Assembly: GCA_026391455.1 (NCBI GenBank)
Contig: JAPLEH010000010.1
Span: 124,001 to 188,000 of the forward strand
Source: Bacteroidota bacterium
GTDB taxonomy: Bacteria > Bacteroidota > Bacteroidia > Chitinophagales > Chitinophagaceae
Direction of reading: 5' to 3'
Length of the DNA stretch: 64,000 nucleotides
The stretch's first letter is position 1. Each line of letters begins with the position of its first letter. The notes below the pieces were generated by a model. That model saw nothing but the letters and a program-made list of their open reading frames with translations. It was not told the DNA's origin and searched no databases. Positions 1 through 64,000 of this stretch are shown here, one piece after another. A program made the position numbers and the translations under genes.

Positions 1-84
1 CCCGCCTTCGAAGCTGTATTCTTTGTCGCAACTGAAATTGATCAGCATCGACAGGAACAGGATAAATAGCATTAAGGTCCGCAT
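1..84 (-). CDS. Partial lipoprotein, N-terminus only
   Basis: Only the first 28 codons are inside the window; the gene continues off the left edge. Read on the minus strand from an ATG at 84, the peptide starts MRTLMLFILFLSML and reaches a lipobox (NFSC) followed by DKEYSFEGG. This is a short basic N-terminus, a hydrophobic core and a lipid-modified cysteine, so the product should be an envelope lipoprotein. The acidic and aromatic stretch after the cysteine resembles uncharacterised Chitinophagaceae lipoproteins, but nothing of the mature domain is visible and no function can be given. It is transcribed away from paaG. Confidence 0.65.
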   Translation of the reverse strand, partial: MRTLMLFILFLSMLINFSCDKEYSFEGG

Positions 85-186
85 AACATGTATTACCGGC
101 TTTCACACCCCTTGGGTTGCCTCAGGTCGGGTAATCTTTAAAGCTACTATTTTTTATGATAATGGCTGAACAGCCCCGACGCTCCA

Positions 187-215
187 ATTGTATTGTATAT
201 TGTTTTGTAAGTTTG
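187..215 (+). promoter_or_regulatory. Bacteroidota-type promoter for paaG
   Basis: A perfect TAnnTTTG -7 box (TAAGTTTG, 208-215) lies about 16 bases before the paaG ATG. An ATTG -33-like element at 187-190 is 17 bases upstream of it. This matches the known Bacteroidota sigma-ABfrA pattern. It has not been tested. Confidence 0.5.
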
Positions 216-231
216 TTCATAAATCAACGGC

Positions 232-1005
232 ATGCCTTCTATTATTTTTGAAATCAGTAATTCCATTGGATATATTACCCTGAACCGTCCTGAAAAATTC
301 AATTCATTCAACCGGGAAATGGCCCTGCTGCTGCAATCGCATTTAGATGAATGTAAAGAGGATCGGGTGCGGGCTGTATATATTACCGGAGCCGGTAAAG
401 CCTTTTGTGCCGGGCAGGATCTTGCTGAGGTAACTGACCCCGAAGGGCCGGGTATGCAGCGGATATTGAATGAGCATTATAATCCCATTGTGTCAAGAAT
501 ACGGGCTTTGGAAAAACCGGTGGTGGCGGCGGTGAACGGGGTGGCCGCTGGTGCAGGAGCCAATATTGCTTTGTGCTGCGATGTGGTGGTGGCGGCAGCT
601 TCGTCTTCTTTCATTCAGGCCTTTTCAAAGATCGGACTCATTCCGGACAGCGGAGGCACGCATACTTTACCACGGCTGATCGGCTGGCAAAAAGCGTCTG
701 CATTGATGATGCTGGGCGATAAAGTACCGGCTGCAGAAGCAGAAAGGATCGGCATGATCTATAAAGTACTCGCCGATGAAGATTTTTCCGATTCATCGAA
801 AAAGATTGCTGAAACGCTCGCCATCATGCCAACAAAGGGATTGGCTTATACCAAGCAGTTGCTGAACATGTCATTCAATGCATCATTTACAGAACAAATT
901 CATGATGAAGATATCATTCAGCAAAAGGCCGCACAAACTGTGGATTTTAAAGAAGGGGTACAGGCTTTCCTCGAAAAAAGAACTCCGGTCTTTTCTGGTA
1001 AATAA
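232..1005 (+). CDS. paaG: 2-(1,2-epoxy-1,2-dihydrophenyl)acetyl-CoA isomerase (PaaG), crotonase family
   Basis: A 257-residue crotonase-fold enzyme of normal family length. The CoA-binding/oxyanion segment AFCAGQDL is near residues 57-64, followed by the second oxyanion stretch VNGVAAGAGAN (101-111). The IPDSGG motif, with Asp139, matches the catalytic aspartate context of PaaG rather than the Glu pair of ordinary enoyl-CoA hydratases. In phenylacetate degradation PaaG converts the ring 1,2-epoxide of phenylacetyl-CoA to an oxepin. The next genes encode PaaI- and PaaY-like proteins, which supports this assignment over a generic beta-oxidation hydratase. The oxygenase and ring-opening genes are not in the window, so whether the whole pathway exists cannot be judged here. 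A promoter-like element sits immediately upstream. Confidence 0.85.
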   Translation: MPSIIFEISNSIGYITLNRPEKFNSFNREMALLLQSHLDECKEDRVRAVYITGAGKAFCAGQDLAEVTDPEGPGMQRILNEHYNPIVSRIRALEKPVVAAVNGVAAGAGANIALCCDVVVAAASSSFIQAFSKIGLIPDSGGTHTLPRLIGWQKASALMMLGDKVPAAEAERIGMIYKVLADEDFSDSSKKIAETLAIMPTKGLAYTKQLLNMSFNASFTEQIHDEDIIQQKAAQTVDFKEGVQAFLEKRTPVFSGK

Positions 1006-1119
1006 TGAAGGTATGAATGGGTAGCCATTATGACTTTATTGACTGAAAGGATCTGGCCGATGAAACAATAGCTACCAGCATTTTTAATTTTTATTTTTTC
1101 ATTTTTCATTCATTAACAT

Positions 1120-1548
1120 ATGTCAGAAAACGCAGATCAGCTTGCCGGCCAGGTAGTGGCACATATGATGCAGCACGACCAGTTCAGTCAATGGCTGGGA
1201 ATTGAGGTATTATCCGTTGCCGAAGGGCACAGTAAAATCAAAATGACCGTACGAAGTGAAATGGTGAATGGCTTTGGCATTGTGCATGGCGGTATTGCCT
1301 TTTCGCTGGCCGACAGTGCATTTGCCTTTGCCTGTAATAACCGGAATGTGCTTTCTGTAGCGCTCGACACTTCCATCAATTTTATCAAACCTGTACACGT
1401 GAATGATGTGCTGGTGGCAGAGGCGAAAGAACTCCACAATGGAAAATCCACGGGCCTTTATCATATTACCATCACCAATCAGCGGGATCATGAAGTGGCC
1501 GTATTCAAAGGACTTTGCTACCGTACGGATAAATCGCTTATACCCTGA
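1120..1548 (+). CDS. paaI: PaaI-type hotdog-fold acyl-CoA thioesterase
   Basis: A 142-residue single hotdog domain. The signature is NGFGIVHGGIAFSLADSAFAFA (split here as positions 50-71): Asn50, His56-Gly-Gly, and Asp65, which corresponds to the catalytic Asp of PaaI thioesterases. PaaI hydrolyses ring-hydroxylated phenylacetyl-CoA and similar dead-end thioesters, releasing CoA. It lies 114 bases after paaG and 25 before the PaaY-like gene on the same strand, the usual paa neighbourhood, so it is probably part of one transcript. A general housekeeping acyl-CoA thioesterase would look similar; the gene context favours PaaI. Confidence 0.85.
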   Translation: MSENADQLAGQVVAHMMQHDQFSQWLGIEVLSVAEGHSKIKMTVRSEMVNGFGIVHGGIAFSLADSAFAFACNNRNVLSVALDTSINFIKPVHVNDVLVAEAKELHNGKSTGLYHITITNQRDHEVAVFKGLCYRTDKSLIP

Positions 1549-1573
1549 TCGGGCTTTACCTTAATCATACGTT

Positions 1574-2161
1574 ATGATCTACCGGTTCAACGATATTATT
1601 CCTGTAGTACATGAAAGTTCATTTGTACATCCCCAGGCTGCCGTAACGGGAAATGTAATCATTGGCAGGGATTGTTATATTGGTCCGGGGGCTGCCCTGC
1701 GCGGCGATTGGGGCCAGATCATACTCGAAGACGGGTGCAATGTACAGGAGAATTGCACGGTGCATATGTTTCCCGGTGTGACCGTATTACTGAAAGCCGG
1801 TGCACATATCGGTCACGGCGCTATTATTCACGGTGCCACCATTGGAAAAAATTGTCTCATTGGGATGAACAGTGTGATCATGGACAATGTGGAATTAGGG
1901 GATGAATGTATTGTAGGCGCACTTACTTTCATAAAAGAAAAAAGCAATATCCCGGCACGAAGCCTGGTGGTGGGCAACCCCGGAAAGATCATCAAAGATG
2001 TAAGCGATGAAATGATCGCATGGAAAACAAAAGGCACGGCACTATACCAGGCATTACCGGCCGAATTGCATGAATCGCTACAGGCCTGCGAACCATTGCG
2101 GGAAAGAACGGATGTACATACTCAGGGTCAGATGATTTATAAACCATTTAAAGAAAGATAA
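1574..2161 (+). CDS. paaY: PaaY-like hexapeptide-repeat (gamma-carbonic anhydrase fold) protein
   Basis: A 195-residue left-handed beta-helix protein with repeated [LIV]GxxxxI hexapeptides (residues about 20-150). The histidine pattern (VHMFPG, then HIGHGAIIHG near 76-92) fits the zinc site of gamma-carbonic anhydrase-like proteins. A C-terminal helix follows VVGNPGKIIKD. In paa operons PaaY is a thioesterase acting on inhibitory CoA esters, with the gamma-CA fold. The closely spaced paaG-paaI neighbours make PaaY the best reading; the alternative is a family member with another small-molecule role. The ATG at 1574 comes 25 bases after the paaI stop. Confidence 0.75.
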   Translation: MIYRFNDIIPVVHESSFVHPQAAVTGNVIIGRDCYIGPGAALRGDWGQIILEDGCNVQENCTVHMFPGVTVLLKAGAHIGHGAIIHGATIGKNCLIGMNSVIMDNVELGDECIVGALTFIKEKSNIPARSLVVGNPGKIIKDVSDEMIAWKTKGTALYQALPAELHESLQACEPLRERTDVHTQGQMIYKPFKER

Positions 2162-2503
2162 CCGGGACGTAAACTGTATTATTTCAACAGATAGCCGATT
2201 TTATCGTAAGAAAAAATACTTAGCGACGTTTAAGTAAATTTTATTAATTCGCTCTCTCACAGCATTTAACGAACGTAATAAAAAAATATACGTTTAAAAG
2301 CTTTCTTTGTACTACCGCTGTCAGTATTTTTACTCATCGAAATACAAATTTTCAGTATTTCTACTGTCAGTAAGATAACCTTATCCAACCTTCCTTCCAA
2401 AGACTACCCGTATTTCCTCCATCCTCCTGATGACCGTATCATCCTTTTTCCTTCTGGAACCACCTGTTTCGTTTTTTTTATTGTCACCATAAAACCTTGA
2501 GCT
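2162..2503 (+). other. Intergenic leader, no gene seen
   Basis: This AT-rich 342-base spacer has no convincing ORF. It contains an imperfect repeat of GTCAGTA..TTTACT-like segments around 2320-2375 and a long pyrimidine-rich stretch before the ATG at 2504. It probably holds the promoter and 5' leader of the next gene, but no clear TAnnTTTG box was found. Confidence 0.5.
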
Positions 2504-4942
2504 ATGAACATTTCTACACGTTTCCTCAGCGTATTGCTATGCGCTGTATTTTTCTCTGCAACTTTACATGCACAAATTCTTCAACGCGGTACGGCGACGA
2601 ATGCCACCACCACCAATGCAACACTTTCGATTAATAAGCCCACCGGCGTAGTAGCGGGTGATGTGCTGATTGTGAATATTGCACAGGCTGGTCCCAGCGG
2701 GGGCAACGTTTTATCCAACCCCACATCATCCGGATGGACCCTCGTAGCAGGATCTGATCTGGCTGGTGGCACACGCCGTTGGGGTGCGGTATTATACAAA
2801 GTAGCCGGAGCTTCTGAACCGGCAAGTTATAGTTTCACGCTCGATGCAGATGGCAACAGCGGAGCCGGTAGTATTGTTGCTTTTTCCGGTGTGGATGCCA
2901 CCGGCGGATTTTTAGTTGGTGGTGGAGCAGGCGGCCCCTTTGATGTGGCTCCCGGAAGCCTTACCGTAAGCAATGCCACTACAGCCAGTGCATCTGCTAT
3001 TACTACTGCTACGGCCAATGCAGCCGTTATCATGTTTGCACAGGAAGCAGGAAGTGGCAGTACCAATACCACTTTCAGTTCCTGGACCATCGGCGGTTCC
3101 ATCAGCCCATTCAATGAATTGTACGACAATGGTACAACAAGCGGAGATGATGCGGCTGTGGGTGCGGCATGGGGCATCAAAGCAAGCCCCGGCAGTACCG
3201 GCAGCGGATCCGTATCCCTCAATCCCGACGACAGAAGCGGAGCGATCATACTTGCCTTAAAAGTAACACCGCCGCCGCCTGCTGTAACATTAAGCCCTTC
3301 TGCCACACAAAGTATTGCAGTGGGTGGTTCGGTAAACTTTACTGCTACTGCGCTTAACTATACCGGCAGCGGAAATTATACTTTTACCTGGACAGCCGCT
3401 GGCGCTACTATACCCGGATCCAACCCGAATAGTATTGCTGGTTCTACCGATACCAAATCACTTACATTCCCCACAGCAGGAACGTATACCGTAAGTGTAA
3501 CCATTGCCCGCACTGGCAGCAGCACCCTTACTACCAGTACCACTACGGTGAATGTATACAATGCACCTGCAGCACCCAATCTCTGGGCCACCTCTTCTGA
3601 TGGTAACCAGGTGTCTACCTTTAGTGTAACCAATGGTGTATACTTTGCCGGCCCCACTAATTTATTCGATCCTTTCCCATCCTCTACGGAAACCACCGCA
3701 GCACTGGGAAGAAATGATAAGCCCAGTGCCGCACTCGGATTCTTCTATTGGATGCCCAACGATGGCGCCGGTGGTGTAATGAATCTGTATGCAGCCAATT
3801 CTACCGGTGGCAGCCGCACACTGATCGGTACGCTGGATGTAAACGGATCCAGTACCAACAACCTGGGTTTTGTTCGCCTGGGTATGGGCCCTGATGGTAC
3901 CGGTTGGATACTCGCCGGTGATGGAACCACTTTGTATCTTGCCAAATTCACTTCGAATGGCGTAAACCCTGTAACCATTACGCTGGAAGATGCCAGTGTG
4001 GCCCTGGTGGGCGGCACAGCCGGTACCTTCCAAAATGGTGATATCTGTGTATCCGGAACCGGTAATCTCTATGCACTTGCCAATGACGGAAGCGGCGTAA
4101 CCCAAATATTTACCGGATTCCCCAGTGGTAGCAGCACCACCCTTACCAAGAAGTGGGACCTGGTGGATGCCAGCAACGCTCCGTTCACTGGTACAGTAAA
4201 TGGCGTGGCTTTTGACCTGCTGGGATCATTATATATTTCTACCGGTACCGGTCTTTACTTTATAGATCAAACCACTGCCAACAGCACCGCCGCAACAGTG
4301 GCCTGCTCACTGGTATTTGCGGTAACAGGTCTGCAGGACCTTGCCTCCAATGTATTCCCCACGAATACCACCCTGCCCCTGCACCTGATCAGTTTCAGCG
4401 GCAGCTATCGTAACAATAGCGCCACCCTGAACTGGGAAGCAGAGAACCTGCAAAACTTCAGTCATTTTGAACTGGAGAGAAGCAGTAATGGTACCAATTA
4501 CAGTTCCATTGCCTCGAAGCAACCGGCCGGCGATCCTGCTGTACGCAGTGCTTATCAATATGCAGATGACCTGAATGCAGTGAGTGGTAAATCATTCTAC
4601 TATCGCCTTAAAATGGTGGATAATGATGGCAAGTTCACCTACAGTAATATCATTCTCATTCGTAAAGAAGATAAAGCGATCTCTGATCTGCGCATCAACC
4701 CCAATCCGATCATTTCGGGTACGGCCACTACGGTACGGTTCGATGCCAGTGCCCGCGCCCAGATAGAATTCAGGGTGGTGGATCTGAATGGCCGTATCGT
4801 ACTTACGCAGCGTAACAATGTAACCGAAGGCACCAACAGTGTAGCATTGCTCAACCTGGAACGCTTACAGCCGGGCATGTATGTACTGCAAATGCTGAAT
4901 GGCAACGAGAAGCAGACGGTTAAATTCAATATTGCCCGCTAA
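2504..4942 (+). CDS. Large secreted T9SS cargo protein with PKD/Ig-like domain
   Basis: An 812-residue exported protein. The signal peptide ends near residue 23 (SATLHA|Q). Residues 25-255 form a Thr/Ser/Gly-rich beta domain. A PKD/Ig-like domain follows at about 260-350, starting after a PPPP hinge and ending with the STTTVNVYN strand. Residues 355-615 are a propeller-like region with WATSSDGNQVSTF and GNLYALANDGSG repeats. Next is an FN3-like segment with LNWEAENLQNFSHFELERSSNG (residues about 640-660) of the kind that often precedes T9SS tails. The last ~85 residues (INPNPI ... LQPGMYVLQM ... VKFNIAR) are a type A sorting domain. The product should cross the outer membrane through T9SS and be released or attached to the surface. 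Function is unknown; no catalytic residues were recognised. A strong terminator follows. Confidence 0.85.
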   Translation: MNISTRFLSVLLCAVFFSATLHAQILQRGTATNATTTNATLSINKPTGVVAGDVLIVNIAQAGPSGGNVLSNPTSSGWTLVAGSDLAGGTRRWGAVLYKVAGASEPASYSFTLDADGNSGAGSIVAFSGVDATGGFLVGGGAGGPFDVAPGSLTVSNATTASASAITTATANAAVIMFAQEAGSGSTNTTFSSWTIGGSISPFNELYDNGTTSGDDAAVGAAWGIKASPGSTGSGSVSLNPDDRSGAIILALKVTPPPPAVTLSPSATQSIAVGGSVNFTATALNYTGSGNYTFTWTAAGATIPGSNPNSIAGSTDTKSLTFPTAGTYTVSVTIARTGSSTLTTSTTTVNVYNAPAAPNLWATSSDGNQVSTFSVTNGVYFAGPTNLFDPFPSSTETTAALGRNDKPSAALGFFYWMPNDGAGGVMNLYAANSTGGSRTLIGTLDVNGSSTNNLGFVRLGMGPDGTGWILAGDGTTLYLAKFTSNGVNPVTITLEDASVALVGGTAGTFQNGDICVSGTGNLYALANDGSGVTQIFTGFPSGSSTTLTKKWDLVDASNAPFTGTVNGVAFDLLGSLYISTGTGLYFIDQTTANSTAATVACSLVFAVTGLQDLASNVFPTNTTLPLHLISFSGSYRNNSATLNWEAENLQNFSHFELERSSNGTNYSSIASKQPAGDPAVRSAYQYADDLNAVSGKSFYYRLKMVDNDGKFTYSNIILIRKEDKAISDLRINPNPIISGTATTVRFDASARAQIEFRVVDLNGRIVLTQRNNVTEGTNSVALLNLERLQPGMYVLQMLNGNEKQTVKFNIAR

Positions 4943-4956
4943 TCATTTTTTTATAC

Positions 4957-4985
4957 GGAGCCCCCTGCAGGGGCTCCTTTTTTTA
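4957..4985 (+). terminator. Rho-independent terminator
   Basis: GGAGCCCC and GGGGCTCC form a perfect 8-bp stem with a 5-base loop, followed by a T-run. It lies 15 bases after the stop of the T9SS protein gene. Confidence 0.9.
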
Positions 4986-5048
4986 CCCCTTTTTAATGAG
5001 ACAGTGGTATGTTAAATACCATTTTATGCTCAGGGTTTTATACCTTAC

Positions 5049-5079
5049 CCCTCTGCTTTTTCAGGCGGAGGGTTTTTTT
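5049..5079 (+). terminator. Second, tandem terminator-like hairpin
   Basis: CCCTCTGC pairs with GCGGAGGG (one G-T pair) and is followed by TTTTTTT. It lies about 90 bases downstream of the first terminator with no gene between, so it looks like a backup terminator. Confidence 0.6.
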
Positions 5080-5235
5080 ATCCAAATCGGTGGCCGCTCG
5101 CCTGTCAATTGTTTACAAAGTGAAAACCGGCTTCTGCCCGTTCATTCTTACCATTCATAAATCCTTTTTGCCGGTACTTTGGAAAATTCGTATCTTAATA
5201 CTTCGTTTTTTAGTTAACCTCAAAAATCCTTGTGT

Positions 5236-6489
5236 ATGAGAAAAAGTTTACCCTTTGTATCACTATTTACCGGCACGCTTTTCATTTCTGCGCTGGCGTC
5301 CGGCCAGCAATCAGCCCGTATAGCCTGGGCCACTACCGATGTGCAGCAGCAAAATGGCAATTGGGTTTACCTGCGCCAGTTGAATATGGACAATGGCCAG
5401 TTCAGCGATATTCTCCTGAACGGTGCGGCAGATAAACAGACCCCCTATGATGCGGCCACTAAAAAACCCATCGAAGTACTGGATCCTAAAATTGCAGACC
5501 GCGGCTATAATCCTTTACCGGCCTTCAACAGTGGTGTGGCAGCGCTGGCATTGGATAAAAAGAATAATCGTCTCTGGTTCACCCCCATGTTCATTGATCA
5601 GCTCCGCTATATTGATCTGAAGACCATGAAAGTGTATTATGTTACCGATCAAACCCTCACCGGCATAACGCAAAAGTCATCTGACCAGGGCAATATCGTA
5701 ACACGGATGGTGATCGCTTCCGATGGTAAAGGCTATGCTATGACCAACGACGCCACGCATCTGTTGCAATTCAGCACTGGTAAGAATATCTCCATTACGG
5801 ATCTGGGTACCATTGTGGATGATCCTGCTAACAAAGGAATTTCCATTCATAATTCCTGCAGCAGCTTCGGTGGCGATATCATTGCGGATGATGATGGCAA
5901 TCTGTTTGTATTCTCTGCCCGCAATCATGTATTCAAGATCAACACAGAAACTAAAGTGGCCACTCATCTGGGCAGCATTTCGGGCCTTCCCGGCGGATTT
6001 ACTGTAAATGGCGCTGCGGTAACACCCGACAATAAGGTTATCGTTGCCAGTGCGATGGAGGCTACAACTTATTTCTATGTAGATATGAAATCACTGGCTG
6101 CCACGCCTTATGCCATTCAGGGTACGGTTTGGCATAGTTCCGATCTGGCCAGCAGCAACCTGCTGAAATCAGGTAAAGGTGGCGCAACCGTAACGGATGT
6201 GATCGGTCGCAATACTCCATTAGCAAACGATCATATCAGCATTTATCCAAACCCGGTTACTAATAATCAGTTTGCGGTGCAATTTAACCAACTGGAGGCC
6301 GGCAATTACACCATCATCGTAACAGATGTAATGGGCCGTCAGATTATTCAGCAGCAGGTAAGCCTTTCGGGCGATAATCAGACACAACTGATCCGCCTGA
6401 ATGCAGCCACCAGCCGCGGGGTGTATCTGGTAAAAGTGATGGATCAAAGCAGTAAATCGATCTATAGCACTAAAGTGATACTGCAATAA
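5236..6489 (+). CDS. Secreted propeller-like protein with T9SS type A sorting domain
   Basis: A 417-residue protein from the ATG at 5236; a TTG two codons upstream is less likely. Signal peptide MRKSLPFVSLFTGTLFISALASG. The mature part has repeated blades such as NNRLWFTPM, GKGYAMTNDATHLLQF and GNLFVFSARNHVFKI, suggesting a beta-propeller of about 300 residues. The last ~80 residues (ISIYPNPV ... DVMGRQII ... RGVYLVKVMD) are a T9SS sorting domain. No catalytic motif was recognised, so the role is unknown. It follows the larger T9SS cargo gene in the same direction but is separated by two terminators, so it probably has its own promoter. Confidence 0.85.
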   Translation: MRKSLPFVSLFTGTLFISALASGQQSARIAWATTDVQQQNGNWVYLRQLNMDNGQFSDILLNGAADKQTPYDAATKKPIEVLDPKIADRGYNPLPAFNSGVAALALDKKNNRLWFTPMFIDQLRYIDLKTMKVYYVTDQTLTGITQKSSDQGNIVTRMVIASDGKGYAMTNDATHLLQFSTGKNISITDLGTIVDDPANKGISIHNSCSSFGGDIIADDDGNLFVFSARNHVFKINTETKVATHLGSISGLPGGFTVNGAAVTPDNKVIVASAMEATTYFYVDMKSLAATPYAIQGTVWHSSDLASSNLLKSGKGGATVTDVIGRNTPLANDHISIYPNPVTNNQFAVQFNQLEAGNYTIIVTDVMGRQIIQQQVSLSGDNQTQLIRLNAATSRGVYLVKVMDQSSKSIYSTKVILQ

Positions 6490-6517
6490 TCGCAAGACAA
6501 ATAATTCCTATACAAAA

Positions 6518-6549
6518 GGGCTGTTCCAATAACCGGAACAGCCCTTTTT
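6518..6549 (+). terminator. Rho-independent terminator
   Basis: A 10-bp perfect stem (GGGCTGTTCC / GGAACAGCCC) with a 7-base loop and a T5 tail, 28 bases after the preceding stop codon. Confidence 0.92.
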
Positions 6550-6604
6550 CTTTCTCAGTCATGTATTCTCGGTCAATTGTATTTATTCGTGGCATTCCTG
6601 CCGG

Positions 6605-6682
6605 CAGGTGTGTTCATCGGTGGCTTAAAACTGGCACGCAGAGGTATTGAGCTTTAGGAGAAATACCGCCTTCGGCTGTATC
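6605..6682 (+). repeat. Dispersed repeat A, copy 1
   Basis: A 78-base segment beginning GCAGGTGTGTTCATC and ending GGCTGTATCA. It is about 90% identical to 6868-6946. Confidence 0.85.
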
Positions 6683-6795
6683 ATTCCAGCGGCAATCACA
6701 TTCCTTGCCTAAGGCTTACCTGTCGGTAGACATGCAACTGTATTATTTGTATTTAATTGTACTGATTAGTGCTATTCGAGTAATTAGTGGCCTAC

Positions 6796-6838
6796 CCTCG
6801 CCGAAGGTTTACCTGCCGACAGGAAGGCGATTGTATTC
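6796..6838 (+). repeat. Dispersed repeat B, copy 1 (43 bp exact)
   Basis: Starts CCTCGCCGAAGG and ends GATTGTATTC. It is identical over 43 bases to 7040-7082 and contains the internal inverted motif CCTGCCGACAGG. Confidence 0.9.
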
Positions 6839-6867
6839 ATTTGTGTCTATCTCCCGCATGCGGCGGG

Positions 6868-6946
6868 ACAGGTGTGTTCATCTGCGGCTTAAAAATGGCA
6901 CGCAGAGGTATTGAGCTTGGGAGAAATACCGCCTTGGGCTGTATCA
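6868..6946 (+). repeat. Dispersed repeat A, copy 2
   Basis: Second copy of the 78-79 base module, preceded directly by the hairpin CCCGCATGCGGCGGG. Confidence 0.85.
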
Positions 6947-7039
6947 GGCTATGTACAGCAAATGTATTATTCGCATTCAACTGTATTCATTCGTGGCATT
7001 AGTGTCATTTCCCGCTGAGGCGGGACAGGCTGTGGCCAA

Positions 7040-7082
7040 CCTCGCCGAAGGTTTACCTGCCGACAGGAAGGCGATTGTATTC
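7040..7082 (+). repeat. Dispersed repeat B, copy 2 (43 bp exact)
   Basis: Exact 43-base copy of 6796-6838. It is also preceded by a CCCGC..GCGGG hairpin remnant (about 7010-7025). Confidence 0.9.
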
Positions 7083-7180
7083 GTCTTTATTAATCTGTGC
7101 TCATCTGTGTTCATCTGTGGCTCCACTCGCTGCGAAGCAGCCCAATTTTATTGTACATTAGTGTCCTCAACCCACTGCTT

Positions 7181-8524
7181 ATGACCATTCGCCATTTCCT
7201 GCTGATCGCATCATCTGTATTCATTTTCATCTCCTGCTCCAAAAAAGGAGGTACCGACAATCCGCCCAATACACCCGTGCCAGGTTGTGCAAGCAACAAT
7301 GCACCGGCCAATGGTGCATTCATTACCACCTCCACGGTTACGCTCAGTTGGTCGGCAGTAAGCGGTGCCAGTAGTTATGATATTTATCTCGGGGCATCGT
7401 CCACTCCCACTAGCGTAATCGCCAATGCTACCGGCACCAGTTATACCTATACCCTGCCCACGTTTGCCAGCAGCCAAACATTGTATTGGTATGTACAGCC
7501 GAAGAATGCTTCGGGTGGGGCTACCGGTTGTGCCACATCGGTCACATCATTTGTCGTAACGTATATTCAATCACCTGCGCCCTTTGGATATTATGTCGTG
7601 GGATATTTTCCGTCGTATCGCAACCTGGCCGATGTACCGGATGTAAAATTCCGGATGACCAATGTGGTGGTATATGCATTTTACGGAGTCAACAGCAGCG
7701 GCACCTTATCGGCACCATCTGGTCCCGCGGCCACATTGTCGGCGGTAACAGCCAAAGCACGGGCCAACAATGCAAAAGTATTTTTAGGTATCAATGATGG
7801 AAGCGGTGATGGCAAAACTAATTTTAAAAATATGGCAGCATCGGCTACCGGCCGCACCAATTTTATCCGGGAGGTGATGAATGTAGTGCGGGCCAGCAAT
7901 GTGGATGGAGTGGATATGGACTGGGAATTTCCCAGTACCAGCGATGGAACAGATGTAACATTTACTGCGCTGATAAAAGAACTCTCTGATTCATTGCACC
8001 GGGATGGGCGATATTATTTATCGGCCGCCATTACAGCCGGTAAATATATTGGTGGCTTCCGCGATGCCATCCGCAATGAAATATTCCCCTATGTTGATTT
8101 TTTCAACATCATGGCTTACGATGACTTTAATACTACTGTGCCGTATCGCCAGCACAGCGATTATACACTGGCCACCGTATGTCTCAACTACTGGCTTACT
8201 ACCCGCGGTATGCCTGCTTCCAAATGTGTACTCGGTTTGCCTGCCTATGGCCGGCCATCCGGCATTACACAAACCGGTACGGTACTTACTTATAAAACCA
8301 TACTGGCACAGGGCGGTAATCCGCAATCGGATTCAGCTATCGTAACGGCAGGAGGATTTACCAACTACACCATTTATTACAACGGACAATACACGGTAAA
8401 ACGCAAAGCCATGCTGGCCAAACAGATTGCTAACGGCGTTATGTTCTGGGAAAAATGGCAGGATGCCGCTGATGGTAACTCACTGCTCAAAGCGGCCTGC
8501 GATACGGTAGGGAGAGCGTATTGA
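7181..8524 (+). CDS. GH18 chitinase-like lipoprotein
   Basis: A 447-residue protein from the ATG at 7181. The reading frame extends upstream into repeats, but only this start gives a proper lipoprotein signal (lipobox FISC, Cys19). Residues about 35-125 are an FN3/Ig-like domain (TVTLSWSAVSGASSYDIYLG). From about 133 a GH18 TIM barrel follows: GYYVVGYFPSYRN, then the catalytic DxxDxDxE motif as DGVDMDWE (242-249, Glu249 the acid), NIMAYDD, and a final VMFWEKWQD. The family hydrolyses beta-1,4-GlcNAc links in chitin or related glycans. The lipid anchor suggests a cell-bound enzyme, possibly on the outer surface. It is not next to SusC/SusD genes. Endo-beta-N-acetylglucosaminidase activity is a possible alternative. 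Confidence 0.88.
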   Translation: MTIRHFLLIASSVFIFISCSKKGGTDNPPNTPVPGCASNNAPANGAFITTSTVTLSWSAVSGASSYDIYLGASSTPTSVIANATGTSYTYTLPTFASSQTLYWYVQPKNASGGATGCATSVTSFVVTYIQSPAPFGYYVVGYFPSYRNLADVPDVKFRMTNVVVYAFYGVNSSGTLSAPSGPAATLSAVTAKARANNAKVFLGINDGSGDGKTNFKNMAASATGRTNFIREVMNVVRASNVDGVDMDWEFPSTSDGTDVTFTALIKELSDSLHRDGRYYLSAAITAGKYIGGFRDAIRNEIFPYVDFFNIMAYDDFNTTVPYRQHSDYTLATVCLNYWLTTRGMPASKCVLGLPAYGRPSGITQTGTVLTYKTILAQGGNPQSDSAIVTAGGFTNYTIYYNGQYTVKRKAMLAKQIANGVMFWEKWQDAADGNSLLKAACDTVGRAY

Positions 8525-8593
8525 GGAATCATTTCATTCAATGAATGAATAACAGGATTAAGGAAATCATTTTCAGGGCGTGCCCCTGCGGGT

Positions 8594-8654
8594 CGGGCTT
8601 TCCGCTGCAAGTCCTCGTCACTCGTGCCTCGTGCCTGCGGGCTTTCCGCTGCAA
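8594..8654 (+). repeat. 17-bp direct repeat pair
   Basis: CGGGCTTTCCGCTGCAA occurs at 8594-8610 and again at 8638-8654, within a GC-rich stretch between the chitinase-like gene and the hairpin-rich spacer. Confidence 0.85.
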
Positions 8655-8710
8655 TCCCTCACGCATGACAAAGAAAAAGTAGAAATGGAATAAGCAGATG
8701 TGTAACCGGG

Positions 8711-8768
8711 CAAAAAAAGGGGGAGATTTCCGGGATCGTCCGTGAGCGGTAACCCCTGTCAATCTCCC
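8711..8768 (-). terminator. Structured minus-strand terminator hairpin
   Basis: On the minus strand GGGAGATT (8761-8768) pairs with AATCTCCC (8721-8728). Between them lies a smaller CCG-CTCA-CGG hairpin. The outer stem is followed by CCTTTTTTTG. No annotated minus-strand gene ends here, so the terminator implies an unrecognised minus-strand transcript (see findings). Confidence 0.6.
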
Positions 8769-8778
8769 TATGTTACTG

Positions 8779-8853
8779 TTATGAAGTAAGTCGTTCTAAT
8801 ATCGGGAAACGGTATCTGTGTTCATTGGGATGGTCTGGCTTGTAATAGGACAT
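8779..8853 (-). CDS. Possible 24-residue peptide, or part of a small RNA
   Basis: An ATG-to-TAA frame on the minus strand encodes MSYYKPDHPNEHRYRFPILE and four further residues. A -33/-7-like promoter (ATTG, 20-base spacer, TACCTTTA) overlaps the ATG, so transcription from it would begin after the start codon. That argues for a non-coding RNA running to the terminator at 8711-8768 instead. Either reading is tentative. Confidence 0.2.
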   Translation of the reverse strand: MSYYKPDHPNEHRYRFPILERLTS

Positions 8854-8881
8854 AAAGGTATTGCAAACGATTTCGCAACCC

Positions 8882-8901
8882 AATACCCAAAAATGGGTAT
8901 T
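8882..8901. promoter_or_regulatory. Perfect palindrome, operator-like
   Basis: AATACCCA-AAAA-TGGGTATT is an 8-bp perfect inverted repeat just upstream of the minus-strand promoter-like element at about 8853-8882. Its position would suit a regulator binding site. Confidence 0.4.
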
Positions 8902-8943
8902 ATTATTCAGGGTAGATTTAAGTAAAATCACTTATAGCCTTTT

Positions 8944-9030
8944 TTAACAAGCCCTTCCTTTAGGTATCAGTTGACCTCTTATTTTATCCATTGCATTCCT
9001 TTCGGGCCGGATCGCATGGCCAAAGGCCAT
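8944..9030 (-). CDS. Possible 28-residue peptide
   Basis: A minus-strand frame from ATG (9030) to TAA (8944) encodes MAFGHAIRPERNAMDKIRGQ and eight more residues ending in Cys. It starts within the loop-side arm of the inverted repeat 8975-9041. There is no homology evidence. The frame is short enough to arise by chance and is listed because the surrounding spacer is so structured. Confidence 0.2.
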   Translation of the reverse strand: MAFGHAIRPERNAMDKIRGQLIPKGRAC

Positions 9031-9041
9031 AAAATAAGAGG
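8975..9041. repeat. 13-bp inverted repeat enclosing a hairpin
   Basis: CCTCTTATTTTAT (8975-8987) is the exact reverse complement of 9029-9041. Inside lies ATGGCC-AAA-GGCCAT (9016-9030). The right arm touches the terminator hairpin at 9041, so the two structures could compete. Confidence 0.7.
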
Positions 9042-9061
9042 GCGGGACTGCAAGTCCCGCC
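9041..9061 (-). terminator. Hairpin terminating the obgE transcript
   Basis: GGCGGGACT pairs perfectly with AGTCCCGCC around a 3-base loop. On the minus strand it is followed by CTCTTATTTTAT, a modest T-rich tail. It lies 38 bases beyond the stop of the zinc-ribbon gene. Confidence 0.55.
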
Positions 9062-9099
9062 CAGCTAGCTAATTTGATTATGCTGTAGCCGCTCCGGCA

Positions 9100-9315
9100 T
9101 CAAAGTAACTGGTTTATAACCTTCGATTCTACAGAACGGGTTGTGTTGTTTTTCTCATCAGGTATGGTATCGCTTTGCAACAACACATTCGTATCGCAAT
9201 TATCTCCATCGCAACAGGGCAGCGCATTGGTGTTGCATACCGGACACTGGTAATGCCCGTGTACATGTACAAGTGATACGATATGTCCGCAGAAATGACA
9301 ACGTTGTTGCTGCAT
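9100..9315 (-). CDS. Small zinc-ribbon protein downstream of obgE
   Basis: A 71-residue protein from the ATG at 9315. A TTG five codons earlier overlaps the obgE stop. The N-terminal half holds CHFCGH, a His-rich HVHGHYQ segment, CPVC and CC..DNC, enough cysteine and histidine for one or two zinc sites. The C-terminal ~30 residues look disordered. The gene begins 7 bases after obgE, so the two are probably co-transcribed. The knuckle pattern suggests a rubredoxin-like or ribosome/RNA-associated zinc ribbon. Function is unknown. The tidy motif spacing and operon position argue that it is a real gene. Confidence 0.75.
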   Translation of the reverse strand: MQQQRCHFCGHIVSLVHVHGHYQCPVCNTNALPCCDGDNCDTNVLLQSDTIPDEKNNTTRSVESKVINQLL

Positions 9316-9322
9316 GGCTTTA

Positions 9323-10324
9323 TTATTCAACAGGTGTGTTCAATACTTTCCAGAGCAGGTCTTTTAATTCGGTAAGTCCTTTATTGGTAACTGATGAGAT
9401 GAACAGGTGCGGAATATTTTCCGGTAACTGCTTCCTGATCTCTTCTTTCAGTTCTTCATCCAGCATGTCGCTCTTGCTGATGGCAATGATGAATTGTTTA
9501 TGCAATAACTCAGGATTGTACTGTTCCAGTTCATTCACCAGAATATCAAATTCTTTTTTATGATCATCGCTGTCGGCAGGTATCAAAAACAGCAGCACGG
9601 AGTTTCGCTCAATATGGCGCAAAAAGCGATGACCTAATCCCTTTCCTTCTGCTGCCCCTTCGATGATACCGGGCAGATCGGCAATACAAAAACTTTTCCC
9701 GTCACGGTATTCCACCATTCCCAGGTTGGGTGTAAGGGTGGTAAAGGCATAATTAGCGATCTTAGGTTTGGCAGCGGTAATCACCGACAACAAGGTCGAT
9801 TTACCCGCATTGGGAAATCCTACCAACCCCACGTCGGCCAGCACTTTCAATTCGAGTACTTTCCAGCCTTCCTCACCAGATAATCCGGGTTGTGCATGTT
9901 CGGGTGCCTGGTTGGTGGGGGTGGCAAAATGAGAGTTGCCGAGTCCGCCTTTACCTCCCGGCATCCAGATCACTTCCTGCCCGTCTTCCAAAATTTCCAC
10001 TTCCTGTTTGCCGGTTTCTTCATCGCGCGCAATGGTACCCAACGGCACTTCTATGATGATATCTTTTCCATCACGACCATGACAATTATTAGCACCGCCT
10101 TTTTCACCGTCTTCTGCCAGTACGTTTTTAAAATACCGGAGGTGGAGTAAAGTCCACAGGTTGCTGTTGCCTTTTAAGATGATATGTGCACCACGGCCAC
10201 CATCGCCCCCGTCGGGTCCGCCCATGGCCGTGAATTTATTACGCATAAAATGTTTGTTGCCGGCGCCACCATGGCCGCTGCGGCAGAATATGCGAATCTG
10301 ATCTACAAAATTGCTTTTTTCCAA
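9323..10324 (-). CDS. obgE: GTPase ObgE/CgtA
   Basis: 333 residues, normal for the family core. The N-terminal Obg domain (1-158) has the glycine-rich [11 protein letters not shown] and GGKGGLGN stretches. The G domain follows with G1 GFPNAGKS (about 167-174), a G2 threonine in the FTTLTPN switch, G3 DLPG, G4 written ISKSD rather than NKxD, and G5 SSV. Obg is an essential late 50S ribosome assembly GTPase that also links to ppGpp. The start is TTG (10322-10324); no in-frame ATG gives the conserved SNFVD beginning. A zinc-ribbon gene follows. The C-terminal extension found in some Obg proteins is absent. Confidence 0.96.
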
Positions 10325-10442
10325 AATGAGAATTTATACCAGCGGAGCTGAATGAACGGCAAACTTACAGAATAATAGCCAGAGCGGCAGGGATCAATGC
10401 TGCACCGGGACATCCGCAAACTTACCTTCAGCCTTACCATAT

Positions 10443-11429
10443 CTATTGACGCCAGTAGATCTTAAGCCGTGGAATACGGTTTGTATTGGATTCTTTGCTG
10501 GATGAATATTGACGGCTGTTGTAAAAATTTTCAGTTACCAACCGCATCATAAATCCATTATTGCCAAGCGACACCTGATCACGCACCAAATTGGTTACAT
10601 CCACGGCCAGGTCCTGAAAGGAAGAACTGGACTGCGGAACAGTAACCTGATTGGAAGCCGTCACAAATGGTGGGCTGTTCCAGGTGAATTGTGAGGGAGT
10701 GGTCCAGGTACTGGTGATCCGTTGTATATAAAATGCATTGGCCGTACCGAAATGGGCATCCACCAGGTTTCCATTGATAGGTGCCAGATCAGCATACGCA
10801 TAGAGCCTCGCGCTATCGATTGTTGCACCTGTGGGTATACTGCTATAATCAAATTTTACGAGGTTGCGGATCACTAACGGGTTGCCACCACTGGTCCAAA
10901 CTGTAATAGGCCATTGATCCAGCGCGGTAACAAAAGAAGTTGGATAAAAATCACTGATATTCCCTTCAAATGGGTTGTTTACAGGTGCCAGTATCAGCGA
11001 ATCACCACAGGGCCCCCATACGGGTTTCCCTCCGCACCAGGTGAGCACCCTGCCATTGGTGGTGGAGGCGGGTACCATTACCCATTTGGATCCATCCCAA
11101 TATTGCATATCGCCCGCATTCTTTCCTTTATTCACAACAGGATACCATCTGCTGCCATTCCAATAATAAAAACCCGGCACCAGATCATTGGGCGGTATAC
11201 CTGCAGTAGCGGTATTGTAAATCACCAGACTGGTTGCAGGTGAAGAAATGGGTGCGGCAATGGTGGCGGATGTTAATGCCACCCGTGGAATTAGAAGACC
11301 GAGTGTGTTACTGCTCAGATCGAGCATGGAAGAAGCATCTGGCGTATTGGTGCCAATACCCACCTGGGCATTTACCGGCTGTACAAACAATAAATAAAAG
11401 GAGAGTAAAAGTGTGGAGGTAATGCGCAT
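10443..11429 (-). CDS. Secreted protein with DNRLRE domain
   Basis: A 328-residue exported protein; signal peptide to about residue 21 (PVNA|Q). The first mature segment, VGIGTNTPDASSMLDLSS, is the start typical of many Bacteroidota fibre-like surface proteins. A short region with repeated YWNGSRWYPV / YWDGSKWVMV follows. From about residue 145 to the end is a DNRLRE-type beta-sandwich: LVKFDYSSIPTGATIDSARL, W.TP..FTWNSPP, VDVTNLVRDQ and a final LKIYW. DNRLRE domains are adhesive or carbohydrate-binding modules, sometimes linked to isopeptide-like stability. No enzyme domain or T9SS tail is present. The gene stands alone between obgE and the divergent S46 peptidase gene. Confidence 0.8.
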   Translation of the reverse strand: MRITSTLLLSFYLLFVQPVNAQVGIGTNTPDASSMLDLSSNTLGLLIPRVALTSATIAAPISSPATSLVIYNTATAGIPPNDLVPGFYYWNGSRWYPVVNKGKNAGDMQYWDGSKWVMVPASTTNGRVLTWCGGKPVWGPCGDSLILAPVNNPFEGNISDFYPTSFVTALDQWPITVWTSGGNPLVIRNLVKFDYSSIPTGATIDSARLYAYADLAPINGNLVDAHFGTANAFYIQRITSTWTTPSQFTWNSPPFVTASNQVTVPQSSSSFQDLAVDVTNLVRDQVSLGNNGFMMRLVTENFYNSRQYSSSKESNTNRIPRLKIYWRQ

Positions 11430-11733
11430 TTGCTATACTGTTTTGGGCTGCGCAAAAATAATAAATGGCACGTTTAGATGTACCAGTTAAACAACCAGCA
11501 TTCCTGTCCGATCGAGCCCGGGCATATAACTATTACGTATATGCGAAAAAAGGGGATTTGCCCAATTATCGTTTACTAATCCAGGATCAACCGCTGCATG
11601 GCCGAACCCGTCTATATTTTGACTTCCCATTTTACTAATTATCAACAATTTACATCATTTACAGCCCGGTGACCCCGGTTATTGGTGCGGCCTGTTTTTT
11701 TCAGTAGGTTTGCCCCATTAAACTACCTAACAA
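11430..11733 (+). other. Divergent intergenic region
   Basis: A 304-base spacer between the divergently transcribed DNRLRE and S46 peptidase genes. Apart from the promoter at its right end, no gene, repeat or hairpin of note was seen. Confidence 0.6.
11680..11712 (+). promoter_or_regulatory. Promoter of the S46 peptidase gene
   Basis: A perfect -7 box TAGGTTTG at 11705-11712 and an ATTG at 11681-11684, 20 bases apart, end 21 bases before the ATG. It fits the Bacteroidota consensus. Confidence 0.5.
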
Positions 11734-13899
11734 ATGAAAAAATTTTTGCTGACGATTGTCTTGTCCCTTTCTCTGGTAGCAAAATCCATGGCCGACGAAG
11801 GCATGTGGCTGCCCCTCTTGCTCGGACAACAGGTGTATAACGACATGGTGAAAAAAGGTCTCAAACTCACCAAAGAACAATTGTATAATATCAACAAACC
11901 TTCGCTGAAAGATGCCATACTTATTTTTGGTGGTGGCTGTACCGGCGAAATTGTTAGCAGTGAAGGATTGATCTTTACCAACCACCACTGCGGTTACGAT
12001 GCCATTGCCAATGCGAGTACCGTAGAGCACAACTATCTCCAGAATGGTTTTTATGCCCGCAATAAAGGGGAAGAGATCCCTTCCACCCTTACCGTACAAT
12101 TCTTACTCCGCATCGACGATGTGACCAAAGAAGTAATGGATTCGCTGGCTGGCTTATCCGGTGCAGAACGCGTACAAAAACAAGGCGCTGTACTGGCTGC
12201 TATCAACAAGCGGATGAGTGATGCCGCCCAGAGCATTGAGGTACGGGTGAGTTCTTTATTCAAAGGCAATCAGTTTCTCGCTTTCGTATACCAGCGCTAT
12301 TCAGATGTACGCCTGGTAGGTACTCCTCCTGAAAGCGTGGGTAAATTTGGTGGCGATACCGACAACTGGGAATGGCCCCGTCATACCGGCGACTTCTCCG
12401 TATTCCGTGTATATGCCACACCCGATGGTAAACCCGCCAAATACAGTGCAGACAATGTACCCCTGAAACCCAAATGGTACCTGCCCGTATCACTGAAACC
12501 GCTGAAAGATGGCGACTTCTCCATGATATGGGGCTATCCCGGTGGTACCAACCGCTATGAAAGTTCGTATGGTATCCGTCTGGCTACCGATATCAATAAC
12601 CCCACATTGGTAAAACTGCGCGATGTACGTTTGAAATACATGTTTGAAGAAATGAAAAAAGATCCGGCCATCAAACTGCAATTGGCTTCTTCCTATGCCG
12701 GTATCGCTAACTACTGGAAATTCTTCGATGGCGAAACCAAGCAATTGCTGAAATATGATGTATTCGGCCAAAAACAAAAAGCAGAAGCCACATTCAACAA
12801 ATGGGCTGCCGGAAAAGCCGAATACCAGAACATTTTCGCTGACTGGGGTAAAGCCTACGATGCATGGAGACCGTATGCGAAACATCGCCAATATATTAAT
12901 GAAGGTATCCTCGGTTCTCCCCTTATCGCATTTGCCAGTTCATTGCTGCAATTGGAAGCGGCCATGGTAAAAACGGGCAGCACCCAGGCCGATATTAAAA
13001 AAGCTGCTGAGGCTGCCAATAAACAACGTGCGGGTTTTCTGGAAGGAGAAAATAAAATATCTGACCAGAACATAGTTGGCGCTGTTACCCGCATGTTTTA
13101 TGAAGATGTGGATAAGGAACAGCACCCTGTTGGCTTCTACGGTACATTGAAAAATACCTATGGCCCGCTGAATGATGATGCTACCTATAAAAAATATGCA
13201 TCCGATATCTTCAGCAAGACCATGATTTTCGATGATGCCAAATGGAATGCATTCATCGCCAACCCTGATGCCAATACGCTGCAGGGCGATCCGGCCTTTG
13301 CACATGCCAGTGCATTCATGACCAATTATACATCGAAGTACGTTCCTTACTTCCAGCAATTCAATGCTAAAAACATAGAGTTCGGAAGATTGTACCTGAA
13401 GGGCATTATGGAAATGGATCCGGTAAAAGCGAAAATGATGTATCCGGATGCCACTTTCACGATGCGCGTAAGCTATGGCAACGTAAAATCCTATCGCCCT
13501 CGTGATGCCGTTTTCTATGATTATGTAACAACCTCCAAAGGGTTGCTGGAAAAATATAAAGCCGGCGACTATGAATTTGATCTTCCTGCCCGCCAGATCG
13601 AATTATTAAAGAATAAAGATTTTGGTCAGTATATGGACCCCACCCGCAAAGAACTGGTGATCGGGTTCATTACCACCAATGATATCACTGGTGGCAACTC
13701 TGGTTCTCCTGTGATTAATAACAAAGGTGAACTGATCGGACTGGCTTTCGATGGCAACTACGAAGCCCTTAGCCATAAACTGGCTTTTGATAAAGACCTG
13801 AACCGCACCATCTGTGTGGATATCCGTTATGTATTGTGGTGTATTGATAAACTGGGCGGCGGCAGCAATCTTATAAAAGAGCTGAAGCTGATGAAATAA
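11734..13899 (+). CDS. S46 family dipeptidyl-peptidase, DPP7 type
   Basis: 721 residues with a signal peptide (MKKFLL...KSMA|D), the length and layout of DPP7/DPP11. The catalytic serine-protease parts are TNHHCGYDAI (His85), the GGDTDNWEWPRHTGDFS segment carrying the Asp, and GGNSGSPV (Ser656). Known structures show that the residue 18 positions after the serine sets P1 preference: Gly in DPP7 (hydrophobic), Arg in DPP11 (Asp/Glu). Here the sequence is FDGNYEA, with Gly674, so hydrophobic P1 is predicted. The enzyme releases N-terminal dipeptides in the periplasm, feeding amino-acid catabolism. Its own promoter and terminator suggest a single-gene transcript. Confidence 0.93.
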   Translation: MKKFLLTIVLSLSLVAKSMADEGMWLPLLLGQQVYNDMVKKGLKLTKEQLYNINKPSLKDAILIFGGGCTGEIVSSEGLIFTNHHCGYDAIANASTVEHNYLQNGFYARNKGEEIPSTLTVQFLLRIDDVTKEVMDSLAGLSGAERVQKQGAVLAAINKRMSDAAQSIEVRVSSLFKGNQFLAFVYQRYSDVRLVGTPPESVGKFGGDTDNWEWPRHTGDFSVFRVYATPDGKPAKYSADNVPLKPKWYLPVSLKPLKDGDFSMIWGYPGGTNRYESSYGIRLATDINNPTLVKLRDVRLKYMFEEMKKDPAIKLQLASSYAGIANYWKFFDGETKQLLKYDVFGQKQKAEATFNKWAAGKAEYQNIFADWGKAYDAWRPYAKHRQYINEGILGSPLIAFASSLLQLEAAMVKTGSTQADIKKAAEAANKQRAGFLEGENKISDQNIVGAVTRMFYEDVDKEQHPVGFYGTLKNTYGPLNDDATYKKYASDIFSKTMIFDDAKWNAFIANPDANTLQGDPAFAHASAFMTNYTSKYVPYFQQFNAKNIEFGRLYLKGIMEMDPVKAKMMYPDATFTMRVSYGNVKSYRPRDAVFYDYVTTSKGLLEKYKAGDYEFDLPARQIELLKNKDFGQYMDPTRKELVIGFITTNDITGGNSGSPVINNKGELIGLAFDGNYEALSHKLAFDKDLNRTICVDIRYVLWCIDKLGGGSNLIKELKLMK

Positions 13900-13921
13900 T
13901 GCAGTTCGCTCATTATCTTTA

Positions 13922-13950
13922 AGCGCCGGAATAATCCGGCGCTTTTTTTT
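13922..13950 (+). terminator. Rho-independent terminator
   Basis: AGCGCCGGA / TCCGGCGCT, a 9-bp perfect stem with an ATAA loop and eight T residues, 22 bases after the S46 peptidase stop. Confidence 0.93.
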
Positions 13951-14023
13951 ACTCCCTACCGGAGTACAAAAGACAAAGGATGTTTTTTTAAATTAAAAAG
14001 ATAATTTCGCTCAAATAACTACG

Positions 14024-14695
14024 TTGCAATCGCTGAAAAAAATAATCCTTGTTATACCATTGCTGCTGGGCTGCCTGTATGCCTGCGCACAGTATCCCCA
14101 GTTCAGTCTGGCCACAGATCTTACTCTCCAGCGCAGCTTTAAAAAAGAACAAGCGTTCTGGTCGGTTGGTCATAATACCACACTCAATTTTCATCTCAGT
14201 CCCCGCAATGGCATCTATACCTGGTTCTGTTATTTCGCCGATGGAAAATTTACGAATACGGTGAATGCCACGGCCAAACAACTAGCCACCGTGCCGCAGC
14301 AGATCAGTTATGAGAATAAGGCAAGGCTTCGCTTCAAACAATTCTCAGTTGGCTGGAAACATTATTTCAAAGGAACACCTGATGCTGAACAAAAATGGAA
14401 CGCATACGGATTCGCAGGGCTGGGATTGTTGCTTGGCCGGGTGATTAATACACATTCAGTGCTGTTGGATACCAGTCAATATAATGTACCGGTTTTGAGT
14501 GGTAAAGCGAATTATAAACGGCTCACTTTTGATATCGGTGCTGGTGTGGAGTTTCCGCTTGGTGGAGATTTTAATATTTACAGCGAAGGAAAAGTGTTTA
14601 TTCCCACCACCGATTACCCCAGCAAGTATTTGTTTATTAATGACCGGGCGCCCTATACTGGTATGCTGTCGGTGGGATTGCGACTGCTTTTCTGA
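14024..14695 (+). CDS. Outer-membrane beta-barrel protein
   Basis: 223 residues. No ATG precedes the signal peptide; a TTG at 14024 gives MQSLKKIILVIPLLLGCLYA|CAQ and is the chosen start. The mature part is made of alternating-residue strands (LRFKQFSVGWKHYF, WNAYGFAGLGLLLG, LTFDIGAGVEFPLG, IYSEGKVFIP) and ends with LSVGLRLLF, an aromatic C-terminus typical of outer-membrane barrels. This predicts a small 8-strand porin-like or OmpA-barrel-like protein. A Cys within the signal region (YACAQ) could also suggest a lipoprotein, less likely given the AQ cleavage site. Function unknown. Confidence 0.72.
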   Translation: MQSLKKIILVIPLLLGCLYACAQYPQFSLATDLTLQRSFKKEQAFWSVGHNTTLNFHLSPRNGIYTWFCYFADGKFTNTVNATAKQLATVPQQISYENKARLRFKQFSVGWKHYFKGTPDAEQKWNAYGFAGLGLLLGRVINTHSVLLDTSQYNVPVLSGKANYKRLTFDIGAGVEFPLGGDFNIYSEGKVFIPTTDYPSKYLFINDRAPYTGMLSVGLRLLF

Positions 14696-14737
14696 TAGTG
14701 TTTTTTTCTTGCGCACTCTTCTTGAAGATGTCTTTTA

Positions 14738-15130
14738 TGCTTCTGCGTATGAGTTGAACCACATAGATAAATAGGGACATAGATAATACAACATAGTAAC
14801 CTATGTTTTCTATGTCCTATATGGTAAAAAATCCGGAGAATAAATTCCGAAATACTCGTCCTGAAAAGGCTGTTGGTGCTTCGGCGTATGTGTTGAACCA
14901 CATAGGAGATGCATAGGGACATAGCAAATTCAACATAGTAACCTATGTCTTACCCTATCTTTTCTATGCCCTGTGTGGTAAAAAAATTATGGAGAAGAAA
15001 CTCCACTAATCTCGTCTTGGAAAAGCTGTTTATGCTTCTGCGTAGTGAACCACATAGATAAATAGGGACATAGATAATATAACATAGTTACCTATGTTTT
15101 ACCCTTTGTTTTCCATGCCCTATGTGGTTT
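14738..15130. repeat. Three tandem copies of a long palindromic repeat
   Basis: Three imperfect copies of a ~140-150 base unit. Each unit starts with a TGCTTCTGCGTA-like lead, then a long inverted repeat at 14757-14825, 14896-14979 and 15048-15129. Every inverted repeat opens AACCACATAG and closes CTATGTGGT or a near match, with an inner AACATAG-TAAC-CTATGTT. A less conserved spacer containing GGAGAA and CTCGTC links the units. The array fills the 495-base gap between the beta-barrel gene and the convergent DUF6252-like gene, so transcripts from both sides would run into it. Confidence 0.85.
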
Positions 15131-15190
15131 AAATTACGCCTTATGCACAAAGAAATCTATACAAATAAGAACCGCCAATCAATAAACAGC

Positions 15191-15727
15191 TTATTGTAAT
15201 TTGATATCGAACCGGCCTTCGGTTACAGCCAATGGCTCGGGGGTATTGTAGAGATTCAGGGCATTGAACTGGAAGGTACCCGATACCACACCCGCTGAAC
15301 GGTCTACCCGTGAAAAAGTGATCGTGCCCGTTTTGGCCGCTGATGTTACCCATTCGTTCTGCGGGGTAAGATTTCTTTTTACATAATACGCATAACTGGC
15401 AGCAAAACTGGGGTGTACGATATTGGAATTGAGGGAATAGGTACCGGCACCGGTAACGCCCATTACCCGGATCTCAAAACCGGTCTCATTGGGCGAAGAG
15501 GCAAAATTATTGGCCTTGATGATCAGGTCATTTCCGATAAAACGGGCTTCCAGTAAATTACTTGCCGGAATGGGGCCAAATCCCTGGGGGGCCCATAATT
15601 GACCGTTTACTTTGGCTCCGAAGGTATTGGACCCATTTTGTGTAGGATCGGGCAATTCGGTAATATCTTTTTTGCAGGAAGCAAATAATACCAGACAAAG
15701 AATGGCGGAGAGAAATTTGTTTTTCAT
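15191..15727 (-). CDS. DUF6252-like lipoprotein
   Basis: 178 residues from the ATG at 15727. The frame extends 37 codons upstream, but only this start gives a signal peptide (MKNKFLSAILCLVLFASCKK, lipobox FASC, Cys18). The mature protein has the pattern of a widespread Bacteroidota lipoprotein family: FGAKVNGQLWAP near the N-terminus, LIIKANNF, and a final VTEGRFDIKL strand, forming a beta-sandwich. Members are single-copy lipoproteins of unknown role. It is convergent with the beta-barrel gene across the palindromic array and divergent from the epimerase gene. Confidence 0.75.
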   Translation of the reverse strand: MKNKFLSAILCLVLFASCKKDITELPDPTQNGSNTFGAKVNGQLWAPQGFGPIPASNLLEARFIGNDLIIKANNFASSPNETGFEIRVMGVTGAGTYSLNSNIVHPSFAASYAYYVKRNLTPQNEWVTSAAKTGTITFSRVDRSAGVVSGTFQFNALNLYNTPEPLAVTEGRFDIKLQ

Positions 15728-15873
15728 AATGTGGATGATGTACTTGAAACGATTTTTTGGTTCTTTTGGTATAAGTATTTCAAAAACGGGGCCAGATTTC
15801 CCCTTTTCGTGCCGGATAAAGGTATTTTGGGTGCTCATTCCTAAGCAGGCTGTATCTTTAAGTTTTAGGATAT

Positions 15874-16989
15874 ATGAACGAAAAATTAACTATACAACAG
15901 ATTGAGTTGTACAAACTCTCTGTTCCGTTGATCGAGCCCTTTGTCACTTCTCTGGGAGTGGATACCGCCGCGCATAATATCCTGGTGAAGATCGTTACCA
16001 AAGAGGGCATCACCGGGTTTGGCGAATGCAGCCCCTATATGCCCATCAATGGCGAAAGTCAGGATACTTGTTTTATCGTGGGGCAGTATTTTGCAAAATT
16101 ACTCAAAGGGCAAAATCCGCTCGATATCGCGCATTGCACCGGCTTGATGGATAACCTCATTTATGGCAATGCGAGTATTAAAAGCGCATTCGATATTGCC
16201 TTGTATGATATTGCTTCCCGGCATGCCGGTGTGCCGCTGTATCAATTCATCGGGGGAGAGAACAATAAGACCATTATCACCGATTATACCGTCAGTATCG
16301 GAGATCCGGAAAAGATGGCGGCCGATGCAGTAAAGATCAAAGCGCAGGGTTATCCGGCCATCAAAGTAAAGCTGGGAAAGAACGGTGAAACGGATGTAGT
16401 ACGAATGAAAGCCATCCGGGCTGCGGTGGGCGACACCATTCCTTTGCGCATAGATGCCAACCAGGGCTGGGGGGTGGAAGAGGCCATTGAAACATTGAAT
16501 GCACTGGCACCCCTGGATATACAACATTGTGAAGAACCGATCGCACGGTGGAATTATTTGCAGTTGCCCTATGTAAAAAAAGAAAGCCCCATACCCATCA
16601 TGGCCGATGAGTGTTGCGGCGATCATCATGATGCTGCCAGGCTGATCGAACTGAATGCCTGTGATTATTTTAATATCAAACTCGGAAAATCCGGTGGCAT
16701 TTTTAATGCATTGAAAATAGTAAGCCTTGCCGAGGCGGCTGGTATTCACCTGCAGGTGGGTGCCATGCTGGAGTCAAGACTGGCCATGACAGCCTTTGCC
16801 CATTTTGCATTGTGCAGTCCGCATATTGTACATTATGATTTTGATACGGCGCTCATGTTTACCGATGATCCGGTAACCGGCGGCATCCGTTATGAAAAGA
16901 ATGGAGTAGTAACTGTGCCGGAAGTGCCGGGATTGGGAGCGATAATATCAGAAGATCGGTTAAAAAAAATGCAATCTATCATTGTGTAA
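15874..16989 (+). CDS. Dipeptide epimerase (enolase superfamily, L-Ala-D/L-Glu type)
   Basis: 371 residues, full length for the muconate-lactonizing subgroup. The capping domain occupies about 1-125. The barrel has the KxK pair (Lys164, Lys166), metal ligands Asp194 (IDANQGW), Glu220 (HCEEP) and Asp245 (MADEC), and Lys269 (NIKLGKSGG) as the opposite base. The DxD at 322-324 (YDFDTA) binds the dipeptide amino group in characterised dipeptide epimerases. These enzymes epimerise L-Ala-L/D-Glu during peptidoglycan turnover, but many members prefer other dipeptides, so the exact substrate is open. The enzyme is cytoplasmic. The gene stands alone on the plus strand. Confidence 0.88.
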   Translation: MNEKLTIQQIELYKLSVPLIEPFVTSLGVDTAAHNILVKIVTKEGITGFGECSPYMPINGESQDTCFIVGQYFAKLLKGQNPLDIAHCTGLMDNLIYGNASIKSAFDIALYDIASRHAGVPLYQFIGGENNKTIITDYTVSIGDPEKMAADAVKIKAQGYPAIKVKLGKNGETDVVRMKAIRAAVGDTIPLRIDANQGWGVEEAIETLNALAPLDIQHCEEPIARWNYLQLPYVKKESPIPIMADECCGDHHDAARLIELNACDYFNIKLGKSGGIFNALKIVSLAEAAGIHLQVGAMLESRLAMTAFAHFALCSPHIVHYDFDTALMFTDDPVTGGIRYEKNGVVTVPEVPGLGAIISEDRLKKMQSIIV

Positions 16990-17508
16990 TGATTAAACCC
17001 GGCACATTAAAATAAACAGGATGGCATTTAACCACACTCAGTCAAAATAAAGCCGCATTCAAAAATATATACAACGTGCCCCTCACTGCGGCATTGTATT
17101 ATCCACAAAGAAATAGACATAAAGGCGACGGCTGGTTGCTGGATATAACACCATTATAAATGAAACAGGTGTTCTCTTTAAAATGGGCTGAAAATGTCTA
17201 AGTAATTGTGCTAAAATGATATGCCAGAAGGTTGTTTGCTTTGATAAAAAAATCATGCGGCTTTAGAAAGACCACCTCCGTGATCAGGTCATTTGATCGA
17301 AAGAAATTTAAAACGAACCCTATTTCGTTTAAAGACAAGCAACATCCAGTTAAGTCTACAAAATTGATTGCCGTGACCTATTAGTTGTTAATATTCATTT
17401 TATAGCAGCATTTTCTTTCAAAAAACCACCTGACTCTGTCTAAAACTGTTCAAATCGGACAACGCCCCATCCAGTCCATAGTATGTTTGTTTTCTAATCA
17501 AAGTATTT
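16990..17508 (+). other. AT-rich spacer before the toxin-like gene
   Basis: 519 bases with no plausible gene. It contains a weak hairpin (AAACGAA / TTCGTTT, 17311-17330). Base composition shifts toward A+T compared with the epimerase gene and matches the following two genes, consistent with an insertion boundary somewhere here. Confidence 0.5.
17482..17489 (+). promoter_or_regulatory. -7 box before the toxin-like gene
   Basis: TATGTTTG is a perfect TAnnTTTG match 19 bases before the ATG at 17509. No clear TTTG -33 element was seen. Confidence 0.4.
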
Positions 17509-20130
17509 ATGACTGAAAGAAATACATTTTTCCGATTTTTTGAAAAACCAGATTTTTATTTTTCAGAAAGTAAAAACACCATTCAAAGAAAGCCAGCCCT
17601 TTACCAGTCACCTTTGGGAAAGGCGAGTATTTTCGCTGATGTTTGTTCCGGGGATTGCGAATATGGTGATGAATTCACACGACCTGAAAGCGATGGCATA
17701 AACGTGGCAGAATTAGCACAATACATAGATTCAATTCAGGGGTTGCCAATTGAACAAAAGTTATTCAGGTTTACCGATTATTTGACGTATGAAGTAAAAC
17801 GTTTGCCAGAAATGGGAGATCTGGGTAGCGTTATAGTTGGAGCAAATACCGAGATTCAATTTAACGACAGGTTTGGCAAGGCCCAACTTACCCAAACTCA
17901 AATTCTACTAAATAAAGTGGATTGTTGCCTTAATCCGATCCCATTTTTCAGAAGCTGGATAAGCCCGGAAAAAAACCTGTATTTTGTTTACTTTATTTAC
18001 AAAGGAACGGAAGAGAACATCACAGAAGTTACAGACAATGGCTACAACAATCATTTTTCGATAAATAAAAAATTTATCGCCATCGATATGTGCTGGAGAA
18101 ATGCCGAGCATATGATGGCGTTTTTAAAGAGTGCCGGATTACTGCATTTCGCCGGTTCATTTGAAAAAAACATCACTGAAAAATTCGTAACTGAAATTAA
18201 AAAGCATGCAGATAATGGCGCAAAACTCAATGCCTTATATGCTTCTATGCCTTCATTTACAGCTGAAAATCTGAGTCACTTTTTTTCCAATGATACACTG
18301 TTTACTCATTTGTGCAGGTTGAAGAGATGGGATGAAGCTACCTGGTTTGACCCAAGTGGTGCAATTCTAACAATATTACGTACTATTAAAGATCCCAGGT
18401 TTATTTATGAAAAGTTTAAAGGCAATGTTACTTTTTTGAAAGAGCTTTTCTTTGACATAGATGGCATAAGCGTAATGGAAGGCAATGCCGTACCGAATAA
18501 AATCGTTTTTGCAGATTTAATTTGGGAAATTTGCCGCTTTAATCTATATGAAGGTTTTGAAATAAATGAAGAAACGCCCACTTTTTATTTTGGCGAAGGT
18601 TACAAAGTAGCTAACCACCGAGATTACAATAACGATAAGGATCCGGATAAATACTTTTTAAAACAAAAAATACCGGTTACCTCACAGCGGGAAGTATGGC
18701 TGAATGACGAAAAGTTCCGTCAAAAAGTAAAATATGAAGAGACAACACTAAAAGATCGGGATGAAGGTGGAGATTATCATCCATTTGATCTGGTCTTTTA
18801 TGTGGACATGGCTTCAAAAGATAAGACACCTGTAATAGTTCCGGCCATCTATGTAAAGGCCATTGCACATGTAGAAAAGGTAAATGATATATTACGGGAT
18901 ATCAGAATTGGAGCCGATTTATTGGGAATCATATTGGGAGTTGCCACACTCGGGTCTGGAAGCATGTTTTGGCGGTTAATAGCATTATTGGATGTTGGTA
19001 TTTCTGCCCGTGACCTGCAGATAATGGGTATAGAAAAAGAACTGATGAAAACAGAAGCAGGTCGTGAATATATTGAGAACTGGAACAGGATACAACTGAT
19101 GGGAGGGCTGGCTTTTGCTATGCTGACAGCACCGGCGCTCTTCAGACGAACATTCGCTGTTGGAACCAGAGCAGTTACCCAAATTTCCAGGTTAGAAATA
19201 CGAAAAGTAATTTATACCAGCCTGTTGCGTCTGCTTCTCGAAATGAATATTGCCAACTTCGCAGGCAACACCCTTAAACTGCTCAATTATGCGGAAGTAA
19301 TCCGCTTTATTCCCAGGGGGATTCCTGTATCACTTATTGATGGAATGTATAAAGCAGGTGCTATTTTTGCAAAAGGCAAAGTTGCCAATGGCAGAAAGTT
19401 AACCGAAGAATTTTTTGTCCTTTATGAAGGAGAAATAATTGCAAGGGGCGCGGAAAAAGAAGTAATAGATTCGTTTAAAAGTTTGGCGGGTTTTACCAGG
19501 GAGCAGATTATTGAGGCGTTGGACAAAATCATTAACAGGAGAAGGATTGCAGGTGTAAAAAACGCAGCCGATCTCGGAAAATCAGTTTCCAACATCTCCT
19601 TTGAGCTTATTGATGAGTTTGGGAACGCATTGGGAACCCTGAAAAGATACGTTAAAGGAAAAGAGCTGATTTATTCTTTGATTTATCAAAAGGCAAGGAT
19701 CAATTATAAAAACATAGTTGAGTTACTGGATCATACCAGTCCAGCCATAAAGGGGTTGACAATAAACAAAGGAGAGTACCTGTTATTTGCGGATTTAAAC
19801 ATCCCGGCTTTTATTACAAAAAACGTATCGGGAATTGGGAAAAATATGCTGGATGACGCACTGGCATTTTTCAGAGCAAGCAAAAAACACGGCAAGGTAA
19901 ATGGAGTGGTTGGTTATTGGATTGAGCATGCAGAACTGTATGCTGATTATGGAGGTAAGTCTGTAAATCTGAAAAAATTCTGGGAAGCAAGGAAAGCCGG
20001 TAAGAGTATGGAAGATGCTGCCTTTTCTACATTTACAGGCGAATGGGCGGAAAAAAATCTCTTTAATAGAATTAGTTTTAATCCAGAAAGCATAAGCGAG
20101 TCAACTGTTATTTTAAAATTTATTAAATAA
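17509..20130 (+). CDS. Large candidate polymorphic toxin
   Basis: 873 residues, no signal peptide, not recognised as any named family. The N-terminus (FFRFFEKPDFYF, then TIQRKPALYQSPLGK) recalls the start of Bacteroidota proteins delivered by contractile injection systems, where an IQRK-like motif is common. Residues about 50-450 have no visible motif. Two hydrophobic segments lie at about 465-500 (LLGIILGVATLGSG...) and 531-548 (GGLAFAMLTAPALF), as in the pre-toxin regions of large effectors. The C-terminal ~80 residues (from about 793) form a compact basic module ending STVILKFIK, the kind of end seen in toxin tips. A small gene starts 6 bases later, as immunity genes do. Composition is AT-rich relative to neighbours. 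Toxin activity is inference. Confidence 0.5.
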   Translation: MTERNTFFRFFEKPDFYFSESKNTIQRKPALYQSPLGKASIFADVCSGDCEYGDEFTRPESDGINVAELAQYIDSIQGLPIEQKLFRFTDYLTYEVKRLPEMGDLGSVIVGANTEIQFNDRFGKAQLTQTQILLNKVDCCLNPIPFFRSWISPEKNLYFVYFIYKGTEENITEVTDNGYNNHFSINKKFIAIDMCWRNAEHMMAFLKSAGLLHFAGSFEKNITEKFVTEIKKHADNGAKLNALYASMPSFTAENLSHFFSNDTLFTHLCRLKRWDEATWFDPSGAILTILRTIKDPRFIYEKFKGNVTFLKELFFDIDGISVMEGNAVPNKIVFADLIWEICRFNLYEGFEINEETPTFYFGEGYKVANHRDYNNDKDPDKYFLKQKIPVTSQREVWLNDEKFRQKVKYEETTLKDRDEGGDYHPFDLVFYVDMASKDKTPVIVPAIYVKAIAHVEKVNDILRDIRIGADLLGIILGVATLGSGSMFWRLIALLDVGISARDLQIMGIEKELMKTEAGREYIENWNRIQLMGGLAFAMLTAPALFRRTFAVGTRAVTQISRLEIRKVIYTSLLRLLLEMNIANFAGNTLKLLNYAEVIRFIPRGIPVSLIDGMYKAGAIFAKGKVANGRKLTEEFFVLYEGEIIARGAEKEVIDSFKSLAGFTREQIIEALDKIINRRRIAGVKNAADLGKSVSNISFELIDEFGNALGTLKRYVKGKELIYSLIYQKARINYKNIVELLDHTSPAIKGLTINKGEYLLFADLNIPAFITKNVSGIGKNMLDDALAFFRASKKHGKVNGVVGYWIEHAELYADYGGKSVNLKKFWEARKAGKSMEDAAFSTFTGEWAEKNLFNRISFNPESISESTVILKFIK

Positions 20131-20136
20131 TGTAAA

Positions 20137-20571
20137 ATGAGAATAGTTTTTTGGAACACAAAGAAGTATGATAAAACAATTGACGAACTTATTAACAACC
20201 CTCGACACAGAGGTGGTGGTGGTGGAGATGATACAAATACAAAAGAAGAATATTGGTTGGTATTAAAAAATGCTGTGCCTGATAAGATTGCGCTGTTTCC
20301 GGTAAAAGACCTTCCGCTTAACCCGGAGGAAATTAAGCGGGTACAGACAGAGATGGCGAAGCTGATCCGGCCATTACTGGAGAACAGGGTGCCGTTAAAA
20401 ACGGGATCGGAAATCATAGATTTTGAAGGCGAAAAAATAAAGCTCAACACGCTCAGAGGCTCAAAGAATAAAAATGATTTTACAGTCAGCTTCTATTACC
20501 GTGTATACGATATATGCCGGGAATGTTTGTTAGAAAATAAACCAATGTACCTGAGCGTAACTGAGGAATAA
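20137..20571 (+). CDS. Candidate immunity protein or hypothetical
   Basis: 144 residues, cytoplasmic, no known domain recognised. It has a glycine run (RGGGGGDD, about residues 25-32) followed by strands EEYWLVLKN and KIALFPV, an amphipathic helix (EIKRVQTEMAKLIRPLLE) and a final FTVSFYYRVYDICRECL segment. It starts 6 bases after the stop of the 873-residue toxin-like gene and shares its AT-rich composition, so the two are almost certainly co-transcribed. The arrangement is what a toxin-immunity pair would show, but no sequence feature proves binding or protection. Confidence 0.6.
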   Translation: MRIVFWNTKKYDKTIDELINNPRHRGGGGGDDTNTKEEYWLVLKNAVPDKIALFPVKDLPLNPEEIKRVQTEMAKLIRPLLENRVPLKTGSEIIDFEGEKIKLNTLRGSKNKNDFTVSFYYRVYDICRECLLENKPMYLSVTEE

Positions 20572-20849
20572 TAATACCTGATTCCGAGAAAACCACTATC
20601 GTACATGCCGGAATAGTTTAACTTCTCGTTTACCCTCCCGATATAATGATCCATGTTTCTATTAATACACCCTTTTTCAATCATATCCTTTTCAGGTTCG
20701 GTATCTTTTTAATTGATACCCTGCTCGTAAGGAATACTGTTTCGTATTCTTCATTCGGATTTGTGCACAATTAGTATTTTAATAGAAAAAATAATTGTTA
20801 GGCTGACTTAACTAATGTAAGGATTTTAGTGGGCGCTGTGAAAAGCCGC

Positions 20850-21488
20850 TCACTTTATCTTCTCCTTCGGCCTTTTCTTCTTCACCACCGGCGTATTATC
20901 CTTCCATCGCCACAGGTGCAGACAGGCATAGGTACGATACGGGGCCCATTTTTGGGAAATGCGAAGCATATCGGCCTTCAATTGTTTTTTATCGGTCTTA
21001 TCCAGCTTGTACAAACTGATCATGGCATTTTGTATACCCAGATCATCAACCGCAAATACATCTTCGCGGCCCAGGGCAAACATCAGCAACATTTCCACCG
21101 TCCAGCGCCCCACCCCTTTGATCTTGATCAGGTATTCGATCACTTCTTCATTGCTCCACTTTGCCAGCTTTTTGGGGTCCATGCCGGACGTTTTTTCAAA
21201 CTCCGCTACATTCTTCACATAATTCACTTTGGCATTGCTTAATCCGATGCCGCGCAATTGCTCAAAAGGTGTATCGATTATTTGTTGTGGTGTGGGTTCC
21301 TTTCCCCCGTATAATTGCAGAAAGCGCTGATAGATTACATCGGCCACTTTGGTAGAGAGCTGCTGGCTCATGATCGAAGCACAGAGATAGGTGCAGATAT
21401 TTTTCCGCTTTTTCAACTGATGAGGCTGTCCGCTTTCCACCAGTTTTTTTAATTTTTTGTCCTTCGTTAAATGAGGAATATAATGCAT
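20850..21488 (-). CDS. AlkA-like DNA-3-methyladenine glycosylase (HhH-GPD)
   Basis: 212 residues, a compact HhH-GPD enzyme without the AlkA N-terminal domain. The helix-hairpin-helix is IKIKGVGRWTVEM; the catalytic aspartate lies downstream in VFAVDDLGI. The helical core begins with YLCASIMSQQLSTKVAD, and the final PYRTYACLHLWRW is a family trait. The enzyme removes alkylated purines from DNA in base excision repair. The C-terminus is a lysine-rich tail (KKKRPKEK). A second, more divergent glycosylase of the same fold lies at 51189-51836. No partner genes are adjacent. Confidence 0.88.
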   Translation of the reverse strand: MHYIPHLTKDKKLKKLVESGQPHQLKKRKNICTYLCASIMSQQLSTKVADVIYQRFLQLYGGKEPTPQQIIDTPFEQLRGIGLSNAKVNYVKNVAEFEKTSGMDPKKLAKWSNEEVIEYLIKIKGVGRWTVEMLLMFALGREDVFAVDDLGIQNAMISLYKLDKTDKKQLKADMLRISQKWAPYRTYACLHLWRWKDNTPVVKKKRPKEKIK

Positions 21489-21542
21489 GCCCTAAGTTAG
21501 GGTTTGCCATTGACATCGTACCACCGCTTATCGTTTTTCTCT

Positions 21543-22295
21543 TCAGGCTTGTGCCCATTCTTTGAAATCGGCCACGCGTTCGCGGCTGATCACCATATCA
21601 TCTGATTGTGCAGCCCCTTTTACAGATAATTTTAAGCGGCTGTTGAAGAACGGTTTTACCTGTTGTATAGCATCAATATGTACGATGAAGCGCCGGTTGA
21701 GCCGGAAAAAACAGGATGGATCCAATTGATCTTCCAGTTTTTCCATTGTATGGTCCACGAGGTAGCGATTACCTTCCCGGTCGGTGAGGTGTACCAGTTT
21801 ATTATCGGCTTGAAAAAAAGCGATCGAACCGGTGTCAATAAAGAAGAGACGTTGTCCCACTTTCCCAAGGAAACGCTTTTTGTACCGGGTGTTAACCGAG
21901 GCGGGGTTCAGTTTATTAAAATCCACGGCCGAAAAATTCACGGCCAGGCTTTTCAGTTTATTCATGGCAGTGGCGAGCATTTCAAGGGATACGGGTTTTA
22001 AAATATAATCAATACTGAACATTTTAAATGCATCCAGCGCATACTCATCGTAGGCCGTGGTAAAGATTACGGGTTTATGATAGGATACCTGTTTAAAGAT
22101 CTCGAAACTGTGCCCGTCAGACAAGTGAATATCTAGCAGGAGCAGATCGGGGTGTGCATGGCTTTTGAGATACTGCACTGTTTCCTCCACGCTTTCGGTG
22201 CAGGCCATTATTTCGATGGAAGGATCGTATTCCATCAATAAAGTCTGCAGTCGTTCCCTCGCCGGTTTTTCGTCTTCTACAATGATAACACGCAT
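21543..22295 (-). CDS. LytTR-family response regulator
   Basis: 250 residues. The receiver domain (1-120) has the acidic pair EDE (7-9), phospho-acceptor Asp55 (LLLLDIHL), Thr at FTTAYDEYA and Lys in ILKPVS. A LytTR DNA-binding domain fills about 140-245 (FFIDTGSIAFFQADNKLVHL ... FRLNRRFIVHIDAI). It starts 5 bases after the stop of the histidine kinase gene upstream on the same strand, so they form a classical LytS/LytTR pair. Targets are not evident from the neighbours; the next gene downstream is a DNA glycosylase. Confidence 0.92.
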   Translation of the reverse strand: MRVIIVEDEKPARERLQTLLMEYDPSIEIMACTESVEETVQYLKSHAHPDLLLLDIHLSDGHSFEIFKQVSYHKPVIFTTAYDEYALDAFKMFSIDYILKPVSLEMLATAMNKLKSLAVNFSAVDFNKLNPASVNTRYKKRFLGKVGQRLFFIDTGSIAFFQADNKLVHLTDREGNRYLVDHTMEKLEDQLDPSCFFRLNRRFIVHIDAIQQVKPFFNSRLKLSVKGAAQSDDMVISRERVADFKEWAQA

Positions 22296-22300
22296 ATCGG

Positions 22301-23335
22301 TTAGTTTAATTGTAATAATGGTATTGTTACATCAAAGGATGTATCGGTTTTTTGTATCTGCACATTTCGTCCGCTGATCAGCTCGTACCGTCGGGATATA
22401 TTCTGGAGACCGATACGGGTGGAGCGCTCTTCGGGATTGAGCCGTGGCTGCAGGTTATTGCTTACCACCAGCGTTTCATTGCCATTGGCATGAATATGAA
22501 TCTGCAGTGGTTTATGGCTCGACACTACATTATGTTTGATTGCGTTTTCAATCAGCATTTGCAGGGAGGCGGGCACCACATGATAGTTGCTGTATTTTTC
22601 AGGAATGGAAACGGTAATATGCAGTCCTTCACCAAAACGTTTATCCAGCAGGAAGATATAAGGTTGAATAAATTCCAGCTCGGAGCGCAGCGGTACGAGT
22701 TCTTTTTGCTGGTTATTGAGTATATAACGGTATACTTTAGAAAACTCTTCAATGAAATGATTGGCCTCGGGGTTGTTTTTTATCACCATTCCCGATAGCA
22801 CATTGAGGTTATTGAATAAAAAATGGGGGTTGATCTGGTTTTTGATCAATTGTACCTGGGCCTCTTCGCTGCTTCTCCGGAGTTCTTCGGCTTTGGACCA
22901 TTGCAGGCGGTATTCCCGGAAGAAAAACAGGATCGCATTGACCAGGTGCAGAAACAGGTTGATCAGGGTGGCATAAATAACATTCAGCTTGATGGGATTA
23001 TAATTCTGTTGCCAGTTGTATCCGTAGATCACATGTCCCACCAGGTATACCATCAGAAGGGCAGCGCTGATCGCAATTACATTTCCGGCAATAAAAAAGA
23101 AACCCAGAAACCGGAGTTTATTTCCTCCGACCAGAAATTTTTGTTTGAAATAAGGTTTGATGAGCCGGTTGCCTTCCCAGGTGAGAAATGTAACCCCTAC
23201 TATTGTGAGCAGGGCATGGTACCAGGTGATATCAATTTTAAAATACGCATAAACCTGACACAATGCCGTGTTCATAAAGGCATACAGTGCCAGCAGGGTC
23301 ATAAAAAGGTACCGGTATCGGTGATGGAATAGCAT
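22301..23335 (-). CDS. LytS/YpdA-type sensor histidine kinase
   Basis: 344 residues. Four membrane helices (about 8-30, 38-55, 75-104, 115-140) with hardly any periplasmic sensing domain. Then a short coiled-coil linker and a His_kinase domain with NPHFLFNNLN (phospho-acceptor His171) and an ATP-binding N-box in IENAIKHN (about 262). The catalytic G boxes are degenerate, which is usual in this family. It should phosphorylate the LytTR regulator encoded immediately downstream. The absence of an obvious sensor domain suggests it reads a membrane or intramembrane signal. Confidence 0.92.
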   Translation of the reverse strand: MLFHHRYRYLFMTLLALYAFMNTALCQVYAYFKIDITWYHALLTIVGVTFLTWEGNRLIKPYFKQKFLVGGNKLRFLGFFFIAGNVIAISAALLMVYLVGHVIYGYNWQQNYNPIKLNVIYATLINLFLHLVNAILFFFREYRLQWSKAEELRRSSEEAQVQLIKNQINPHFLFNNLNVLSGMVIKNNPEANHFIEEFSKVYRYILNNQQKELVPLRSELEFIQPYIFLLDKRFGEGLHITVSIPEKYSNYHVVPASLQMLIENAIKHNVVSSHKPLQIHIHANGNETLVVSNNLQPRLNPEERSTRIGLQNISRRYELISGRNVQIQKTDTSFDVTIPLLQLN

Positions 23336-23352
23336 AAACCAGTTTTTTTAAA

Positions 23353-23384
23353 CCAACCCCGGCTGAATCTTCGGCCGGGGCTGG
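23353..23384 (-). terminator. Hairpin downstream of the fasciclin gene
   Basis: CCAACCCCGGC pairs with GCCGGGGCTGG (one mismatch) around a 10-base loop. The T-tract on the minus strand is short (TTTAAAAAAA). It separates the FAS1 gene from the kinase operon. Confidence 0.45.
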
Positions 23385-23421
23385 TGAGTTCCTCACAGGA
23401 GTATATCTTAATCCAATTTTA

Positions 23422-24384
23422 TCAGGGGAGCAGCACCCTGTCTATGAGATGTACAACACCATTCCTGCACACAATGTTCGTTGCGATGATATTTGACCGG
23501 TTTCCGCTGTTTCCATTACCCAGTAAAGTGGGGCCGCCGCTGACACCATTGGTCAGATTTACGGTCGTATTTCCACCAGCCAGCATAGCGAGTGCGCCAT
23601 TGGCCAGGTCTGAGGAGAAGGCACGGTTGCCTACCACATGGTAACGTAAGACTGGCAGCAGGGTGGATATGGGAATCTGGTTGATATCGGTAAGTGACAG
23701 GGCACCAAGCAGTTGTGTAAAGGCTGCGTTGGTAGGCGCAAATACGGTGAGACGGGCAGTACTCAGCGTAGTGGCCAGGGTGGGGTCTCCGCCGGGGGCA
23801 TTCGTAGCCCGCAATACTGCTTTTACGAGCGAATCCAGTCCGCTTGCAGAAGCTGTCTCCACAATATTGCCAACCGGTGGGTTCAGCACACGGCCAATTA
23901 CATGGATCACACCATTGTCTGCTGGTACATCGGCCGTATTCACTTTTATACCATTAATAAATACACCACTTGCATTTTTAGTTACAAACACAGAGTCACC
24001 ACTCGCCGTGATCACTTTTGCGTTAGGACCCGCAGGCACATCGGCTGCCAGTATCTTAGCACCGATGGTGTGGTACAATAAGAGTGATTGTACCTGTGCC
24101 GGCGTAAGTGAGTTCAATGTTGTAGCGGTAATACCGGATGCTGCGAATGCTGCGTTATCGGGGGCAAACACGGTAAAAGGACCTGCACCACTAAGGGTAG
24201 TTTGGAGATTGGCCTTTATCACGGCGCTTTCCAGCGTACTGAAGTTGTCATTTTTTACCACCACATCGGTAACCGTGTTGGTCACTACGGGGGGATCATC
24301 ATCCTTATCGCAACTGGTCAGGAATAAAGGCATTGAAAGAGCGGCCAACATGGCCGTACGGCTAAATAGTGTTTTAAATTCCAT
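23422..24384 (-). CDS. Lipoprotein with two fasciclin (FAS1) domains
   Basis: 320 residues from the ATG at 24384; the upstream extension of the frame lacks a signal peptide. Lipobox LTSC (Cys25) followed by DKDDDPP. FAS1 domain 1 covers about 37-170 (FTVFAPDNAAFAASG ... LLLYHTI ... GVIHVIGRVL). Domain 2 covers about 173-320 (LTVFAPTNAAFTQLL ... LRYHVV ... GVVHLIDRVL). FAS1 modules mediate cell adhesion or matrix binding. The acidic residues after the Cys might direct surface exposure in Bacteroidota. Function is inferred from the fold only. Confidence 0.9.
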   Translation of the reverse strand: MEFKTLFSRTAMLAALSMPLFLTSCDKDDDPPVVTNTVTDVVVKNDNFSTLESAVIKANLQTTLSGAGPFTVFAPDNAAFAASGITATTLNSLTPAQVQSLLLYHTIGAKILAADVPAGPNAKVITASGDSVFVTKNASGVFINGIKVNTADVPADNGVIHVIGRVLNPPVGNIVETASASGLDSLVKAVLRATNAPGGDPTLATTLSTARLTVFAPTNAAFTQLLGALSLTDINQIPISTLLPVLRYHVVGNRAFSSDLANGALAMLAGGNTTVNLTNGVSGGPTLLGNGNSGNRSNIIATNIVCRNGVVHLIDRVLLP

Positions 24385-24504
24385 AGTAAGTTTGAGTTTG
24401 TTTAATAGATTAACACCAAAAAAGCGGGGAGGATATGGCACCTGGAGTGAACTGTAGTGGGAATGGTGTGAATGGTAGTAAATCCGTAGCGGAAGGCAGC
24501 CGGG

Positions 24505-24538
24505 TACAAAAAGGAAACCCCGTTCTTTCGAACGGGGT
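24505..24538 (-). terminator. Terminator of cysS
   Basis: ACCCCGTTC / GAACGGGGT, a 9-bp perfect stem with a 4-base loop. On the minus strand it is followed by TTCCTTTTTG. It lies about 50 bases beyond the cysS stop. Confidence 0.8.
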
Positions 24539-24586
24539 ATTAACCTGCCACGATTAATATCGTAAAGGGATTGCAGAAAGACCAGG

Positions 24587-26080
24587 TTACCCTTCCACGC
24601 TCCAGCTCATTTCGCCGCCTTTTTCATCTTTGAGGCTGATGCCTAACTGGGCCAGTTGATTGCGAATCTTATCGGAGGTGGCAAAGTCTTTTTTCCCTTT
24701 GGCCTCTTTGCGGATATCGATCAGCAATTGCATTACACCCTGTAGCCGGTCATTATCGGCTTCACTTACGCCCTGCAATCCGAGTATATCTTCGATGTAT
24801 AACTGAAGTTGTTTTTTCAGAAACGAAAAAGTCTCCTCCTTCAATGCACCGGCAGCAATGAGCTTATCCTTCATGGAGTTGATCACCGGTACTAATTCAA
24901 ATAAATTGGCCAGCACTTTTGCCGTGTTGAAATCATCATTCATGAACTCTTCCAGCTCCTGTACCAGTTGCAGTACTTTCTTATCCAGGTTTTCATCCAC
25001 CGTTCCTTCCTGCACATATTCCAGGGCTTTCAATTTTTCCCAGGCATCCCAAAGCCGTTTCAGACCTTTTTCTGCTGCCTGAAGAGCTTCATTACTAAAA
25101 TCGAGGGTGCTCCGGTATTGGGTTTGCAAAATGAAAAACCGGATTACCATCGGGTGAAAGGCTTTGGCCAGCAACGGGTGATCACCGCTGAAAAGTTCGG
25201 TCAGCTTGATCACGTTGTTATAACTCTTTCCCATCTTGCGGCCATTGATGGTGATCATATTATTATGTACCCAGTATCGTACCGGTGCTACGTGATTGCA
25301 GATGGTGCTTTGGGCGATTTCACTTTCATGATGCGGAAAGAGCAGGTCCATTCCGCCACCATGAATATCGAATTGGGCGCCGAGATATTTTGTGGCCATA
25401 GCCGAGCATTCGATATGCCAGCCGGGAAATCCGATGCCCCAGGGGCTTTTCCAGCGCATGATGTGTTCGGGTGCTGCATTTTTCCATAACGCAAAATCGG
25501 CGGTATCTCTTTTTTCTTCCTGTCCTTCCAGTTCGCGGGTGGTTTCCAGCAGGTCTTCGATCACGCGTCCGCTCAGTTTGCCATAATCATGTGAGGCCGC
25601 ATATTTCTTTACATCAAAATAAACGGACCCGTTGGACACATATGCATATCCGGCTTCAATGATCTGTTCGATCATACCGATCTGCTCCACGATATGCCCG
25701 GTAGCGGTGGGTTCGATGGAAGGGGGAATATTGTTGAATTTTTCCATGGCCCAGTGAAAGAGATTGGTATATTTCTGCACCAGTTCCATGGGTTCCAGTT
25801 TTTCCAATACTGCTTTCTTCGATATTTTATCTTCCGCTTCGCGGCCTTCTTCTTCAAAATGACCGGCATCGGTAATGTTTCGTACATACCGCACTTTATT
25901 ACCGAGATGAGTAAGATAGCGGTACACCACATCAAAGGTGATATAGGGACGGGCATGACCGAGATGGCTTTCACCACTTACGGTAGGGCCGCACACATAC
26001 ATACCCACATGTCCGGGTGTGATTGGGGTGAAAACCTCTTTCTGTCGGGTAAGGGAATTATATATTTTTAACTGGCTCAT
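24587..26080 (-). CDS. cysS: Cysteinyl-tRNA synthetase
   Basis: 497 residues, full length. The class I signature is HLGH (39-42), with the first position Ser-His-Leu-Gly-His. The zinc ligands include Cys30 (YVCGPT), the Cys of WHIECSAM and the histidines of FPHHESE. The second signature reads KMGKS rather than KMSKS. The enzyme charges tRNA-Cys in the cytoplasm. The C-terminal helical anticodon-binding DALR-like part runs from about 360 ([17 protein letters not shown]) to the [14 protein letters not shown] helix. It has its own terminator and is preceded by a long low-complexity spacer. Confidence 0.97.
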
Positions 26081-26573
26081 ATATTTTTTGAATTACTGCT
26101 TTCAGCAAAAGCACTCATTCGGGTGTTATCAGTGAAGCAAAGATGATGAAAAAAAACAGGATTCAGGCTCAGTGGGCAGGCGACAATGGCCTTTAGGATA
26201 AACAACAACAACAGCAGGTATGAATGGAATGTATCAACATATAGCAAAAATAGTCATTTTGGGGGAAAGAGTGAAAAGACCGGAAGACCGAAAGACAGGA
26301 AGTCAGAAAGACCGTAAATCGGAAAGACCGAGAGACGGAAAGACTGAGAGTCGGGAAGACCGAGAGAATTTAGAATTTAGAATTTAGAATGGTAGTGCCC
26401 AGGTGAACAATAGAAAACCTGCCTGCCGGTTTACCTGCCGTAGTGAAATGGAGGTACGGCAGGCAGGTCTAAATCCTAAAATAGGGGAAACCGCGTACAT
26501 CGTACATCGTACATCGTACACCGTACATCGTACACCGTACATCGTACATCGAAAATCGTACATCGAAAATCGT
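26081..26573. other. Spacer rich in low-complexity repeats
   Basis: 493 bases between cysS and the EEP-family gene. It holds the cysS upstream region (26081-26260), a purine-rich GACCGAAA-type tract (26277-26366), three TTAGAAT units (26369-26389), an inverted CCTGCCTGCCG / CGGCAGGCAGG (about 26418-26467), and the start of the ACATCGT array. No gene was seen. Confidence 0.7.
26277..26366 (+). repeat. Degenerate GA(C)CGRAA low-complexity tract
   Basis: About eleven degenerate units of the type GACCGGAA / GACCGAAA / GACGGAAA follow one another, so one strand is almost pyrimidine-free apart from regularly spaced C residues. It looks like slippage-generated sequence. Confidence 0.8.
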
Positions 26574-26580
26574 TCATCGT
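26495..26580 (+). repeat. ACATCGT / ACACCGT heptamer array
   Basis: About twelve tandem 7-base units (mostly GTACATC, with GTACACC and GAAAATC variants) end exactly at the 3' end of the EEP-family gene. The gene's stop codon (TGA at 26574-26576) lies inside the array. Confidence 0.85.
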
Positions 26581-27695
26581 TTCAATTCCACATCCGATAC
26601 CAGCATATAATGATCCGAGAGGTTCTTCACGATACGGTTGAATTGCCGGATCTTAAAATGGTCGTCTGCAAAAATATAATCTATGCGCAGGGTGGGCGAT
26701 ATAGCGGCAAAGCTGCGGCCAATGCCAAATCCTTTTTTGAGAAAGGCATCCTGCATATCGCCCCTTACGGTAGCGTAGGTATAGGAGTTGGGCACATCGT
26801 TGAGGTCGGCCGCCATCAATACGGGGTGGGGAGCGTTGGAAAGAATTTCCTTTACCAGGTCAGCCTGGATACTCCGGTACACGATGGCTTTTTTTATTTT
26901 GGATAATAGGTTGCGGGAATTCGATACCATACTGTCTTCTCCGGTTTTGATTCTGGCCAGCCGGTCATAATCCATTTTGCCCAGTTGGTTCGATTGCAGA
27001 TGAGTGGTGAATACCCGGATGGTGTCATTATTAATTTTTATGTCGGCCTGCAGCAATACATCTGCCAGGGTGGGTCGCGGGTACCTTACTTTTCCGCTGT
27101 CGATGATCGGGTAGCGGGAAAAAATAATGGAACTGTAATAATGCTGATCCCCGTCCTCGTCAAAGGAAAAATAGTAATAGGGGTAGCCCAGCTCCTGCTG
27201 TATAGGCGTGATATTGTCGTAGAAGACCGGGTTAGTGGACGTATGAAATTCCTGCAGGCAAAGTATATCAGCATCCTGTTTTTTCAGCAATTCCAGCATC
27301 TTCAGTCTTTTTTCAGAGCCGGCATTGTTGTTTCTTTTCAGTTCGATAAAACGGGCTACATTCCAGCTTACCACCCGAATGGTGCCGGGTTGTTTTTTAT
27401 AATTAAACGCATGCGGCGTATGAAAAGCAAAAAGCACGAGGATACTCTTAATGCCCAACAGTAGTGCTACGCCCGATACAATAGCATATCGCGGGGAAAG
27501 CAGGATAAGCCAGATCACAAAAAAGATAAAAACAAAAAATAACAGAAAAGGAAAGGCCAGCCCCAGAAACGAAATGAACCACCATTTTTGCGGATTCAGA
27601 TGGGGTACCAGGCAGGCCAGCAGAAAAAAGATGACCAAAACGATATTGACGTATAAAAAAAAGCGCCGGGTGAAGACACGAAAACTGATTGCCAT
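26574..27695 (-). CDS. Membrane-anchored endonuclease/exonuclease/phosphatase-family protein
   Basis: 373 residues. Three N-terminal membrane helices (about 11-33, 38-62, 70-93) precede an EEP catalytic domain from about residue 104. Its landmarks are VVSWNVARF (Asn), CLQEFH (metal Glu), TTHLQSN (His), AADLNDVPNS (Asp/Asn pair) and the terminal SDHYMLVSDVEL (Asp-His). The EEP fold hydrolyses phosphodiesters of nucleic acids, inositol phosphates or lipids. The membrane anchor and active site suggest a periplasmic or membrane-lipid substrate rather than DNA repair, but this is inference. Two rhomboid genes lie directly upstream on the same strand. Its C-terminal codons run into a heptamer repeat array. 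Confidence 0.85.
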   Translation of the reverse strand: MAISFRVFTRRFFLYVNIVLVIFFLLACLVPHLNPQKWWFISFLGLAFPFLLFFVFIFFVIWLILLSPRYAIVSGVALLLGIKSILVLFAFHTPHAFNYKKQPGTIRVVSWNVARFIELKRNNNAGSEKRLKMLELLKKQDADILCLQEFHTSTNPVFYDNITPIQQELGYPYYYFSFDEDGDQHYYSSIIFSRYPIIDSGKVRYPRPTLADVLLQADIKINNDTIRVFTTHLQSNQLGKMDYDRLARIKTGEDSMVSNSRNLLSKIKKAIVYRSIQADLVKEILSNAPHPVLMAADLNDVPNSYTYATVRGDMQDAFLKKGFGIGRSFAAISPTLRIDYIFADDHFKIRQFNRIVKNLSDHYMLVSDVELKR

Positions 27696-27765
27696 TGCTG
27701 CAATTTAATAAAACAATACTGACGGGCAATAGTATGTGGTAGCGTAATGCAGCAGAAGTATAGGC

Positions 27766-28692
27766 TTATAATTCCTGGCGGGCCCGGTTGAGTAATTCTT
27801 TTTCTTCTTCGGTAAGTCGTTCGTAGCCTTGCTGGTTGATCTTATCGAGTATCTCATCGATCCGTTCCTGGGTTACATTCATCGTTTTAACATACGGTGA
27901 GCCGCTGTTCTTATAAAAAAGTTCTTCCTTGATCGAATTTCCTTTGCGGGGCTTATCCGGATTGAAAAGATTGGTGATCCAGTCGAAGAAGTTACTCATC
28001 CAATCGCTCCAATCGTAGCCCATTTTCAAAAAATAAACAAACAGGAAACCGGTAAAGGCCCCGGCAACATGATGAATGAGTGTGCCGGTATCGCTGATAG
28101 ATACAATGGCCAGGTCGCTGATTACGTAAATGAGCGTGAGTACCCACAACGGTATGCCTCCGCCGATGAGGGGGAAGATGCGGTATTGTGGCGACATGAG
28201 GGTGGTGGAAATGGCCACTGCCATCACTCCTGCAGATGCACCGTATACAGTTGCCACAGGCAAGGCTGTTTCTAACGAGGGGAGGAATGTATAGGCCAGC
28301 ATAAATGCAATAGCCCCGCCAATAGCACCATAAATAAATACCGGAATGATCTTGCGGTTGCCGGTAAGATCCTGCATGATATAGCCAAATGTCCACAGCC
28401 AGAGCATATTGGAAAAGATCTTCCAGATATTATCATGCACAAACATATGTGTGATGAGGGCCCAGGGTTTATGCAACAGGGCGTTTCCGCTGGCGGGCAT
28501 GATAAAGGGTCCTAACACATTTTTATAATAAAGACCGGGTGCCGTTTCTTTGGGAAAGCGGTAATACCAAACGGCTTCCATAAAGGCAAAGCCCACAAAG
28601 AGTACAAGTGATACAGCAATGAGCATGGTCAGTGCATTGCCACTTTGCCCAAGTGCAATTCGTTGCCGGTATCGTTGTTCAGTATATGGCAT
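27766..28692 (-). CDS. Rhomboid intramembrane serine protease with C-terminal soluble tail
   Basis: 308 residues with six or more membrane helices. The catalytic serine is in YGASAGVMAV (GxSxG context) and the histidine in LIHHVAGAFTGF, the serine-histidine dyad of rhomboids; the N-terminal HMFVHDNIWKIFSNM supplies the conserved His/Asn region. A cytoplasmic tail of ~75 residues ends with a helical hairpin (ERIDEILDKINQQGYERLTEEEKELLNRARQ), the DUF6576-like module frequent in Bacteroidota rhomboids. It sits between a second rhomboid and the EEP gene, all on the minus strand with gaps near 70 bases. Confidence 0.92.
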   Translation of the reverse strand: MPYTEQRYRQRIALGQSGNALTMLIAVSLVLFVGFAFMEAVWYYRFPKETAPGLYYKNVLGPFIMPASGNALLHKPWALITHMFVHDNIWKIFSNMLWLWTFGYIMQDLTGNRKIIPVFIYGAIGGAIAFMLAYTFLPSLETALPVATVYGASAGVMAVAISTTLMSPQYRIFPLIGGGIPLWVLTLIYVISDLAIVSISDTGTLIHHVAGAFTGFLFVYFLKMGYDWSDWMSNFFDWITNLFNPDKPRKGNSIKEELFYKNSGSPYVKTMNVTQERIDEILDKINQQGYERLTEEEKELLNRARQEL

Positions 28693-28761
28693 GTGGTACG
28701 TAATAAATCGATAAACAGAATGGCAAATGTCTGCTTTTTTACAGACTGTCCGCTATTCTTT

Positions 28762-29409
28762 TTAGTATAACGTTCGCCGGTTGGTTTTGTTCCAGTAAAA
28801 GACGATTAAAAAGCCGGTCAGCGCCCCGCCCAGGTGGGCAAAATGGGCAATATTATCATTTGAGATCCTTCCAAACCCGCCGAAAAGGTCGAACGCGATG
28901 TAGATCAGTACCAGCCACTTGGCTTTTATGGGTATAGGAATGGGCATGATGATCAGTTCAGTGTTTGGAAACAGATAAGCAAATGCTACAAACACCCCCA
29001 TAATGGCACCTGAAGCACCCAGTGCGGGAGCGAAAGTGCCCATAAAATATTGCATCAGCAGGTGAATGGCGGCAGCGCCCACCCCACAAGCCAGATAAAA
29101 AAAGAGGAACCGTTTGGAGCCCCACACATTTTCCAGTACCCGCCCGAAGGAAAAAAGTACAAGCATATTGAACAGAATATGTAAAATGCCCATTGTTCCC
29201 GCACTCAGTGGCGCATGAGCAAACATATGTGTTACGATCTGATAGGGCTCAAAAACTGGTGTGTTGATCGGCCACAGCGCGATCTTCATAGTAAGATTAT
29301 ACTCCTTGTCAAATATCGCTTGTGCCACCCATACCAGCACGTTGATGATGATCAGGTTTTTGATGATCGGCGGAAATGCCTCTACCCTTCTGAACTGGAA
29401 ATTACTCAT
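28762..29409 (-). CDS. Rhomboid intramembrane serine protease
   Basis: 215 residues, minimal six-helix rhomboid. HMFAHAPLSAGTMGILHILFNM gives the conserved His-Asn loop (split at residues about 65-86). LGASGAIMGVFVAF holds the nucleophile Ser, and AHFAHLGGALTGF holds the catalytic His. It is paralogous to the adjacent 308-residue rhomboid but lacks the C-terminal tail. Rhomboids cleave membrane-embedded segments; substrates are unknown in Bacteroidota. It is the first gene of the probable rhomboid-rhomboid-EEP operon. Confidence 0.93.
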   Translation of the reverse strand: MSNFQFRRVEAFPPIIKNLIIINVLVWVAQAIFDKEYNLTMKIALWPINTPVFEPYQIVTHMFAHAPLSAGTMGILHILFNMLVLFSFGRVLENVWGSKRFLFFYLACGVGAAAIHLLMQYFMGTFAPALGASGAIMGVFVAFAYLFPNTELIIMPIPIPIKAKWLVLIYIAFDLFGGFGRISNDNIAHFAHLGGALTGFLIVFYWNKTNRRTLY

Positions 29410-29449
29410 ACCACAAAATTAGCTGTAGCTCGGGAGAGTGCAAATAAAT

Positions 29450-29482
29450 AAAGAGGTGCCCAGGTTTGAAGCACCTCTTTTT
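29450..29482. terminator. Bidirectional-looking terminator
   Basis: AAGAGGTGC / GCACCTCTT, a 9-bp perfect stem with an 11-base loop. It carries T-rich tails on both strands. It sits between the rhomboid operon and the 3' end of the upstream minus-strand gene, which it probably terminates. Confidence 0.75.
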
Positions 29483-29551
29483 ATTGTTCTATTAACAGCC
29501 GTATACGAATCCCCTTGGAGCATAAAAATAAGCTGGCTTATCCGGATAGTA

Positions 29552-30352
29552 TTACCAATGCCTCACCGCCTCCAGGTCTTTTCGTAAAATATAGCCGGTT
29601 GTAATACTCCCCTTTAAATTATTGAACGTACACTCAACAAAATTTTTGAATACTTTGACTGTCGTTACGATATCATCTTTCAGCAGGTACCCTTTTCTGG
29701 GTTTTGACTTCAGATCGGGACTTTCATAAAAATATGTTTTGGCTACATTCACGCGCATCAAACTGGAATCACTGTTGTAATAGGGGGTGTATTTTTCCAG
29801 CGATATATTACCAATCTCGCCACGACCGATCGTAGTGGTACTTTCCACATACCGGTCTTCTTCCGGGTGTGAACTGGTAATGATCTCGCGTTGAAGGAAC
29901 CAGTTCTTTTTTAATTTATCGTAGCGAAACGTAATGGTGTTGCCCCATTTCCAACTGCTGCCGCCATAAAAGTCGAGGGTAAATTCGCCCGCCTTTGCTT
30001 CAATGCCCATATACGGATCTCCCATGGCACCACCGCAATGGCGGCACAATACGATATCGGTATTGGTAACGGCGAGTTTTAGTTTGTTGTCTGCCTGGCG
30101 GGTTATCAGCAGCAGGGTACGGGCGGCGTCCCATTTTTCGTTGTCGAAGGTCAGGGTATCTTCTCCTTCCTGTTTTAGTATCAGCAAATAATCGGCACGC
30201 CCGTCCATATTCAGATCAGCCTTGATGAAATCGAGCATTTCATGTTTTGGCAAAACAAAAGGTTTCAATTCGGCAGGCAGTACTTTCTCCTGGGCATACG
30301 ACGAAATGCCAAATGCGATGGTCATCAGCATTGCAATAAATACAGGACGCAT
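29552..30352 (-). CDS. Secreted protein with VCBS/FG-GAP-like segment
   Basis: 266 residues, signal peptide to about residue 20 (GISSYA|Q). The early mature part KADLNMDGRADYLLIL is a calcium-loop FG-GAP/VCBS-like motif (DxNxDGxxD). A CRHCGG pair (about 104-109) and FYGGSSWKWGNTITFRYDKL follow. The C-terminal ~60 residues (TYFYESPDLKSKPRKGYLLKDD ... VECTF ... TGYILRKDL) resemble an SH3-like domain of the bacterial type, which often binds cell wall. Function unknown. It is 10 bases downstream of rlmD on the same strand, probably co-transcribed. Confidence 0.7.
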   Translation of the reverse strand: MRPVFIAMLMTIAFGISSYAQEKVLPAELKPFVLPKHEMLDFIKADLNMDGRADYLLILKQEGEDTLTFDNEKWDAARTLLLITRQADNKLKLAVTNTDIVLCRHCGGAMGDPYMGIEAKAGEFTLDFYGGSSWKWGNTITFRYDKLKKNWFLQREIITSSHPEEDRYVESTTTIGRGEIGNISLEKYTPYYNSDSSLMRVNVAKTYFYESPDLKSKPRKGYLLKDDIVTTVKVFKNFVECTFNNLKGSITTGYILRKDLEAVRHW

Positions 30353-30362
30353 ATAAAAGGAT

Positions 30363-31796
30363 TTATGGTTTAAGTTTTAACTGCACCACATTCTCGATAT
30401 GATGGGTATGCGGAAACATATCCACCGGCTGCACCCTTGTTACTTCGTATTTCTCTGCGAGCAGATTCAGGTCACGGGCCTGCGTAGCCGGATTGCAGCT
30501 TACATATACCACGGTCGGTGCTGCTATATCGAGAATCTTTTGTATCAGTTTATCATGCATACCTGCCCGGGGCGGATCGGTAATGATCACATCCGGGCGG
30601 CCATGCGTTTCAAAAAAAGTATCGTCGCAGACATCGATCACATCGCCGGCAAAGAATGCCGTGCTTTGCAGGTTGTTCAATGCCGCGTTTTCTTTTGCAT
30701 CGTCGATGGCAGCAGCGATCATTTCCACCCCGATGATCTTTTTTGCTTTATCGCTTACAAAAATGCCAATGCTGCCGGTACCACAATAGAGATCGTACAC
30801 GATTTCATTGCCGGTCAGGTCTGCAAAATCACGGGTTACCGTATATAATCGTTCTGCCTGTTTGGTATTGGTTTGAAAAAAAGATGTCGGCCCGATCTTA
30901 AAATGATACGCCCGTTCGCCGGTCAGCGTTTCGATCACATAGCCTTTGCCTGAATATACCACGGGCACCAGGTCGTTCATACTGTCGTTCCATTTGGTGT
31001 TGATGGTGTACAGCAGCGTGGTAATGGAGGGGAATTCTTTTGTAAGAAATGCCATGAGGGTTTGAATCTTTTCCGGATCATTTTCGCCCACGACCACATT
31101 CACCATCAGTTCGCCGGTCGTACACAATCGCACCTGCATGGTACGCAAAAAACCGGCATGGCTGCGGATATCATAAAAGCTCCAGTTTTGTGCAATGGCA
31201 AATATGCGGATGGCATTGCGGATGGCATTGGTGGGTTCGGCCTGCAGGTAGCAGGTTTGTATGTCCACGATCTTATCAAAAAAGCCTTTGGCATGAAAGC
31301 CCACGCCCCTGAAGGGTTCAGGCGCTGTAATTTCCGCTCCCTGTTCTGCCTTTACTGGTTTGACGCGGGTATATTCCCGGGTACCAAATGTGTATTCAAT
31401 CTTATTGCGGTAGTGGGTGGTTTCGGGGGCACCTAGTATGGGCATCAATTCGGGCAGGGGCACTTTGCCGATCCGTTTCAATGTTTCCTCCACCTGCCGG
31501 TGCTTATATGCCAGTTGTTTTTCGTAGGGAAGCGTTTGCCATTTGCAACCGCCACAAATGCCAAAATGATCGCAGAAAGGGGTGGTGCGGTCGGCAGACA
31601 GGCTGTGGGTATGTATGACTACCCCTTCGGCCCAGTCTTTTTTATTTTTCTGCAGGCGCACATCCACCACATCGCCGGGCACTGCATTTTCAATAAAGAT
31701 CACTTTTCCATCTGTTCGGGCCAGGCTTTTTCCCTCGGCGGCATAGTCGAGGACCAGCAGCTTTTCGAGTACGATATTTTTCTTTTTATTTCTCAC
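30363..31796 (-). CDS. rlmD: 23S rRNA (uracil-C5)-methyltransferase RlmD/RumA family
   Basis: 477 residues from a GTG at 31796. The frame continues 27 codons upstream, but that part (a GRGKVLQKLHRG stretch) is unlike the family; starting at the GTG gives the usual RNKKKNIVLEKLLVLDYA opening TRAM domain. The iron-sulfur cysteines are Cys75, Cys81 and Cys84 (CDHFGICGGC), with a later Cys in IQTCYLQ. The methyltransferase has YDLYCGTGSIG (SAM), DPPRAGM and VYVSCNPAT with the catalytic cysteine. It methylates U747/U1939-type positions in 23S rRNA; which site is not determinable here. Confidence 0.93.
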   Translation of the reverse strand: MRNKKKNIVLEKLLVLDYAAEGKSLARTDGKVIFIENAVPGDVVDVRLQKNKKDWAEGVVIHTHSLSADRTTPFCDHFGICGGCKWQTLPYEKQLAYKHRQVEETLKRIGKVPLPELMPILGAPETTHYRNKIEYTFGTREYTRVKPVKAEQGAEITAPEPFRGVGFHAKGFFDKIVDIQTCYLQAEPTNAIRNAIRIFAIAQNWSFYDIRSHAGFLRTMQVRLCTTGELMVNVVVGENDPEKIQTLMAFLTKEFPSITTLLYTINTKWNDSMNDLVPVVYSGKGYVIETLTGERAYHFKIGPTSFFQTNTKQAERLYTVTRDFADLTGNEIVYDLYCGTGSIGIFVSDKAKKIIGVEMIAAAIDDAKENAALNNLQSTAFFAGDVIDVCDDTFFETHGRPDVIITDPPRAGMHDKLIQKILDIAAPTVVYVSCNPATQARDLNLLAEKYEVTRVQPVDMFPHTHHIENVVQLKLKP

Positions 31797-31967
31797 GGGG
31801 CAAAAATAACCGGAAGCGGGCAGCCCCCGTACACCCCGGTGGAGTTTCTGTAAAACTTTCCCCCGGCCAGAGGGCAACCCTTTAGCCCTAAAATATGTCT
31901 TCCCTGACCGGGCAAACCCCTGTATTTTTTAGCGGTTACGCTTATCTTTACGAATTCATTCTGACTT

Positions 31968-33395
31968 ATGAAAAAAGTTCTGTCTGTTGTATTTTTTCTG
32001 ACCGCTCTGGCGGCTGCGGCTCAAACCGGTTATTCGATCAAAATAGCCTTTAAGCCTTTTAAAAATCAGTATATCTATCTGGGCCATTATTTTGGCAAAA
32101 CCTATCCTATTATTGATTCGGCAAAACTGAATGATAAGAGTGAAGCGGTATTCAAAGGTACAAAGCCCCTGCCCGGAGGTATTTATCTGGTGGGATACCC
32201 CAATAAGTCCGGTTTTTTTGAAATACTGATCGATAAAGACCAGCATTTTTCAGTAATGGCCGACACCGCCACGATTGCGAAAGGTGCGAAATTTGAACGT
32301 TCGCCCGACAATGACATGTTTGTGCAATACCAGCAATACATGGGCAATAAAGGGAGAGTGATCGGGACCCTTCAAAGAAACTTAAAGGAAACCGCCAATA
32401 AAGCGGATTCGGCCACCATTACCGACCAATTGATCAAACTCGATAAAGAAGTGACCGATTACCGGGAAAACCTTATTAAAAAACACCCCGGTACCATCCT
32501 TACCGCCATGCTGATGTGCATGCGTGAACCCCAGCTTACCGGAAAACTGAAGAACCCCACCAACAAAGCCGACTCCACCGAAGCCTATGTATACTTCAAA
32601 AATCATTTTTGGGATGGCATGAGTTTTTGGGATGGTCGCCTGGCCTATACCCCCTTCTTTGAAGACAAACTGGATAAATACTTCAATCAACTGGTATTGC
32701 CGCAGCCCGATTCCGTGATCAAAGAAATTGATGCCATGCTCAGCTATGCGACCATCAATGAAGAAATGAACCGCTTTTTACTGGTGAAATTTGTGAACCG
32801 CTATCTCAATCAAAAATATATGTGGGAAGATGCGGTGTTTGTACACCTCTTTGAAAAATACTTTGCCAATAAAAATTATGACTGGCTGAATGATAAGGGC
32901 CGTAAGATCATTACCGACAGGGCCTATAGCCTGATGGCCAACCTGATGGGTACATCCGCTTCTGATATTGAACTGCCCGACAGTACGGGCAAAATGGTCT
33001 CCCTCTATGCACAGGAGGCTGATTTTACTGTGGTGGCTTTTTGGGATCCCACCTGCGGTCATTGCAAGGAAGTATTACCCAAGCTGGATTCTTTTTACCT
33101 GGCCAAATGGAAAGCACAGGGTATTAAGCTTTTCGCTGTAGCCAAAGAGACCGACGGCACAAAGAAAGACTGGCTCAATTTCATCAACAGTAGTCACCTT
33201 AATGAATGGACACACGTGTATTATTCCAAAGCAGATGATAAATCCAGAACAGATGCAGGAATACCGGGCTATGCGCAATTGTACGACGTGCAGACATTTC
33301 CCACCCTGTACCTGTTGGATAAAGAAAAACGGATCATAGCTAAAAAACTGGCATATGATCAGATCGAAGAAGTACTGAAAATAAAATTGAAATAG
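31968..33395 (+). CDS. TlpA-like thioredoxin-domain protein
   Basis: 475 residues with signal peptide (MKKVLSVVFFLTALAAAA|Q). The N-terminal part (about 22-120) resembles DUF4369 (YIYLGHYFGKTYPIIDSAKL, GIYLVGYPNK), a beta domain common in Bacteroidota TlpA proteins. A helical middle follows. The C-terminal thioredoxin fold has WDPTCGHC (Cys363, Cys366), cis-proline in TFPTLYLL, and DKEKRIIAKKL. The protein should act in the periplasm as a disulfide reductase or isomerase. It is 89 bases before the parvulin gene on the same strand, suggesting a joint role in envelope protein folding. Confidence 0.9.
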   Translation: MKKVLSVVFFLTALAAAAQTGYSIKIAFKPFKNQYIYLGHYFGKTYPIIDSAKLNDKSEAVFKGTKPLPGGIYLVGYPNKSGFFEILIDKDQHFSVMADTATIAKGAKFERSPDNDMFVQYQQYMGNKGRVIGTLQRNLKETANKADSATITDQLIKLDKEVTDYRENLIKKHPGTILTAMLMCMREPQLTGKLKNPTNKADSTEAYVYFKNHFWDGMSFWDGRLAYTPFFEDKLDKYFNQLVLPQPDSVIKEIDAMLSYATINEEMNRFLLVKFVNRYLNQKYMWEDAVFVHLFEKYFANKNYDWLNDKGRKIITDRAYSLMANLMGTSASDIELPDSTGKMVSLYAQEADFTVVAFWDPTCGHCKEVLPKLDSFYLAKWKAQGIKLFAVAKETDGTKKDWLNFINSSHLNEWTHVYYSKADDKSRTDAGIPGYAQLYDVQTFPTLYLLDKEKRIIAKKLAYDQIEEVLKIKLK

Positions 33396-33483
33396 AGATA
33401 ACACCCGGTCATTTAGTTTGCATTACAAAAAAACTACTGTAACGAAACTGATACCGGATTCACCAATACCCAGAAACCTGAAT

Positions 33484-35430
33484 ATGAAAAAAATGTATTT
33501 CGCTGCACTGATCGCCTTGTGCTGTACGTTGTCGGCTTCCGCACAAACCCTCTTTACTTATGGTGGCACCCCGGTGGATGCTAAAGAGTTTTTAAAGGCG
33601 TACAACAAAAACAATTCACAGCCGGTAACGGATAAGGCCAAATCCATACGGGAATACCTCGACCTGTACATTAAATCGAGGCTCAAGATCAGCCAGGCAT
33701 ACGAAAGAAAATATGATACCCTGCCGCAACTGAAACTGGAAGTGGCCAATCTGCGCACACAGATCGCAGAAAATTACATGACCGATCCGGAAGTAATGAT
33801 CCGCTTATCGAAAGAAGCTTTTCAGCGCAGCCTGAAAGATATGCATGCGGCACATATTTTTATTGCATTCAAAAATGGGATGGGCATCGTTGATACATTA
33901 GCTGCTCAAAAGAAAAAAGATGACATAGCGGCCCGTTTGCAAAAAGGAGAAGATTTTGCTACGGTAGCTAAGCAATTCTCCGACGATCCTTCTGCTAAAA
34001 ATAATGGAGGCGATCTTGGTTATATTACGGTGTTTACGCTTCCCTATGAATTTGAAAACGCCATTTACAATACCCCGGTTGGGAAATATTCAATGGCCAT
34101 TCGTTCAAAGGCCGGATATCATTTTTTCAAGAACCTGGGCGAGCGAAAAGCTGCCGGAAAAATAAAAGCACAGCAACTATTACTCGCCATACCGCCCGGC
34201 GCAGACGATGCTACTAAAAAACAAATCGAACGACGCGCCGATTCTTTATACAAACGCATAGTGGCTGGCGACAATTTCAATCACCTGGCCAATATGTTCA
34301 GCAATGATTATATCACGGCGGCTAATAGTGGTATTATGCCCGACATTAGTGTGGGGCAGTACGAACCCGCTTTTGAAACGGCACTCTGGTCACTCGCAAA
34401 AGATGGTGCCCTGAGTAAACCATTCCTCACCTCACACGGGTGGCATATTGTAAAACGCATATCACTGAAACCCGCCGTTACCGACCCGAACAATAAAGAC
34501 AATATGCAGGAACTGCAATCGCGTATCATGACGGATGGAAGATGGAAAATATCCCGTGATTTCATTTACACCCGCGTAAAGGAAAAAGCAGGTTTTAAAA
34601 AATATCCTTATGATGTGGCGGCCATGTGGGCCATGTCAGACAGTGTGCTGGATCTGAAACCGATGACCCCATTGGGACGCTCGATTATAGCCACTACACC
34701 CATTTTTAGTATCGGAGAATCGGTGTACAATGCTACCAATTGGGTGAACTACGCCAATACTTACCGGTACAAACAGGATGGCACCGGTGCCAAGCCGCAT
34801 GACCAGGTAATGGAAGAGTGGATCCAGTATTCACTGCTTACGTATTACAAAGAACATCTCGAAGATTTCAACAGTGAATTCCGCAGCCAAATGGATGAGT
34901 TTAAAGACGGAAATCTGTTCTTTGAGATCATGCAACAGGAAGTATGGAATAAAGCGCAGAATGACTCAGTGGCGTTGAAAGCATTGTATGAAAAAAATAA
35001 AAAGAATTATACCTGGAAACAGAGCGCTGATGCCGTTTTGTTTTTCTGTACGGATATGAACACCGCCAAAGCCCTGTATGATAAAGTAAAAGCCAATCCG
35101 GACGCCTGGCGCGCAAATGCAGAATTATTCCCGGAGAAAGTAGTGGTGGACTCTTCCCGCTATGAATGGTCTCAAATACCCAACCTGAATAAAGCCAATC
35201 CTCAACCGGGAATGATTACCACGCCATTGCTGAATCCCAGTGACAATACAGCATCGTTCGCTTACATTGCACGGGTATATGCACAGCCTACCCAGCGCAG
35301 TTTTGCAGAAGCCAAAGGGTTGGTAATAAATGATTATCAGGCGGAACTCGAAAAAAACTGGGACGAAGCCCTGCAGAAAAGGTACCCGGTAGTGATTGAT
35401 CAGAAAGTGCTGGCAGAAATTTCAAAATAG
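33484..35430 (+). CDS. Periplasmic parvulin-type peptidyl-prolyl isomerase (SurA-like)
   Basis: 648 residues from the ATG at 33484; the upstream frame has no signal peptide. Signal sequence MKKMYFAALIALCCTLSASA|Q. A SurA-type N-terminal helical region (about 30-115) is followed by parvulin domain 1 (about 118-220: HAAHIFIAF, DPSAKNNGGDLGYITVF, GYHFFKNLGERK) and a degenerate parvulin domain 2 (about 222-330: IKAQQLLLAIPPG, SGIMPDISVGQYEPAFE, SHGWHIVKR). The long C-terminal part (about 340-648) lacks a recognised motif. SurA-like proteins chaperone outer-membrane beta-barrels. It follows the TlpA-like gene and ends with a terminator. Confidence 0.88.
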   Translation: MKKMYFAALIALCCTLSASAQTLFTYGGTPVDAKEFLKAYNKNNSQPVTDKAKSIREYLDLYIKSRLKISQAYERKYDTLPQLKLEVANLRTQIAENYMTDPEVMIRLSKEAFQRSLKDMHAAHIFIAFKNGMGIVDTLAAQKKKDDIAARLQKGEDFATVAKQFSDDPSAKNNGGDLGYITVFTLPYEFENAIYNTPVGKYSMAIRSKAGYHFFKNLGERKAAGKIKAQQLLLAIPPGADDATKKQIERRADSLYKRIVAGDNFNHLANMFSNDYITAANSGIMPDISVGQYEPAFETALWSLAKDGALSKPFLTSHGWHIVKRISLKPAVTDPNNKDNMQELQSRIMTDGRWKISRDFIYTRVKEKAGFKKYPYDVAAMWAMSDSVLDLKPMTPLGRSIIATTPIFSIGESVYNATNWVNYANTYRYKQDGTGAKPHDQVMEEWIQYSLLTYYKEHLEDFNSEFRSQMDEFKDGNLFFEIMQQEVWNKAQNDSVALKALYEKNKKNYTWKQSADAVLFFCTDMNTAKALYDKVKANPDAWRANAELFPEKVVVDSSRYEWSQIPNLNKANPQPGMITTPLLNPSDNTASFAYIARVYAQPTQRSFAEAKGLVINDYQAELEKNWDEALQKRYPVVIDQKVLAEISK

Positions 35431-35452
35431 AACGGTTTTACTTCCTTATAAA

Positions 35453-35490
35453 GGCCCGGAAAGCAATATGTTTTCCGGGCCTTTTCTTTT
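35453..35490 (+). terminator. Rho-independent terminator
   Basis: GGCCCGGAAA / TTTTCCGGGCC, a 10-bp stem with a T-rich tail, 22 bases after the PPIase stop. Confidence 0.9.
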
Positions 35491-35616
35491 GGAAATAAAT
35501 TAACAGTAATTCTTTCCCGGCTGTATGAATTGGATTAACTTAGATAAGAGAACCGGATTCGCTTTTGACAAGTGAATGAAGGAAATAGCCATGTATTAAC
35601 CACTGAACTGCATTTT

Positions 35617-38277
35617 GTGAGACTACTGCCAATAATATTTGCCCTTTTCTTTTCTACTTGCCTTCGGGCACAGCAGTCTGAAGGATGTGTATTTCTCAAA
35701 GGTGATTTTGTTGAAATAGGTGTTGCTCCCAACGGAGCTTTTGGTACACCGGCCAATGCACCTGCCGGATACCACAGCCGACCCACTCCCATTCTCAGCG
35801 CCTTATACAATCCGGTAACGGGCACTTTCCAATCCCGCAACCAGGCACTTGGTTTTGTTGCTGACTTTGGAAAAGATGGTTGGGATAATGGCAACCCCAC
35901 TTTTTTCGGCGATTACTTTATGCCGGGTGCAGTACAGGAGGGTTTCAGCATACAGGTGAATGGGGTGAAAAGCAATGCCTGGTCCAATAATTACCAAACC
36001 GCAGGCGGAACCGGGTTCTCAGGCGGTTCACTGCTGGGTTCCAATACCGGTTTTATTTCCACGGCTGGTGAACAAAAGGCAGTTTGGGAAGGAAATATGT
36101 CCACCCTTTACCTGCGCCAAACCATTGCCCTGAAAACAACTAAATCTTATTTCACGGCCAATATCTTTTTGAAAAATACCGGTACCGATACATTGCGCAA
36201 GATCTATTATATGCGTACAGTGGATCCGGACAATGAAGTATCGGTCACCAACAGTTACACTACGCACAATAAGATCGCTTACCAGTTGCCCAACGCCTAC
36301 AACAAAACACTTGTCACTGCCAATGGCATGGTATATCCCACGCAATCTTATTTGGGATTGGGCACCAAAGATTGCCAGGCCCGTTGTTTCTATCATGGTT
36401 CGAGCCTTTTTGCGGACGCCAGCCTGGAAAGCATTTATGATGGCACATTTGGCTATGTATATGCTGATTCAGCTATTTCAGATGTGGCCATCGGGCTCGT
36501 GTTTAAGATCGGTGATCTGGCTCCCGGCGACAGTACCAGTTTTTCCTATGCCTATATTTTAAATGCCGCAGATCTGGATGAAGCATTTACTGAAACAGAG
36601 CCCGGCATTTTTTACAACGGCAATTATTATACATCCGGTAGTGTAATCGTGGCCCCCACCGGTACCGTTTTACCTCTCTCGATTGTAAATGGAAGCTATT
36701 ATAACTGGACCTGGTCGCCGGCAACTTTTTTAAATACGACCACCGGACCCAATGTAAATGCAACTGTAAGCACCGGTCCTGTATTGTATACCATGTCGGG
36801 GGTGGGTGCCGGTGTGGTGGCGAGCCGCTGTTCGAACCGTACGCTGAATATTACCATATCGCCCTATCCGGTAGTGCCGCCACCATCGGTATTTAGTTCG
36901 CAAACGTATTATTGTATCAACCAAACGCCCAGTGCATTGGCCGCCAGCGGGCCCGGTATTATCCGCTGGTATACTTCTGCCGTGGGAGGAATAGGTTCAT
37001 TCACAGCGCCCACTCCATCTACGGCTATACCCGGTACGTTTATCTGGTATGTTACGCAGGAGATCAGCGGTGTGGAGAGTGTTCGCATACCCGTGACCGT
37101 TATAGTAAAAGATCCGCCTGTCATTAATTTCCTACCGGCATCACCGGAAGTATGCCTGGGGGATAGTGTGCAACTGATCGCTGCCGGCTCACCCGCTGTA
37201 CATACCTGGTCGCCTTCTTCTACCCTCTCTGCCAGTGTGGGTGATACAGTAAAAGCTTCCCCGCCTTTTACATCAACGTATATGGTTACGGCTACCGATA
37301 GTGCCCGTTGTGCCATTACGAAACCCATTACTGTAGTCGTACGCCCAAAGCCTGTCTTTACCATTACACCGGATGCGGCTTCCATTTGCAAGGGAGATTC
37401 CATACGGCTCACGGCCGGAGGCGCCCCGCTCGTGTTTACCTGGGATCCTGCTCCCACTATCAATACATTGAATGGTCCCGTGGTGATTGTAAAGCCTATC
37501 ACCAATACATCTTATATCGTAACCGGAACGGATGCAAACGGATGTACAGATACCATGCAAAGCACCATCACCGTATTGCCATTACCACTACCTGACCTTG
37601 GCCCCGATAAAGGTATTTGCAGGGGCAACACAGTGGTATTATCTCCAGGAAACTATTCTTCGTACCTGTGGCAGGATGGATCTGTATTACCCACCTTCTC
37701 TACGGGCGCCATCGGTGAATATTGGGTGCTGGTAACGGATGCAGCCGGTTGCAAAGCAAAGGATACGATCAGATTGCCATCTATACTGGAGCTGCCCGCA
37801 CGGTTCTTACCCGGTGACATGTCATTTTGCAGGGGCAATCAACTGGTGATCAAAGCACCCGCCTATAGCCAATATCTTTGGAGCGATGGTACCACCACGC
37901 CCAAGATCACCATTACCAAATTTGGCACCTATACACTCACCGTTACCGACCAGTTCGGATGTGCCGGAAAAGATACGATCGTGGTATTCGATGCACGTTG
38001 CATTCCCTTTGCTGTGCCCACTGCATTTACCCCTGATCAGGATGGTAAAAATGATCTATTCCGTCCCATCATCACCCAGATCGTAAAGGGATATAAAATG
38101 AATATCTATAATCGTTGGGGACAATTGTTATACGAAACCAACAATTACCAGGCTGGATGGGATGGCCAGTTGAATGGCATCAAACAAGCTGCCGGTGTGT
38201 ATGTGTACCAGATCAGCTTTACCGATGCGGATGGGCAGCCGGTACAACTAAAGGGTACCTTTACATTAATACGATAA
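35617..38277 (+). CDS. Large surface protein with gliding-motility (T9SS type B) C-terminal domain
   Basis: 886 residues from a GTG at 35617, which gives a compact signal peptide (MRLLPIIFALFFSTCLRA|Q); a GTG at 35572 is the alternative. Residues about 20-345 are a beta-rich domain with MRTVDPDNEVS. At least four Ig/PKD-like modules follow at about 400-790, each with a C.GD or C.GN opening and a GTYTLTVTD or TSYIVTGTD strand. The last ~95 residues (AFTPDQDGKNDLFRP ... IYNRWGQLLYE ... GWDG ... GVYVYQI) are the CHU_C/gliding-motility C-terminal domain that marks type B T9SS cargo. A surface adhesin role is likely; ligands are unknown. Confidence 0.88.
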   Translation: MRLLPIIFALFFSTCLRAQQSEGCVFLKGDFVEIGVAPNGAFGTPANAPAGYHSRPTPILSALYNPVTGTFQSRNQALGFVADFGKDGWDNGNPTFFGDYFMPGAVQEGFSIQVNGVKSNAWSNNYQTAGGTGFSGGSLLGSNTGFISTAGEQKAVWEGNMSTLYLRQTIALKTTKSYFTANIFLKNTGTDTLRKIYYMRTVDPDNEVSVTNSYTTHNKIAYQLPNAYNKTLVTANGMVYPTQSYLGLGTKDCQARCFYHGSSLFADASLESIYDGTFGYVYADSAISDVAIGLVFKIGDLAPGDSTSFSYAYILNAADLDEAFTETEPGIFYNGNYYTSGSVIVAPTGTVLPLSIVNGSYYNWTWSPATFLNTTTGPNVNATVSTGPVLYTMSGVGAGVVASRCSNRTLNITISPYPVVPPPSVFSSQTYYCINQTPSALAASGPGIIRWYTSAVGGIGSFTAPTPSTAIPGTFIWYVTQEISGVESVRIPVTVIVKDPPVINFLPASPEVCLGDSVQLIAAGSPAVHTWSPSSTLSASVGDTVKASPPFTSTYMVTATDSARCAITKPITVVVRPKPVFTITPDAASICKGDSIRLTAGGAPLVFTWDPAPTINTLNGPVVIVKPITNTSYIVTGTDANGCTDTMQSTITVLPLPLPDLGPDKGICRGNTVVLSPGNYSSYLWQDGSVLPTFSTGAIGEYWVLVTDAAGCKAKDTIRLPSILELPARFLPGDMSFCRGNQLVIKAPAYSQYLWSDGTTTPKITITKFGTYTLTVTDQFGCAGKDTIVVFDARCIPFAVPTAFTPDQDGKNDLFRPIITQIVKGYKMNIYNRWGQLLYETNNYQAGWDGQLNGIKQAAGVYVYQISFTDADGQPVQLKGTFTLIR

Positions 38278-38287
38278 TATTGATTTG

Positions 38288-38497
38288 ATGAAAAGTATTT
38301 TACGCCGCATGCAGGCGCCTTCGCGAAAAGACCTTCGCTTGTTTATCAGTCTGCTGTTTACCTGTTCGGCGGTGCTATGGCTGATCTCAGAAACCCGTAC
38401 CCAATATTTTTACAGCGGTTTTCTAACGCTGAATACTATTACCGCATCATTATGGATATGGAGACAATATCAAAAAACCAACCCACGGAATAATTGA
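38288..38497 (+). CDS. Small membrane protein
   Basis: 69 residues from the ATG at 38288. Two hydrophobic segments, LRLFISLLFTCSAVLWLIS (about 17-35) and YFYSGFLTLNTITASLWIW (about 41-59), with basic residues at both ends, predict a two-helix membrane protein. It follows the surface protein gene by 10 bases, so it may be co-transcribed. It could be chance, but the composition is protein-like and the terminator follows immediately. Function unknown. Confidence 0.5.
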   Translation: MKSILRRMQAPSRKDLRLFISLLFTCSAVLWLISETRTQYFYSGFLTLNTITASLWIWRQYQKTNPRNN

Positions 38498-38500
38498 CAA

Positions 38501-38532
38501 AAAAAATGCCCCTTCGGGAGGAGCATTTTTTA
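38501..38532. terminator. Bidirectional terminator
   Basis: AAAAAATGCCCC pairs with GGAGCATTTTTT (one mismatch), so A-tract and T-tract serve both strands. It separates the convergent surface-protein and metF transcripts. Confidence 0.85.
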
Positions 38533-38554
38533 TATCTGATATCTGTAAGAATTT

Positions 38555-39505
38555 TTATAAATCCTTCACCACACTGGCTACTACATGGGGTTTTCCCAAT
38601 GTGTAGTAATGCAATACCGGCACACCATTTTTCTTCAGGTCTTTTGATTGCATGAGCAACCAGTCGCGGCCCACTTTTTCCACTTCTTCATCCGTCTTAC
38701 ATTTGAGTATCTCGTTGGAGAGATCGGTGGGCAGGTCAATATGAAAGGTTTTGGGAAGCACTGTCAGTTGTTTCTTACTGTAGAGCGGTTTTAGTCCCGG
38801 TATAATGGGTACATTGATACCGATACTTCTACAGGCATCTACAAAGGCATAATAGCGGGCGTTGTCAAAAAACATCTGGGTAATGATATAATCTGCACCT
38901 GCTTCCACTTTAGCTTTGAGGTATTGCAGATCGGTATCCATATTGGGTGCTTCAAAATGTTTTTCGGGATACCCGGCCACACCGATACAGAATTCGGTTT
39001 TATGCGTGCTTTTCAGGTCATCTTCGAGATAGATACCGGCGTTGAGGTTTACCACCTGCCTCAGCAGATCACTGGCGAAGCGGTGACCACCGGGTTCGGG
39101 TTCAAAGGCCGTTTCATTCTTGGCTGCATCACCGCGCAGTACCAGTACATTATCGATACCGAGATAACGGAGATTGATCAGGGCATCTTCTGTTTCGTTG
39201 ACACTAAACCCGCCGCAGATCAGGTGGGGTACTGTATCCACATTGTACTTGTTCATAATAGCCGCACAGATACTTTCCGTGCCGGGCCTTTTGCGTATCA
39301 CTACTTTTTCAAACGTACCGTCTGCCCGTTTTTTGAACACGTGTTCGCTGCGGTGATAGGTTACATTGATAAATGCTGGTTTGAACTCCATGAGGGGGTC
39401 CAGGTGCTTGTACAGGGCTTCTATGCCTTTGCCCTTGAGGGGAGGCAATACTTCGAAGGAAATAAGGGTGTCCTTTGCCTGTTTGATATGGTCGGTTACT
39501 TTCAT
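38555..39505 (-). CDS. metF: Methylenetetrahydrofolate reductase
   Basis: 316 residues, full-length MetF TIM barrel. Landmarks are FEVLPP (catalytic Glu near 18), NVTYHRSE, CGGFSVNETEDAL, VLRGDAAKNE (FAD/NADH site), GVAGYPEKH and QMFFDNARYY. It reduces 5,10-methylene-THF to 5-methyl-THF with FAD and supplies the methyl donor for methionine synthesis. The metE/metH gene is not in this window. It is divergent from lptB, 97 bases away, and convergent with the surface protein gene across a terminator. Confidence 0.96.
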   Translation of the reverse strand: MKVTDHIKQAKDTLISFEVLPPLKGKGIEALYKHLDPLMEFKPAFINVTYHRSEHVFKKRADGTFEKVVIRKRPGTESICAAIMNKYNVDTVPHLICGGFSVNETEDALINLRYLGIDNVLVLRGDAAKNETAFEPEPGGHRFASDLLRQVVNLNAGIYLEDDLKSTHKTEFCIGVAGYPEKHFEAPNMDTDLQYLKAKVEAGADYIITQMFFDNARYYAFVDACRSIGINVPIIPGLKPLYSKKQLTVLPKTFHIDLPTDLSNEILKCKTDEEVEKVGRDWLLMQSKDLKKNGVPVLHYYTLGKPHVVASVVKDL

Positions 39506-39602
39506 TGGGTGGCAAAGCTACTACAAAACAGGTATTGGAACGAAATCATAAAAATGGACCCGGGCAGGATAAGGAAGTGGCAATGCCTTAATTTTGCCCC
39601 GC

Positions 39603-40403
39603 ATGTCAGTTACCATACAAACCAAAGACCTGGTAAAGAAATACGGAAGCCGCACGGTGGTGAACCATGTTTCCTTCCATGTAAGCCAGGGTGAAATCGT
39701 AGGGTTGCTGGGTCCCAACGGAGCCGGCAAAACCACCTCTTTTTACCAGGTGGTAGGGCTGGTAAAGCCCGATCAAGGCCGGGTATTTCTGAACGACCTG
39801 GATATTACCAGCCTTCCGATGTATAAAAGGGCTCAGATGGGAATCGGTTACCTGCCGCAGGAAGCCTCCATATTCCGGAAGCTGAGTGTGGAGGATAATA
39901 TTTCTGCCGTACTGGAAATGACCAAATTGACACGTCAACAGCAGCGGGATAAACTCGAAGCCCTGCTGAATGAATTCCGGCTGCAGCATGTGCGCAAAAG
40001 CAATGGCGATGTATTGAGTGGAGGTGAAAGAAGAAGAACAGAGATCGCCAGGGCCTTATCAGTGGATCCCAAATTCATATTACTGGATGAACCCTTTGCG
40101 GGTATCGACCCCATTGCCGTGGAAGATATTCAATCGGTGGTGGCCAAGCTGAAATATAAAAATATCGGGATCCTCATTACCGATCACAACGTAACAGAAA
40201 CCCTATCCATCTGCGACCGCGCCTATCTGCTCATTGAAGGAAAAATATATAAGCATGGTACCGCCGAAGAACTGGCCAACGACGATGAAGTGAAACGCCT
40301 GTACCTGGGACGTAATTTTGAATTGAAACGTAAAGACTGGCTGCATGAGGAAGCGAGGGAAAACAGTTTAGCAAACCCAGACTCAGTACAGGCATTAAAA
40401 TAA
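39603..40403 (+). CDS. lptB: LPS export ABC transporter ATPase LptB
   Basis: 266 residues from the ATG at 39603. Walker A GPNGAGKT (about 36-43), Q-loop YLPQEASIF, signature LSGGERRR, Walker [14 protein letters not shown], and the switch histidine in LITDHNV. The high identity pattern in [19 protein letters not shown] is characteristic of LptB among ABC ATPases. LptB powers extraction of LPS from the inner membrane by LptFG. The C-terminus has a short extra tail ([18 protein letters not shown]). The lptF/G genes are not adjacent. A TA module starts 24 bases after its stop. Confidence 0.96.
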
Positions 40404-40427
40404 ACCATATTTTTTGTAACTTACAAT

Positions 40428-40673
40428 ATGGCAGTAAATGTTGAGGAAATAAAAAAAATGTCAGACCACGATAAACTGAAGTTAATTGATGAACTGCTAA
40501 AATCAATTGACGACGAAACCATTGAAGAGTATCTTAGTGAAGAAATGGACGAGACCAGTAACATTTTAAATGAACGTATTGCAAAATATGAATCCGGGAA
40601 TATGAAATTTTCCCCGCTGGAAGATGTAATAAGCAGGCTCCGGAAAAGGTCGGAAGATCGAAACAGGAAATAA
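40428..40673 (+). CDS. Antitoxin of a ParE/RelE-type toxin-antitoxin pair
   Basis: 81 residues, acidic and helical. The N-terminus EEIKKMSDHDKLKLIDELLKSI resembles putative addiction-module components (LSxxEKLxLIDxLLxSI) that accompany ParE-like toxins. The toxin gene follows after 7 bases. The C-terminal part (ISRLRKRSEDRNRK) is basic and may form the toxin-binding or DNA-contacting tail. It would repress its own promoter and neutralise the toxin. Family assignment rests on the gene pair and N-terminal pattern. Confidence 0.75.
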   Translation: MAVNVEEIKKMSDHDKLKLIDELLKSIDDETIEEYLSEEMDETSNILNERIAKYESGNMKFSPLEDVISRLRKRSEDRNRK

Positions 40674-40680
40674 AGACAGC

Positions 40681-40983
40681 ATGCACCCGGTTGAATTTGC
40701 AGCAGATGCTGAAACTGATGCAGAAGAAATTTGTGATTACCTGGAAAACCTGTCACCAAATCTAAGTTTAAGGTTTATTGACGATGTTCACACAGGAATT
40801 ATCTCGATTGCAAAAAGCCCTGGTAGTTTTCACTTATACCATAATCATAAAAAAATCAGGCGGTACAATCTTACCCGGTTTTCATACTCGATATATTATA
40901 CTGTATCAGGAAACCGCGTGCTGATCCTGGCAATATTACATTCAAAAAGATCAATCACTTTTATTAAACGCAGACTCATATAA
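40681..40983 (+). CDS. ParE/RelE-superfamily toxin
   Basis: 100 residues with the ParE layout: VEFAADAETDAEEICDYLE helices, SPNLSLRFIDDVHTGIISIAKSPGSF, then the beta-sheet RRYNLTRFSYSIYYTVSGNRVLILAILHSKRS. The C-terminal LAILHSKRSITFI strand is the family signature. ParE toxins poison DNA gyrase; RelE relatives cleave mRNA on the ribosome. Which applies cannot be told here, but the Arg/Tyr set of RelE ribonucleases is not evident. It follows the antitoxin by 7 bases and precedes a HAD gene by 3 bases. Confidence 0.82.
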   Translation: MHPVEFAADAETDAEEICDYLENLSPNLSLRFIDDVHTGIISIAKSPGSFHLYHNHKKIRRYNLTRFSYSIYYTVSGNRVLILAILHSKRSITFIKRRLI

Positions 40984-40986
40984 CCT

Positions 40987-41679
40987 ATGCCATTCAAAGT
41001 AATCGCCTTTGATGCCGACGACACCCTCTGGGTAAATGAACCTTATTTTCAGGAAACCGAACAAAAGTTTTGCGGGCTGCTCGAAGATTATGTACCCCAT
41101 CATACCGCTGCCCAGGAATTATTCAAAACAGAAATTCAAAACCTGGCCCTTTATGGCTATGGTGTAAAAGGTTTCATGCTCTCCATGGTGGAAACAGCCC
41201 TCCGTGTATCCAACAATACTGCCCCACTGAGCATTATTGAGAAAGCCATCAGTTATGGCAAAGACCTGCTGGAAAAACCCATCGAACTGCTGAATGGTAT
41301 AGAAGAAGCCCTGCACCTGCTCAAAAAAAATAATTACCGGCTGGTGGTGGCCACCAAAGGAGATCTGCTGGACCAGGAGCGTAAACTCAAAAAATCCGGG
41401 ATCGAACACTATTTTCATCATATAGAAATAATGAGTGATAAGCAGGAAGCTGATTACCGCTCGCTCATTAAACACCTGGACATAGCACCTGAAAACTTCC
41501 TGATGATCGGCAATTCACTCAAATCGGATGTAATGCCCGTACTGGCCATCGGGGCACACGCCGTGCATATACCCTATCATACCACCTGGGCACATGAAAA
41601 AGTGGAACATCCTATCGAACATCCGAACTTCCGGCAGTTTAATTCTGTAAAAGAATTGCTCCCTTCTTTACTTTCCTGA
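40987..41679 (+). CDS. HAD-family hydrolase
   Basis: 230 residues. HAD motif I is FDADDTLW (nucleophile Asp9, Asp11). A helical cap of type C1 follows. Motif II is VVATKGD (Thr), motif III the Lys in SDKQEADY, and motif IV MIGNSLKSDVMPVLAIG. This is a phosphoglycolate-phosphatase-like phosphohydrolase or haloacid dehalogenase-type enzyme acting on small phosphorylated metabolites; the substrate is unknown. The gene starts 3 bases after the ParE-like toxin stop, so the TA module and this gene may share a transcript, although it looks like a core gene next to lptB. Confidence 0.88.
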   Translation: MPFKVIAFDADDTLWVNEPYFQETEQKFCGLLEDYVPHHTAAQELFKTEIQNLALYGYGVKGFMLSMVETALRVSNNTAPLSIIEKAISYGKDLLEKPIELLNGIEEALHLLKKNNYRLVVATKGDLLDQERKLKKSGIEHYFHHIEIMSDKQEADYRSLIKHLDIAPENFLMIGNSLKSDVMPVLAIGAHAVHIPYHTTWAHEKVEHPIEHPNFRQFNSVKELLPSLLS

Positions 41680-41718
41680 TTTTTTCCGGTTATTTTGCTG
41701 TTCACCCGTAAACATGTT

Positions 41719-42711
41719 ATGGATTACCGACAGTTACCCAAAATAGAATTACACCTTCATCTGGACTGCAGCCTGAGCTACAAAGTGGTGCAGCAGTTGA
41801 ACCCGGCCATTTCTGAAGAAGAGTACCGGGAATCCTTCATTGCGCCAGCCAAATGCACCGATCTGGCGGATTATATATCCCGTGCGGTAAAAGGGTATGA
41901 ACTGATGCAAACCCGGGAGCAGCTCCGGTTGGTAACCCTCGATCTGTTTAATCAACTGAAGGCCGATCACGTGATCTATGCAGAGATACGATTTGCGCCC
42001 CTGCTTCATATTGCGGGGGGATTAACTCCGACCGAAGTGGTGGAGACCGTTAATGCAGCCACCACAGAAGGGATGGAACAGACAGGGATTCAGGCGGGTT
42101 TAATTCTTTGCACACTTCGTCACCATACAGAAGAGCAAAGTATGACTACCGTACAACTGGTGCAGGCATTTCAACACACCAACGTGGTGGGGTTTGATAT
42201 TGCCGGTGACGAAGCCGGTTACCCAATCGATAATCATATTCGTGCATTTGAATATGCAAAGGCCCATCATATTTCCTGTACCGCCCATGCCGGCGAAGCC
42301 CGCGGTGCAGCCAGTGTTTGGGAGACCCTTCGCCATTTTCATCCTTCCCGTATCGGGCATGGGGTGCGGAGTGCAGAAGACCCGGCCTTGCTGGAATTTT
42401 TGAAACAGGAAAACATCCATCTCGAAGTTTGCCCCACCAGCAATATTCAGGTCAATGTATTCGACATTATCGAGCATCATCCGGCAGACCGGATCTACAA
42501 AGCCGGTGTATCCATGAGCATCAACACAGATTGCCGTACTATCTCCAATGTAAATCTGAGCGGCGAATATCAGGTAATGGAACGTTATTTCAACTGGCAG
42601 AAAGAGCAATTTTTGCATTGCAACCTGGCAGCCATTGACCATTGTTTCATTCATGAAGCCATCAAAGAAACGCTCAGAGAAAAAATAAAGGCCGCTTACG
42701 AAACGATCTGA
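41719..42711 (+). CDS. Adenosine deaminase family protein
   Basis: 330 residues from the ATG at 41719; a TTG eight codons earlier is possible. Metal and catalytic motifs: HLHLD (residues 12-16), the HAGE tetrad in CTAHAGEARG, RIGHGVR, and SINTDCR supplying the last zinc ligand Asp. Classical enzymes have NTDDP; here the second residue of that pair is Cys, a variation also reported among bacterial family members. The enzyme probably deaminates adenosine, but other aminopurine-like substrates are possible. It follows the HAD gene by 39 bases. Confidence 0.85.
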   Translation: MDYRQLPKIELHLHLDCSLSYKVVQQLNPAISEEEYRESFIAPAKCTDLADYISRAVKGYELMQTREQLRLVTLDLFNQLKADHVIYAEIRFAPLLHIAGGLTPTEVVETVNAATTEGMEQTGIQAGLILCTLRHHTEEQSMTTVQLVQAFQHTNVVGFDIAGDEAGYPIDNHIRAFEYAKAHHISCTAHAGEARGAASVWETLRHFHPSRIGHGVRSAEDPALLEFLKQENIHLEVCPTSNIQVNVFDIIEHHPADRIYKAGVSMSINTDCRTISNVNLSGEYQVMERYFNWQKEQFLHCNLAAIDHCFIHEAIKETLREKIKAAYETI

Positions 42712-42773
42712 CCCTTTTTTGTTGCCTTCTGTTTTTCATTGCTGCAAAAATGCTATTTTCCCGGTTGTAACAC

Positions 42774-44279
42774 ATGAAACTCTTATCCCCTGCCATATCA
42801 TCTCTGGCCCGCATGCGGCTCTGGCGCATTGAAGCCTGGAAAAAGAACCCCCTGGATGCACAACGGGAAGTATTGCAGGACCTGGTCACTTCCGCCCAAT
42901 ACACTGAGTTTGGCCGTAAATACAATTTTTCCAACCTGTTTACCGTAAAGGATTTCAAACAGGCCGTACCCATTCATGAGTATGAGAACCTGAAGCCTTT
43001 CATCGAGCGGATCATGAACGGAGAGCAGAATATTTTGTGGAACACACCCGTTTACTGGTTTGCCAAAAGCAGCGGAACCACCAGCGATAAAAGCAAATTC
43101 ATTCCTATCAGTACCGAAAGCCTGGAAGAAGGTCATTTCAAAGCATCGAAAGATGTATTGTCCATGTACTACCAGTACAAGCCCGATTCGGAATTGCTTA
43201 CCGGTAAAGGATTGCTGATCGGCGGCAGCCATAGTATCAACCCGATGAATGCCGAAGCCCAATATGGCGACCTCAGTGCGGTACTGTTTCAAAATTCACC
43301 TTTCTGGGCCCACTGGCTTCGCACACCCGACCTGAGTATTGCACTGATGGATGAATGGGAAAGTAAAATTGAAAAAATTGCGGAAGCCACTATCAAAGAG
43401 AATGTAACCTCCGTATCCGGTGTACCCACCTGGACATTGGTACTCTTCAAACGCATTCTCGAAATAACCGGAAAGAAAACCATTGGTGAAGTATGGCCCT
43501 CCCTTGAATTATACATGCACGGCGGCGTTTCCTTTACGCCTTACCGGGAACAGTTTCACCAGATCATCGGGCGCGATATCAATTACCTGGAAATGTACAA
43601 TGCCAGTGAAGGGTTCTTTGCTGCACAGGAAAGACCGGGCGACGATGGTATGTTGCTCTTTTCTGATCATGGTATCTTTTACGAATTCATGCCCGTAAGT
43701 GAATATGGTAAAAAGGAGCCCCGTACCGTGGGACTGGGCGAAGTAGAGCTCGATAAAAACTATGCTCCGGTGATCAGTACCAATGGCGGACTCTGGCGCT
43801 ACCTGCCCGGAGATACGATCAAGTTCACCTGCCTGCGCCCCTACCGCGTCAAAGTATCCGGCAGACTTAAACACTTTATGAATGCATTTGGCGAAGAAGT
43901 GATTGTAGACAATACGGATAAAGCCATTGCCACGGCCTGCGAAAAAACAGGCGCGATTGTAAATGATTATACAGCTGCACCGATCTATTTCAGTGAAAAG
44001 GCCAACGGCGCACATGAATGGCTGATCGAATTTGAAAAAGAACCTGCCAATGCACAGCAATTCGTGGAAGAACTGGATCAGGCGTTGAAAAGCATCAACA
44101 GCGACTACGAGGCCAAGCGCCATAAAAATATTGCACTGGGTTTGCCAGTGATGCATATGCTGAGAAAAGGACAATTCAATGAGTGGCTCCGGAGCAAAGG
44201 AAAATTGGGCGGACAACATAAAGTACCGCGACTGAGCAATGAGCGGAAATTTCTCGAAGAGATCCTCACCTACCAATAA
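42774..44279 (+). CDS. GH3 auxin-responsive promoter-family (acyl-adenylating) protein
   Basis: 501 residues, the length of bacterial GH3-family proteins. The ANL-superfamily ATP site appears as WFAKSSGTTSDKSKFIP (about 95-111, an SSGTT P-loop-like motif), with later YNASEGFFA and the C-terminal region PYRVKVSGRLKHFMNAFGEEV. Plant GH3 enzymes conjugate amino acids to jasmonate or auxin; bacterial homologues may form other acyl-amide products. No pathway neighbours fix a substrate. It lies 62 bases after the adenosine deaminase gene and 13 before the next gene on the same strand. Confidence 0.85.
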   Translation: MKLLSPAISSLARMRLWRIEAWKKNPLDAQREVLQDLVTSAQYTEFGRKYNFSNLFTVKDFKQAVPIHEYENLKPFIERIMNGEQNILWNTPVYWFAKSSGTTSDKSKFIPISTESLEEGHFKASKDVLSMYYQYKPDSELLTGKGLLIGGSHSINPMNAEAQYGDLSAVLFQNSPFWAHWLRTPDLSIALMDEWESKIEKIAEATIKENVTSVSGVPTWTLVLFKRILEITGKKTIGEVWPSLELYMHGGVSFTPYREQFHQIIGRDINYLEMYNASEGFFAAQERPGDDGMLLFSDHGIFYEFMPVSEYGKKEPRTVGLGEVELDKNYAPVISTNGGLWRYLPGDTIKFTCLRPYRVKVSGRLKHFMNAFGEEVIVDNTDKAIATACEKTGAIVNDYTAAPIYFSEKANGAHEWLIEFEKEPANAQQFVEELDQALKSINSDYEAKRHKNIALGLPVMHMLRKGQFNEWLRSKGKLGGQHKVPRLSNERKFLEEILTYQ

Positions 44280-44292
44280 GTCTTTCGCCTTT

Positions 44293-45483
44293 ATGAATAT
44301 CAAAAGTTTATTCTTCGCATTCGTGGTATGTGCTGCCCCTTTGTTTTGTGCCGCACAAAAAGCCATTACCCTCCATGAAGAAACGATCGTGCTGAAAAAC
44401 AACTTACGCTTCCAGCTCAAAGTGCCGGCGGGTTATCATATCAATGTGGCAGCAGAAGGATTGAAACGTCCCCGTTTTTTTACCAAAAGCCCCGATGGCC
44501 GCCTTTTTATTACTGATATGTACGATCGTACCGATAATAAAAAAGGCAAAGTACTCATACTGGAAAAATGGAACAGTGATACCCGAAAATTTGAATCAAT
44601 TACCACCTATCTCGACAACCAGCACAATCCCAATCAGGTGGCTTTTTATACTGTGAATGGTAAGCACTATATCTACGTGGCTGAAACGGGTAAACTCAGT
44701 TATTATGCCTACCAGCCGGGTGATAATAAACCATCTTCGGCTCCGGTGGTAATCAATACGTTTCCCGATTATGGCCTGAGTTATAAATACGGTGGCTGGC
44801 ATCTCACCCGCAGCCTGGCCTTTCACAACAACAAATTATATGTAAGTGTGGGGAGCAGTTGTGATGCCTGTATAGAAAAAGAAGAAATACGTGCTACGAT
44901 CGTGGAAATGGATCCCGACGGGCGCAATATGAAATTCTATGCACGCGGGCTTCGCAATGCAGTAGGCATTAAATGGGTGAACAATGAACTATGGGCCACC
45001 AATATGGGAAGGGATAACCGCGGACCGGACAAGCCCGAAGAACAATTGATGAAGATCATACCCGGTGCATTCTATGGATGGCCCTATTATTTTCAATATA
45101 AAAAACAGATCATCGCCGATACCGATTTCAAAGACTCCCTGCATCCGGCCTGGGTAAAACGTCCTCCTATCAGTCAATGGGGTATCAAAGCGCATTCGGC
45201 TCCTCTGGGGTTCAGTTATTTTACCGGATTTCGCGACAGCCTGCTCAACCGCAGTTTTATCACGGCCCTGCATGGCAGTACCAGTGTGTGGCGGCAACGG
45301 GGCAATGCGGTGGTACAAATGCTTCCGGGAGGTACTTATCGGGAAATTGTAACCGGCTTTTTACAGGGCACCACCGAAGACAAACGCTTTGGCCGGCCCT
45401 GCGATATACTGCAATGGGATGATCATTCGTTTTTTATCAGCGATGATAAGAACGGGGTGATTTATTTCGTTTGGAAAGAGTAG
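44293..45483 (+). CDS. Secreted sorbosone/glucose dehydrogenase-like propeller protein
   Basis: 396 residues from the ATG at 44293; the open frame begins earlier inside the GH3 gene. Signal peptide MNIKSLFFAFVVCAAPLFCAA|Q. The mature part is a six-bladed propeller of the PQQ-dependent sugar dehydrogenase superfamily: PRFFTKSPDGRLFITDM, HLTRSLAFHNNKLYVSVGSS, ARGLRNAVGIKWVNNELWATNMGRDNRG, GAFYGWPYYF, and GRPCDILQW. These match L-sorbosone/glucose dehydrogenase-like proteins. PQQ binding residues cannot be confirmed without alignment. It would act in the periplasm or outside on aldoses. The gene may be co-transcribed with the GH3 gene. Confidence 0.82.
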   Translation: MNIKSLFFAFVVCAAPLFCAAQKAITLHEETIVLKNNLRFQLKVPAGYHINVAAEGLKRPRFFTKSPDGRLFITDMYDRTDNKKGKVLILEKWNSDTRKFESITTYLDNQHNPNQVAFYTVNGKHYIYVAETGKLSYYAYQPGDNKPSSAPVVINTFPDYGLSYKYGGWHLTRSLAFHNNKLYVSVGSSCDACIEKEEIRATIVEMDPDGRNMKFYARGLRNAVGIKWVNNELWATNMGRDNRGPDKPEEQLMKIIPGAFYGWPYYFQYKKQIIADTDFKDSLHPAWVKRPPISQWGIKAHSAPLGFSYFTGFRDSLLNRSFITALHGSTSVWRQRGNAVVQMLPGGTYREIVTGFLQGTTEDKRFGRPCDILQWDDHSFFISDDKNGVIYFVWKE

Positions 45484-45525
45484 GAAATTTTTATCCATTA
45501 GGATTCAAAATACGACATTTGTAGT

Positions 45526-47169
45526 ATGAAAATTAAAAGCCTGCGCTTGCAGAATTTTAAGCGATTTACTGATCTCACATTACAGGATATTCCTGAAAAT
45601 GTAAAACTCATTCTGCTTATTGGAAGCAATGGAAGCGGAAAGAGTTCTGTATTTGATGCATTTGAGGTGATAAATAAAAGGCTTAAAGATGATGATCGTT
45701 CTTTATCCTTCACTGAAAGTTTGGACTACTACGAAAAAGATGTGACCAAACCTTTCTACATTGAATTTTTAGCGGACAATTCCGAGCGAAAACAATACGT
45801 AGGCACTAACAATGGCTCCATTACAAATTCAGGAAATAGCTTTTATGGCAGAAGCGCAGTGCGCTACACCCCACGCATTGAACGTACAGTGATTGGAAAC
45901 CCCATTAATGTATCTGCTGACGGAGACAGACCACGCTATTATATCGACCGGGAAAATCGCTTTGAAAATGATATAGATTTGTTATTATCAGACATTGTAA
46001 AAAAAGTATTTAGCGATCTGAATAATAAAACTGAAGGGAAAATTGATGAAGTGAAAATGTTTATGCGTCGGCTGAATGATGCTTTATCCAGAATTTTCAG
46101 TTCGAGCTCGTACGAACCTATAAAATTAAGTAATTTTCAAACCCCTGCTGACGGCAAACCTGCACAATTACTGTTTAAGAAAGGAGGTTCAGAGTTTAAT
46201 TACGACCTTCTTAGTGCCGGGGAAAAAGAAATCATTAATCTTCTGATAAATCTATATACCAGAACTCCTTTTTTTAAGAATACGGTCTATTTTTTTGACG
46301 AGCTTGATGCGCATCTGAACACCTCTCTTCAGTACAACCTATTGAAGGAAATTACAGAAAACTGGATTCCTGAAAATTGTCAGATATGGACCGCTTCACA
46401 CTCGCTTGGTTTTATTCAGTATGCCTCAGATTCTGAAAATGGATGTATAATTGATTTTGATGACCTGGATTTTGACAAGCATCAGGTTTTAATACCAAAA
46501 CAAAAAAATGATTTCGAGATATTCGAAATTGCGGTATCAAAAGCATTTATTGACCATGTTGTGCAAGGCAGAAGAATCATATTTTCAGAAAATACCGATA
46601 CCCCTTTTTACAATGACCTGAACATTACAAATACACTATTTTTTGTAGCCACTGACAAAATGGATGTTTTTCACAAAGCCAAAAATCATAAACAATTTGG
46701 ACTTATTGACAGAGATTACCTTTCTGATAGTGAAGTTATTGAGATTAAAAAAGTGTATCAAAACCTGTATATTTTACCTTACTATTCATTTGAAAATCTT
46801 ATTTACCACCCCGACAATCTTGAAGAATATTATGCTTCATGCAGTAGGCCTTTCCATAAGCAGAACTATATAGATCAATTAACCAAAATCAAAAATGACG
46901 AAAGAGACTATTTAGCTGCAGGTATCATTCAGGCAAGAGGTGGATACCCATTTTATAAAGAGAACGAAAAAACAAAACAACTTAAACAGTTTAAAGAAAA
47001 CTACAGAGAAGTAATAGATCTGCTCCGAAGCGATGATTTTGAAACCTATTTCAAGGTCTTCCCTGCTAAAGACTATGGGAAAGAGATTCCTGAAAGGCTA
47101 GGTCTTTCATCTCAAAAGCTTTCGCAAACCAAATGGTTCAAACAACAAATCGAAAACATATTAAAATAA
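45526..47169 (+). CDS. AAA ATPase-TOPRIM fusion, merged PARIS-like or OLD-family defence protein
   Basis: 547 residues. The N-terminal ABC/AAA_15-type ATPase has Walker A GSNGSGKSS (33-41), an ABC-like signature LLSAGEKE (about 228-235), Walker B VYFFDELDAHL (about 253-263) and the H-loop TASHS. The C-terminal ~200 residues look like a DUF4435/TOPRIM nuclease: RRIIFSENTDTPFY (acidic Glu at about 355), the DxD in FGLIDRDYL (about 392-400), and LYILPYYSFENLIYHP. In PARIS defence, AriA (ATPase) and AriB (DUF4435 TOPRIM) are separate or fused; the fused form fits this order. OLD/Gabija A proteins share ATPase-TOPRIM order and are the alternative. Composition is AT-rich versus neighbours. fabG starts 4 bases after its stop. 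Confidence 0.7.
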   Translation: MKIKSLRLQNFKRFTDLTLQDIPENVKLILLIGSNGSGKSSVFDAFEVINKRLKDDDRSLSFTESLDYYEKDVTKPFYIEFLADNSERKQYVGTNNGSITNSGNSFYGRSAVRYTPRIERTVIGNPINVSADGDRPRYYIDRENRFENDIDLLLSDIVKKVFSDLNNKTEGKIDEVKMFMRRLNDALSRIFSSSSYEPIKLSNFQTPADGKPAQLLFKKGGSEFNYDLLSAGEKEIINLLINLYTRTPFFKNTVYFFDELDAHLNTSLQYNLLKEITENWIPENCQIWTASHSLGFIQYASDSENGCIIDFDDLDFDKHQVLIPKQKNDFEIFEIAVSKAFIDHVVQGRRIIFSENTDTPFYNDLNITNTLFFVATDKMDVFHKAKNHKQFGLIDRDYLSDSEVIEIKKVYQNLYILPYYSFENLIYHPDNLEEYYASCSRPFHKQNYIDQLTKIKNDERDYLAAGIIQARGGYPFYKENEKTKQLKQFKENYREVIDLLRSDDFETYFKVFPAKDYGKEIPERLGLSSQKLSQTKWFKQQIENILK

Positions 47170-47173
47170 ATCT

Positions 47174-47929
47174 ATGAAATTGCTCGAAGGAAAAACAGCG
47201 ATCATTACCGGTGCCGCTCGGGGTATTGGAGAAGGAGTGGCCCTCAAATTTGCCGAACAGGGTGCTAAAGTGGCTTTCACCTATGTAAGCGACAGCAGTG
47301 CAGAAAAAGCAGCCGCCTTGCAAGAAAAACTGATCGGCATGGGTGTACAGGCCAAAGCCTATAAAAGCAATGCCGGTGATTTTGCACAATGTGAAGCCCT
47401 GGTAACTGATGTACTGAAAGAATTTGGCACCGTGGATATTTGTGTAAACAATGCCGGTATCTCCAAAGACAACTTGCTGCTGCGCATGACGCCCGAGCAA
47501 TGGAATGAAGTGATACAGGTAAACCTGAATAGTGTATTTTATATGACCAAACAGGTGATCCGCCCCATGATGAAAGCCAAATCCGGCTCCATCATCAATA
47601 TGAGCTCCATCATTGGAGAAATCGGTAATGCCGGTCAGAGCAGTTATGCCGCCAGCAAAGCCGGTATCATTGGTTTTACCAAAAGTGTGGCCAAAGAACT
47701 GGGCAGCCGCAATATCCGTTGCAACGCTATTGCTCCTGGTTTTGTGGAAACAGATATGACCTCTTATCTCAAAGAAGGAGAAGCGGCTGATAAATACAAA
47801 GCCGGCATACCGCTGGGTAAGTTTGCCACACCGGAAGATATTGCCAATGCCACCCTGTTTCTTGCCTCAGACCTTTCCTCGTATATCACCGGTCAAACAC
47901 TGAGTGTTTGCGGCGGATTGAATATATAA
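47174..47929 (+). CDS. fabG: 3-oxoacyl-[ACP] reductase
   Basis: 251 residues, classical SDR. The cofactor motif is TGAARGIGEG (TGxxxGIG), then NAGISKDNLL, the catalytic Ser in INMSSIIGEIGNAGQ, YAASK with the Tyr-Lys pair, and CNAIAPGFVETDMT after it. The ending ITGQTLSVCGGLNI is typical of FabG. It reduces beta-ketoacyl-ACP in fatty acid elongation. It begins only 4 bases after the AAA-TOPRIM gene, which suggests that gene was inserted directly upstream rather than being part of an ancient operon. Confidence 0.93.
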   Translation: MKLLEGKTAIITGAARGIGEGVALKFAEQGAKVAFTYVSDSSAEKAAALQEKLIGMGVQAKAYKSNAGDFAQCEALVTDVLKEFGTVDICVNNAGISKDNLLLRMTPEQWNEVIQVNLNSVFYMTKQVIRPMMKAKSGSIINMSSIIGEIGNAGQSSYAASKAGIIGFTKSVAKELGSRNIRCNAIAPGFVETDMTSYLKEGEAADKYKAGIPLGKFATPEDIANATLFLASDLSSYITGQTLSVCGGLNI

Positions 47930-47983
47930 ACAAGCACGTTTTTTCAGAGCAATAAGCGTTCCGAAATACTCAACCTTTTTATC

Positions 47984-48505
47984 ATGAGTCGTATAGCCAT
48001 TGTAAAAGGAGATATCACAAAGATTAAGGTAGATGCGATCGTGAATGCAGCTAATACTTCTTTATTGGGTGGCGGTGGTGTGGATGGAGCCATACACCGT
48101 GCCGGAGGATCTGCTATACTCGAAGATTGCAGAAAGATAATTGCCCGTCAGGGCGGATGCAAAACTGGCGAAGCCGTGATCACCACAGCCGGAAAGTTGC
48201 CCGCCACCTATGTGATACATACCGTTGGGCCGGTTTGGAATGGCGGTAAAAATGGTGAAGAGGAAAACCTGTCCCGATGTTATATTAATTCACTGTTGCT
48301 TGCTGTGCAGCACCAGTGCCAAACGATCGCATTTCCCGGTATCAGTACAGGTATATACCGGTTCCCAAAAGAGAAAGCAGCCGCTATTTCCTATCATACC
48401 GTCAAAACGTTTTTGCAAACCAACCATCAGATTGATACTGTTACGTTCGTCTGTTTTGATGAAGAGTATTATGACTTTCTCATCAGGCTGACCGATGGCG
48501 GTTGA
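47984..48505 (+). CDS. Macrodomain ADP-ribose hydrolase (MacroD-type)
   Basis: 173 residues, a single macro domain. The catalytic and binding motifs are GDIT (9-12), [23 protein letters not shown] (residues 16-37, with Asn24 and Asp34 of the MacroD catalytic set) and the phosphate loop [11 protein letters not shown]. MacroD-type enzymes release O-acetyl-ADP-ribose or remove mono-ADP-ribose from aspartate and glutamate. It is 54 bases after fabG and 75 before a TIR-domain receptor gene. TIR domains produce NAD-derived ADPR molecules, so the two genes may touch the same metabolite pool; this is a suggestion, not shown by the sequence. Confidence 0.92.
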
Positions 48506-48580
48506 AATAACCTTTTTATGGTATGGTAAAGCCTGCTGAAAAATGTATCTTCCGGTTCACTTTTCAGAAAAAATGAACCA

Positions 48581-51205
48581 ATGGCAAAACGGTTGATCAA
48601 AGTTTTTATTTCCTATGCCCCTGCTGATGCAGCAGTGGTTGAGGTGTTTAAGAATGGTATTCACCAACACTTGCCATTGTCCACCCGTTTTAAATTTGAG
48701 ATCGGTGATCCTGCCGAACTATTAGGGGGCGATTCCGTGAAAACAGAAATAGCAAACCGGCTGGCCTCCTGTGATGTAGCGATATTATGTATATCTGCCA
48801 GCTTTTTAAATCTGGATAGCATAGCGATGAAAGAACTGGCTGCATTATTGAAGCAGGGAAATAAAAAAGTGGTGATCCCGGTTTACTTAAAGCAATGTTT
48901 TTTTCAGGCTTGGGAAACCGAATGCGGCATTGATGTTTATAAGCCATCCGGAGTAAATTATAATAAAGGATCAGATGAGAGTTTTGCGTTTTGCGACCTC
49001 GTTACGGTTACAGAAACAGAAGGCAGGCTCACTACGATAGCGGATAAATATATTGATCGTTATTTCATGGACCTTGCGCAGCAATTGGAGCTGGTATTAT
49101 CCGGGGGCAAAACGGAAATCATGGCAGCTAAAGCTATGGTGCCGGAAGCCAAAACGGAATATATCAACGAGATCAATTATCCTTATTTTGATGACACCAA
49201 TTTTTTTGGAAGAGAAATATTCCTGTCCCAAATCAACGATAAAATCAACTCGCTGAAATTACCCCTGCTGGTATCGGGAATCGGGGGTATGGGTAAAACA
49301 ACCACGGCTATTGCCTATGGCCAACTGCCCGCATATGCTGCGAACTTCCAGTATATCGGTTGGGTAAATGTAACCGGCGACCTGTTCAACAGCCTTTTCA
49401 GCACTTTTAAAGGGAATGCAATTTTGCCATTTGAATACGACCCGGGTGGCAATCAGGAAAAAGATCGGGCAGCTTTTATGCAATTGCTGAAAAATACCAG
49501 CGGCAATAACCTGCTTATAATCGATAATGTAAACAATGAAGCGGATATTGATGTCTTTATCAACAATTGGATGCAATACAAACCTGGCTGGAAATGCATC
49601 ATCACCACCCGCATCAACAATAAATCCTACCAGGATCATATGCTGTCGCTACAGAGCCTCACACCGGAGGAAGCAGAACAGCTTTTTCTCAAACACAACC
49701 CGTCGGATGATTTTGATCAAGACTACTTCCTTAACCTCTATCATTTTACCGGAGGCCATACGTTTGTGATCGAATTACTGGCCAAATATGCCGAATCAAG
49801 CAGTACCATCAAAAACACGAAGCAACTACTGGAGTATCTCTCGTCCAAAGGCATTAAAGCACTCACGCTGGCCGTAAAGGCCAAACAGGGACAACAACAG
49901 CAAGCCGATAGAAAAGTAAGCGACTTTCTCTATGGTTTATACGAACCGCTACGGTTGCCGGAAAAAGAGCAGGAGTACATCCGTTATTTCAGCGTGCTTC
50001 CGCCTTCTGAAATTGATTTTGAAAAACTGGTTTATCTGTGCGGTATTAAGGAGGAAGATATCGACACCTTTGATACCACCCTCCGTACCATGGCGAAGGC
50101 AGGCTGGCTTACCTGTACTAAAAAAGGTTTTTTCCTGCAGCAGATGATCGGGCAGATATGCAGGGAGAAATTAATGCCGGACGAGCATAACTGCATCACG
50201 CTGTTGAATGCACTATACACCCTTTGTGCAGCCAACAACTTGTCTGCGACTGTGCCATATTTTGATGTTGCGTATTTCATTTCTTTCTATATCAACTCAT
50301 CAACTGAAGCCTATGCCGATATGCAGAGGAACCTGGCCCTTCTTTCCAAATCCTATGGAAATATGACCTATGTGGTGCCATTGCTGGAATGTGCAGCAAA
50401 AATCTATGAAGGGAAAAATCAATATAAATATGCATTATGTCTCGAAAATACCGGGGATGCTTATATGGTGCAAAAAAATATTGCGGAAAAAAGAGAAGCC
50501 GCATTACAAGTTTATACCCGGTATAATGAAATAGCCATAACGCTTTGCAAAGAGGAGCCCGAAATAGCGGATTATCAGTATATACAATGCCTGTCAAATT
50601 TTAAACTGGGTGAAGTATATCAGAAGTCGGGAGACATTGAGCAAGCGGTGGTTCAATTCAACTTGTGTATTAAACGGGCAGAGCTTTTATGTGAATTTTT
50701 TCCTGATAATATTGATTACCGGCATATTGTTTCAGGAACATACAGCAAGATCGGGGAGGTGCTTTTAAAGGATAATAAACCCGAAGAAGCCGAAAAATTG
50801 TACACTATTTTTTTTGAGACACAAAAATTGCTTGCTGAAAAAAATCCGAACGATGTGAATAGTCAGAAATTTTTGAGTATCGCTTATCTTAAACTTGGGG
50901 AACTCTGGGAGAGCAGAAAAGACCTGCCGAAGGCTGCCGGTTTTTTTGACAAATACAGAGACATGAATGAAAAACTATTCGAAAAAAACAAAGAGGATAT
51001 ACAACATCAGTACTCCTTAGCAGTGGCATATTCAAGACTGGCTAATGTAATGGAAGGTGATAATAAAGTCCGGTTTTTGAAACAGGCGAAAGCATTCAGT
51101 GATGCCATTTTAGAAAAAATGCCTGAAAACACAGACTATTTGTCAACTGCCCGTTGGATATATAATGAGTTCGAAAAACTGGGTATTTCTACCCCTGCAA
51201 CTTAA
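48581..51205 (+). CDS. TIR-NB-ARC-TPR STAND protein (NLR-like)
   Basis: 874 residues, no signal peptide. N-terminal TIR domain (about 5-150): IKVFISYAPADAAVVEVFK, then CDVAILCISASFLNLDS and MKELAALL, whose Glu85 sits where TIR NADases have their catalytic glutamate. A STAND NTPase follows at about 205-430: P-loop GIGGMGKTTT (about 233-242), Walker B LLIIDN (about 311), CIITTR (about 339) and a GLPL-like GGHTFVIELL. The rest is helical; the region from about 600 carries tandem TPR-like repeats (FKLGEVYQKSGDIEQAVVQF and similar). The order effector-TIR, NB-ARC, TPR sensor is the NLR/bacterial STAND defence plan: sensing by repeats would drive oligomerisation and NAD cleavage by TIR. The 3' end overlaps a convergent gene by 17 bases. 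Confidence 0.82.
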   Translation: MAKRLIKVFISYAPADAAVVEVFKNGIHQHLPLSTRFKFEIGDPAELLGGDSVKTEIANRLASCDVAILCISASFLNLDSIAMKELAALLKQGNKKVVIPVYLKQCFFQAWETECGIDVYKPSGVNYNKGSDESFAFCDLVTVTETEGRLTTIADKYIDRYFMDLAQQLELVLSGGKTEIMAAKAMVPEAKTEYINEINYPYFDDTNFFGREIFLSQINDKINSLKLPLLVSGIGGMGKTTTAIAYGQLPAYAANFQYIGWVNVTGDLFNSLFSTFKGNAILPFEYDPGGNQEKDRAAFMQLLKNTSGNNLLIIDNVNNEADIDVFINNWMQYKPGWKCIITTRINNKSYQDHMLSLQSLTPEEAEQLFLKHNPSDDFDQDYFLNLYHFTGGHTFVIELLAKYAESSSTIKNTKQLLEYLSSKGIKALTLAVKAKQGQQQQADRKVSDFLYGLYEPLRLPEKEQEYIRYFSVLPPSEIDFEKLVYLCGIKEEDIDTFDTTLRTMAKAGWLTCTKKGFFLQQMIGQICREKLMPDEHNCITLLNALYTLCAANNLSATVPYFDVAYFISFYINSSTEAYADMQRNLALLSKSYGNMTYVVPLLECAAKIYEGKNQYKYALCLENTGDAYMVQKNIAEKREAALQVYTRYNEIAITLCKEEPEIADYQYIQCLSNFKLGEVYQKSGDIEQAVVQFNLCIKRAELLCEFFPDNIDYRHIVSGTYSKIGEVLLKDNKPEEAEKLYTIFFETQKLLAEKNPNDVNSQKFLSIAYLKLGELWESRKDLPKAAGFFDKYRDMNEKLFEKNKEDIQHQYSLAVAYSRLANVMEGDNKVRFLKQAKAFSDAILEKMPENTDYLSTARWIYNEFEKLGISTPAT

Positions 51206-51836
51206 TATTCCTCTTTTTTATATACGCATGCCATAAGATCATAGCGGCAATGGTGCGATAGGGTCGCCAGGGTTCAGCCAGTTCGAGTAATTTCTCTTTG
51301 GGTGTTTCTTTCGGCAATTGTTTTACTTCCTTTAAGCTATTCACCAGTGCAATATCACCCAATGGAAACAGGTCAGTTCGCTGTAAGGAATGCATGAGGT
51401 ACACATCAATGGTCCAATGCCCGATTCCTTTGAGTTGTATCATGATTTCCCTTACCCCTTCATCCTGCAAAGTAGCCAGTTTTGCCAACCGGAGTTTCCG
51501 GCTTTGTATGGCTTTGGCCAGTTCCCGCGCATAGCCCATTTTCTGTCGGGTAAAATAGCAGGCACGCATTTCTTCATCGGTCAGTGCCAGTATTTTGGCC
51601 GGCGTTACATACCCGATCTTTTCGCGGAGTTTGTTAAAAGCCGCATACGCTGCAGCCAGTGATACCTGCTGCTCGAGAATGAAAAGAATAACCGACTGAA
51701 AGGTAGCCGGCCGCACCCACATGGGCGGATATCCATGCTCGGCTATAATGGCGGCCAGGTGGGCATCACGGCCAGCCAGCTCACGGCAGAGTTTCCGGAA
51801 ATTGCTTTTATGAAACGTGAAAATCTTTTTTGGCAT
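51189..51836 (-). CDS. HhH-GPD DNA glycosylase (AlkA-like)
   Basis: 215 residues. The core begins with MWVRPATFQSVILFILEQQVSLAAA; the helix-hairpin-helix is MIQLKGIGHWTIDVYLMH; and the catalytic aspartate is in DLFPLGDIAL. The ending PYRTIAAMILWHAY is the family pattern. It should excise alkylated bases from DNA, like the glycosylase at 20850-21488, from which it differs clearly in sequence. Its last codons overlap the 3' end of the TIR-STAND gene by 17 bases on the other strand. Confidence 0.86.
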   Translation of the reverse strand: MPKKIFTFHKSNFRKLCRELAGRDAHLAAIIAEHGYPPMWVRPATFQSVILFILEQQVSLAAAYAAFNKLREKIGYVTPAKILALTDEEMRACYFTRQKMGYARELAKAIQSRKLRLAKLATLQDEGVREIMIQLKGIGHWTIDVYLMHSLQRTDLFPLGDIALVNSLKEVKQLPKETPKEKLLELAEPWRPYRTIAAMILWHAYIKKRNIKLQG

Positions 51837-51879
51837 CTGTTAATTGTATAATTTCAAGATAACTATTAACCACTCCCAC

Positions 51880-52419
51880 ATGAAAAAGTTGTTGCTCCTG
51901 CTGCTGATCGCCGTTGCCCAGCAGATCGCTGCCCAAAATACCGATAATACCATTCAGGCCAATGGAATTGGTCCTTATAAACTGGGTATGAAAAAAGCAG
52001 CCATTGAAAAAATATGGGGTAAAAAGATCCAGCTCAAAAATCTGCTCACTGAAGAAGGTTGGCAGGATACCATTACTGTTAAATATAAAAATACCGACTT
52101 GCAGCTCTATCTGCAAAAAAGCTATGCAGACTCGGCACAATTCGACATCGTGCTCGATGGTATTAAAGTATTCAGCCCCTTGTTTAAAACCAAAGCCGGG
52201 GTGGGTGTGGGTGATGATAAATTAAAAGTCATCAATGCCTACGAATTTAATTCCGTGAGTATCTGGCCCGAATTCGAGGACGATGAATTTACCCGCCGGA
52301 GTAAAACCAGGGCAATCATGTATGTCTATTTCGACAAAGAGGGCAGTTCCTTTGTTTTTCACCTGTTGAATAAAAAAGTAACGGCTATTGAAATTGGTTA
52401 TGCCGAAGAAGGCGACTGA
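51880..52419 (+). CDS. Small secreted protein
   Basis: 179 residues from the ATG at 51880; the frame opens at a TTG twelve codons earlier. Signal peptide MKKLLLLLLIAVAQQIAA|Q. The mature part starts ANGIGPYKLGMKKAAIEKIWG, similar to short Bacteroidota exported proteins with a SmpA/BamE-like opening, and continues with strands VKYKNTDLQLYLQK, FDIVLDGIKVFSP and AIMYVYFDKEGSSFVFHL. A BamE-like fold is a guess. Convergent with the enoyl-CoA hydratase gene, 6 bases apart. Confidence 0.65.
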   Translation: MKKLLLLLLIAVAQQIAAQNTDNTIQANGIGPYKLGMKKAAIEKIWGKKIQLKNLLTEEGWQDTITVKYKNTDLQLYLQKSYADSAQFDIVLDGIKVFSPLFKTKAGVGVGDDKLKVINAYEFNSVSIWPEFEDDEFTRRSKTRAIMYVYFDKEGSSFVFHLLNKKVTAIEIGYAEEGD

Positions 52420-52425
52420 TGCTTT

Positions 52426-53187
52426 TTATTTTTTTGATTTGAATTTTTCAATGGCCTGGCGGGTAAAATCGCTGAGTACGAGCCTGCCGCTAATAGTTGC
52501 CCTTTCACTGAGCAGAACATCCCAATGCTCAGTGCCTTTCCAGAATATTTTTTTCATTTCCGCCATTGCTTCCGGACTGGAATGAGACAAGCGGTCTGCG
52601 AGATGCCTTACCGCTTCATCCACCTGTTCGAGGGTGGGATGTACTTCTGCAAATAATCCCTTACGCTTGGCCCATTCTGCACTGCGCCAACTGGCAGCAT
52701 CAATGGCCAGTTGAGAAAAGGCGGCAGATCCGATTTTCCTTTCTACTGCAGGGCCTACCACAAAGGGGCCAATGCCCACAGCCAGTTCACTCAGTTTTAC
52801 TTCTGCCGATTCAATGGCAATGGCATAGTCGGCTGCAGCAGCCACACCCACGCCGCCACCCACACATTTACCCTGAATGCGGGCAATTACAAATTTCGGG
52901 CAGGTACGCACCGCATTGATCACGTGTGCAAAGCCACTGAAAAAATCAAGCCCCTGTTCTTTTGTTTGTATGGCGACGAGTTCATCAAAACTGGCACCGG
53001 CACAAAATGCTTTCTCTCCGGCGCTGCGAAGTATGATCACGTTGCTTGCCGTATCATTACCAGCACCATGAATAGCCTGCGCCAGTTCATTTAATAGTTT
53101 GCCCGGGAGGGAATTACTTTGAGGATGATAGAATTCAATCGTGGTGATACCGTGGTGAAATGCTGATCGTACATATGCGCCTTCCAT
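52426..53187 (-). CDS. Enoyl-CoA hydratase/isomerase family protein
   Basis: 253 residues, crotonase fold. The oxyanion regions are KAFCAGASFDEL and IQGKCVGGGVGVAAAADYAIA. The catalytic position has SELAVGIGPFVVGP, where canonical hydratases have the second Glu; here no Glu is obvious, so this resembles methylglutaconyl-CoA hydratase- or PaaF-like members more than FadB. The N-terminus IEFYHPQSNSLPGKLLNELA is typical of the superfamily. It could serve amino-acid or phenylacetate catabolism with paaG (51 kb away) but is not adjacent to those genes. Confidence 0.85.
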   Translation of the reverse strand: MEGAYVRSAFHHGITTIEFYHPQSNSLPGKLLNELAQAIHGAGNDTASNVIILRSAGEKAFCAGASFDELVAIQTKEQGLDFFSGFAHVINAVRTCPKFVIARIQGKCVGGGVGVAAAADYAIAIESAEVKLSELAVGIGPFVVGPAVERKIGSAAFSQLAIDAASWRSAEWAKRKGLFAEVHPTLEQVDEAVRHLADRLSHSSPEAMAEMKKIFWKGTEHWDVLLSERATISGRLVLSDFTRQAIEKFKSKK

Positions 53188-53291
53188 ATACTATTTTTCA
53201 CAAAGCTACGCCCTTTATGGAAGTGGCAAAATGAGATTAGTCTCATTGTATTAATTGAATGAAGGCTTTCTTTCCGGAAATGACAGATGCA

Positions 53292-54050
53292 TTAGCCAGC
53301 AGATATATTTACCTGTTTGAGTACTGCTGCAAATTCATGTTTCCGCTCCCGGGCTATGCTGATAACCTGCTGATTGACCAGTGTTGCTGATGCAGAATCA
53401 GCCGCAATGGATGAAATAAACCGGATATTGACCAGATAACTCCTATGGGTGCGGAAAAACCCTTCTTCCATAGTAAGTTGCCCTTCGTAATCTTTGATAT
53501 TTCGGCTTACCAATATTTTATTGCCGTCTTTCAAAAAAATGTTGACATAACTCCCTTCAGACCGAAGATGGGTAATGTCAGACACATCGATAAAGAGGCT
53601 GCCTTCACTTACCGGCACCACTATTTTCTTAATCCGTTGTTCACGGAGATTGGCTTTAAGGGTCTCCAGCCGCTCACGCACGAGCGAGTTGCCTCTGATT
53701 TTCTCCGCCTTCTCCACTGCCTTTACCAATTGTTCGATCTGTACCGGCTTCAGCAAATAATCTACAGCACTTACCTGAAAAGCTTTGAGTGCAAATTCAC
53801 TGTATGCAGTAACGAAGATCACTTCAAAGTTTACTTCATCAAAAAATTCCAGCAGTTGAAAACCATTGTACCCCGGCATTTCTATATCCAGAAAAACGAT
53901 GTCCGGCTTCTCCCGCTGAATGAGCTTCACCCCTTCCACTACATCGGGTGCTGTGCCGGCAATGGTCAGTGAAGGGCAATATTCAGTAATAAAGGATTCA
54001 AGTATCCTCCTGGCTTTTGCTTCGTCGTCAATTATTACTGTCTTTAACAT
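53292..54050 (-). CDS. LytTR-family response regulator
   Basis: 252 residues. Receiver domain: DDE (8-10), phospho-acceptor Asp55 (FLDIEMPG), FVTAYSEFALKAF and LLKPV with the conserved Lys. LytTR DNA-binding domain from about 140: GSLFIDVSDITHLRSEGSYVNIFL and RTHRSYLVNIRFISSI. No kinase lies next to it, but a large propeller-sensor kinase (59765-62779) is encoded 5.7 kb upstream on the same strand with three secreted-protein genes in between. That kinase has no receiver domain and is the natural partner. Confidence 0.9.
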   Translation of the reverse strand: MLKTVIIDDEAKARRILESFITEYCPSLTIAGTAPDVVEGVKLIQREKPDIVFLDIEMPGYNGFQLLEFFDEVNFEVIFVTAYSEFALKAFQVSAVDYLLKPVQIEQLVKAVEKAEKIRGNSLVRERLETLKANLREQRIKKIVVPVSEGSLFIDVSDITHLRSEGSYVNIFLKDGNKILVSRNIKDYEGQLTMEEGFFRTHRSYLVNIRFISSIAADSASATLVNQQVISIARERKHEFAAVLKQVNISAG

Positions 54051-54087
54051 ATAGCGTAATATACGGTGTTAAAATTATTCATACAAA

Positions 54088-54123
54088 GCATACAAGCCAA
54101 ACCAACTGGTTCAGCCTGTATGC
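54088..54123 (-). terminator. Terminator-like hairpin
   Basis: GCATACA (54088-54094) and TGTATGC (54117-54123) close a long imperfect hairpin with inner AACCA/TGGTT pairing. On the minus strand a TTTGTATGAATAATTTT stretch follows. It lies between the secreted protein gene and the response regulator gene. Confidence 0.45.
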
Positions 54124-54146
54124 AAAGAATAAGGTTTACTGAATCA

Positions 54147-55268
54147 TTACTCAATAGCATCTTTAAATGCCTTGTACCGGTCTGACCAGCCGCCGGCACC
54201 GGCATTATATTTTACAGCGAGGCTGCCTTCGGCCAGTTTTGCGCCGTTTGTTTTATCCTTATAGGCATAAATAGTCACTTTCAGGTTCATCTTGCCGCCA
54301 TCTTTCAGGGAGCCATCGGCTATATTCTGGTGAATGGCAAAAGTGAGGGCTCTGTTGAAGTCGAAATTATCCCACAACCAACTTTGCGCCATGTATTCAC
54401 TGTTGAAGAGTACTTTGGGAGCATGTAATTTACTGTAAGCGCTGCTGCTGCTTCGGATCGTCATCCAGTCCACTTTGTATTTCCCCATTTCAAACACCAC
54501 ATTGTATGCGCCGCCACATTCTGCACAAACTTCATTGATGCTTTTATCAAAATAACCTTTCATGGCAAGGCCATTGCCAGCAACCCATTCTGTAATAAAA
54601 TACTCGGGGCTTTCACTTGCATCATCTTTTCTGTTTTCAAACACACCTTGTCCGCCGGTAAAAATTATCTTCCCCACATTTTCCTTATACGCTTTGAATT
54701 CATTGAGTTTTTTGCGTAAGCCAGCCGAGGCTGCCGCATCCGTTTTCTTTTTTCCCGCTTCGTATTTGGCAAGACCGGTTTCTTCATCCCAGGTTTTCAG
54801 CAGGTCGGAGGTTTTGGCGAGTACTACATAGCCTTTATCAGAGGTACAGTTTAAAAACAGTACGTCTTTATCCAATTGCATAATATCAAATGGTTTGTTC
54901 ACCAGATTACCCGTAAAGAGCATAACACCCATCTTTGTAAACATCTTTTCTTCAAAGCTGAATACAGTCGGATCTACTTTCTGCTTGTTGCCCCGGTATT
55001 TGCGGATCATGGTGAGCTTGAAGCGGTTTACGATGGTACCATTTTCCTCTTTTACAAACTCCACGATCATGTCTTCCACTTTATCGCCATAGTAATCCCA
55101 GGGCGTACTGAGTTTGTAGGTGCCACTGAGACCATACTCGTCGGTAACAGTGGTCGTGGCAGCGGCGTCGTCGCCTTTATTGCCTTTGAGTTTGCCAAGC
55201 AATCCCTGGCTGAATGTAGTGCTACTGATCGTGGTGACCAGAAAAAGGAAAAGAATACTTTTTTTCAT
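54147..55268 (-). CDS. Secreted protein of unknown function
   Basis: 373 residues, signal peptide MKKSILFLFLVTTISSTTFS|Q. A short linker of Ala, Thr and Asp (DDAAATTTVTDE) follows. The body is beta-rich: GLSGTYKLSTPWDYYG, FKLTMIRKYRGNKQ, MGVMLFTGN, GYVVLAKTSD. A CAECGG pair is present at about 254-259. The final ~75 residues (WLWDNFDFNRALTFAIHQNIADG ... LKVTIYAYKDKTNGAKLAEGSLAVKYN) form another beta domain. No family recognised. It is part of the minus-strand cluster lying between the kinase and the response regulator. Confidence 0.75.
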   Translation of the reverse strand: MKKSILFLFLVTTISSTTFSQGLLGKLKGNKGDDAAATTTVTDEYGLSGTYKLSTPWDYYGDKVEDMIVEFVKEENGTIVNRFKLTMIRKYRGNKQKVDPTVFSFEEKMFTKMGVMLFTGNLVNKPFDIMQLDKDVLFLNCTSDKGYVVLAKTSDLLKTWDEETGLAKYEAGKKKTDAAASAGLRKKLNEFKAYKENVGKIIFTGGQGVFENRKDDASESPEYFITEWVAGNGLAMKGYFDKSINEVCAECGGAYNVVFEMGKYKVDWMTIRSSSSAYSKLHAPKVLFNSEYMAQSWLWDNFDFNRALTFAIHQNIADGSLKDGGKMNLKVTIYAYKDKTNGAKLAEGSLAVKYNAGAGGWSDRYKAFKDAIE

Positions 55269-55353
55269 TATTTTTTGTTTTAAAAGTTTATGATTAAAAA
55301 ATGCAATTGACTATTAAGAATTGTTTTCGCAGAATGGTTAATACAGATTGCTA

Positions 55354-56760
55354 TTACCAACTGAAACTCACGGCTCCGTTGTTCACATCAATGGCACCAT
55401 CATTACCAGGCAGGCCGCTTGCACCGTTGTTGCCTGCAATCAGTCCGCGTCCGGCTTTTCCTCCGGTACCGCCATTTCCTGCTTTATTTTCAATGTTGAA
55501 ATACGTTGCTTGAACAGATGCGGCCGAGCGGATGATAGTAATATTTCCGCCATTACCACCTTTGCCACCATTGCCCTGTCCGCATTGTGTACTTTTACCG
55601 CCATTCCCGCCGTTGCCTCCATCACCGCCGTTGCCTCCATTGCATATAATATGAATGCTGGCGGATGGGCTGCTCTTTACCCGAATGGTTTGATGCTCCT
55701 TGTTTTTTATTATTTCATACTGATAAAGTGGTGTGCCCGTTTTACGGTGGGTAATTTCCTTTATCCGAATAGTGATATCGCCACCCGAAATACCCATATC
55801 TCCATTATTACCAGCCTTGCCGCTGCCTACATTCGGACACCAGCCACTTCCATCGCTTCCCATAGATCCGTTTCTGCCAGCTCCACCGGTGCTGTATAAA
55901 AAAATCGGAGTGCCATAGTCAATCGTTATATGCTGGGTGATCTTTTGAGAGGGGTTATATTTATTTGCAATGCTGAGTACCAGTTCATCATTGGGAAATA
56001 AAGCAGCATCCGATCCGATTTCCAATGTACCATCGGCGAAACTGCAACCCGGAGCTTCAATGATATAACTGTCTTCAAACGCTGCTTTACCACCCAGGTT
56101 GGTTGTTTTCAACTGGAACCCATCTGCCAGGGTTGCAATCACTCCGAATTTAAGTTTACTGAACAGTCCAATAGAAGCAGGCTTGTCCATTAACTGGATG
56201 GTCAACGATTTTACTGTTTTATTTTTTATGCTGTTTTGGTCCCGTTCCTTTTGCTCAGCGGCTTCCTTGTTTTGTGCCATTTCTGTGCGAATCGTGGTTT
56301 GACTATTCAATGCAGCCGTACGATATGCGGCGATATCTTCTGCCGCTGCTTTCAGACTTTTGGAATCTCCGTTGGCAGGTATCAGTTCATACAATACTTC
56401 GTAGGTGATGCTGCTGTTGGTGGAACCGTTGATTTGCTTGTAATACACTGCATAATTGTCAAAGAAAATCAGTTTAGCTGATTCATAACTGAAGTACCCC
56501 GGCTGTTCGGGCAGGTCTGGTACAAACAGTTCATCCACCACACCGGCTCTCTTCACCAGCACGTTTTCCACTTTATTGTCCGCATTACGGGTAATGGTTA
56601 CGGGCCATTGTTTATTAACTTTATCCAGTTTTCCCTGGTCGTTGCGATATACCGAATAATTACCGCTGGTATAATTGCTCAGCATTTCATGCTGGTTTTT
56701 ATATTGGGAGAATGCCAGTGCCGGCAGCGTAAAAACGATCAATAGAAACAGGAAGCGCAT
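55354..56760 (-). CDS. Secreted protein with glycine-rich collagen-like C-terminus
   Basis: 468 residues from the ATG at 56760; the 17-codon upstream extension lacks a signal. Signal peptide MRFLFLLIVFTLPALAFS|Q. An N-terminal domain (about 20-160) is followed by a helical stretch rich in Ala/Glu/Gln (ALNSQTTIRTEMAQNKEAAEQKERDQ), a beta domain (LTIQLMDKPASIGLFSKLKFG), then a GGAGRNGSMGSDGSGW segment near 305 and, from about 390 on, GGDGGNGGNGGKS-type repeats and GGTGGKAGRG...GNNGASG. This resembles the Gly-rich repeat part of some Bacteroidota adhesins. No T9SS tail is evident. Role unknown, likely a surface or fibrous protein. Confidence 0.75.
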   Translation of the reverse strand: MRFLFLLIVFTLPALAFSQYKNQHEMLSNYTSGNYSVYRNDQGKLDKVNKQWPVTITRNADNKVENVLVKRAGVVDELFVPDLPEQPGYFSYESAKLIFFDNYAVYYKQINGSTNSSITYEVLYELIPANGDSKSLKAAAEDIAAYRTAALNSQTTIRTEMAQNKEAAEQKERDQNSIKNKTVKSLTIQLMDKPASIGLFSKLKFGVIATLADGFQLKTTNLGGKAAFEDSYIIEAPGCSFADGTLEIGSDAALFPNDELVLSIANKYNPSQKITQHITIDYGTPIFLYSTGGAGRNGSMGSDGSGWCPNVGSGKAGNNGDMGISGGDITIRIKEITHRKTGTPLYQYEIIKNKEHQTIRVKSSPSASIHIICNGGNGGDGGNGGNGGKSTQCGQGNGGKGGNGGNITIIRSAASVQATYFNIENKAGNGGTGGKAGRGLIAGNNGASGLPGNDGAIDVNNGAVSFSW

Positions 56761-56849
56761 AGTGGTTGTGTTTGGTATACAAAGATTGCGTTGCATGCAG
56801 GTGAATTGCAAATGGGGTTTGTGAACCGTTGAAATGGCTTTGTGAACTG

Positions 56850-56878
56850 AAATAAAAAAGCCGCCAGGTGGCGGCTTT
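56850..56878 (-). terminator. Rho-independent terminator
   Basis: AAAGCCGCC / GGCGGCTTT, a 9-bp perfect stem with a 4-base loop. On the minus strand it is followed by TTTTTTATTT. It terminates the S74-domain protein gene. Confidence 0.9.
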
Positions 56879-56897
56879 ACAGTTAGTGTATGGTCAA

Positions 56898-59669
56898 TTA
56901 CTGCCGGATCATTTTTTCCGAAGCAACTAACTTTCCGTTTACATAGAGGGAGCAGGTATATACACCCGCAGTCAATTTTTGTGTATTTACTTTCAAGATA
57001 CCTGTACCATCACCCTGCAGTGTTTCTGAAGAGATCGGTTGACCGTTTACGGTACTGAATACAATCTTTCCCTGTTGGGAGCCGGCTGGCATTTGATACC
57101 GGATATTCACTTCGCCGGAAAAGGGGTTGGGCGATATGGTGAGCCATTGTATATTTTCTGAGTTACTGAGTTCTGTGTATGTAATTGGAGTTTTGGTTTC
57201 CGTCAGCAACAACAGTTTACGCAGTTCGTCGATCTGCGCCTGTTGTTTTTCGATCATGGCCTGTTGCTCCTGTACGGCTTTTACCAGGGGCACTACAAAC
57301 TGCCCGTAGGCAAGGCTGTAATTATCTTTTACAGAGGAGGGTTTATGTACACCGTTGAAATCATAGCCGGTTTCTTTTGCTGCAGCTTCCACTTCCTGTG
57401 CAATGAAGCCGCTCTGGCGTATGGAAGTGGAGGGACCGAAATCCATCTGCATCATCTCCTTTTGAATACTGTCTGGCAGGTCTGTATTGAGAAACTCCTG
57501 GAATTTACGTGTATCGAAGTTATAAACAACAGGTCTCAGTTTTTTGATGAACGCAAGTCCCTTTACATCCTTTTCAGTTATATTAGTTTTAAATCGTCCA
57601 TCAGAAACGGTATAGATCACGGTGCCTTCTATTGTTCGAACGGTGGTATTGCCCAATCGGATTTTATCATTGTCATTAGAAGATGCGTTATAGCCGATAG
57701 CAGTAGCATTGGAAAAGGAAGTTCCGCAATAGGTATACGCCCCCAGTCCGGTATTTCGGTTACCGGTAAGATTTCCCAATAATGATCGTTGCCCAATCGC
57801 CGTATTGCCGGAGCCGGATGTATTTTGACGCTGGGAACCGATACCTATTGCAGTATTGTATATACCATCTATATTATCACCCAATGCAGCCGCGCCAATG
57901 GCAGTATTATAACTTCCGGATACATTACTGATCAGTGCCCTTTCCCCAAAGGCGGTATTTTGGGAGCCCGAGATATTATTGGTTAACGCATTCCATCCGG
58001 CAGCCGTATTACGGAAGCCATCAATATTACTATTCAGGGTTTTATATCCGAGGGCCACATTATTTTCGCCGGTCGTATTGCTCTCCATTGCTTTGCTGCC
58101 TACCGCTGTATTCTCCGCACCAGCAAAATTCTGGGTAAGCGCCCGAAATCCCACCGCGGTATTATTGCTCAAATTGGACCCTGATACGAGGGTGGCAAAG
58201 CCAATCGCTGTATTGTTTTCTCCGGTGCTATTCATCAGCAGCGATGATACCCCTACAGCGGTATTACGGTTGCCGGTAGTATTAAAGTACATAGAAGCCA
58301 GCCCGATGGCTGTATTATCAAAACCGGTAGTGTTGGTAGTAAGCGCCCGCATACCGTTGGCGGTATTTCCATTACCCATATTAAACTCACCGCATTTAAA
58401 ACCAAAAAATGTATTGCCATTCAGATGGTCAATCCGGCCTGATCTGGCATTATTAACCCGAATATTGAAAGGTACATTATCGGTGGTACCAATGAAGTGT
58501 ACATTATCGGCGGTGCCGGCATTACCTGTAAGTTTCCATTCATTTATGGGTGCTGCCGGAAGGGGTTGCCAGGTAGCTATTCCACTGGCATCCGATGTGA
58601 GTACTTTTCCCAAACCGGGTACACCACCCGTTACCTGCAACTGGCCAGTAATAAAAATGGCAGTATTGCCCACTCCATTATACACTTTACTTACGCTTGC
58701 GTTCCCTAATTGGATGGCATCACTTTCATATACCAGGGCACCATTTCCGATAGCGGTGGTGTTATTCAAACCGTCTGTTGCCACACCCGCATTCATTCCT
58801 ATTGCAGTATTATTGCTTCCGGAAATATTTTGATACAGAGCCTGCCACCCGATTCCGGTATTGCCCGATCCGGTAGTATTATTAAAAATAGCAGAGACTC
58901 CAAAGCCGGTGTTTTGACCGCCCGTACTATTTTTATGTATAGCAGCATATCCACTTCCAGTATTCCCGCTGCCGGTAGTAGTGAAGTGTAAGGCCCAGGA
59001 ACCGTTGGCCGTATTCTCATTACCCGTAGTGTTGTTGTACAATGCCTTGTAGCCGGTACCCGTAGTGTACGACTGCAGGTTATTGTATAAAGCTTCAAAA
59101 CCAACGGCCGTACTTCTGTTGCCAGATACATTGGCAAACAAAGCCTGGTAACCATTGGCTGTATTCTCATCGCCGCTAACATTGGAATACATGGCCTGAA
59201 AACCATTGGCCATATTATAACTCCCGTTGTTCTGCATCATCGCTTTGTAGCCGGTGGCAGTGTTGCGTTCTCCGCCTGCGTTTGTATACAAAGATCCGTA
59301 TCCGAGTGCGGTATTGAAATTGCCCTGATTCTGATACAGCGTTTGCAGACCTACTGCCACGTTATAGCCCCCGCCGATATTGCTGTACATACTCTGGTAT
59401 CCGATAGCAACGTTTTGCGGGCCAATGGTATTATTGCGGAGCGCTTCAAATCCTATTCCGATATTAAACTGACCTCCATCCGATGCAAGGGCATTTTTCC
59501 CGATCGCCACACTGTTCACCCCGTTTACGGGTACACTGTTCTGGTCATACGATACAGACTGGGCGGATACAGATCTCCCTGCCAATAACGATAAAAGAGT
59601 TATGATAAAGAATAAAAAGTTCAGCCGGTATTGGCGTTTACTAACGGTATGGAATATGCGCAGTTTCAT
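56898..59669 (-). CDS. Fibre-like surface protein: YadA-head repeats, S74 chaperone domain, T9SS tail
   Basis: 923 residues, signal peptide ending near residue 36 (GRSVSA|Q). Two blocks of ~23-residue repeats of the type GxxNTAxGxxALxxNxTG (about 45-300 and 435-670) look like the trimeric left-handed beta-roll of YadA/Hia heads. They are separated by KVLTSDASGIATWQPLP, a segment common in tail-fibre-like proteins. The peptidase S74 intramolecular chaperone starts at SDGRFK (689-694, the Ser-Lys pair), with KGLAFIKKLRPVVYNF, and ends in a coiled coil (VKAVQEQQAMIEKQQAQIDELRKLL). The last ~90 residues (LTISPNPFSG ... TAGVYTCSLYVNGK) are a T9SS type A tail. S74 domains normally autocleave at their N-terminus after trimer folding, which conflicts with a C-terminal sorting signal. 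Confidence 0.88.
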   Translation of the reverse strand: MKLRIFHTVSKRQYRLNFLFFIITLLSLLAGRSVSAQSVSYDQNSVPVNGVNSVAIGKNALASDGGQFNIGIGFEALRNNTIGPQNVAIGYQSMYSNIGGGYNVAVGLQTLYQNQGNFNTALGYGSLYTNAGGERNTATGYKAMMQNNGSYNMANGFQAMYSNVSGDENTANGYQALFANVSGNRSTAVGFEALYNNLQSYTTGTGYKALYNNTTGNENTANGSWALHFTTTGSGNTGSGYAAIHKNSTGGQNTGFGVSAIFNNTTGSGNTGIGWQALYQNISGSNNTAIGMNAGVATDGLNNTTAIGNGALVYESDAIQLGNASVSKVYNGVGNTAIFITGQLQVTGGVPGLGKVLTSDASGIATWQPLPAAPINEWKLTGNAGTADNVHFIGTTDNVPFNIRVNNARSGRIDHLNGNTFFGFKCGEFNMGNGNTANGMRALTTNTTGFDNTAIGLASMYFNTTGNRNTAVGVSSLLMNSTGENNTAIGFATLVSGSNLSNNTAVGFRALTQNFAGAENTAVGSKAMESNTTGENNVALGYKTLNSNIDGFRNTAAGWNALTNNISGSQNTAFGERALISNVSGSYNTAIGAAALGDNIDGIYNTAIGIGSQRQNTSGSGNTAIGQRSLLGNLTGNRNTGLGAYTYCGTSFSNATAIGYNASSNDNDKIRLGNTTVRTIEGTVIYTVSDGRFKTNITEKDVKGLAFIKKLRPVVYNFDTRKFQEFLNTDLPDSIQKEMMQMDFGPSTSIRQSGFIAQEVEAAAKETGYDFNGVHKPSSVKDNYSLAYGQFVVPLVKAVQEQQAMIEKQQAQIDELRKLLLLTETKTPITYTELSNSENIQWLTISPNPFSGEVNIRYQMPAGSQQGKIVFSTVNGQPISSETLQGDGTGILKVNTQKLTAGVYTCSLYVNGKLVASEKMIRQ

Positions 59670-59764
59670 GGTAAAATGTTTTGAACCTGAAATTTGCGCA
59701 AAGGCTGTCCGTCAAACAAATCCGGTTTGTGAACAGCAGGTATGAGTTTGTAAAAGTGACAAGA

Positions 59765-62700
59765 TTACAGCGGAATACAAATTTCCACCCGGGTACCGGT
59801 TCCATTACCAGATGCATCGGTGAGGTCTTCGTATTGCATAGAAATAGGTGCTTTCAACTGTACATTGAGTAATTCAATTCTTTTTTGCATGGCACCCGTT
59901 GCAAAGGATGTATGCTTTTTCAGCCGTTGTGCATTGATCTCTCCACTCCGTTTTCTGCCGATCCCATTATCCGTAATAGTGCAGCATAGCAGAGTTGGGC
60001 TCTTCAGATAAAAGTGAACTGCAATCTCTTTTATTCCGGTTCGGTGTAAGAGACCATGCTTCACCGCATTCTCGATATGCGGCTGTATCAGCATGGCAGG
60101 AATCCGGATATATTCCGGTTCCACATCTGCAGCAGCATTCACCGTCCAGTGAAATGCATCTTCAAATCGCAACGCTTCCAGTTCAAGATACAATTGGAGC
60201 ATTTTGATTTCATCTTCGAGTAATACATCCTGGCTATTGCTCATGTCGAGCGTCATGCGCATCAGATCGGCAAATTTACCCATGTACATATTGGCACTCT
60301 TCTTATCGTTGAGTAAGATGAACTCCTGAATGCTATTCAGCGCATTGAACATAAAATGCGGGTTCATCTGTGCTTTGATGCCAGCGAGCTGACTCCTGTT
60401 GAGATCACTTTCCAGCCTTGCCAGTTTTAGTTTCTCCTGTTCACGCTGCTGCACTTTTCGCAGGCGCTGCCGAAACAACAATCCGATCAATAATACAATG
60501 AACCCCGCCACCACGATACGAAACCAGGTAGTACGGTAATAAGGCGGGCTGATGCTGAATGTATACGTGACCGGTGCGGAGAGTGGTTTTTCATCAGTGC
60601 CAGTCAGATAGATCTCAAATGTATAATTACCTGATTGGAGGGATTTGTATTCAAAAAAATCGGTGCTGATTGGCACCACCAGAAAATCATTATCCACTCC
60701 CTTCAGTCTGTATTTATACCGGAGCAGCGCCCGGTTGTTGTATGCCGGTGTTTCCACACTGAAGCTAAAGGAGTTTTCATTGACACCAAACCGGTGCCGG
60801 AGTGTGTCGGCAGTTTGCCGGTTGCAATACACATTTCGAAGATAAACCCGAAGTCCCGTATCCCTGCTCAGCCGAATGGTATCAGGTATATATAATAATC
60901 CTCCGGGAGTACTAACATAAAGGTTGTCTTTTACCAGCGCGGCACCATTAATCTTGAATCCGGGAAGCCCCAGCGTTTTATCGATCAGGTAGAATCCGCC
61001 TGTGGAGGGATCAAAATACTGAATGCCTTTATCGGTGAGTATCCAGAGATGATTTTTACCTGCTATTATCTTGTAGATAGTATTGCTGGCCAGCCCGTCG
61101 TTAATGGTATATTGTAAGAATGCCTTCTCGTTTCGGATCACGATCAGCCCCTGCGAGAACGTACCTGCATACACATTGCCCTCATAGCTACAGAAGGAAG
61201 TGGCATAAATGGATTCATTCTTCCATCGTATGTTCGACTTGCTGTTTTCGCGGTGAAGTGTAATACCATTTTTATCTGCGCCCCAACAGGTATTGGTGGC
61301 CTCATCGAAATAAACAGCCCTGCCGCGTTCTTTCGACAACACCAACGATATACGAACTTCAGCTTTACTCGTATCTGATTTTTTTTCAGCCTGAATTTCA
61401 TTACCGTTCAACCACCCTGGAGGAATACGTTGGTTAACCGGCACATCATCCAGGCTCATTAATTGAATATCGGCGGGAGATGCAATGAGTGCAGCTTTCC
61501 ATTTGGGTATAAACACCATATCTTTCGCTGAGTATACCAGCCCATTCCCACTCTTCATCTGTTTTTCGTTGCCGGCAAATGCAGAAAGATACACTTTATC
61601 ACTGCTCCAGTTTAGCATTTGCATTTCCGGACTGTAAAACAGACTTTGTATTTTGGTGGAATAAGGATTCGGCACTACCAGTTTTTTGTAAACGCCCGCT
61701 TTCATGCTTCCCAGTTCCCCATTGAAGTACCCCAGCAATAATGTACCGGCCGGCCCTTCGCTTACGGTACTGATGGTACTGAACAGTGGGGCATTTACCG
61801 GATTAGTTAGTTGCCTTAATCCCTGTGCAGGATAAAACCAGATTCCTTCCGATAAGGTACCGATCCATAAATTGCCCAGTTTGTCTTCGCAAAAAGCGCT
61901 GATTGTTTGTCCGCCGATCAGTTTTTGTTCAATTGTAAAATTACCCGAAGGTTGCCGGGCACAGATATAGAGTCCGTCATTGGTGGAAAATGCCACTTTG
62001 CCATTTTTCAGCGGAGCAACGTTAATAAAACCGGGCACCGGCACCTGCTGATCCGGGTATGCTTCATTGCCTTCCACTTTATAGAGTTTATTCTCGTCGC
62101 GGAGGAAATAATACATATTCCCGTTGAGTTGCGTTACATACCTGATTGCATTTTTCGCTTCCGCTTTATTGAGTGTAAGCCCCAGGCTACCATTGGTGTA
62201 GGTTGCCACCACCGCTTTATTTCCCGCTGGCAGCAGGCTTGCACTGAACCATAGCTTTCCATCGCTGTCATAAAAGGGGTTGATGCCAGGATATTGTAAA
62301 ACCGTATCAGTTTGGTATAGGGGTGCTTGTCTGGAGAAGGAATGCATGGGTTTAAAAACAGCAGTCCGGTTTTGCTCGGTGGTAACGACCAGTTCATTAT
62401 GAGGGCCAATGGCAAATGGTGCAACGCTGCTGATACGGATATTATCCGGCAGATTGAAAACAACCAGTGAATCATCCTGCACATAAAATAGCTGGCCCGC
62501 AAAATTATTGGCCCATATTCGGCCATAGGAATCTTCGCAAATACATCCCGTAGCTTTTGATTTCAGCAATGGGCTTGCATAATACCGGAACCCCTGACCA
62601 TTATAACGACAGAGTCCGCTGTTTGTACTGATCCAGATAATGCCTTTCCGGTCCTGCTTGAGAAAATAAATTTCATTATCCGGCAACCCGTCATCTTCCG

Positions 62701-62779
62701 TTATCTGCCGGCCTACAGGTTGCTGAGCAGAAAGAAAGGTATGCAGCAGTATTGACAAAAAAAGAAGTGCCGGACGCAA
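59765..62779 (-). CDS. Beta-propeller sensor histidine kinase (LytS-type core)
   Basis: 1004 residues from a TTG at 62779, chosen because it opens a signal peptide (MRPALLFLSILLHTFLSA|Q); the ATG 53 codons earlier adds an unusual Cys/Phe-rich extension. Reg_prop-like propeller repeats (DDGLPDNEIYFLKQDRKGIIWISTNSG and many similar blades) fill about 25-620. A Y_Y_Y domain with YRLKGVDNDFLVV lies at about 660-730. One membrane helix is at about 745-765 (RIVVAGFIVLLIGLLF). The cytoplasmic core has NPHFMFNALNS (His808), an N-box in PHIENAVKHG and IGRKRSG. No receiver or HTH follows, unlike typical hybrid regulators. It senses extracellular glycans or peptides, by analogy with the family. The partner is probably the LytTR regulator at 53292-54050. 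Confidence 0.85.
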   Translation of the reverse strand: MRPALLFLSILLHTFLSAQQPVGRQITEDDGLPDNEIYFLKQDRKGIIWISTNSGLCRYNGQGFRYYASPLLKSKATGCICEDSYGRIWANNFAGQLFYVQDDSLVVFNLPDNIRISSVAPFAIGPHNELVVTTEQNRTAVFKPMHSFSRQAPLYQTDTVLQYPGINPFYDSDGKLWFSASLLPAGNKAVVATYTNGSLGLTLNKAEAKNAIRYVTQLNGNMYYFLRDENKLYKVEGNEAYPDQQVPVPGFINVAPLKNGKVAFSTNDGLYICARQPSGNFTIEQKLIGGQTISAFCEDKLGNLWIGTLSEGIWFYPAQGLRQLTNPVNAPLFSTISTVSEGPAGTLLLGYFNGELGSMKAGVYKKLVVPNPYSTKIQSLFYSPEMQMLNWSSDKVYLSAFAGNEKQMKSGNGLVYSAKDMVFIPKWKAALIASPADIQLMSLDDVPVNQRIPPGWLNGNEIQAEKKSDTSKAEVRISLVLSKERGRAVYFDEATNTCWGADKNGITLHRENSKSNIRWKNESIYATSFCSYEGNVYAGTFSQGLIVIRNEKAFLQYTINDGLASNTIYKIIAGKNHLWILTDKGIQYFDPSTGGFYLIDKTLGLPGFKINGAALVKDNLYVSTPGGLLYIPDTIRLSRDTGLRVYLRNVYCNRQTADTLRHRFGVNENSFSFSVETPAYNNRALLRYKYRLKGVDNDFLVVPISTDFFEYKSLQSGNYTFEIYLTGTDEKPLSAPVTYTFSISPPYYRTTWFRIVVAGFIVLLIGLLFRQRLRKVQQREQEKLKLARLESDLNRSQLAGIKAQMNPHFMFNALNSIQEFILLNDKKSANMYMGKFADLMRMTLDMSNSQDVLLEDEIKMLQLYLELEALRFEDAFHWTVNAAADVEPEYIRIPAMLIQPHIENAVKHGLLHRTGIKEIAVHFYLKSPTLLCCTITDNGIGRKRSGEINAQRLKKHTSFATGAMQKRIELLNVQLKAPISMQYEDLTDASGNGTGTRVEICIPL

Positions 62780-63052
62780 TGGTTTTTGCGGAAAGATAAG
62801 GGAACCACTTCGAATTGCATAAAATGGCGCTTCTCCATGTATAGTTTGTATAAGAGGGCAGGCTGCGATCAAAACGTTTCTGAAAGATGAGATAACATGC
62901 CTGCAGAAAGAGTAAAATGGGTAAAAGCATTCGTACATTGGTCCTTCGTTACGATATACTTTGCAAATATTTTATTCATTCTGCGCTCAGAAAGGGTTTT
63001 ATCCACTTACTTTGCTTTACAAAATAGCCATAACCCTTCTTAAAATTATCGT

Positions 63053-63892
63053 ATGCGAAAAATAATATTCCACGTTGTAGTTTTATCGTTGGTGTTGTTC
63101 TCCTGCGAAACAGCCGAATTCATACAACATACCCCCACGCTGACCAATACCGGAGAGCATACCGGGAAAAATCAGTTACACGGAAAAATATTATACAGTA
63201 CCGGCAACAGTACCAGCAACAGCGGAGATAACTCCAACGGCAAAAGCCCCTATGAAAGTGTAAACGGCATTCAGGCCCAGGGATCCTATTCCTTTGCCAG
63301 CAAATTTGCTTTTCACTCCTCCTATATGCATTCATCAGAGAAAGGTGGTTCTGAAGAGTTCGGTCAGAAAAACGTGGTTTATAGGTATAACCGGAATATT
63401 ACAGAAGCGGGATTTGCTTTTTTTGACAATCTTTCATCAGACAATACATTTTTTGTAGAACTGGCTGCTGGTACTGGTTTCGGAAAATTCAACGCCACGG
63501 AAGTGAGTTCACCGCTGGTACCCGGAGGGCGGTATTATGACCACAATGTATTTAAACTTTATTTGCAACCCACCATATATTATGCATCACCCCTGGTAGG
63601 TATGTCAACCGGTTTAAAGTTTTCCTCCATCCGTTTCAACAATATAAACACCAATTACACGACTGGTGAGCGGGAAAACAGATCCATTACAACCGGATCA
63701 GAATTAAAGGCCACCACCATGGATTTTTTTCTAAAAACAGATCTTTACCTGAGGAAGTTGCCCTGGATGGGGTTTAATCTGCAATTTTTATACTCCACGG
63801 ATCTTAAAAAAACGTTCAACTATAACCAAACCGACTGGAATGCAGGGCTGGGGCTGAGTTTCCGGCTGGATAATCTGAAAACAAAAAAGTAA
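63053..63892 (+). CDS. Lipoprotein-like outer-membrane beta protein
   Basis: 279 residues. The start MRKIIFHVVVLSLVLFSCETAE has a lipobox-like FSC (Cys18). A Ser/Asn/Gly-rich stretch (STGNSTSNSGDNSNGKSP, about 50-67) follows. Alternating-pattern strands then run to the end: YSFASKFAFHSSYMHS, FVELAAGTGFGKF, LYLQPTIYYASPLVGMSTGLKFSS, GFNLQFLYSTDL, WNAGLGLSFRL. This suggests a small beta-barrel or barrel-like lipoprotein of the outer membrane. Function unknown. It is divergent from the propeller kinase gene. Confidence 0.7.
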   Translation: MRKIIFHVVVLSLVLFSCETAEFIQHTPTLTNTGEHTGKNQLHGKILYSTGNSTSNSGDNSNGKSPYESVNGIQAQGSYSFASKFAFHSSYMHSSEKGGSEEFGQKNVVYRYNRNITEAGFAFFDNLSSDNTFFVELAAGTGFGKFNATEVSSPLVPGGRYYDHNVFKLYLQPTIYYASPLVGMSTGLKFSSIRFNNINTNYTTGERENRSITTGSELKATTMDFFLKTDLYLRKLPWMGFNLQFLYSTDLKKTFNYNQTDWNAGLGLSFRLDNLKTKK

Positions 63893-64000
63893 AAGGCATC
63901 TGTTTTTGGTGTTGCTAATTTTCATCCGGTAGCTGTTTGTTCCGCTTTCGTAGTTGCAAAGCCGCTTTGCCAATTTGCAGGGTTCTTTTGCTTCACAAAA

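What the first reader, a model, noticed from the sequence alone, without database searches (positions are those of the whole stretch)
48581..51205. NLR-like bacterial receptor: TIR, NB-ARC-type STAND NTPase and TPR repeats in one protein
The sequence shows a TIR domain with a glutamate (Glu85) at the usual catalytic place, a complete P-loop/Walker B/ITTR STAND NTPase and C-terminal tandem TPR-like repeats. This is the plan of plant TNL receptors and of bacterial STAND defence proteins, where repeat-domain binding of a phage product triggers oligomerisation and NAD depletion by TIR. The TPR region is the part most likely to be specific, and its trigger is unknown.
Basis: partly seen in the sequence, partly recalled or inferred. 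Interest (0 to 1): 0.8.

Follow-up and report, generated by a model that had tools for sequence, protein, structure and literature searches.

The report
Bacterial TIR-NB-ARC-TPR immune-type receptor
This gene encodes a bacterial cousin of plant immune receptors, with a likely killer domain, a molecular switch and a sensor made of repeats; it is probably an anti-virus alarm protein of a kind already known from bacteria.

Summary
ORF 48581-51205 (+, 874 aa) carries TIR_2 (residues 8-106), NB-ARC (229-426) and C-terminal TPRs, with four 48-residue units from residue 663. The AlphaFold2 model's best PDB match is the STAND/TPR protein PH0952; plant resistosomes follow. Two refinements. (1) Ungapped, Glu85 lies one residue beyond the Glu of other TIR-NB-ARC proteins, but it is the conserved Glu of its own TIR group: 24 of 26 other sequences in a gapped alignment. 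(2) The gene sits alone between convergent genes that are directly adjacent in 18 of 30 genus loci. The neighbouring macro gene occurs without it. Relatives of the NB-ARC-TPR core carry other effectors: a modular STAND receptor. TIR-NB-ARC-TPR proteins recur in 12 other genomes among 296 sampled in the phylum, and the architecture is in print. An NB-ARC tree suggests this TIR fusion arose separately. Best reading: a STAND anti-phage receptor whose TIR consumes NAD+ once its TPRs meet an unknown trigger. Activity and trigger are inferred. Ordinary in kind; no full-length orthologue turned up in the collections searched.

The parts
48581..51205 (+). 874-aa TIR-NB-ARC-TPR protein (P0001)
48602..48898 (+). 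TIR_2 domain, residues 8-106
   Evidence: 2e-10, over cut-off; secondary-structure order of the model; profile A3, of which the window is one of 5 rows, matches solved TIR domains
48833..48835 (+). Glu85, the presumed catalytic Glu, in the model's helix 80-92
49265..49858 (+). NB-ARC domain, residues 229-426
49277..49300 (+). P-loop GIGGMGKT, residues 233-240
49511..49528 (+). Walker B LLIIDN, residues 311-316
49604..49612 (+). TTR (RNBS-B / sensor 1) motif, residues 342-344
50240..50554 (+). helices before the clear TPRs (residues about 554-658)
   Evidence: model helices
50567..51142 (+). TPR array, four 48-residue units starting at residues 663, 711, 759 and 807
47984..48505 (+). macro-domain protein directly upstream; neighbour, not judged part of the system
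51189..51836 (-). HhH-GPD DNA glycosylase-type gene, convergent flank of the insertion slot
47174..47929 (+). FabG-type reductase gene, the other flank of the slot in 18 of 30 genus loci

Best explanation
It is a single-gene STAND (NLR-like) defence receptor. At rest the NB-ARC is held inactive, with the C-terminal TPR superhelix as sensor. Binding of an invader-derived or invader-induced protein to the TPRs allows nucleotide exchange and oligomerisation. This brings the N-terminal TIR domains together, and their Glu85 active site cleaves NAD+, killing or arresting the infected cell. Shown here: the three domains, the intact nucleotide-binding motifs, the 48-residue repeat array, the conserved Glu of this TIR group, the variety of effectors on related cores, and the sporadic single-gene occurrence. 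Inferred from the STAND and TIR families: ligand binding, oligomerisation, NADase activity, abortive outcome, and phage as the trigger.
For: TIR_2 and NB-ARC over Pfam cut-offs. K239, D315, T342 the same in 19 of 19. Model of mean pLDDT 77.7; best PDB match 6mfv, a STAND protein with a TPR sensor (Foldseek E 6e-15), then among others NRC2, CED-4, NRC3, NRC4 and Sr35, with Roq1 at rank 44. The TIR+NB-ARC profile A4 (window plus 4 relatives) matches Roq1 collinearly at 2.9e-21. Relatives of the core carry CHAT, EAD11, NNH5, Schlafen AlbA_2, metallophosphatase and kinase domains by Pfam, and DUF4062-like and nuclease-like N-termini read by eye. Patchy distribution: besides the window, core matches in 2 of 294 family genomes (E<=1e-20) and 1 of 42 genus genomes (E<=1e-10). 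It lies in a slot that is empty in 18 of 30 genus loci. Glu in 24 of 26 other TIRs of its group.
Against: Model confidence for the TIR part is modest (ten-residue blocks 57-75; TIR alone mean 55, with 0 PDB matches at E<=0.001). TM-scores of the full model are low over its length (0.36 for 6mfv at rmsd 11.4, 0.17-0.30 for the NRC and Sr35 rows), so the match is of domains, not of the whole arrangement; many other top rows are plain TPR proteins such as LGN. Ungapped, Lys84 takes the Glu column of the other TIR-NB-ARC proteins. At the MHD-like position of the winged helix the window has Gln520, where 5 of 10 sequences of A1 have His and 4 Ser. No PADLOC family fits. Without a full-length orthologue, selection on the whole protein could not be tested.
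Confidence: 0.75

Rival explanations
1. The TIR is a signal synthase or scaffold rather than an NAD+-depleting effector: on activation it makes an ADP-ribose-derived signal (cADPR isomer, His-ADPR) that fires a separate effector, for example the genome's own Thoeris ThsA.
For: The genome has a Thoeris-type pair elsewhere: ThsA 625 bits and ThsB 176 bits, at G000:C74. The weak TIR-alone model has ThsB as first hit (E 7e-3). ThsA effectors are activated by TIR products (PMC11204291, passages).
Against: None of the neighbouring genes scanned is ThsA-like. Nothing here links the two loci.
Confidence: 0.12
2. The macro-domain gene 75 bp upstream and the TIR receptor form a two-gene system, the macro protein reading or erasing an ADP-ribose product of the TIR.
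For: Same strand and adjacent; the macro domain is a 162-bit Pfam match; the macro gene is itself sporadic, in 3 of 42 genus genomes, the window's included.
Against: In G324 the same macro gene stands in the same slot without a TIR gene, and in G322 it stands elsewhere, without one in the 9 kb fetched. tblastn over all 190 loci held found macro only at those three places (many loci had only about 1.5 kb flanks).
Confidence: 0.08
3. A STAND protein with a regulatory or developmental role (AfsR- or PH0952-like switch) and no role in defence.
For: AfsR and PH0952 are among the solved relatives of the NB-ARC.
Against: An N-terminal TIR; patchy single-gene occurrence; relatives carry CHAT, nuclease-like and adaptor domains.
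Confidence: 0.07

Closest known systems
Bacterial TIR-NB-TPR proteins and plant TNPs (TIR-NBARC-TPR), as described in PMC9806590 (passages seen)
   Same: Same three-domain order; P-loop and TTR motifs; of 18 other proteins aligned here 18 match TIR_2 and NB-ARC and 17 TPR_12, the one without (L094) ending at a contig edge
   Different: 18-22% identity. NB-ARC lies outside the group that holds the other TIR-bearing bacterial and archaeal proteins; TIR of another group with one extra residue before the Glu; no DUF7779 match, which 16 of 19 have; 48-residue TPR units. Plant TNPs themselves were not compared
PH0952, STAND protein with TPR sensor (PDB 6mfv)
   Same: Best structural match, STAND NTPase plus TPR sensor
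   Different: 16% identity, TM-score 0.36 over the model; the profile match begins at residue 10-13 of the chain with the NB-ARC, so no TIR precedes it
Roq1 and other plant TNL resistosomes (PDB 7jlv)
   Same: Collinear TIR-NB-ARC profile match, 2.9e-21
   Different: LRR sensor in place of TPR (recalled); plant protein
Avs (antiviral STAND) systems: Avs4 with TPRs (PMC10586772, passage), Avs5 with SIR2 NADase effector (PMC12931631, passages)
   Same: Effector-STAND-sensor plan; NAD+-consuming effector in Avs5
   Different: TIR instead of nuclease or SIR2; no Avs model among the PADLOC matches
Thoeris ThsB
   Same: TIR domain; weak profile similarity, 19 bits
   Different: No ThsA among the neighbours scanned; TIR fused to a STAND receptor
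Swarozyc (DUF4062 TIR-like NADase; PMC13174449, passages)
   Same: Two relatives of the window's core (L021, L022) begin with a DUF4062-like domain (by eye and recall; L022 has a weak NPHP3-domain hit, E 0.006)
   Different: Window has a TIR_2 domain

Membership tests
TIR domain (PF13676) | Profile match over the curated cut-off | tested here: met
   41.6 bits against 28
TIR domain (PF13676) | Glu at the active-site position of helix alpha-C | tested here: met
   Glu85 in the helix 80-92 of the model; Glu in 24 of 26 others of its TIR group in a gapped alignment, 19 of 24 by fixed spacing. One residue off in the ungapped alignment with 18 other TIR-NB-ARC proteins. Pocket geometry was not inspected
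TIR domain (PF13676) | NAD+ cleavage | not testable with these tools
   needs an assay
NB-ARC STAND NTPase | P-loop, Walker B and TTR motif | tested here: met
NB-ARC STAND NTPase | MHD-like His in the winged helix | tested here: inconclusive
   Gln520 in the window; His in 5, Ser in 4 of the 10 sequences of A1
TIR-NB-ARC-TPR (TNP-like) architecture | TIR, NB-ARC and TPR in one polypeptide in that order | tested here: met
TIR-NB-ARC-TPR (TNP-like) architecture | Shared descent of the NB-ARC with other TIR-bearing members | tested here: not met
   The 18 other TIR-bearing sequences of the tree (L094 was dropped as short) fall, with 13 others, on the far side of a branch of support 99 from the window protein, whose own branch is long (1.74). 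Same plan, apparently assembled separately; plant TNPs were not in the tree
Known anti-phage system (PADLOC 2.0.0) | Strong match to a system model | tested here: not met
   Best ThsB 19 bits, E 1.6e-4
Thoeris | ThsA effector next to the TIR | tested here: not met
   Neighbours scanned are ADA, GH3, GSDH-like, AAA_15, FabG, macro, HhH-GPD, ECH and a LytTR regulator

The most novel reading that the evidence does not exclude
A separately assembled TIR-NLR: a TIR group with a one-residue-longer loop before the catalytic Glu was joined to a Bacteroidota NB-ARC-TPR core that elsewhere carries CHAT, nuclease-like and adaptor effectors. Its TIR could make a distinct ADP-ribose product that also feeds the genome's Thoeris ThsA, so that one receptor would drive a second system.
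Probability: 0.1. Interest if true: 0.65.

Novelty: new member of a known kind. Interest (0 to 1): 0.3.

Why it matters
It adds a diverged example to the bacterial TIR-NB-ARC-TPR receptors and suggests that this NLR plan was put together more than once by swapping effectors on an NB-ARC-TPR core. A core that occurs with many effectors would allow a direct test of which part sets the trigger.

Tried and rejected
Macro-TIR pairing was considered and rejected as the leading idea: the syntenic locus of G324 has the macro gene but no TIR gene, and macro was found at none of the other loci held apart from those of G324 and G322.

A close-homologue search gave nothing: genome contigs and viral contigs with the single protein. 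Plasmids gave 5 records and phages 1, none covering 80% of the query. The single-protein PDB search found none at E<=0.1.

A search for papers behind PDB 9m0n/9umd (a TIR-bearing TPR protein) found 0, and one for 9h2l/9h4i/9h73 gave one unrelated paper; 9h2l is listed as a wheat resistosome. No tRNA and no Rfam family in the window. The repeat scan of 47900-52000 gave only short imperfect repeats; promoter- and terminator-like sites were at the level of shuffled sequence. The TIR-alone prediction was weak and its fold search gave 0 matches at E<=0.001.

Rows dropped before counts. Tree: L082 and L094 as too short; L139 was not in the set because no P-loop frame was found. Glu count: 42 loci were given, 39 had a hit, one best TIR per locus was kept and identical stretches were merged, which left 27 rows besides the window; L177 is the window itself and is left out of 24 of 26. 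L005, L007 and L189 had no hit; the second TIR of L174 and the own TIR of L004/L190 were not counted, because a better TIR of the same locus stood for them. By eye L004 and L007 do not have Glu at that spacing. Slot survey: classified by my reading, for the 30 loci held out of 36 places in 34 genomes. In the tree, 'nonTIR' labels, and the TIR label of L087, were for the most part set by my reading of N-termini, not by a scan.

Full report
What is there. Pfam finds TIR_2 at residues 8-106, NB-ARC at 229-426 and TPR matches between 673 and 825. NCBIfam gives only a partial match (46.9 bits against a cut-off of 300) to the FxSxx-COOH system TPR protein over 206-375, which is the shared NTPase part. 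Autocorrelation of residues 651-850 shows a 48-residue period (25% self-identity; other lags from 30 to 59 give 4-10%), with units starting at 663, 711, 759 and 807. An AlphaFold2 model from 22 sequences has mean pLDDT 77.7 and pTM 0.64. By ten-residue blocks the TIR part (1-100) is 57-75, the NB-ARC (211-420) 52-92, and the TPR array (651-860) 78-97; 105-158 is below 50. Foldseek gives 6mfv, a STAND protein with a TPR sensor, as best match at 6e-15 (TM-score 0.36 over the model), followed by a mixture of NB-ARC proteins (NRC2, CED-4, NRC3, NRC4, Sr35; Roq1 at rank 44) and plain TPR proteins such as LGN. A TIR+NB-ARC profile from the window and four bacterial and archaeal relatives matches Roq1 collinearly at 2.9e-21.

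The Glu. In the alignment with 18 other TIR-NB-ARC proteins, which has no gap in that loop, 18 of 18 have Glu opposite Lys84. The window TIR resembles another TIR group more. Of the 13 other family genomes that match the window TIR, 10 are also among those that match an own-genome paralogue, and BLASTP aligns Glu85 with the Glu of that paralogue. Across 26 other sequences of this group 24 have Glu, one Asp and one Lys at this column of a gapped alignment; by fixed spacing from the SxxF motif Glu is at the same place in 19 of 24, and two have it one residue earlier. So Glu85 is the conserved Glu of a TIR group that mostly has one extra residue in the preceding loop. Whether that group is catalytic was not tested.

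Relatives. No full-length orthologue was found. Besides the window, core matches at E<=1e-20 are in 2 of 294 sampled family genomes and 3 of 395 sampled class genomes, and at E<=1e-10 in 1 of 42 genus genomes, at 25-31% identity; the own genome has one more NB-ARC paralogue, of 32%. An alignment-based scan of genome contigs brought 41 loci and of viral contigs 11. I gave 12 of these 52 to Pfam: TIR in 4 of 4 that looked like TIR; of the other 8, CHAT in 2 and Schlafen AlbA_2, metallophosphatase, kinase, NNH5 and EAD11 in 1 each, while L067 showed no DUF4062 call among the 25 families listed, though it looks so by eye. A phylum search with the TIR+NB-ARC profile found matches in 19 of 296 genomes, the own one included; 13 places besides the window match nearly the whole model, and one more (L137) has a TIR, together in 12 other genomes. 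Of 19 aligned proteins, window included, 19 have TIR_2 and NB-ARC and 18 TPR_12. In an NB-ARC tree of 78 sequences the 18 other TIR-bearing proteins lie, with 13 others, on the far side of a branch of ultrafast-bootstrap support 99 from the window protein, which sits on a long branch near cores bearing other effectors. This points to a separate TIR fusion; the long branch is a caution.

Setting. In the same-genus genome G324 the gene order ADA-GH3-GSDH-like-AAA_15-FabG-macro / HhH-GPD-ECH is the same, but macro and HhH-GPD overlap tail to tail with no TIR gene. In 30 HhH-GPD loci of the genus, FabG and HhH-GPD are directly convergent in 18; a GxxExxY-type gene (named by eye) lies between in 2, the macro gene in 1, macro plus the receptor in 1 (the window), and a 71-aa ORF in 1; 3 have other genes and 4 cannot be judged because the stretch ends. 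The receptor is therefore most simply a single-gene acquisition. Its G+C is 0.417, and 0.381 in the TPR part, against 0.47-0.49 for FabG, macro, HhH-GPD and ECH, 0.449 for the window and 0.351 for the AAA_15 gene, which is weak support. HhH-GPD matches 34 of 42 genus genomes at E<=1e-20, one of them (G316) only distantly, and macro 3 of 42.

Literature seen. [quoted passage not shown] PMC10907252 (passages) and PMC12931631 (passages) describe the STAND defence plan and a STAND NADase. So the kind is known. The window protein is a diverged new member, with mechanism inferred from its family.

Noticed in passing
window 45526-47169 (+): AAA_15/OLD-like ATPase of low G+C (0.351); best PADLOC matches AriAB (67.1 bits) and PtuA (67.6 bits), so a possible PARIS- or Septu-like defence ATPase. 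A counterpart stands at the same place in the same-genus genome G324 (L019).
   Followed up: partly
L005 (G000:C74, around 2678-2968): A Thoeris-type pair in the same genome: ThsA 625 bits and ThsB 176 bits against PADLOC.
   Followed up: partly
L027 (G000:C8:31000-43000): An NB-ARC protein (514 aa) next to a caspase-like protein (PADLOC caspase, 60 bits) in the same genome.
   Followed up: no
L004 and L006 (G000:C37, about 51165-52776): Adjacent genes: a protein with a trypsin-like protease part, a TIR protein, a second protein with a TIR match and a SIR2-like look, and a STAND-like NTPase; looks like a conflict-system operon (by eye, 98).
   Followed up: no
between FabG and HhH-GPD in genus genomes (L034, L036, L037, L041): The convergent FabG/HhH-GPD slot holds different small genes (GxxExxY-type protein, macro protein, a 71-aa ORF), so it may be a small insertion hot spot.
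   Followed up: partly
window 56898-59669 (-): Protein of 923 aa with many short NTA-type repeats resembling YadA-head repeats and a C-terminal tail with chaperone- or sorting-like looks (by eye).
   Followed up: no
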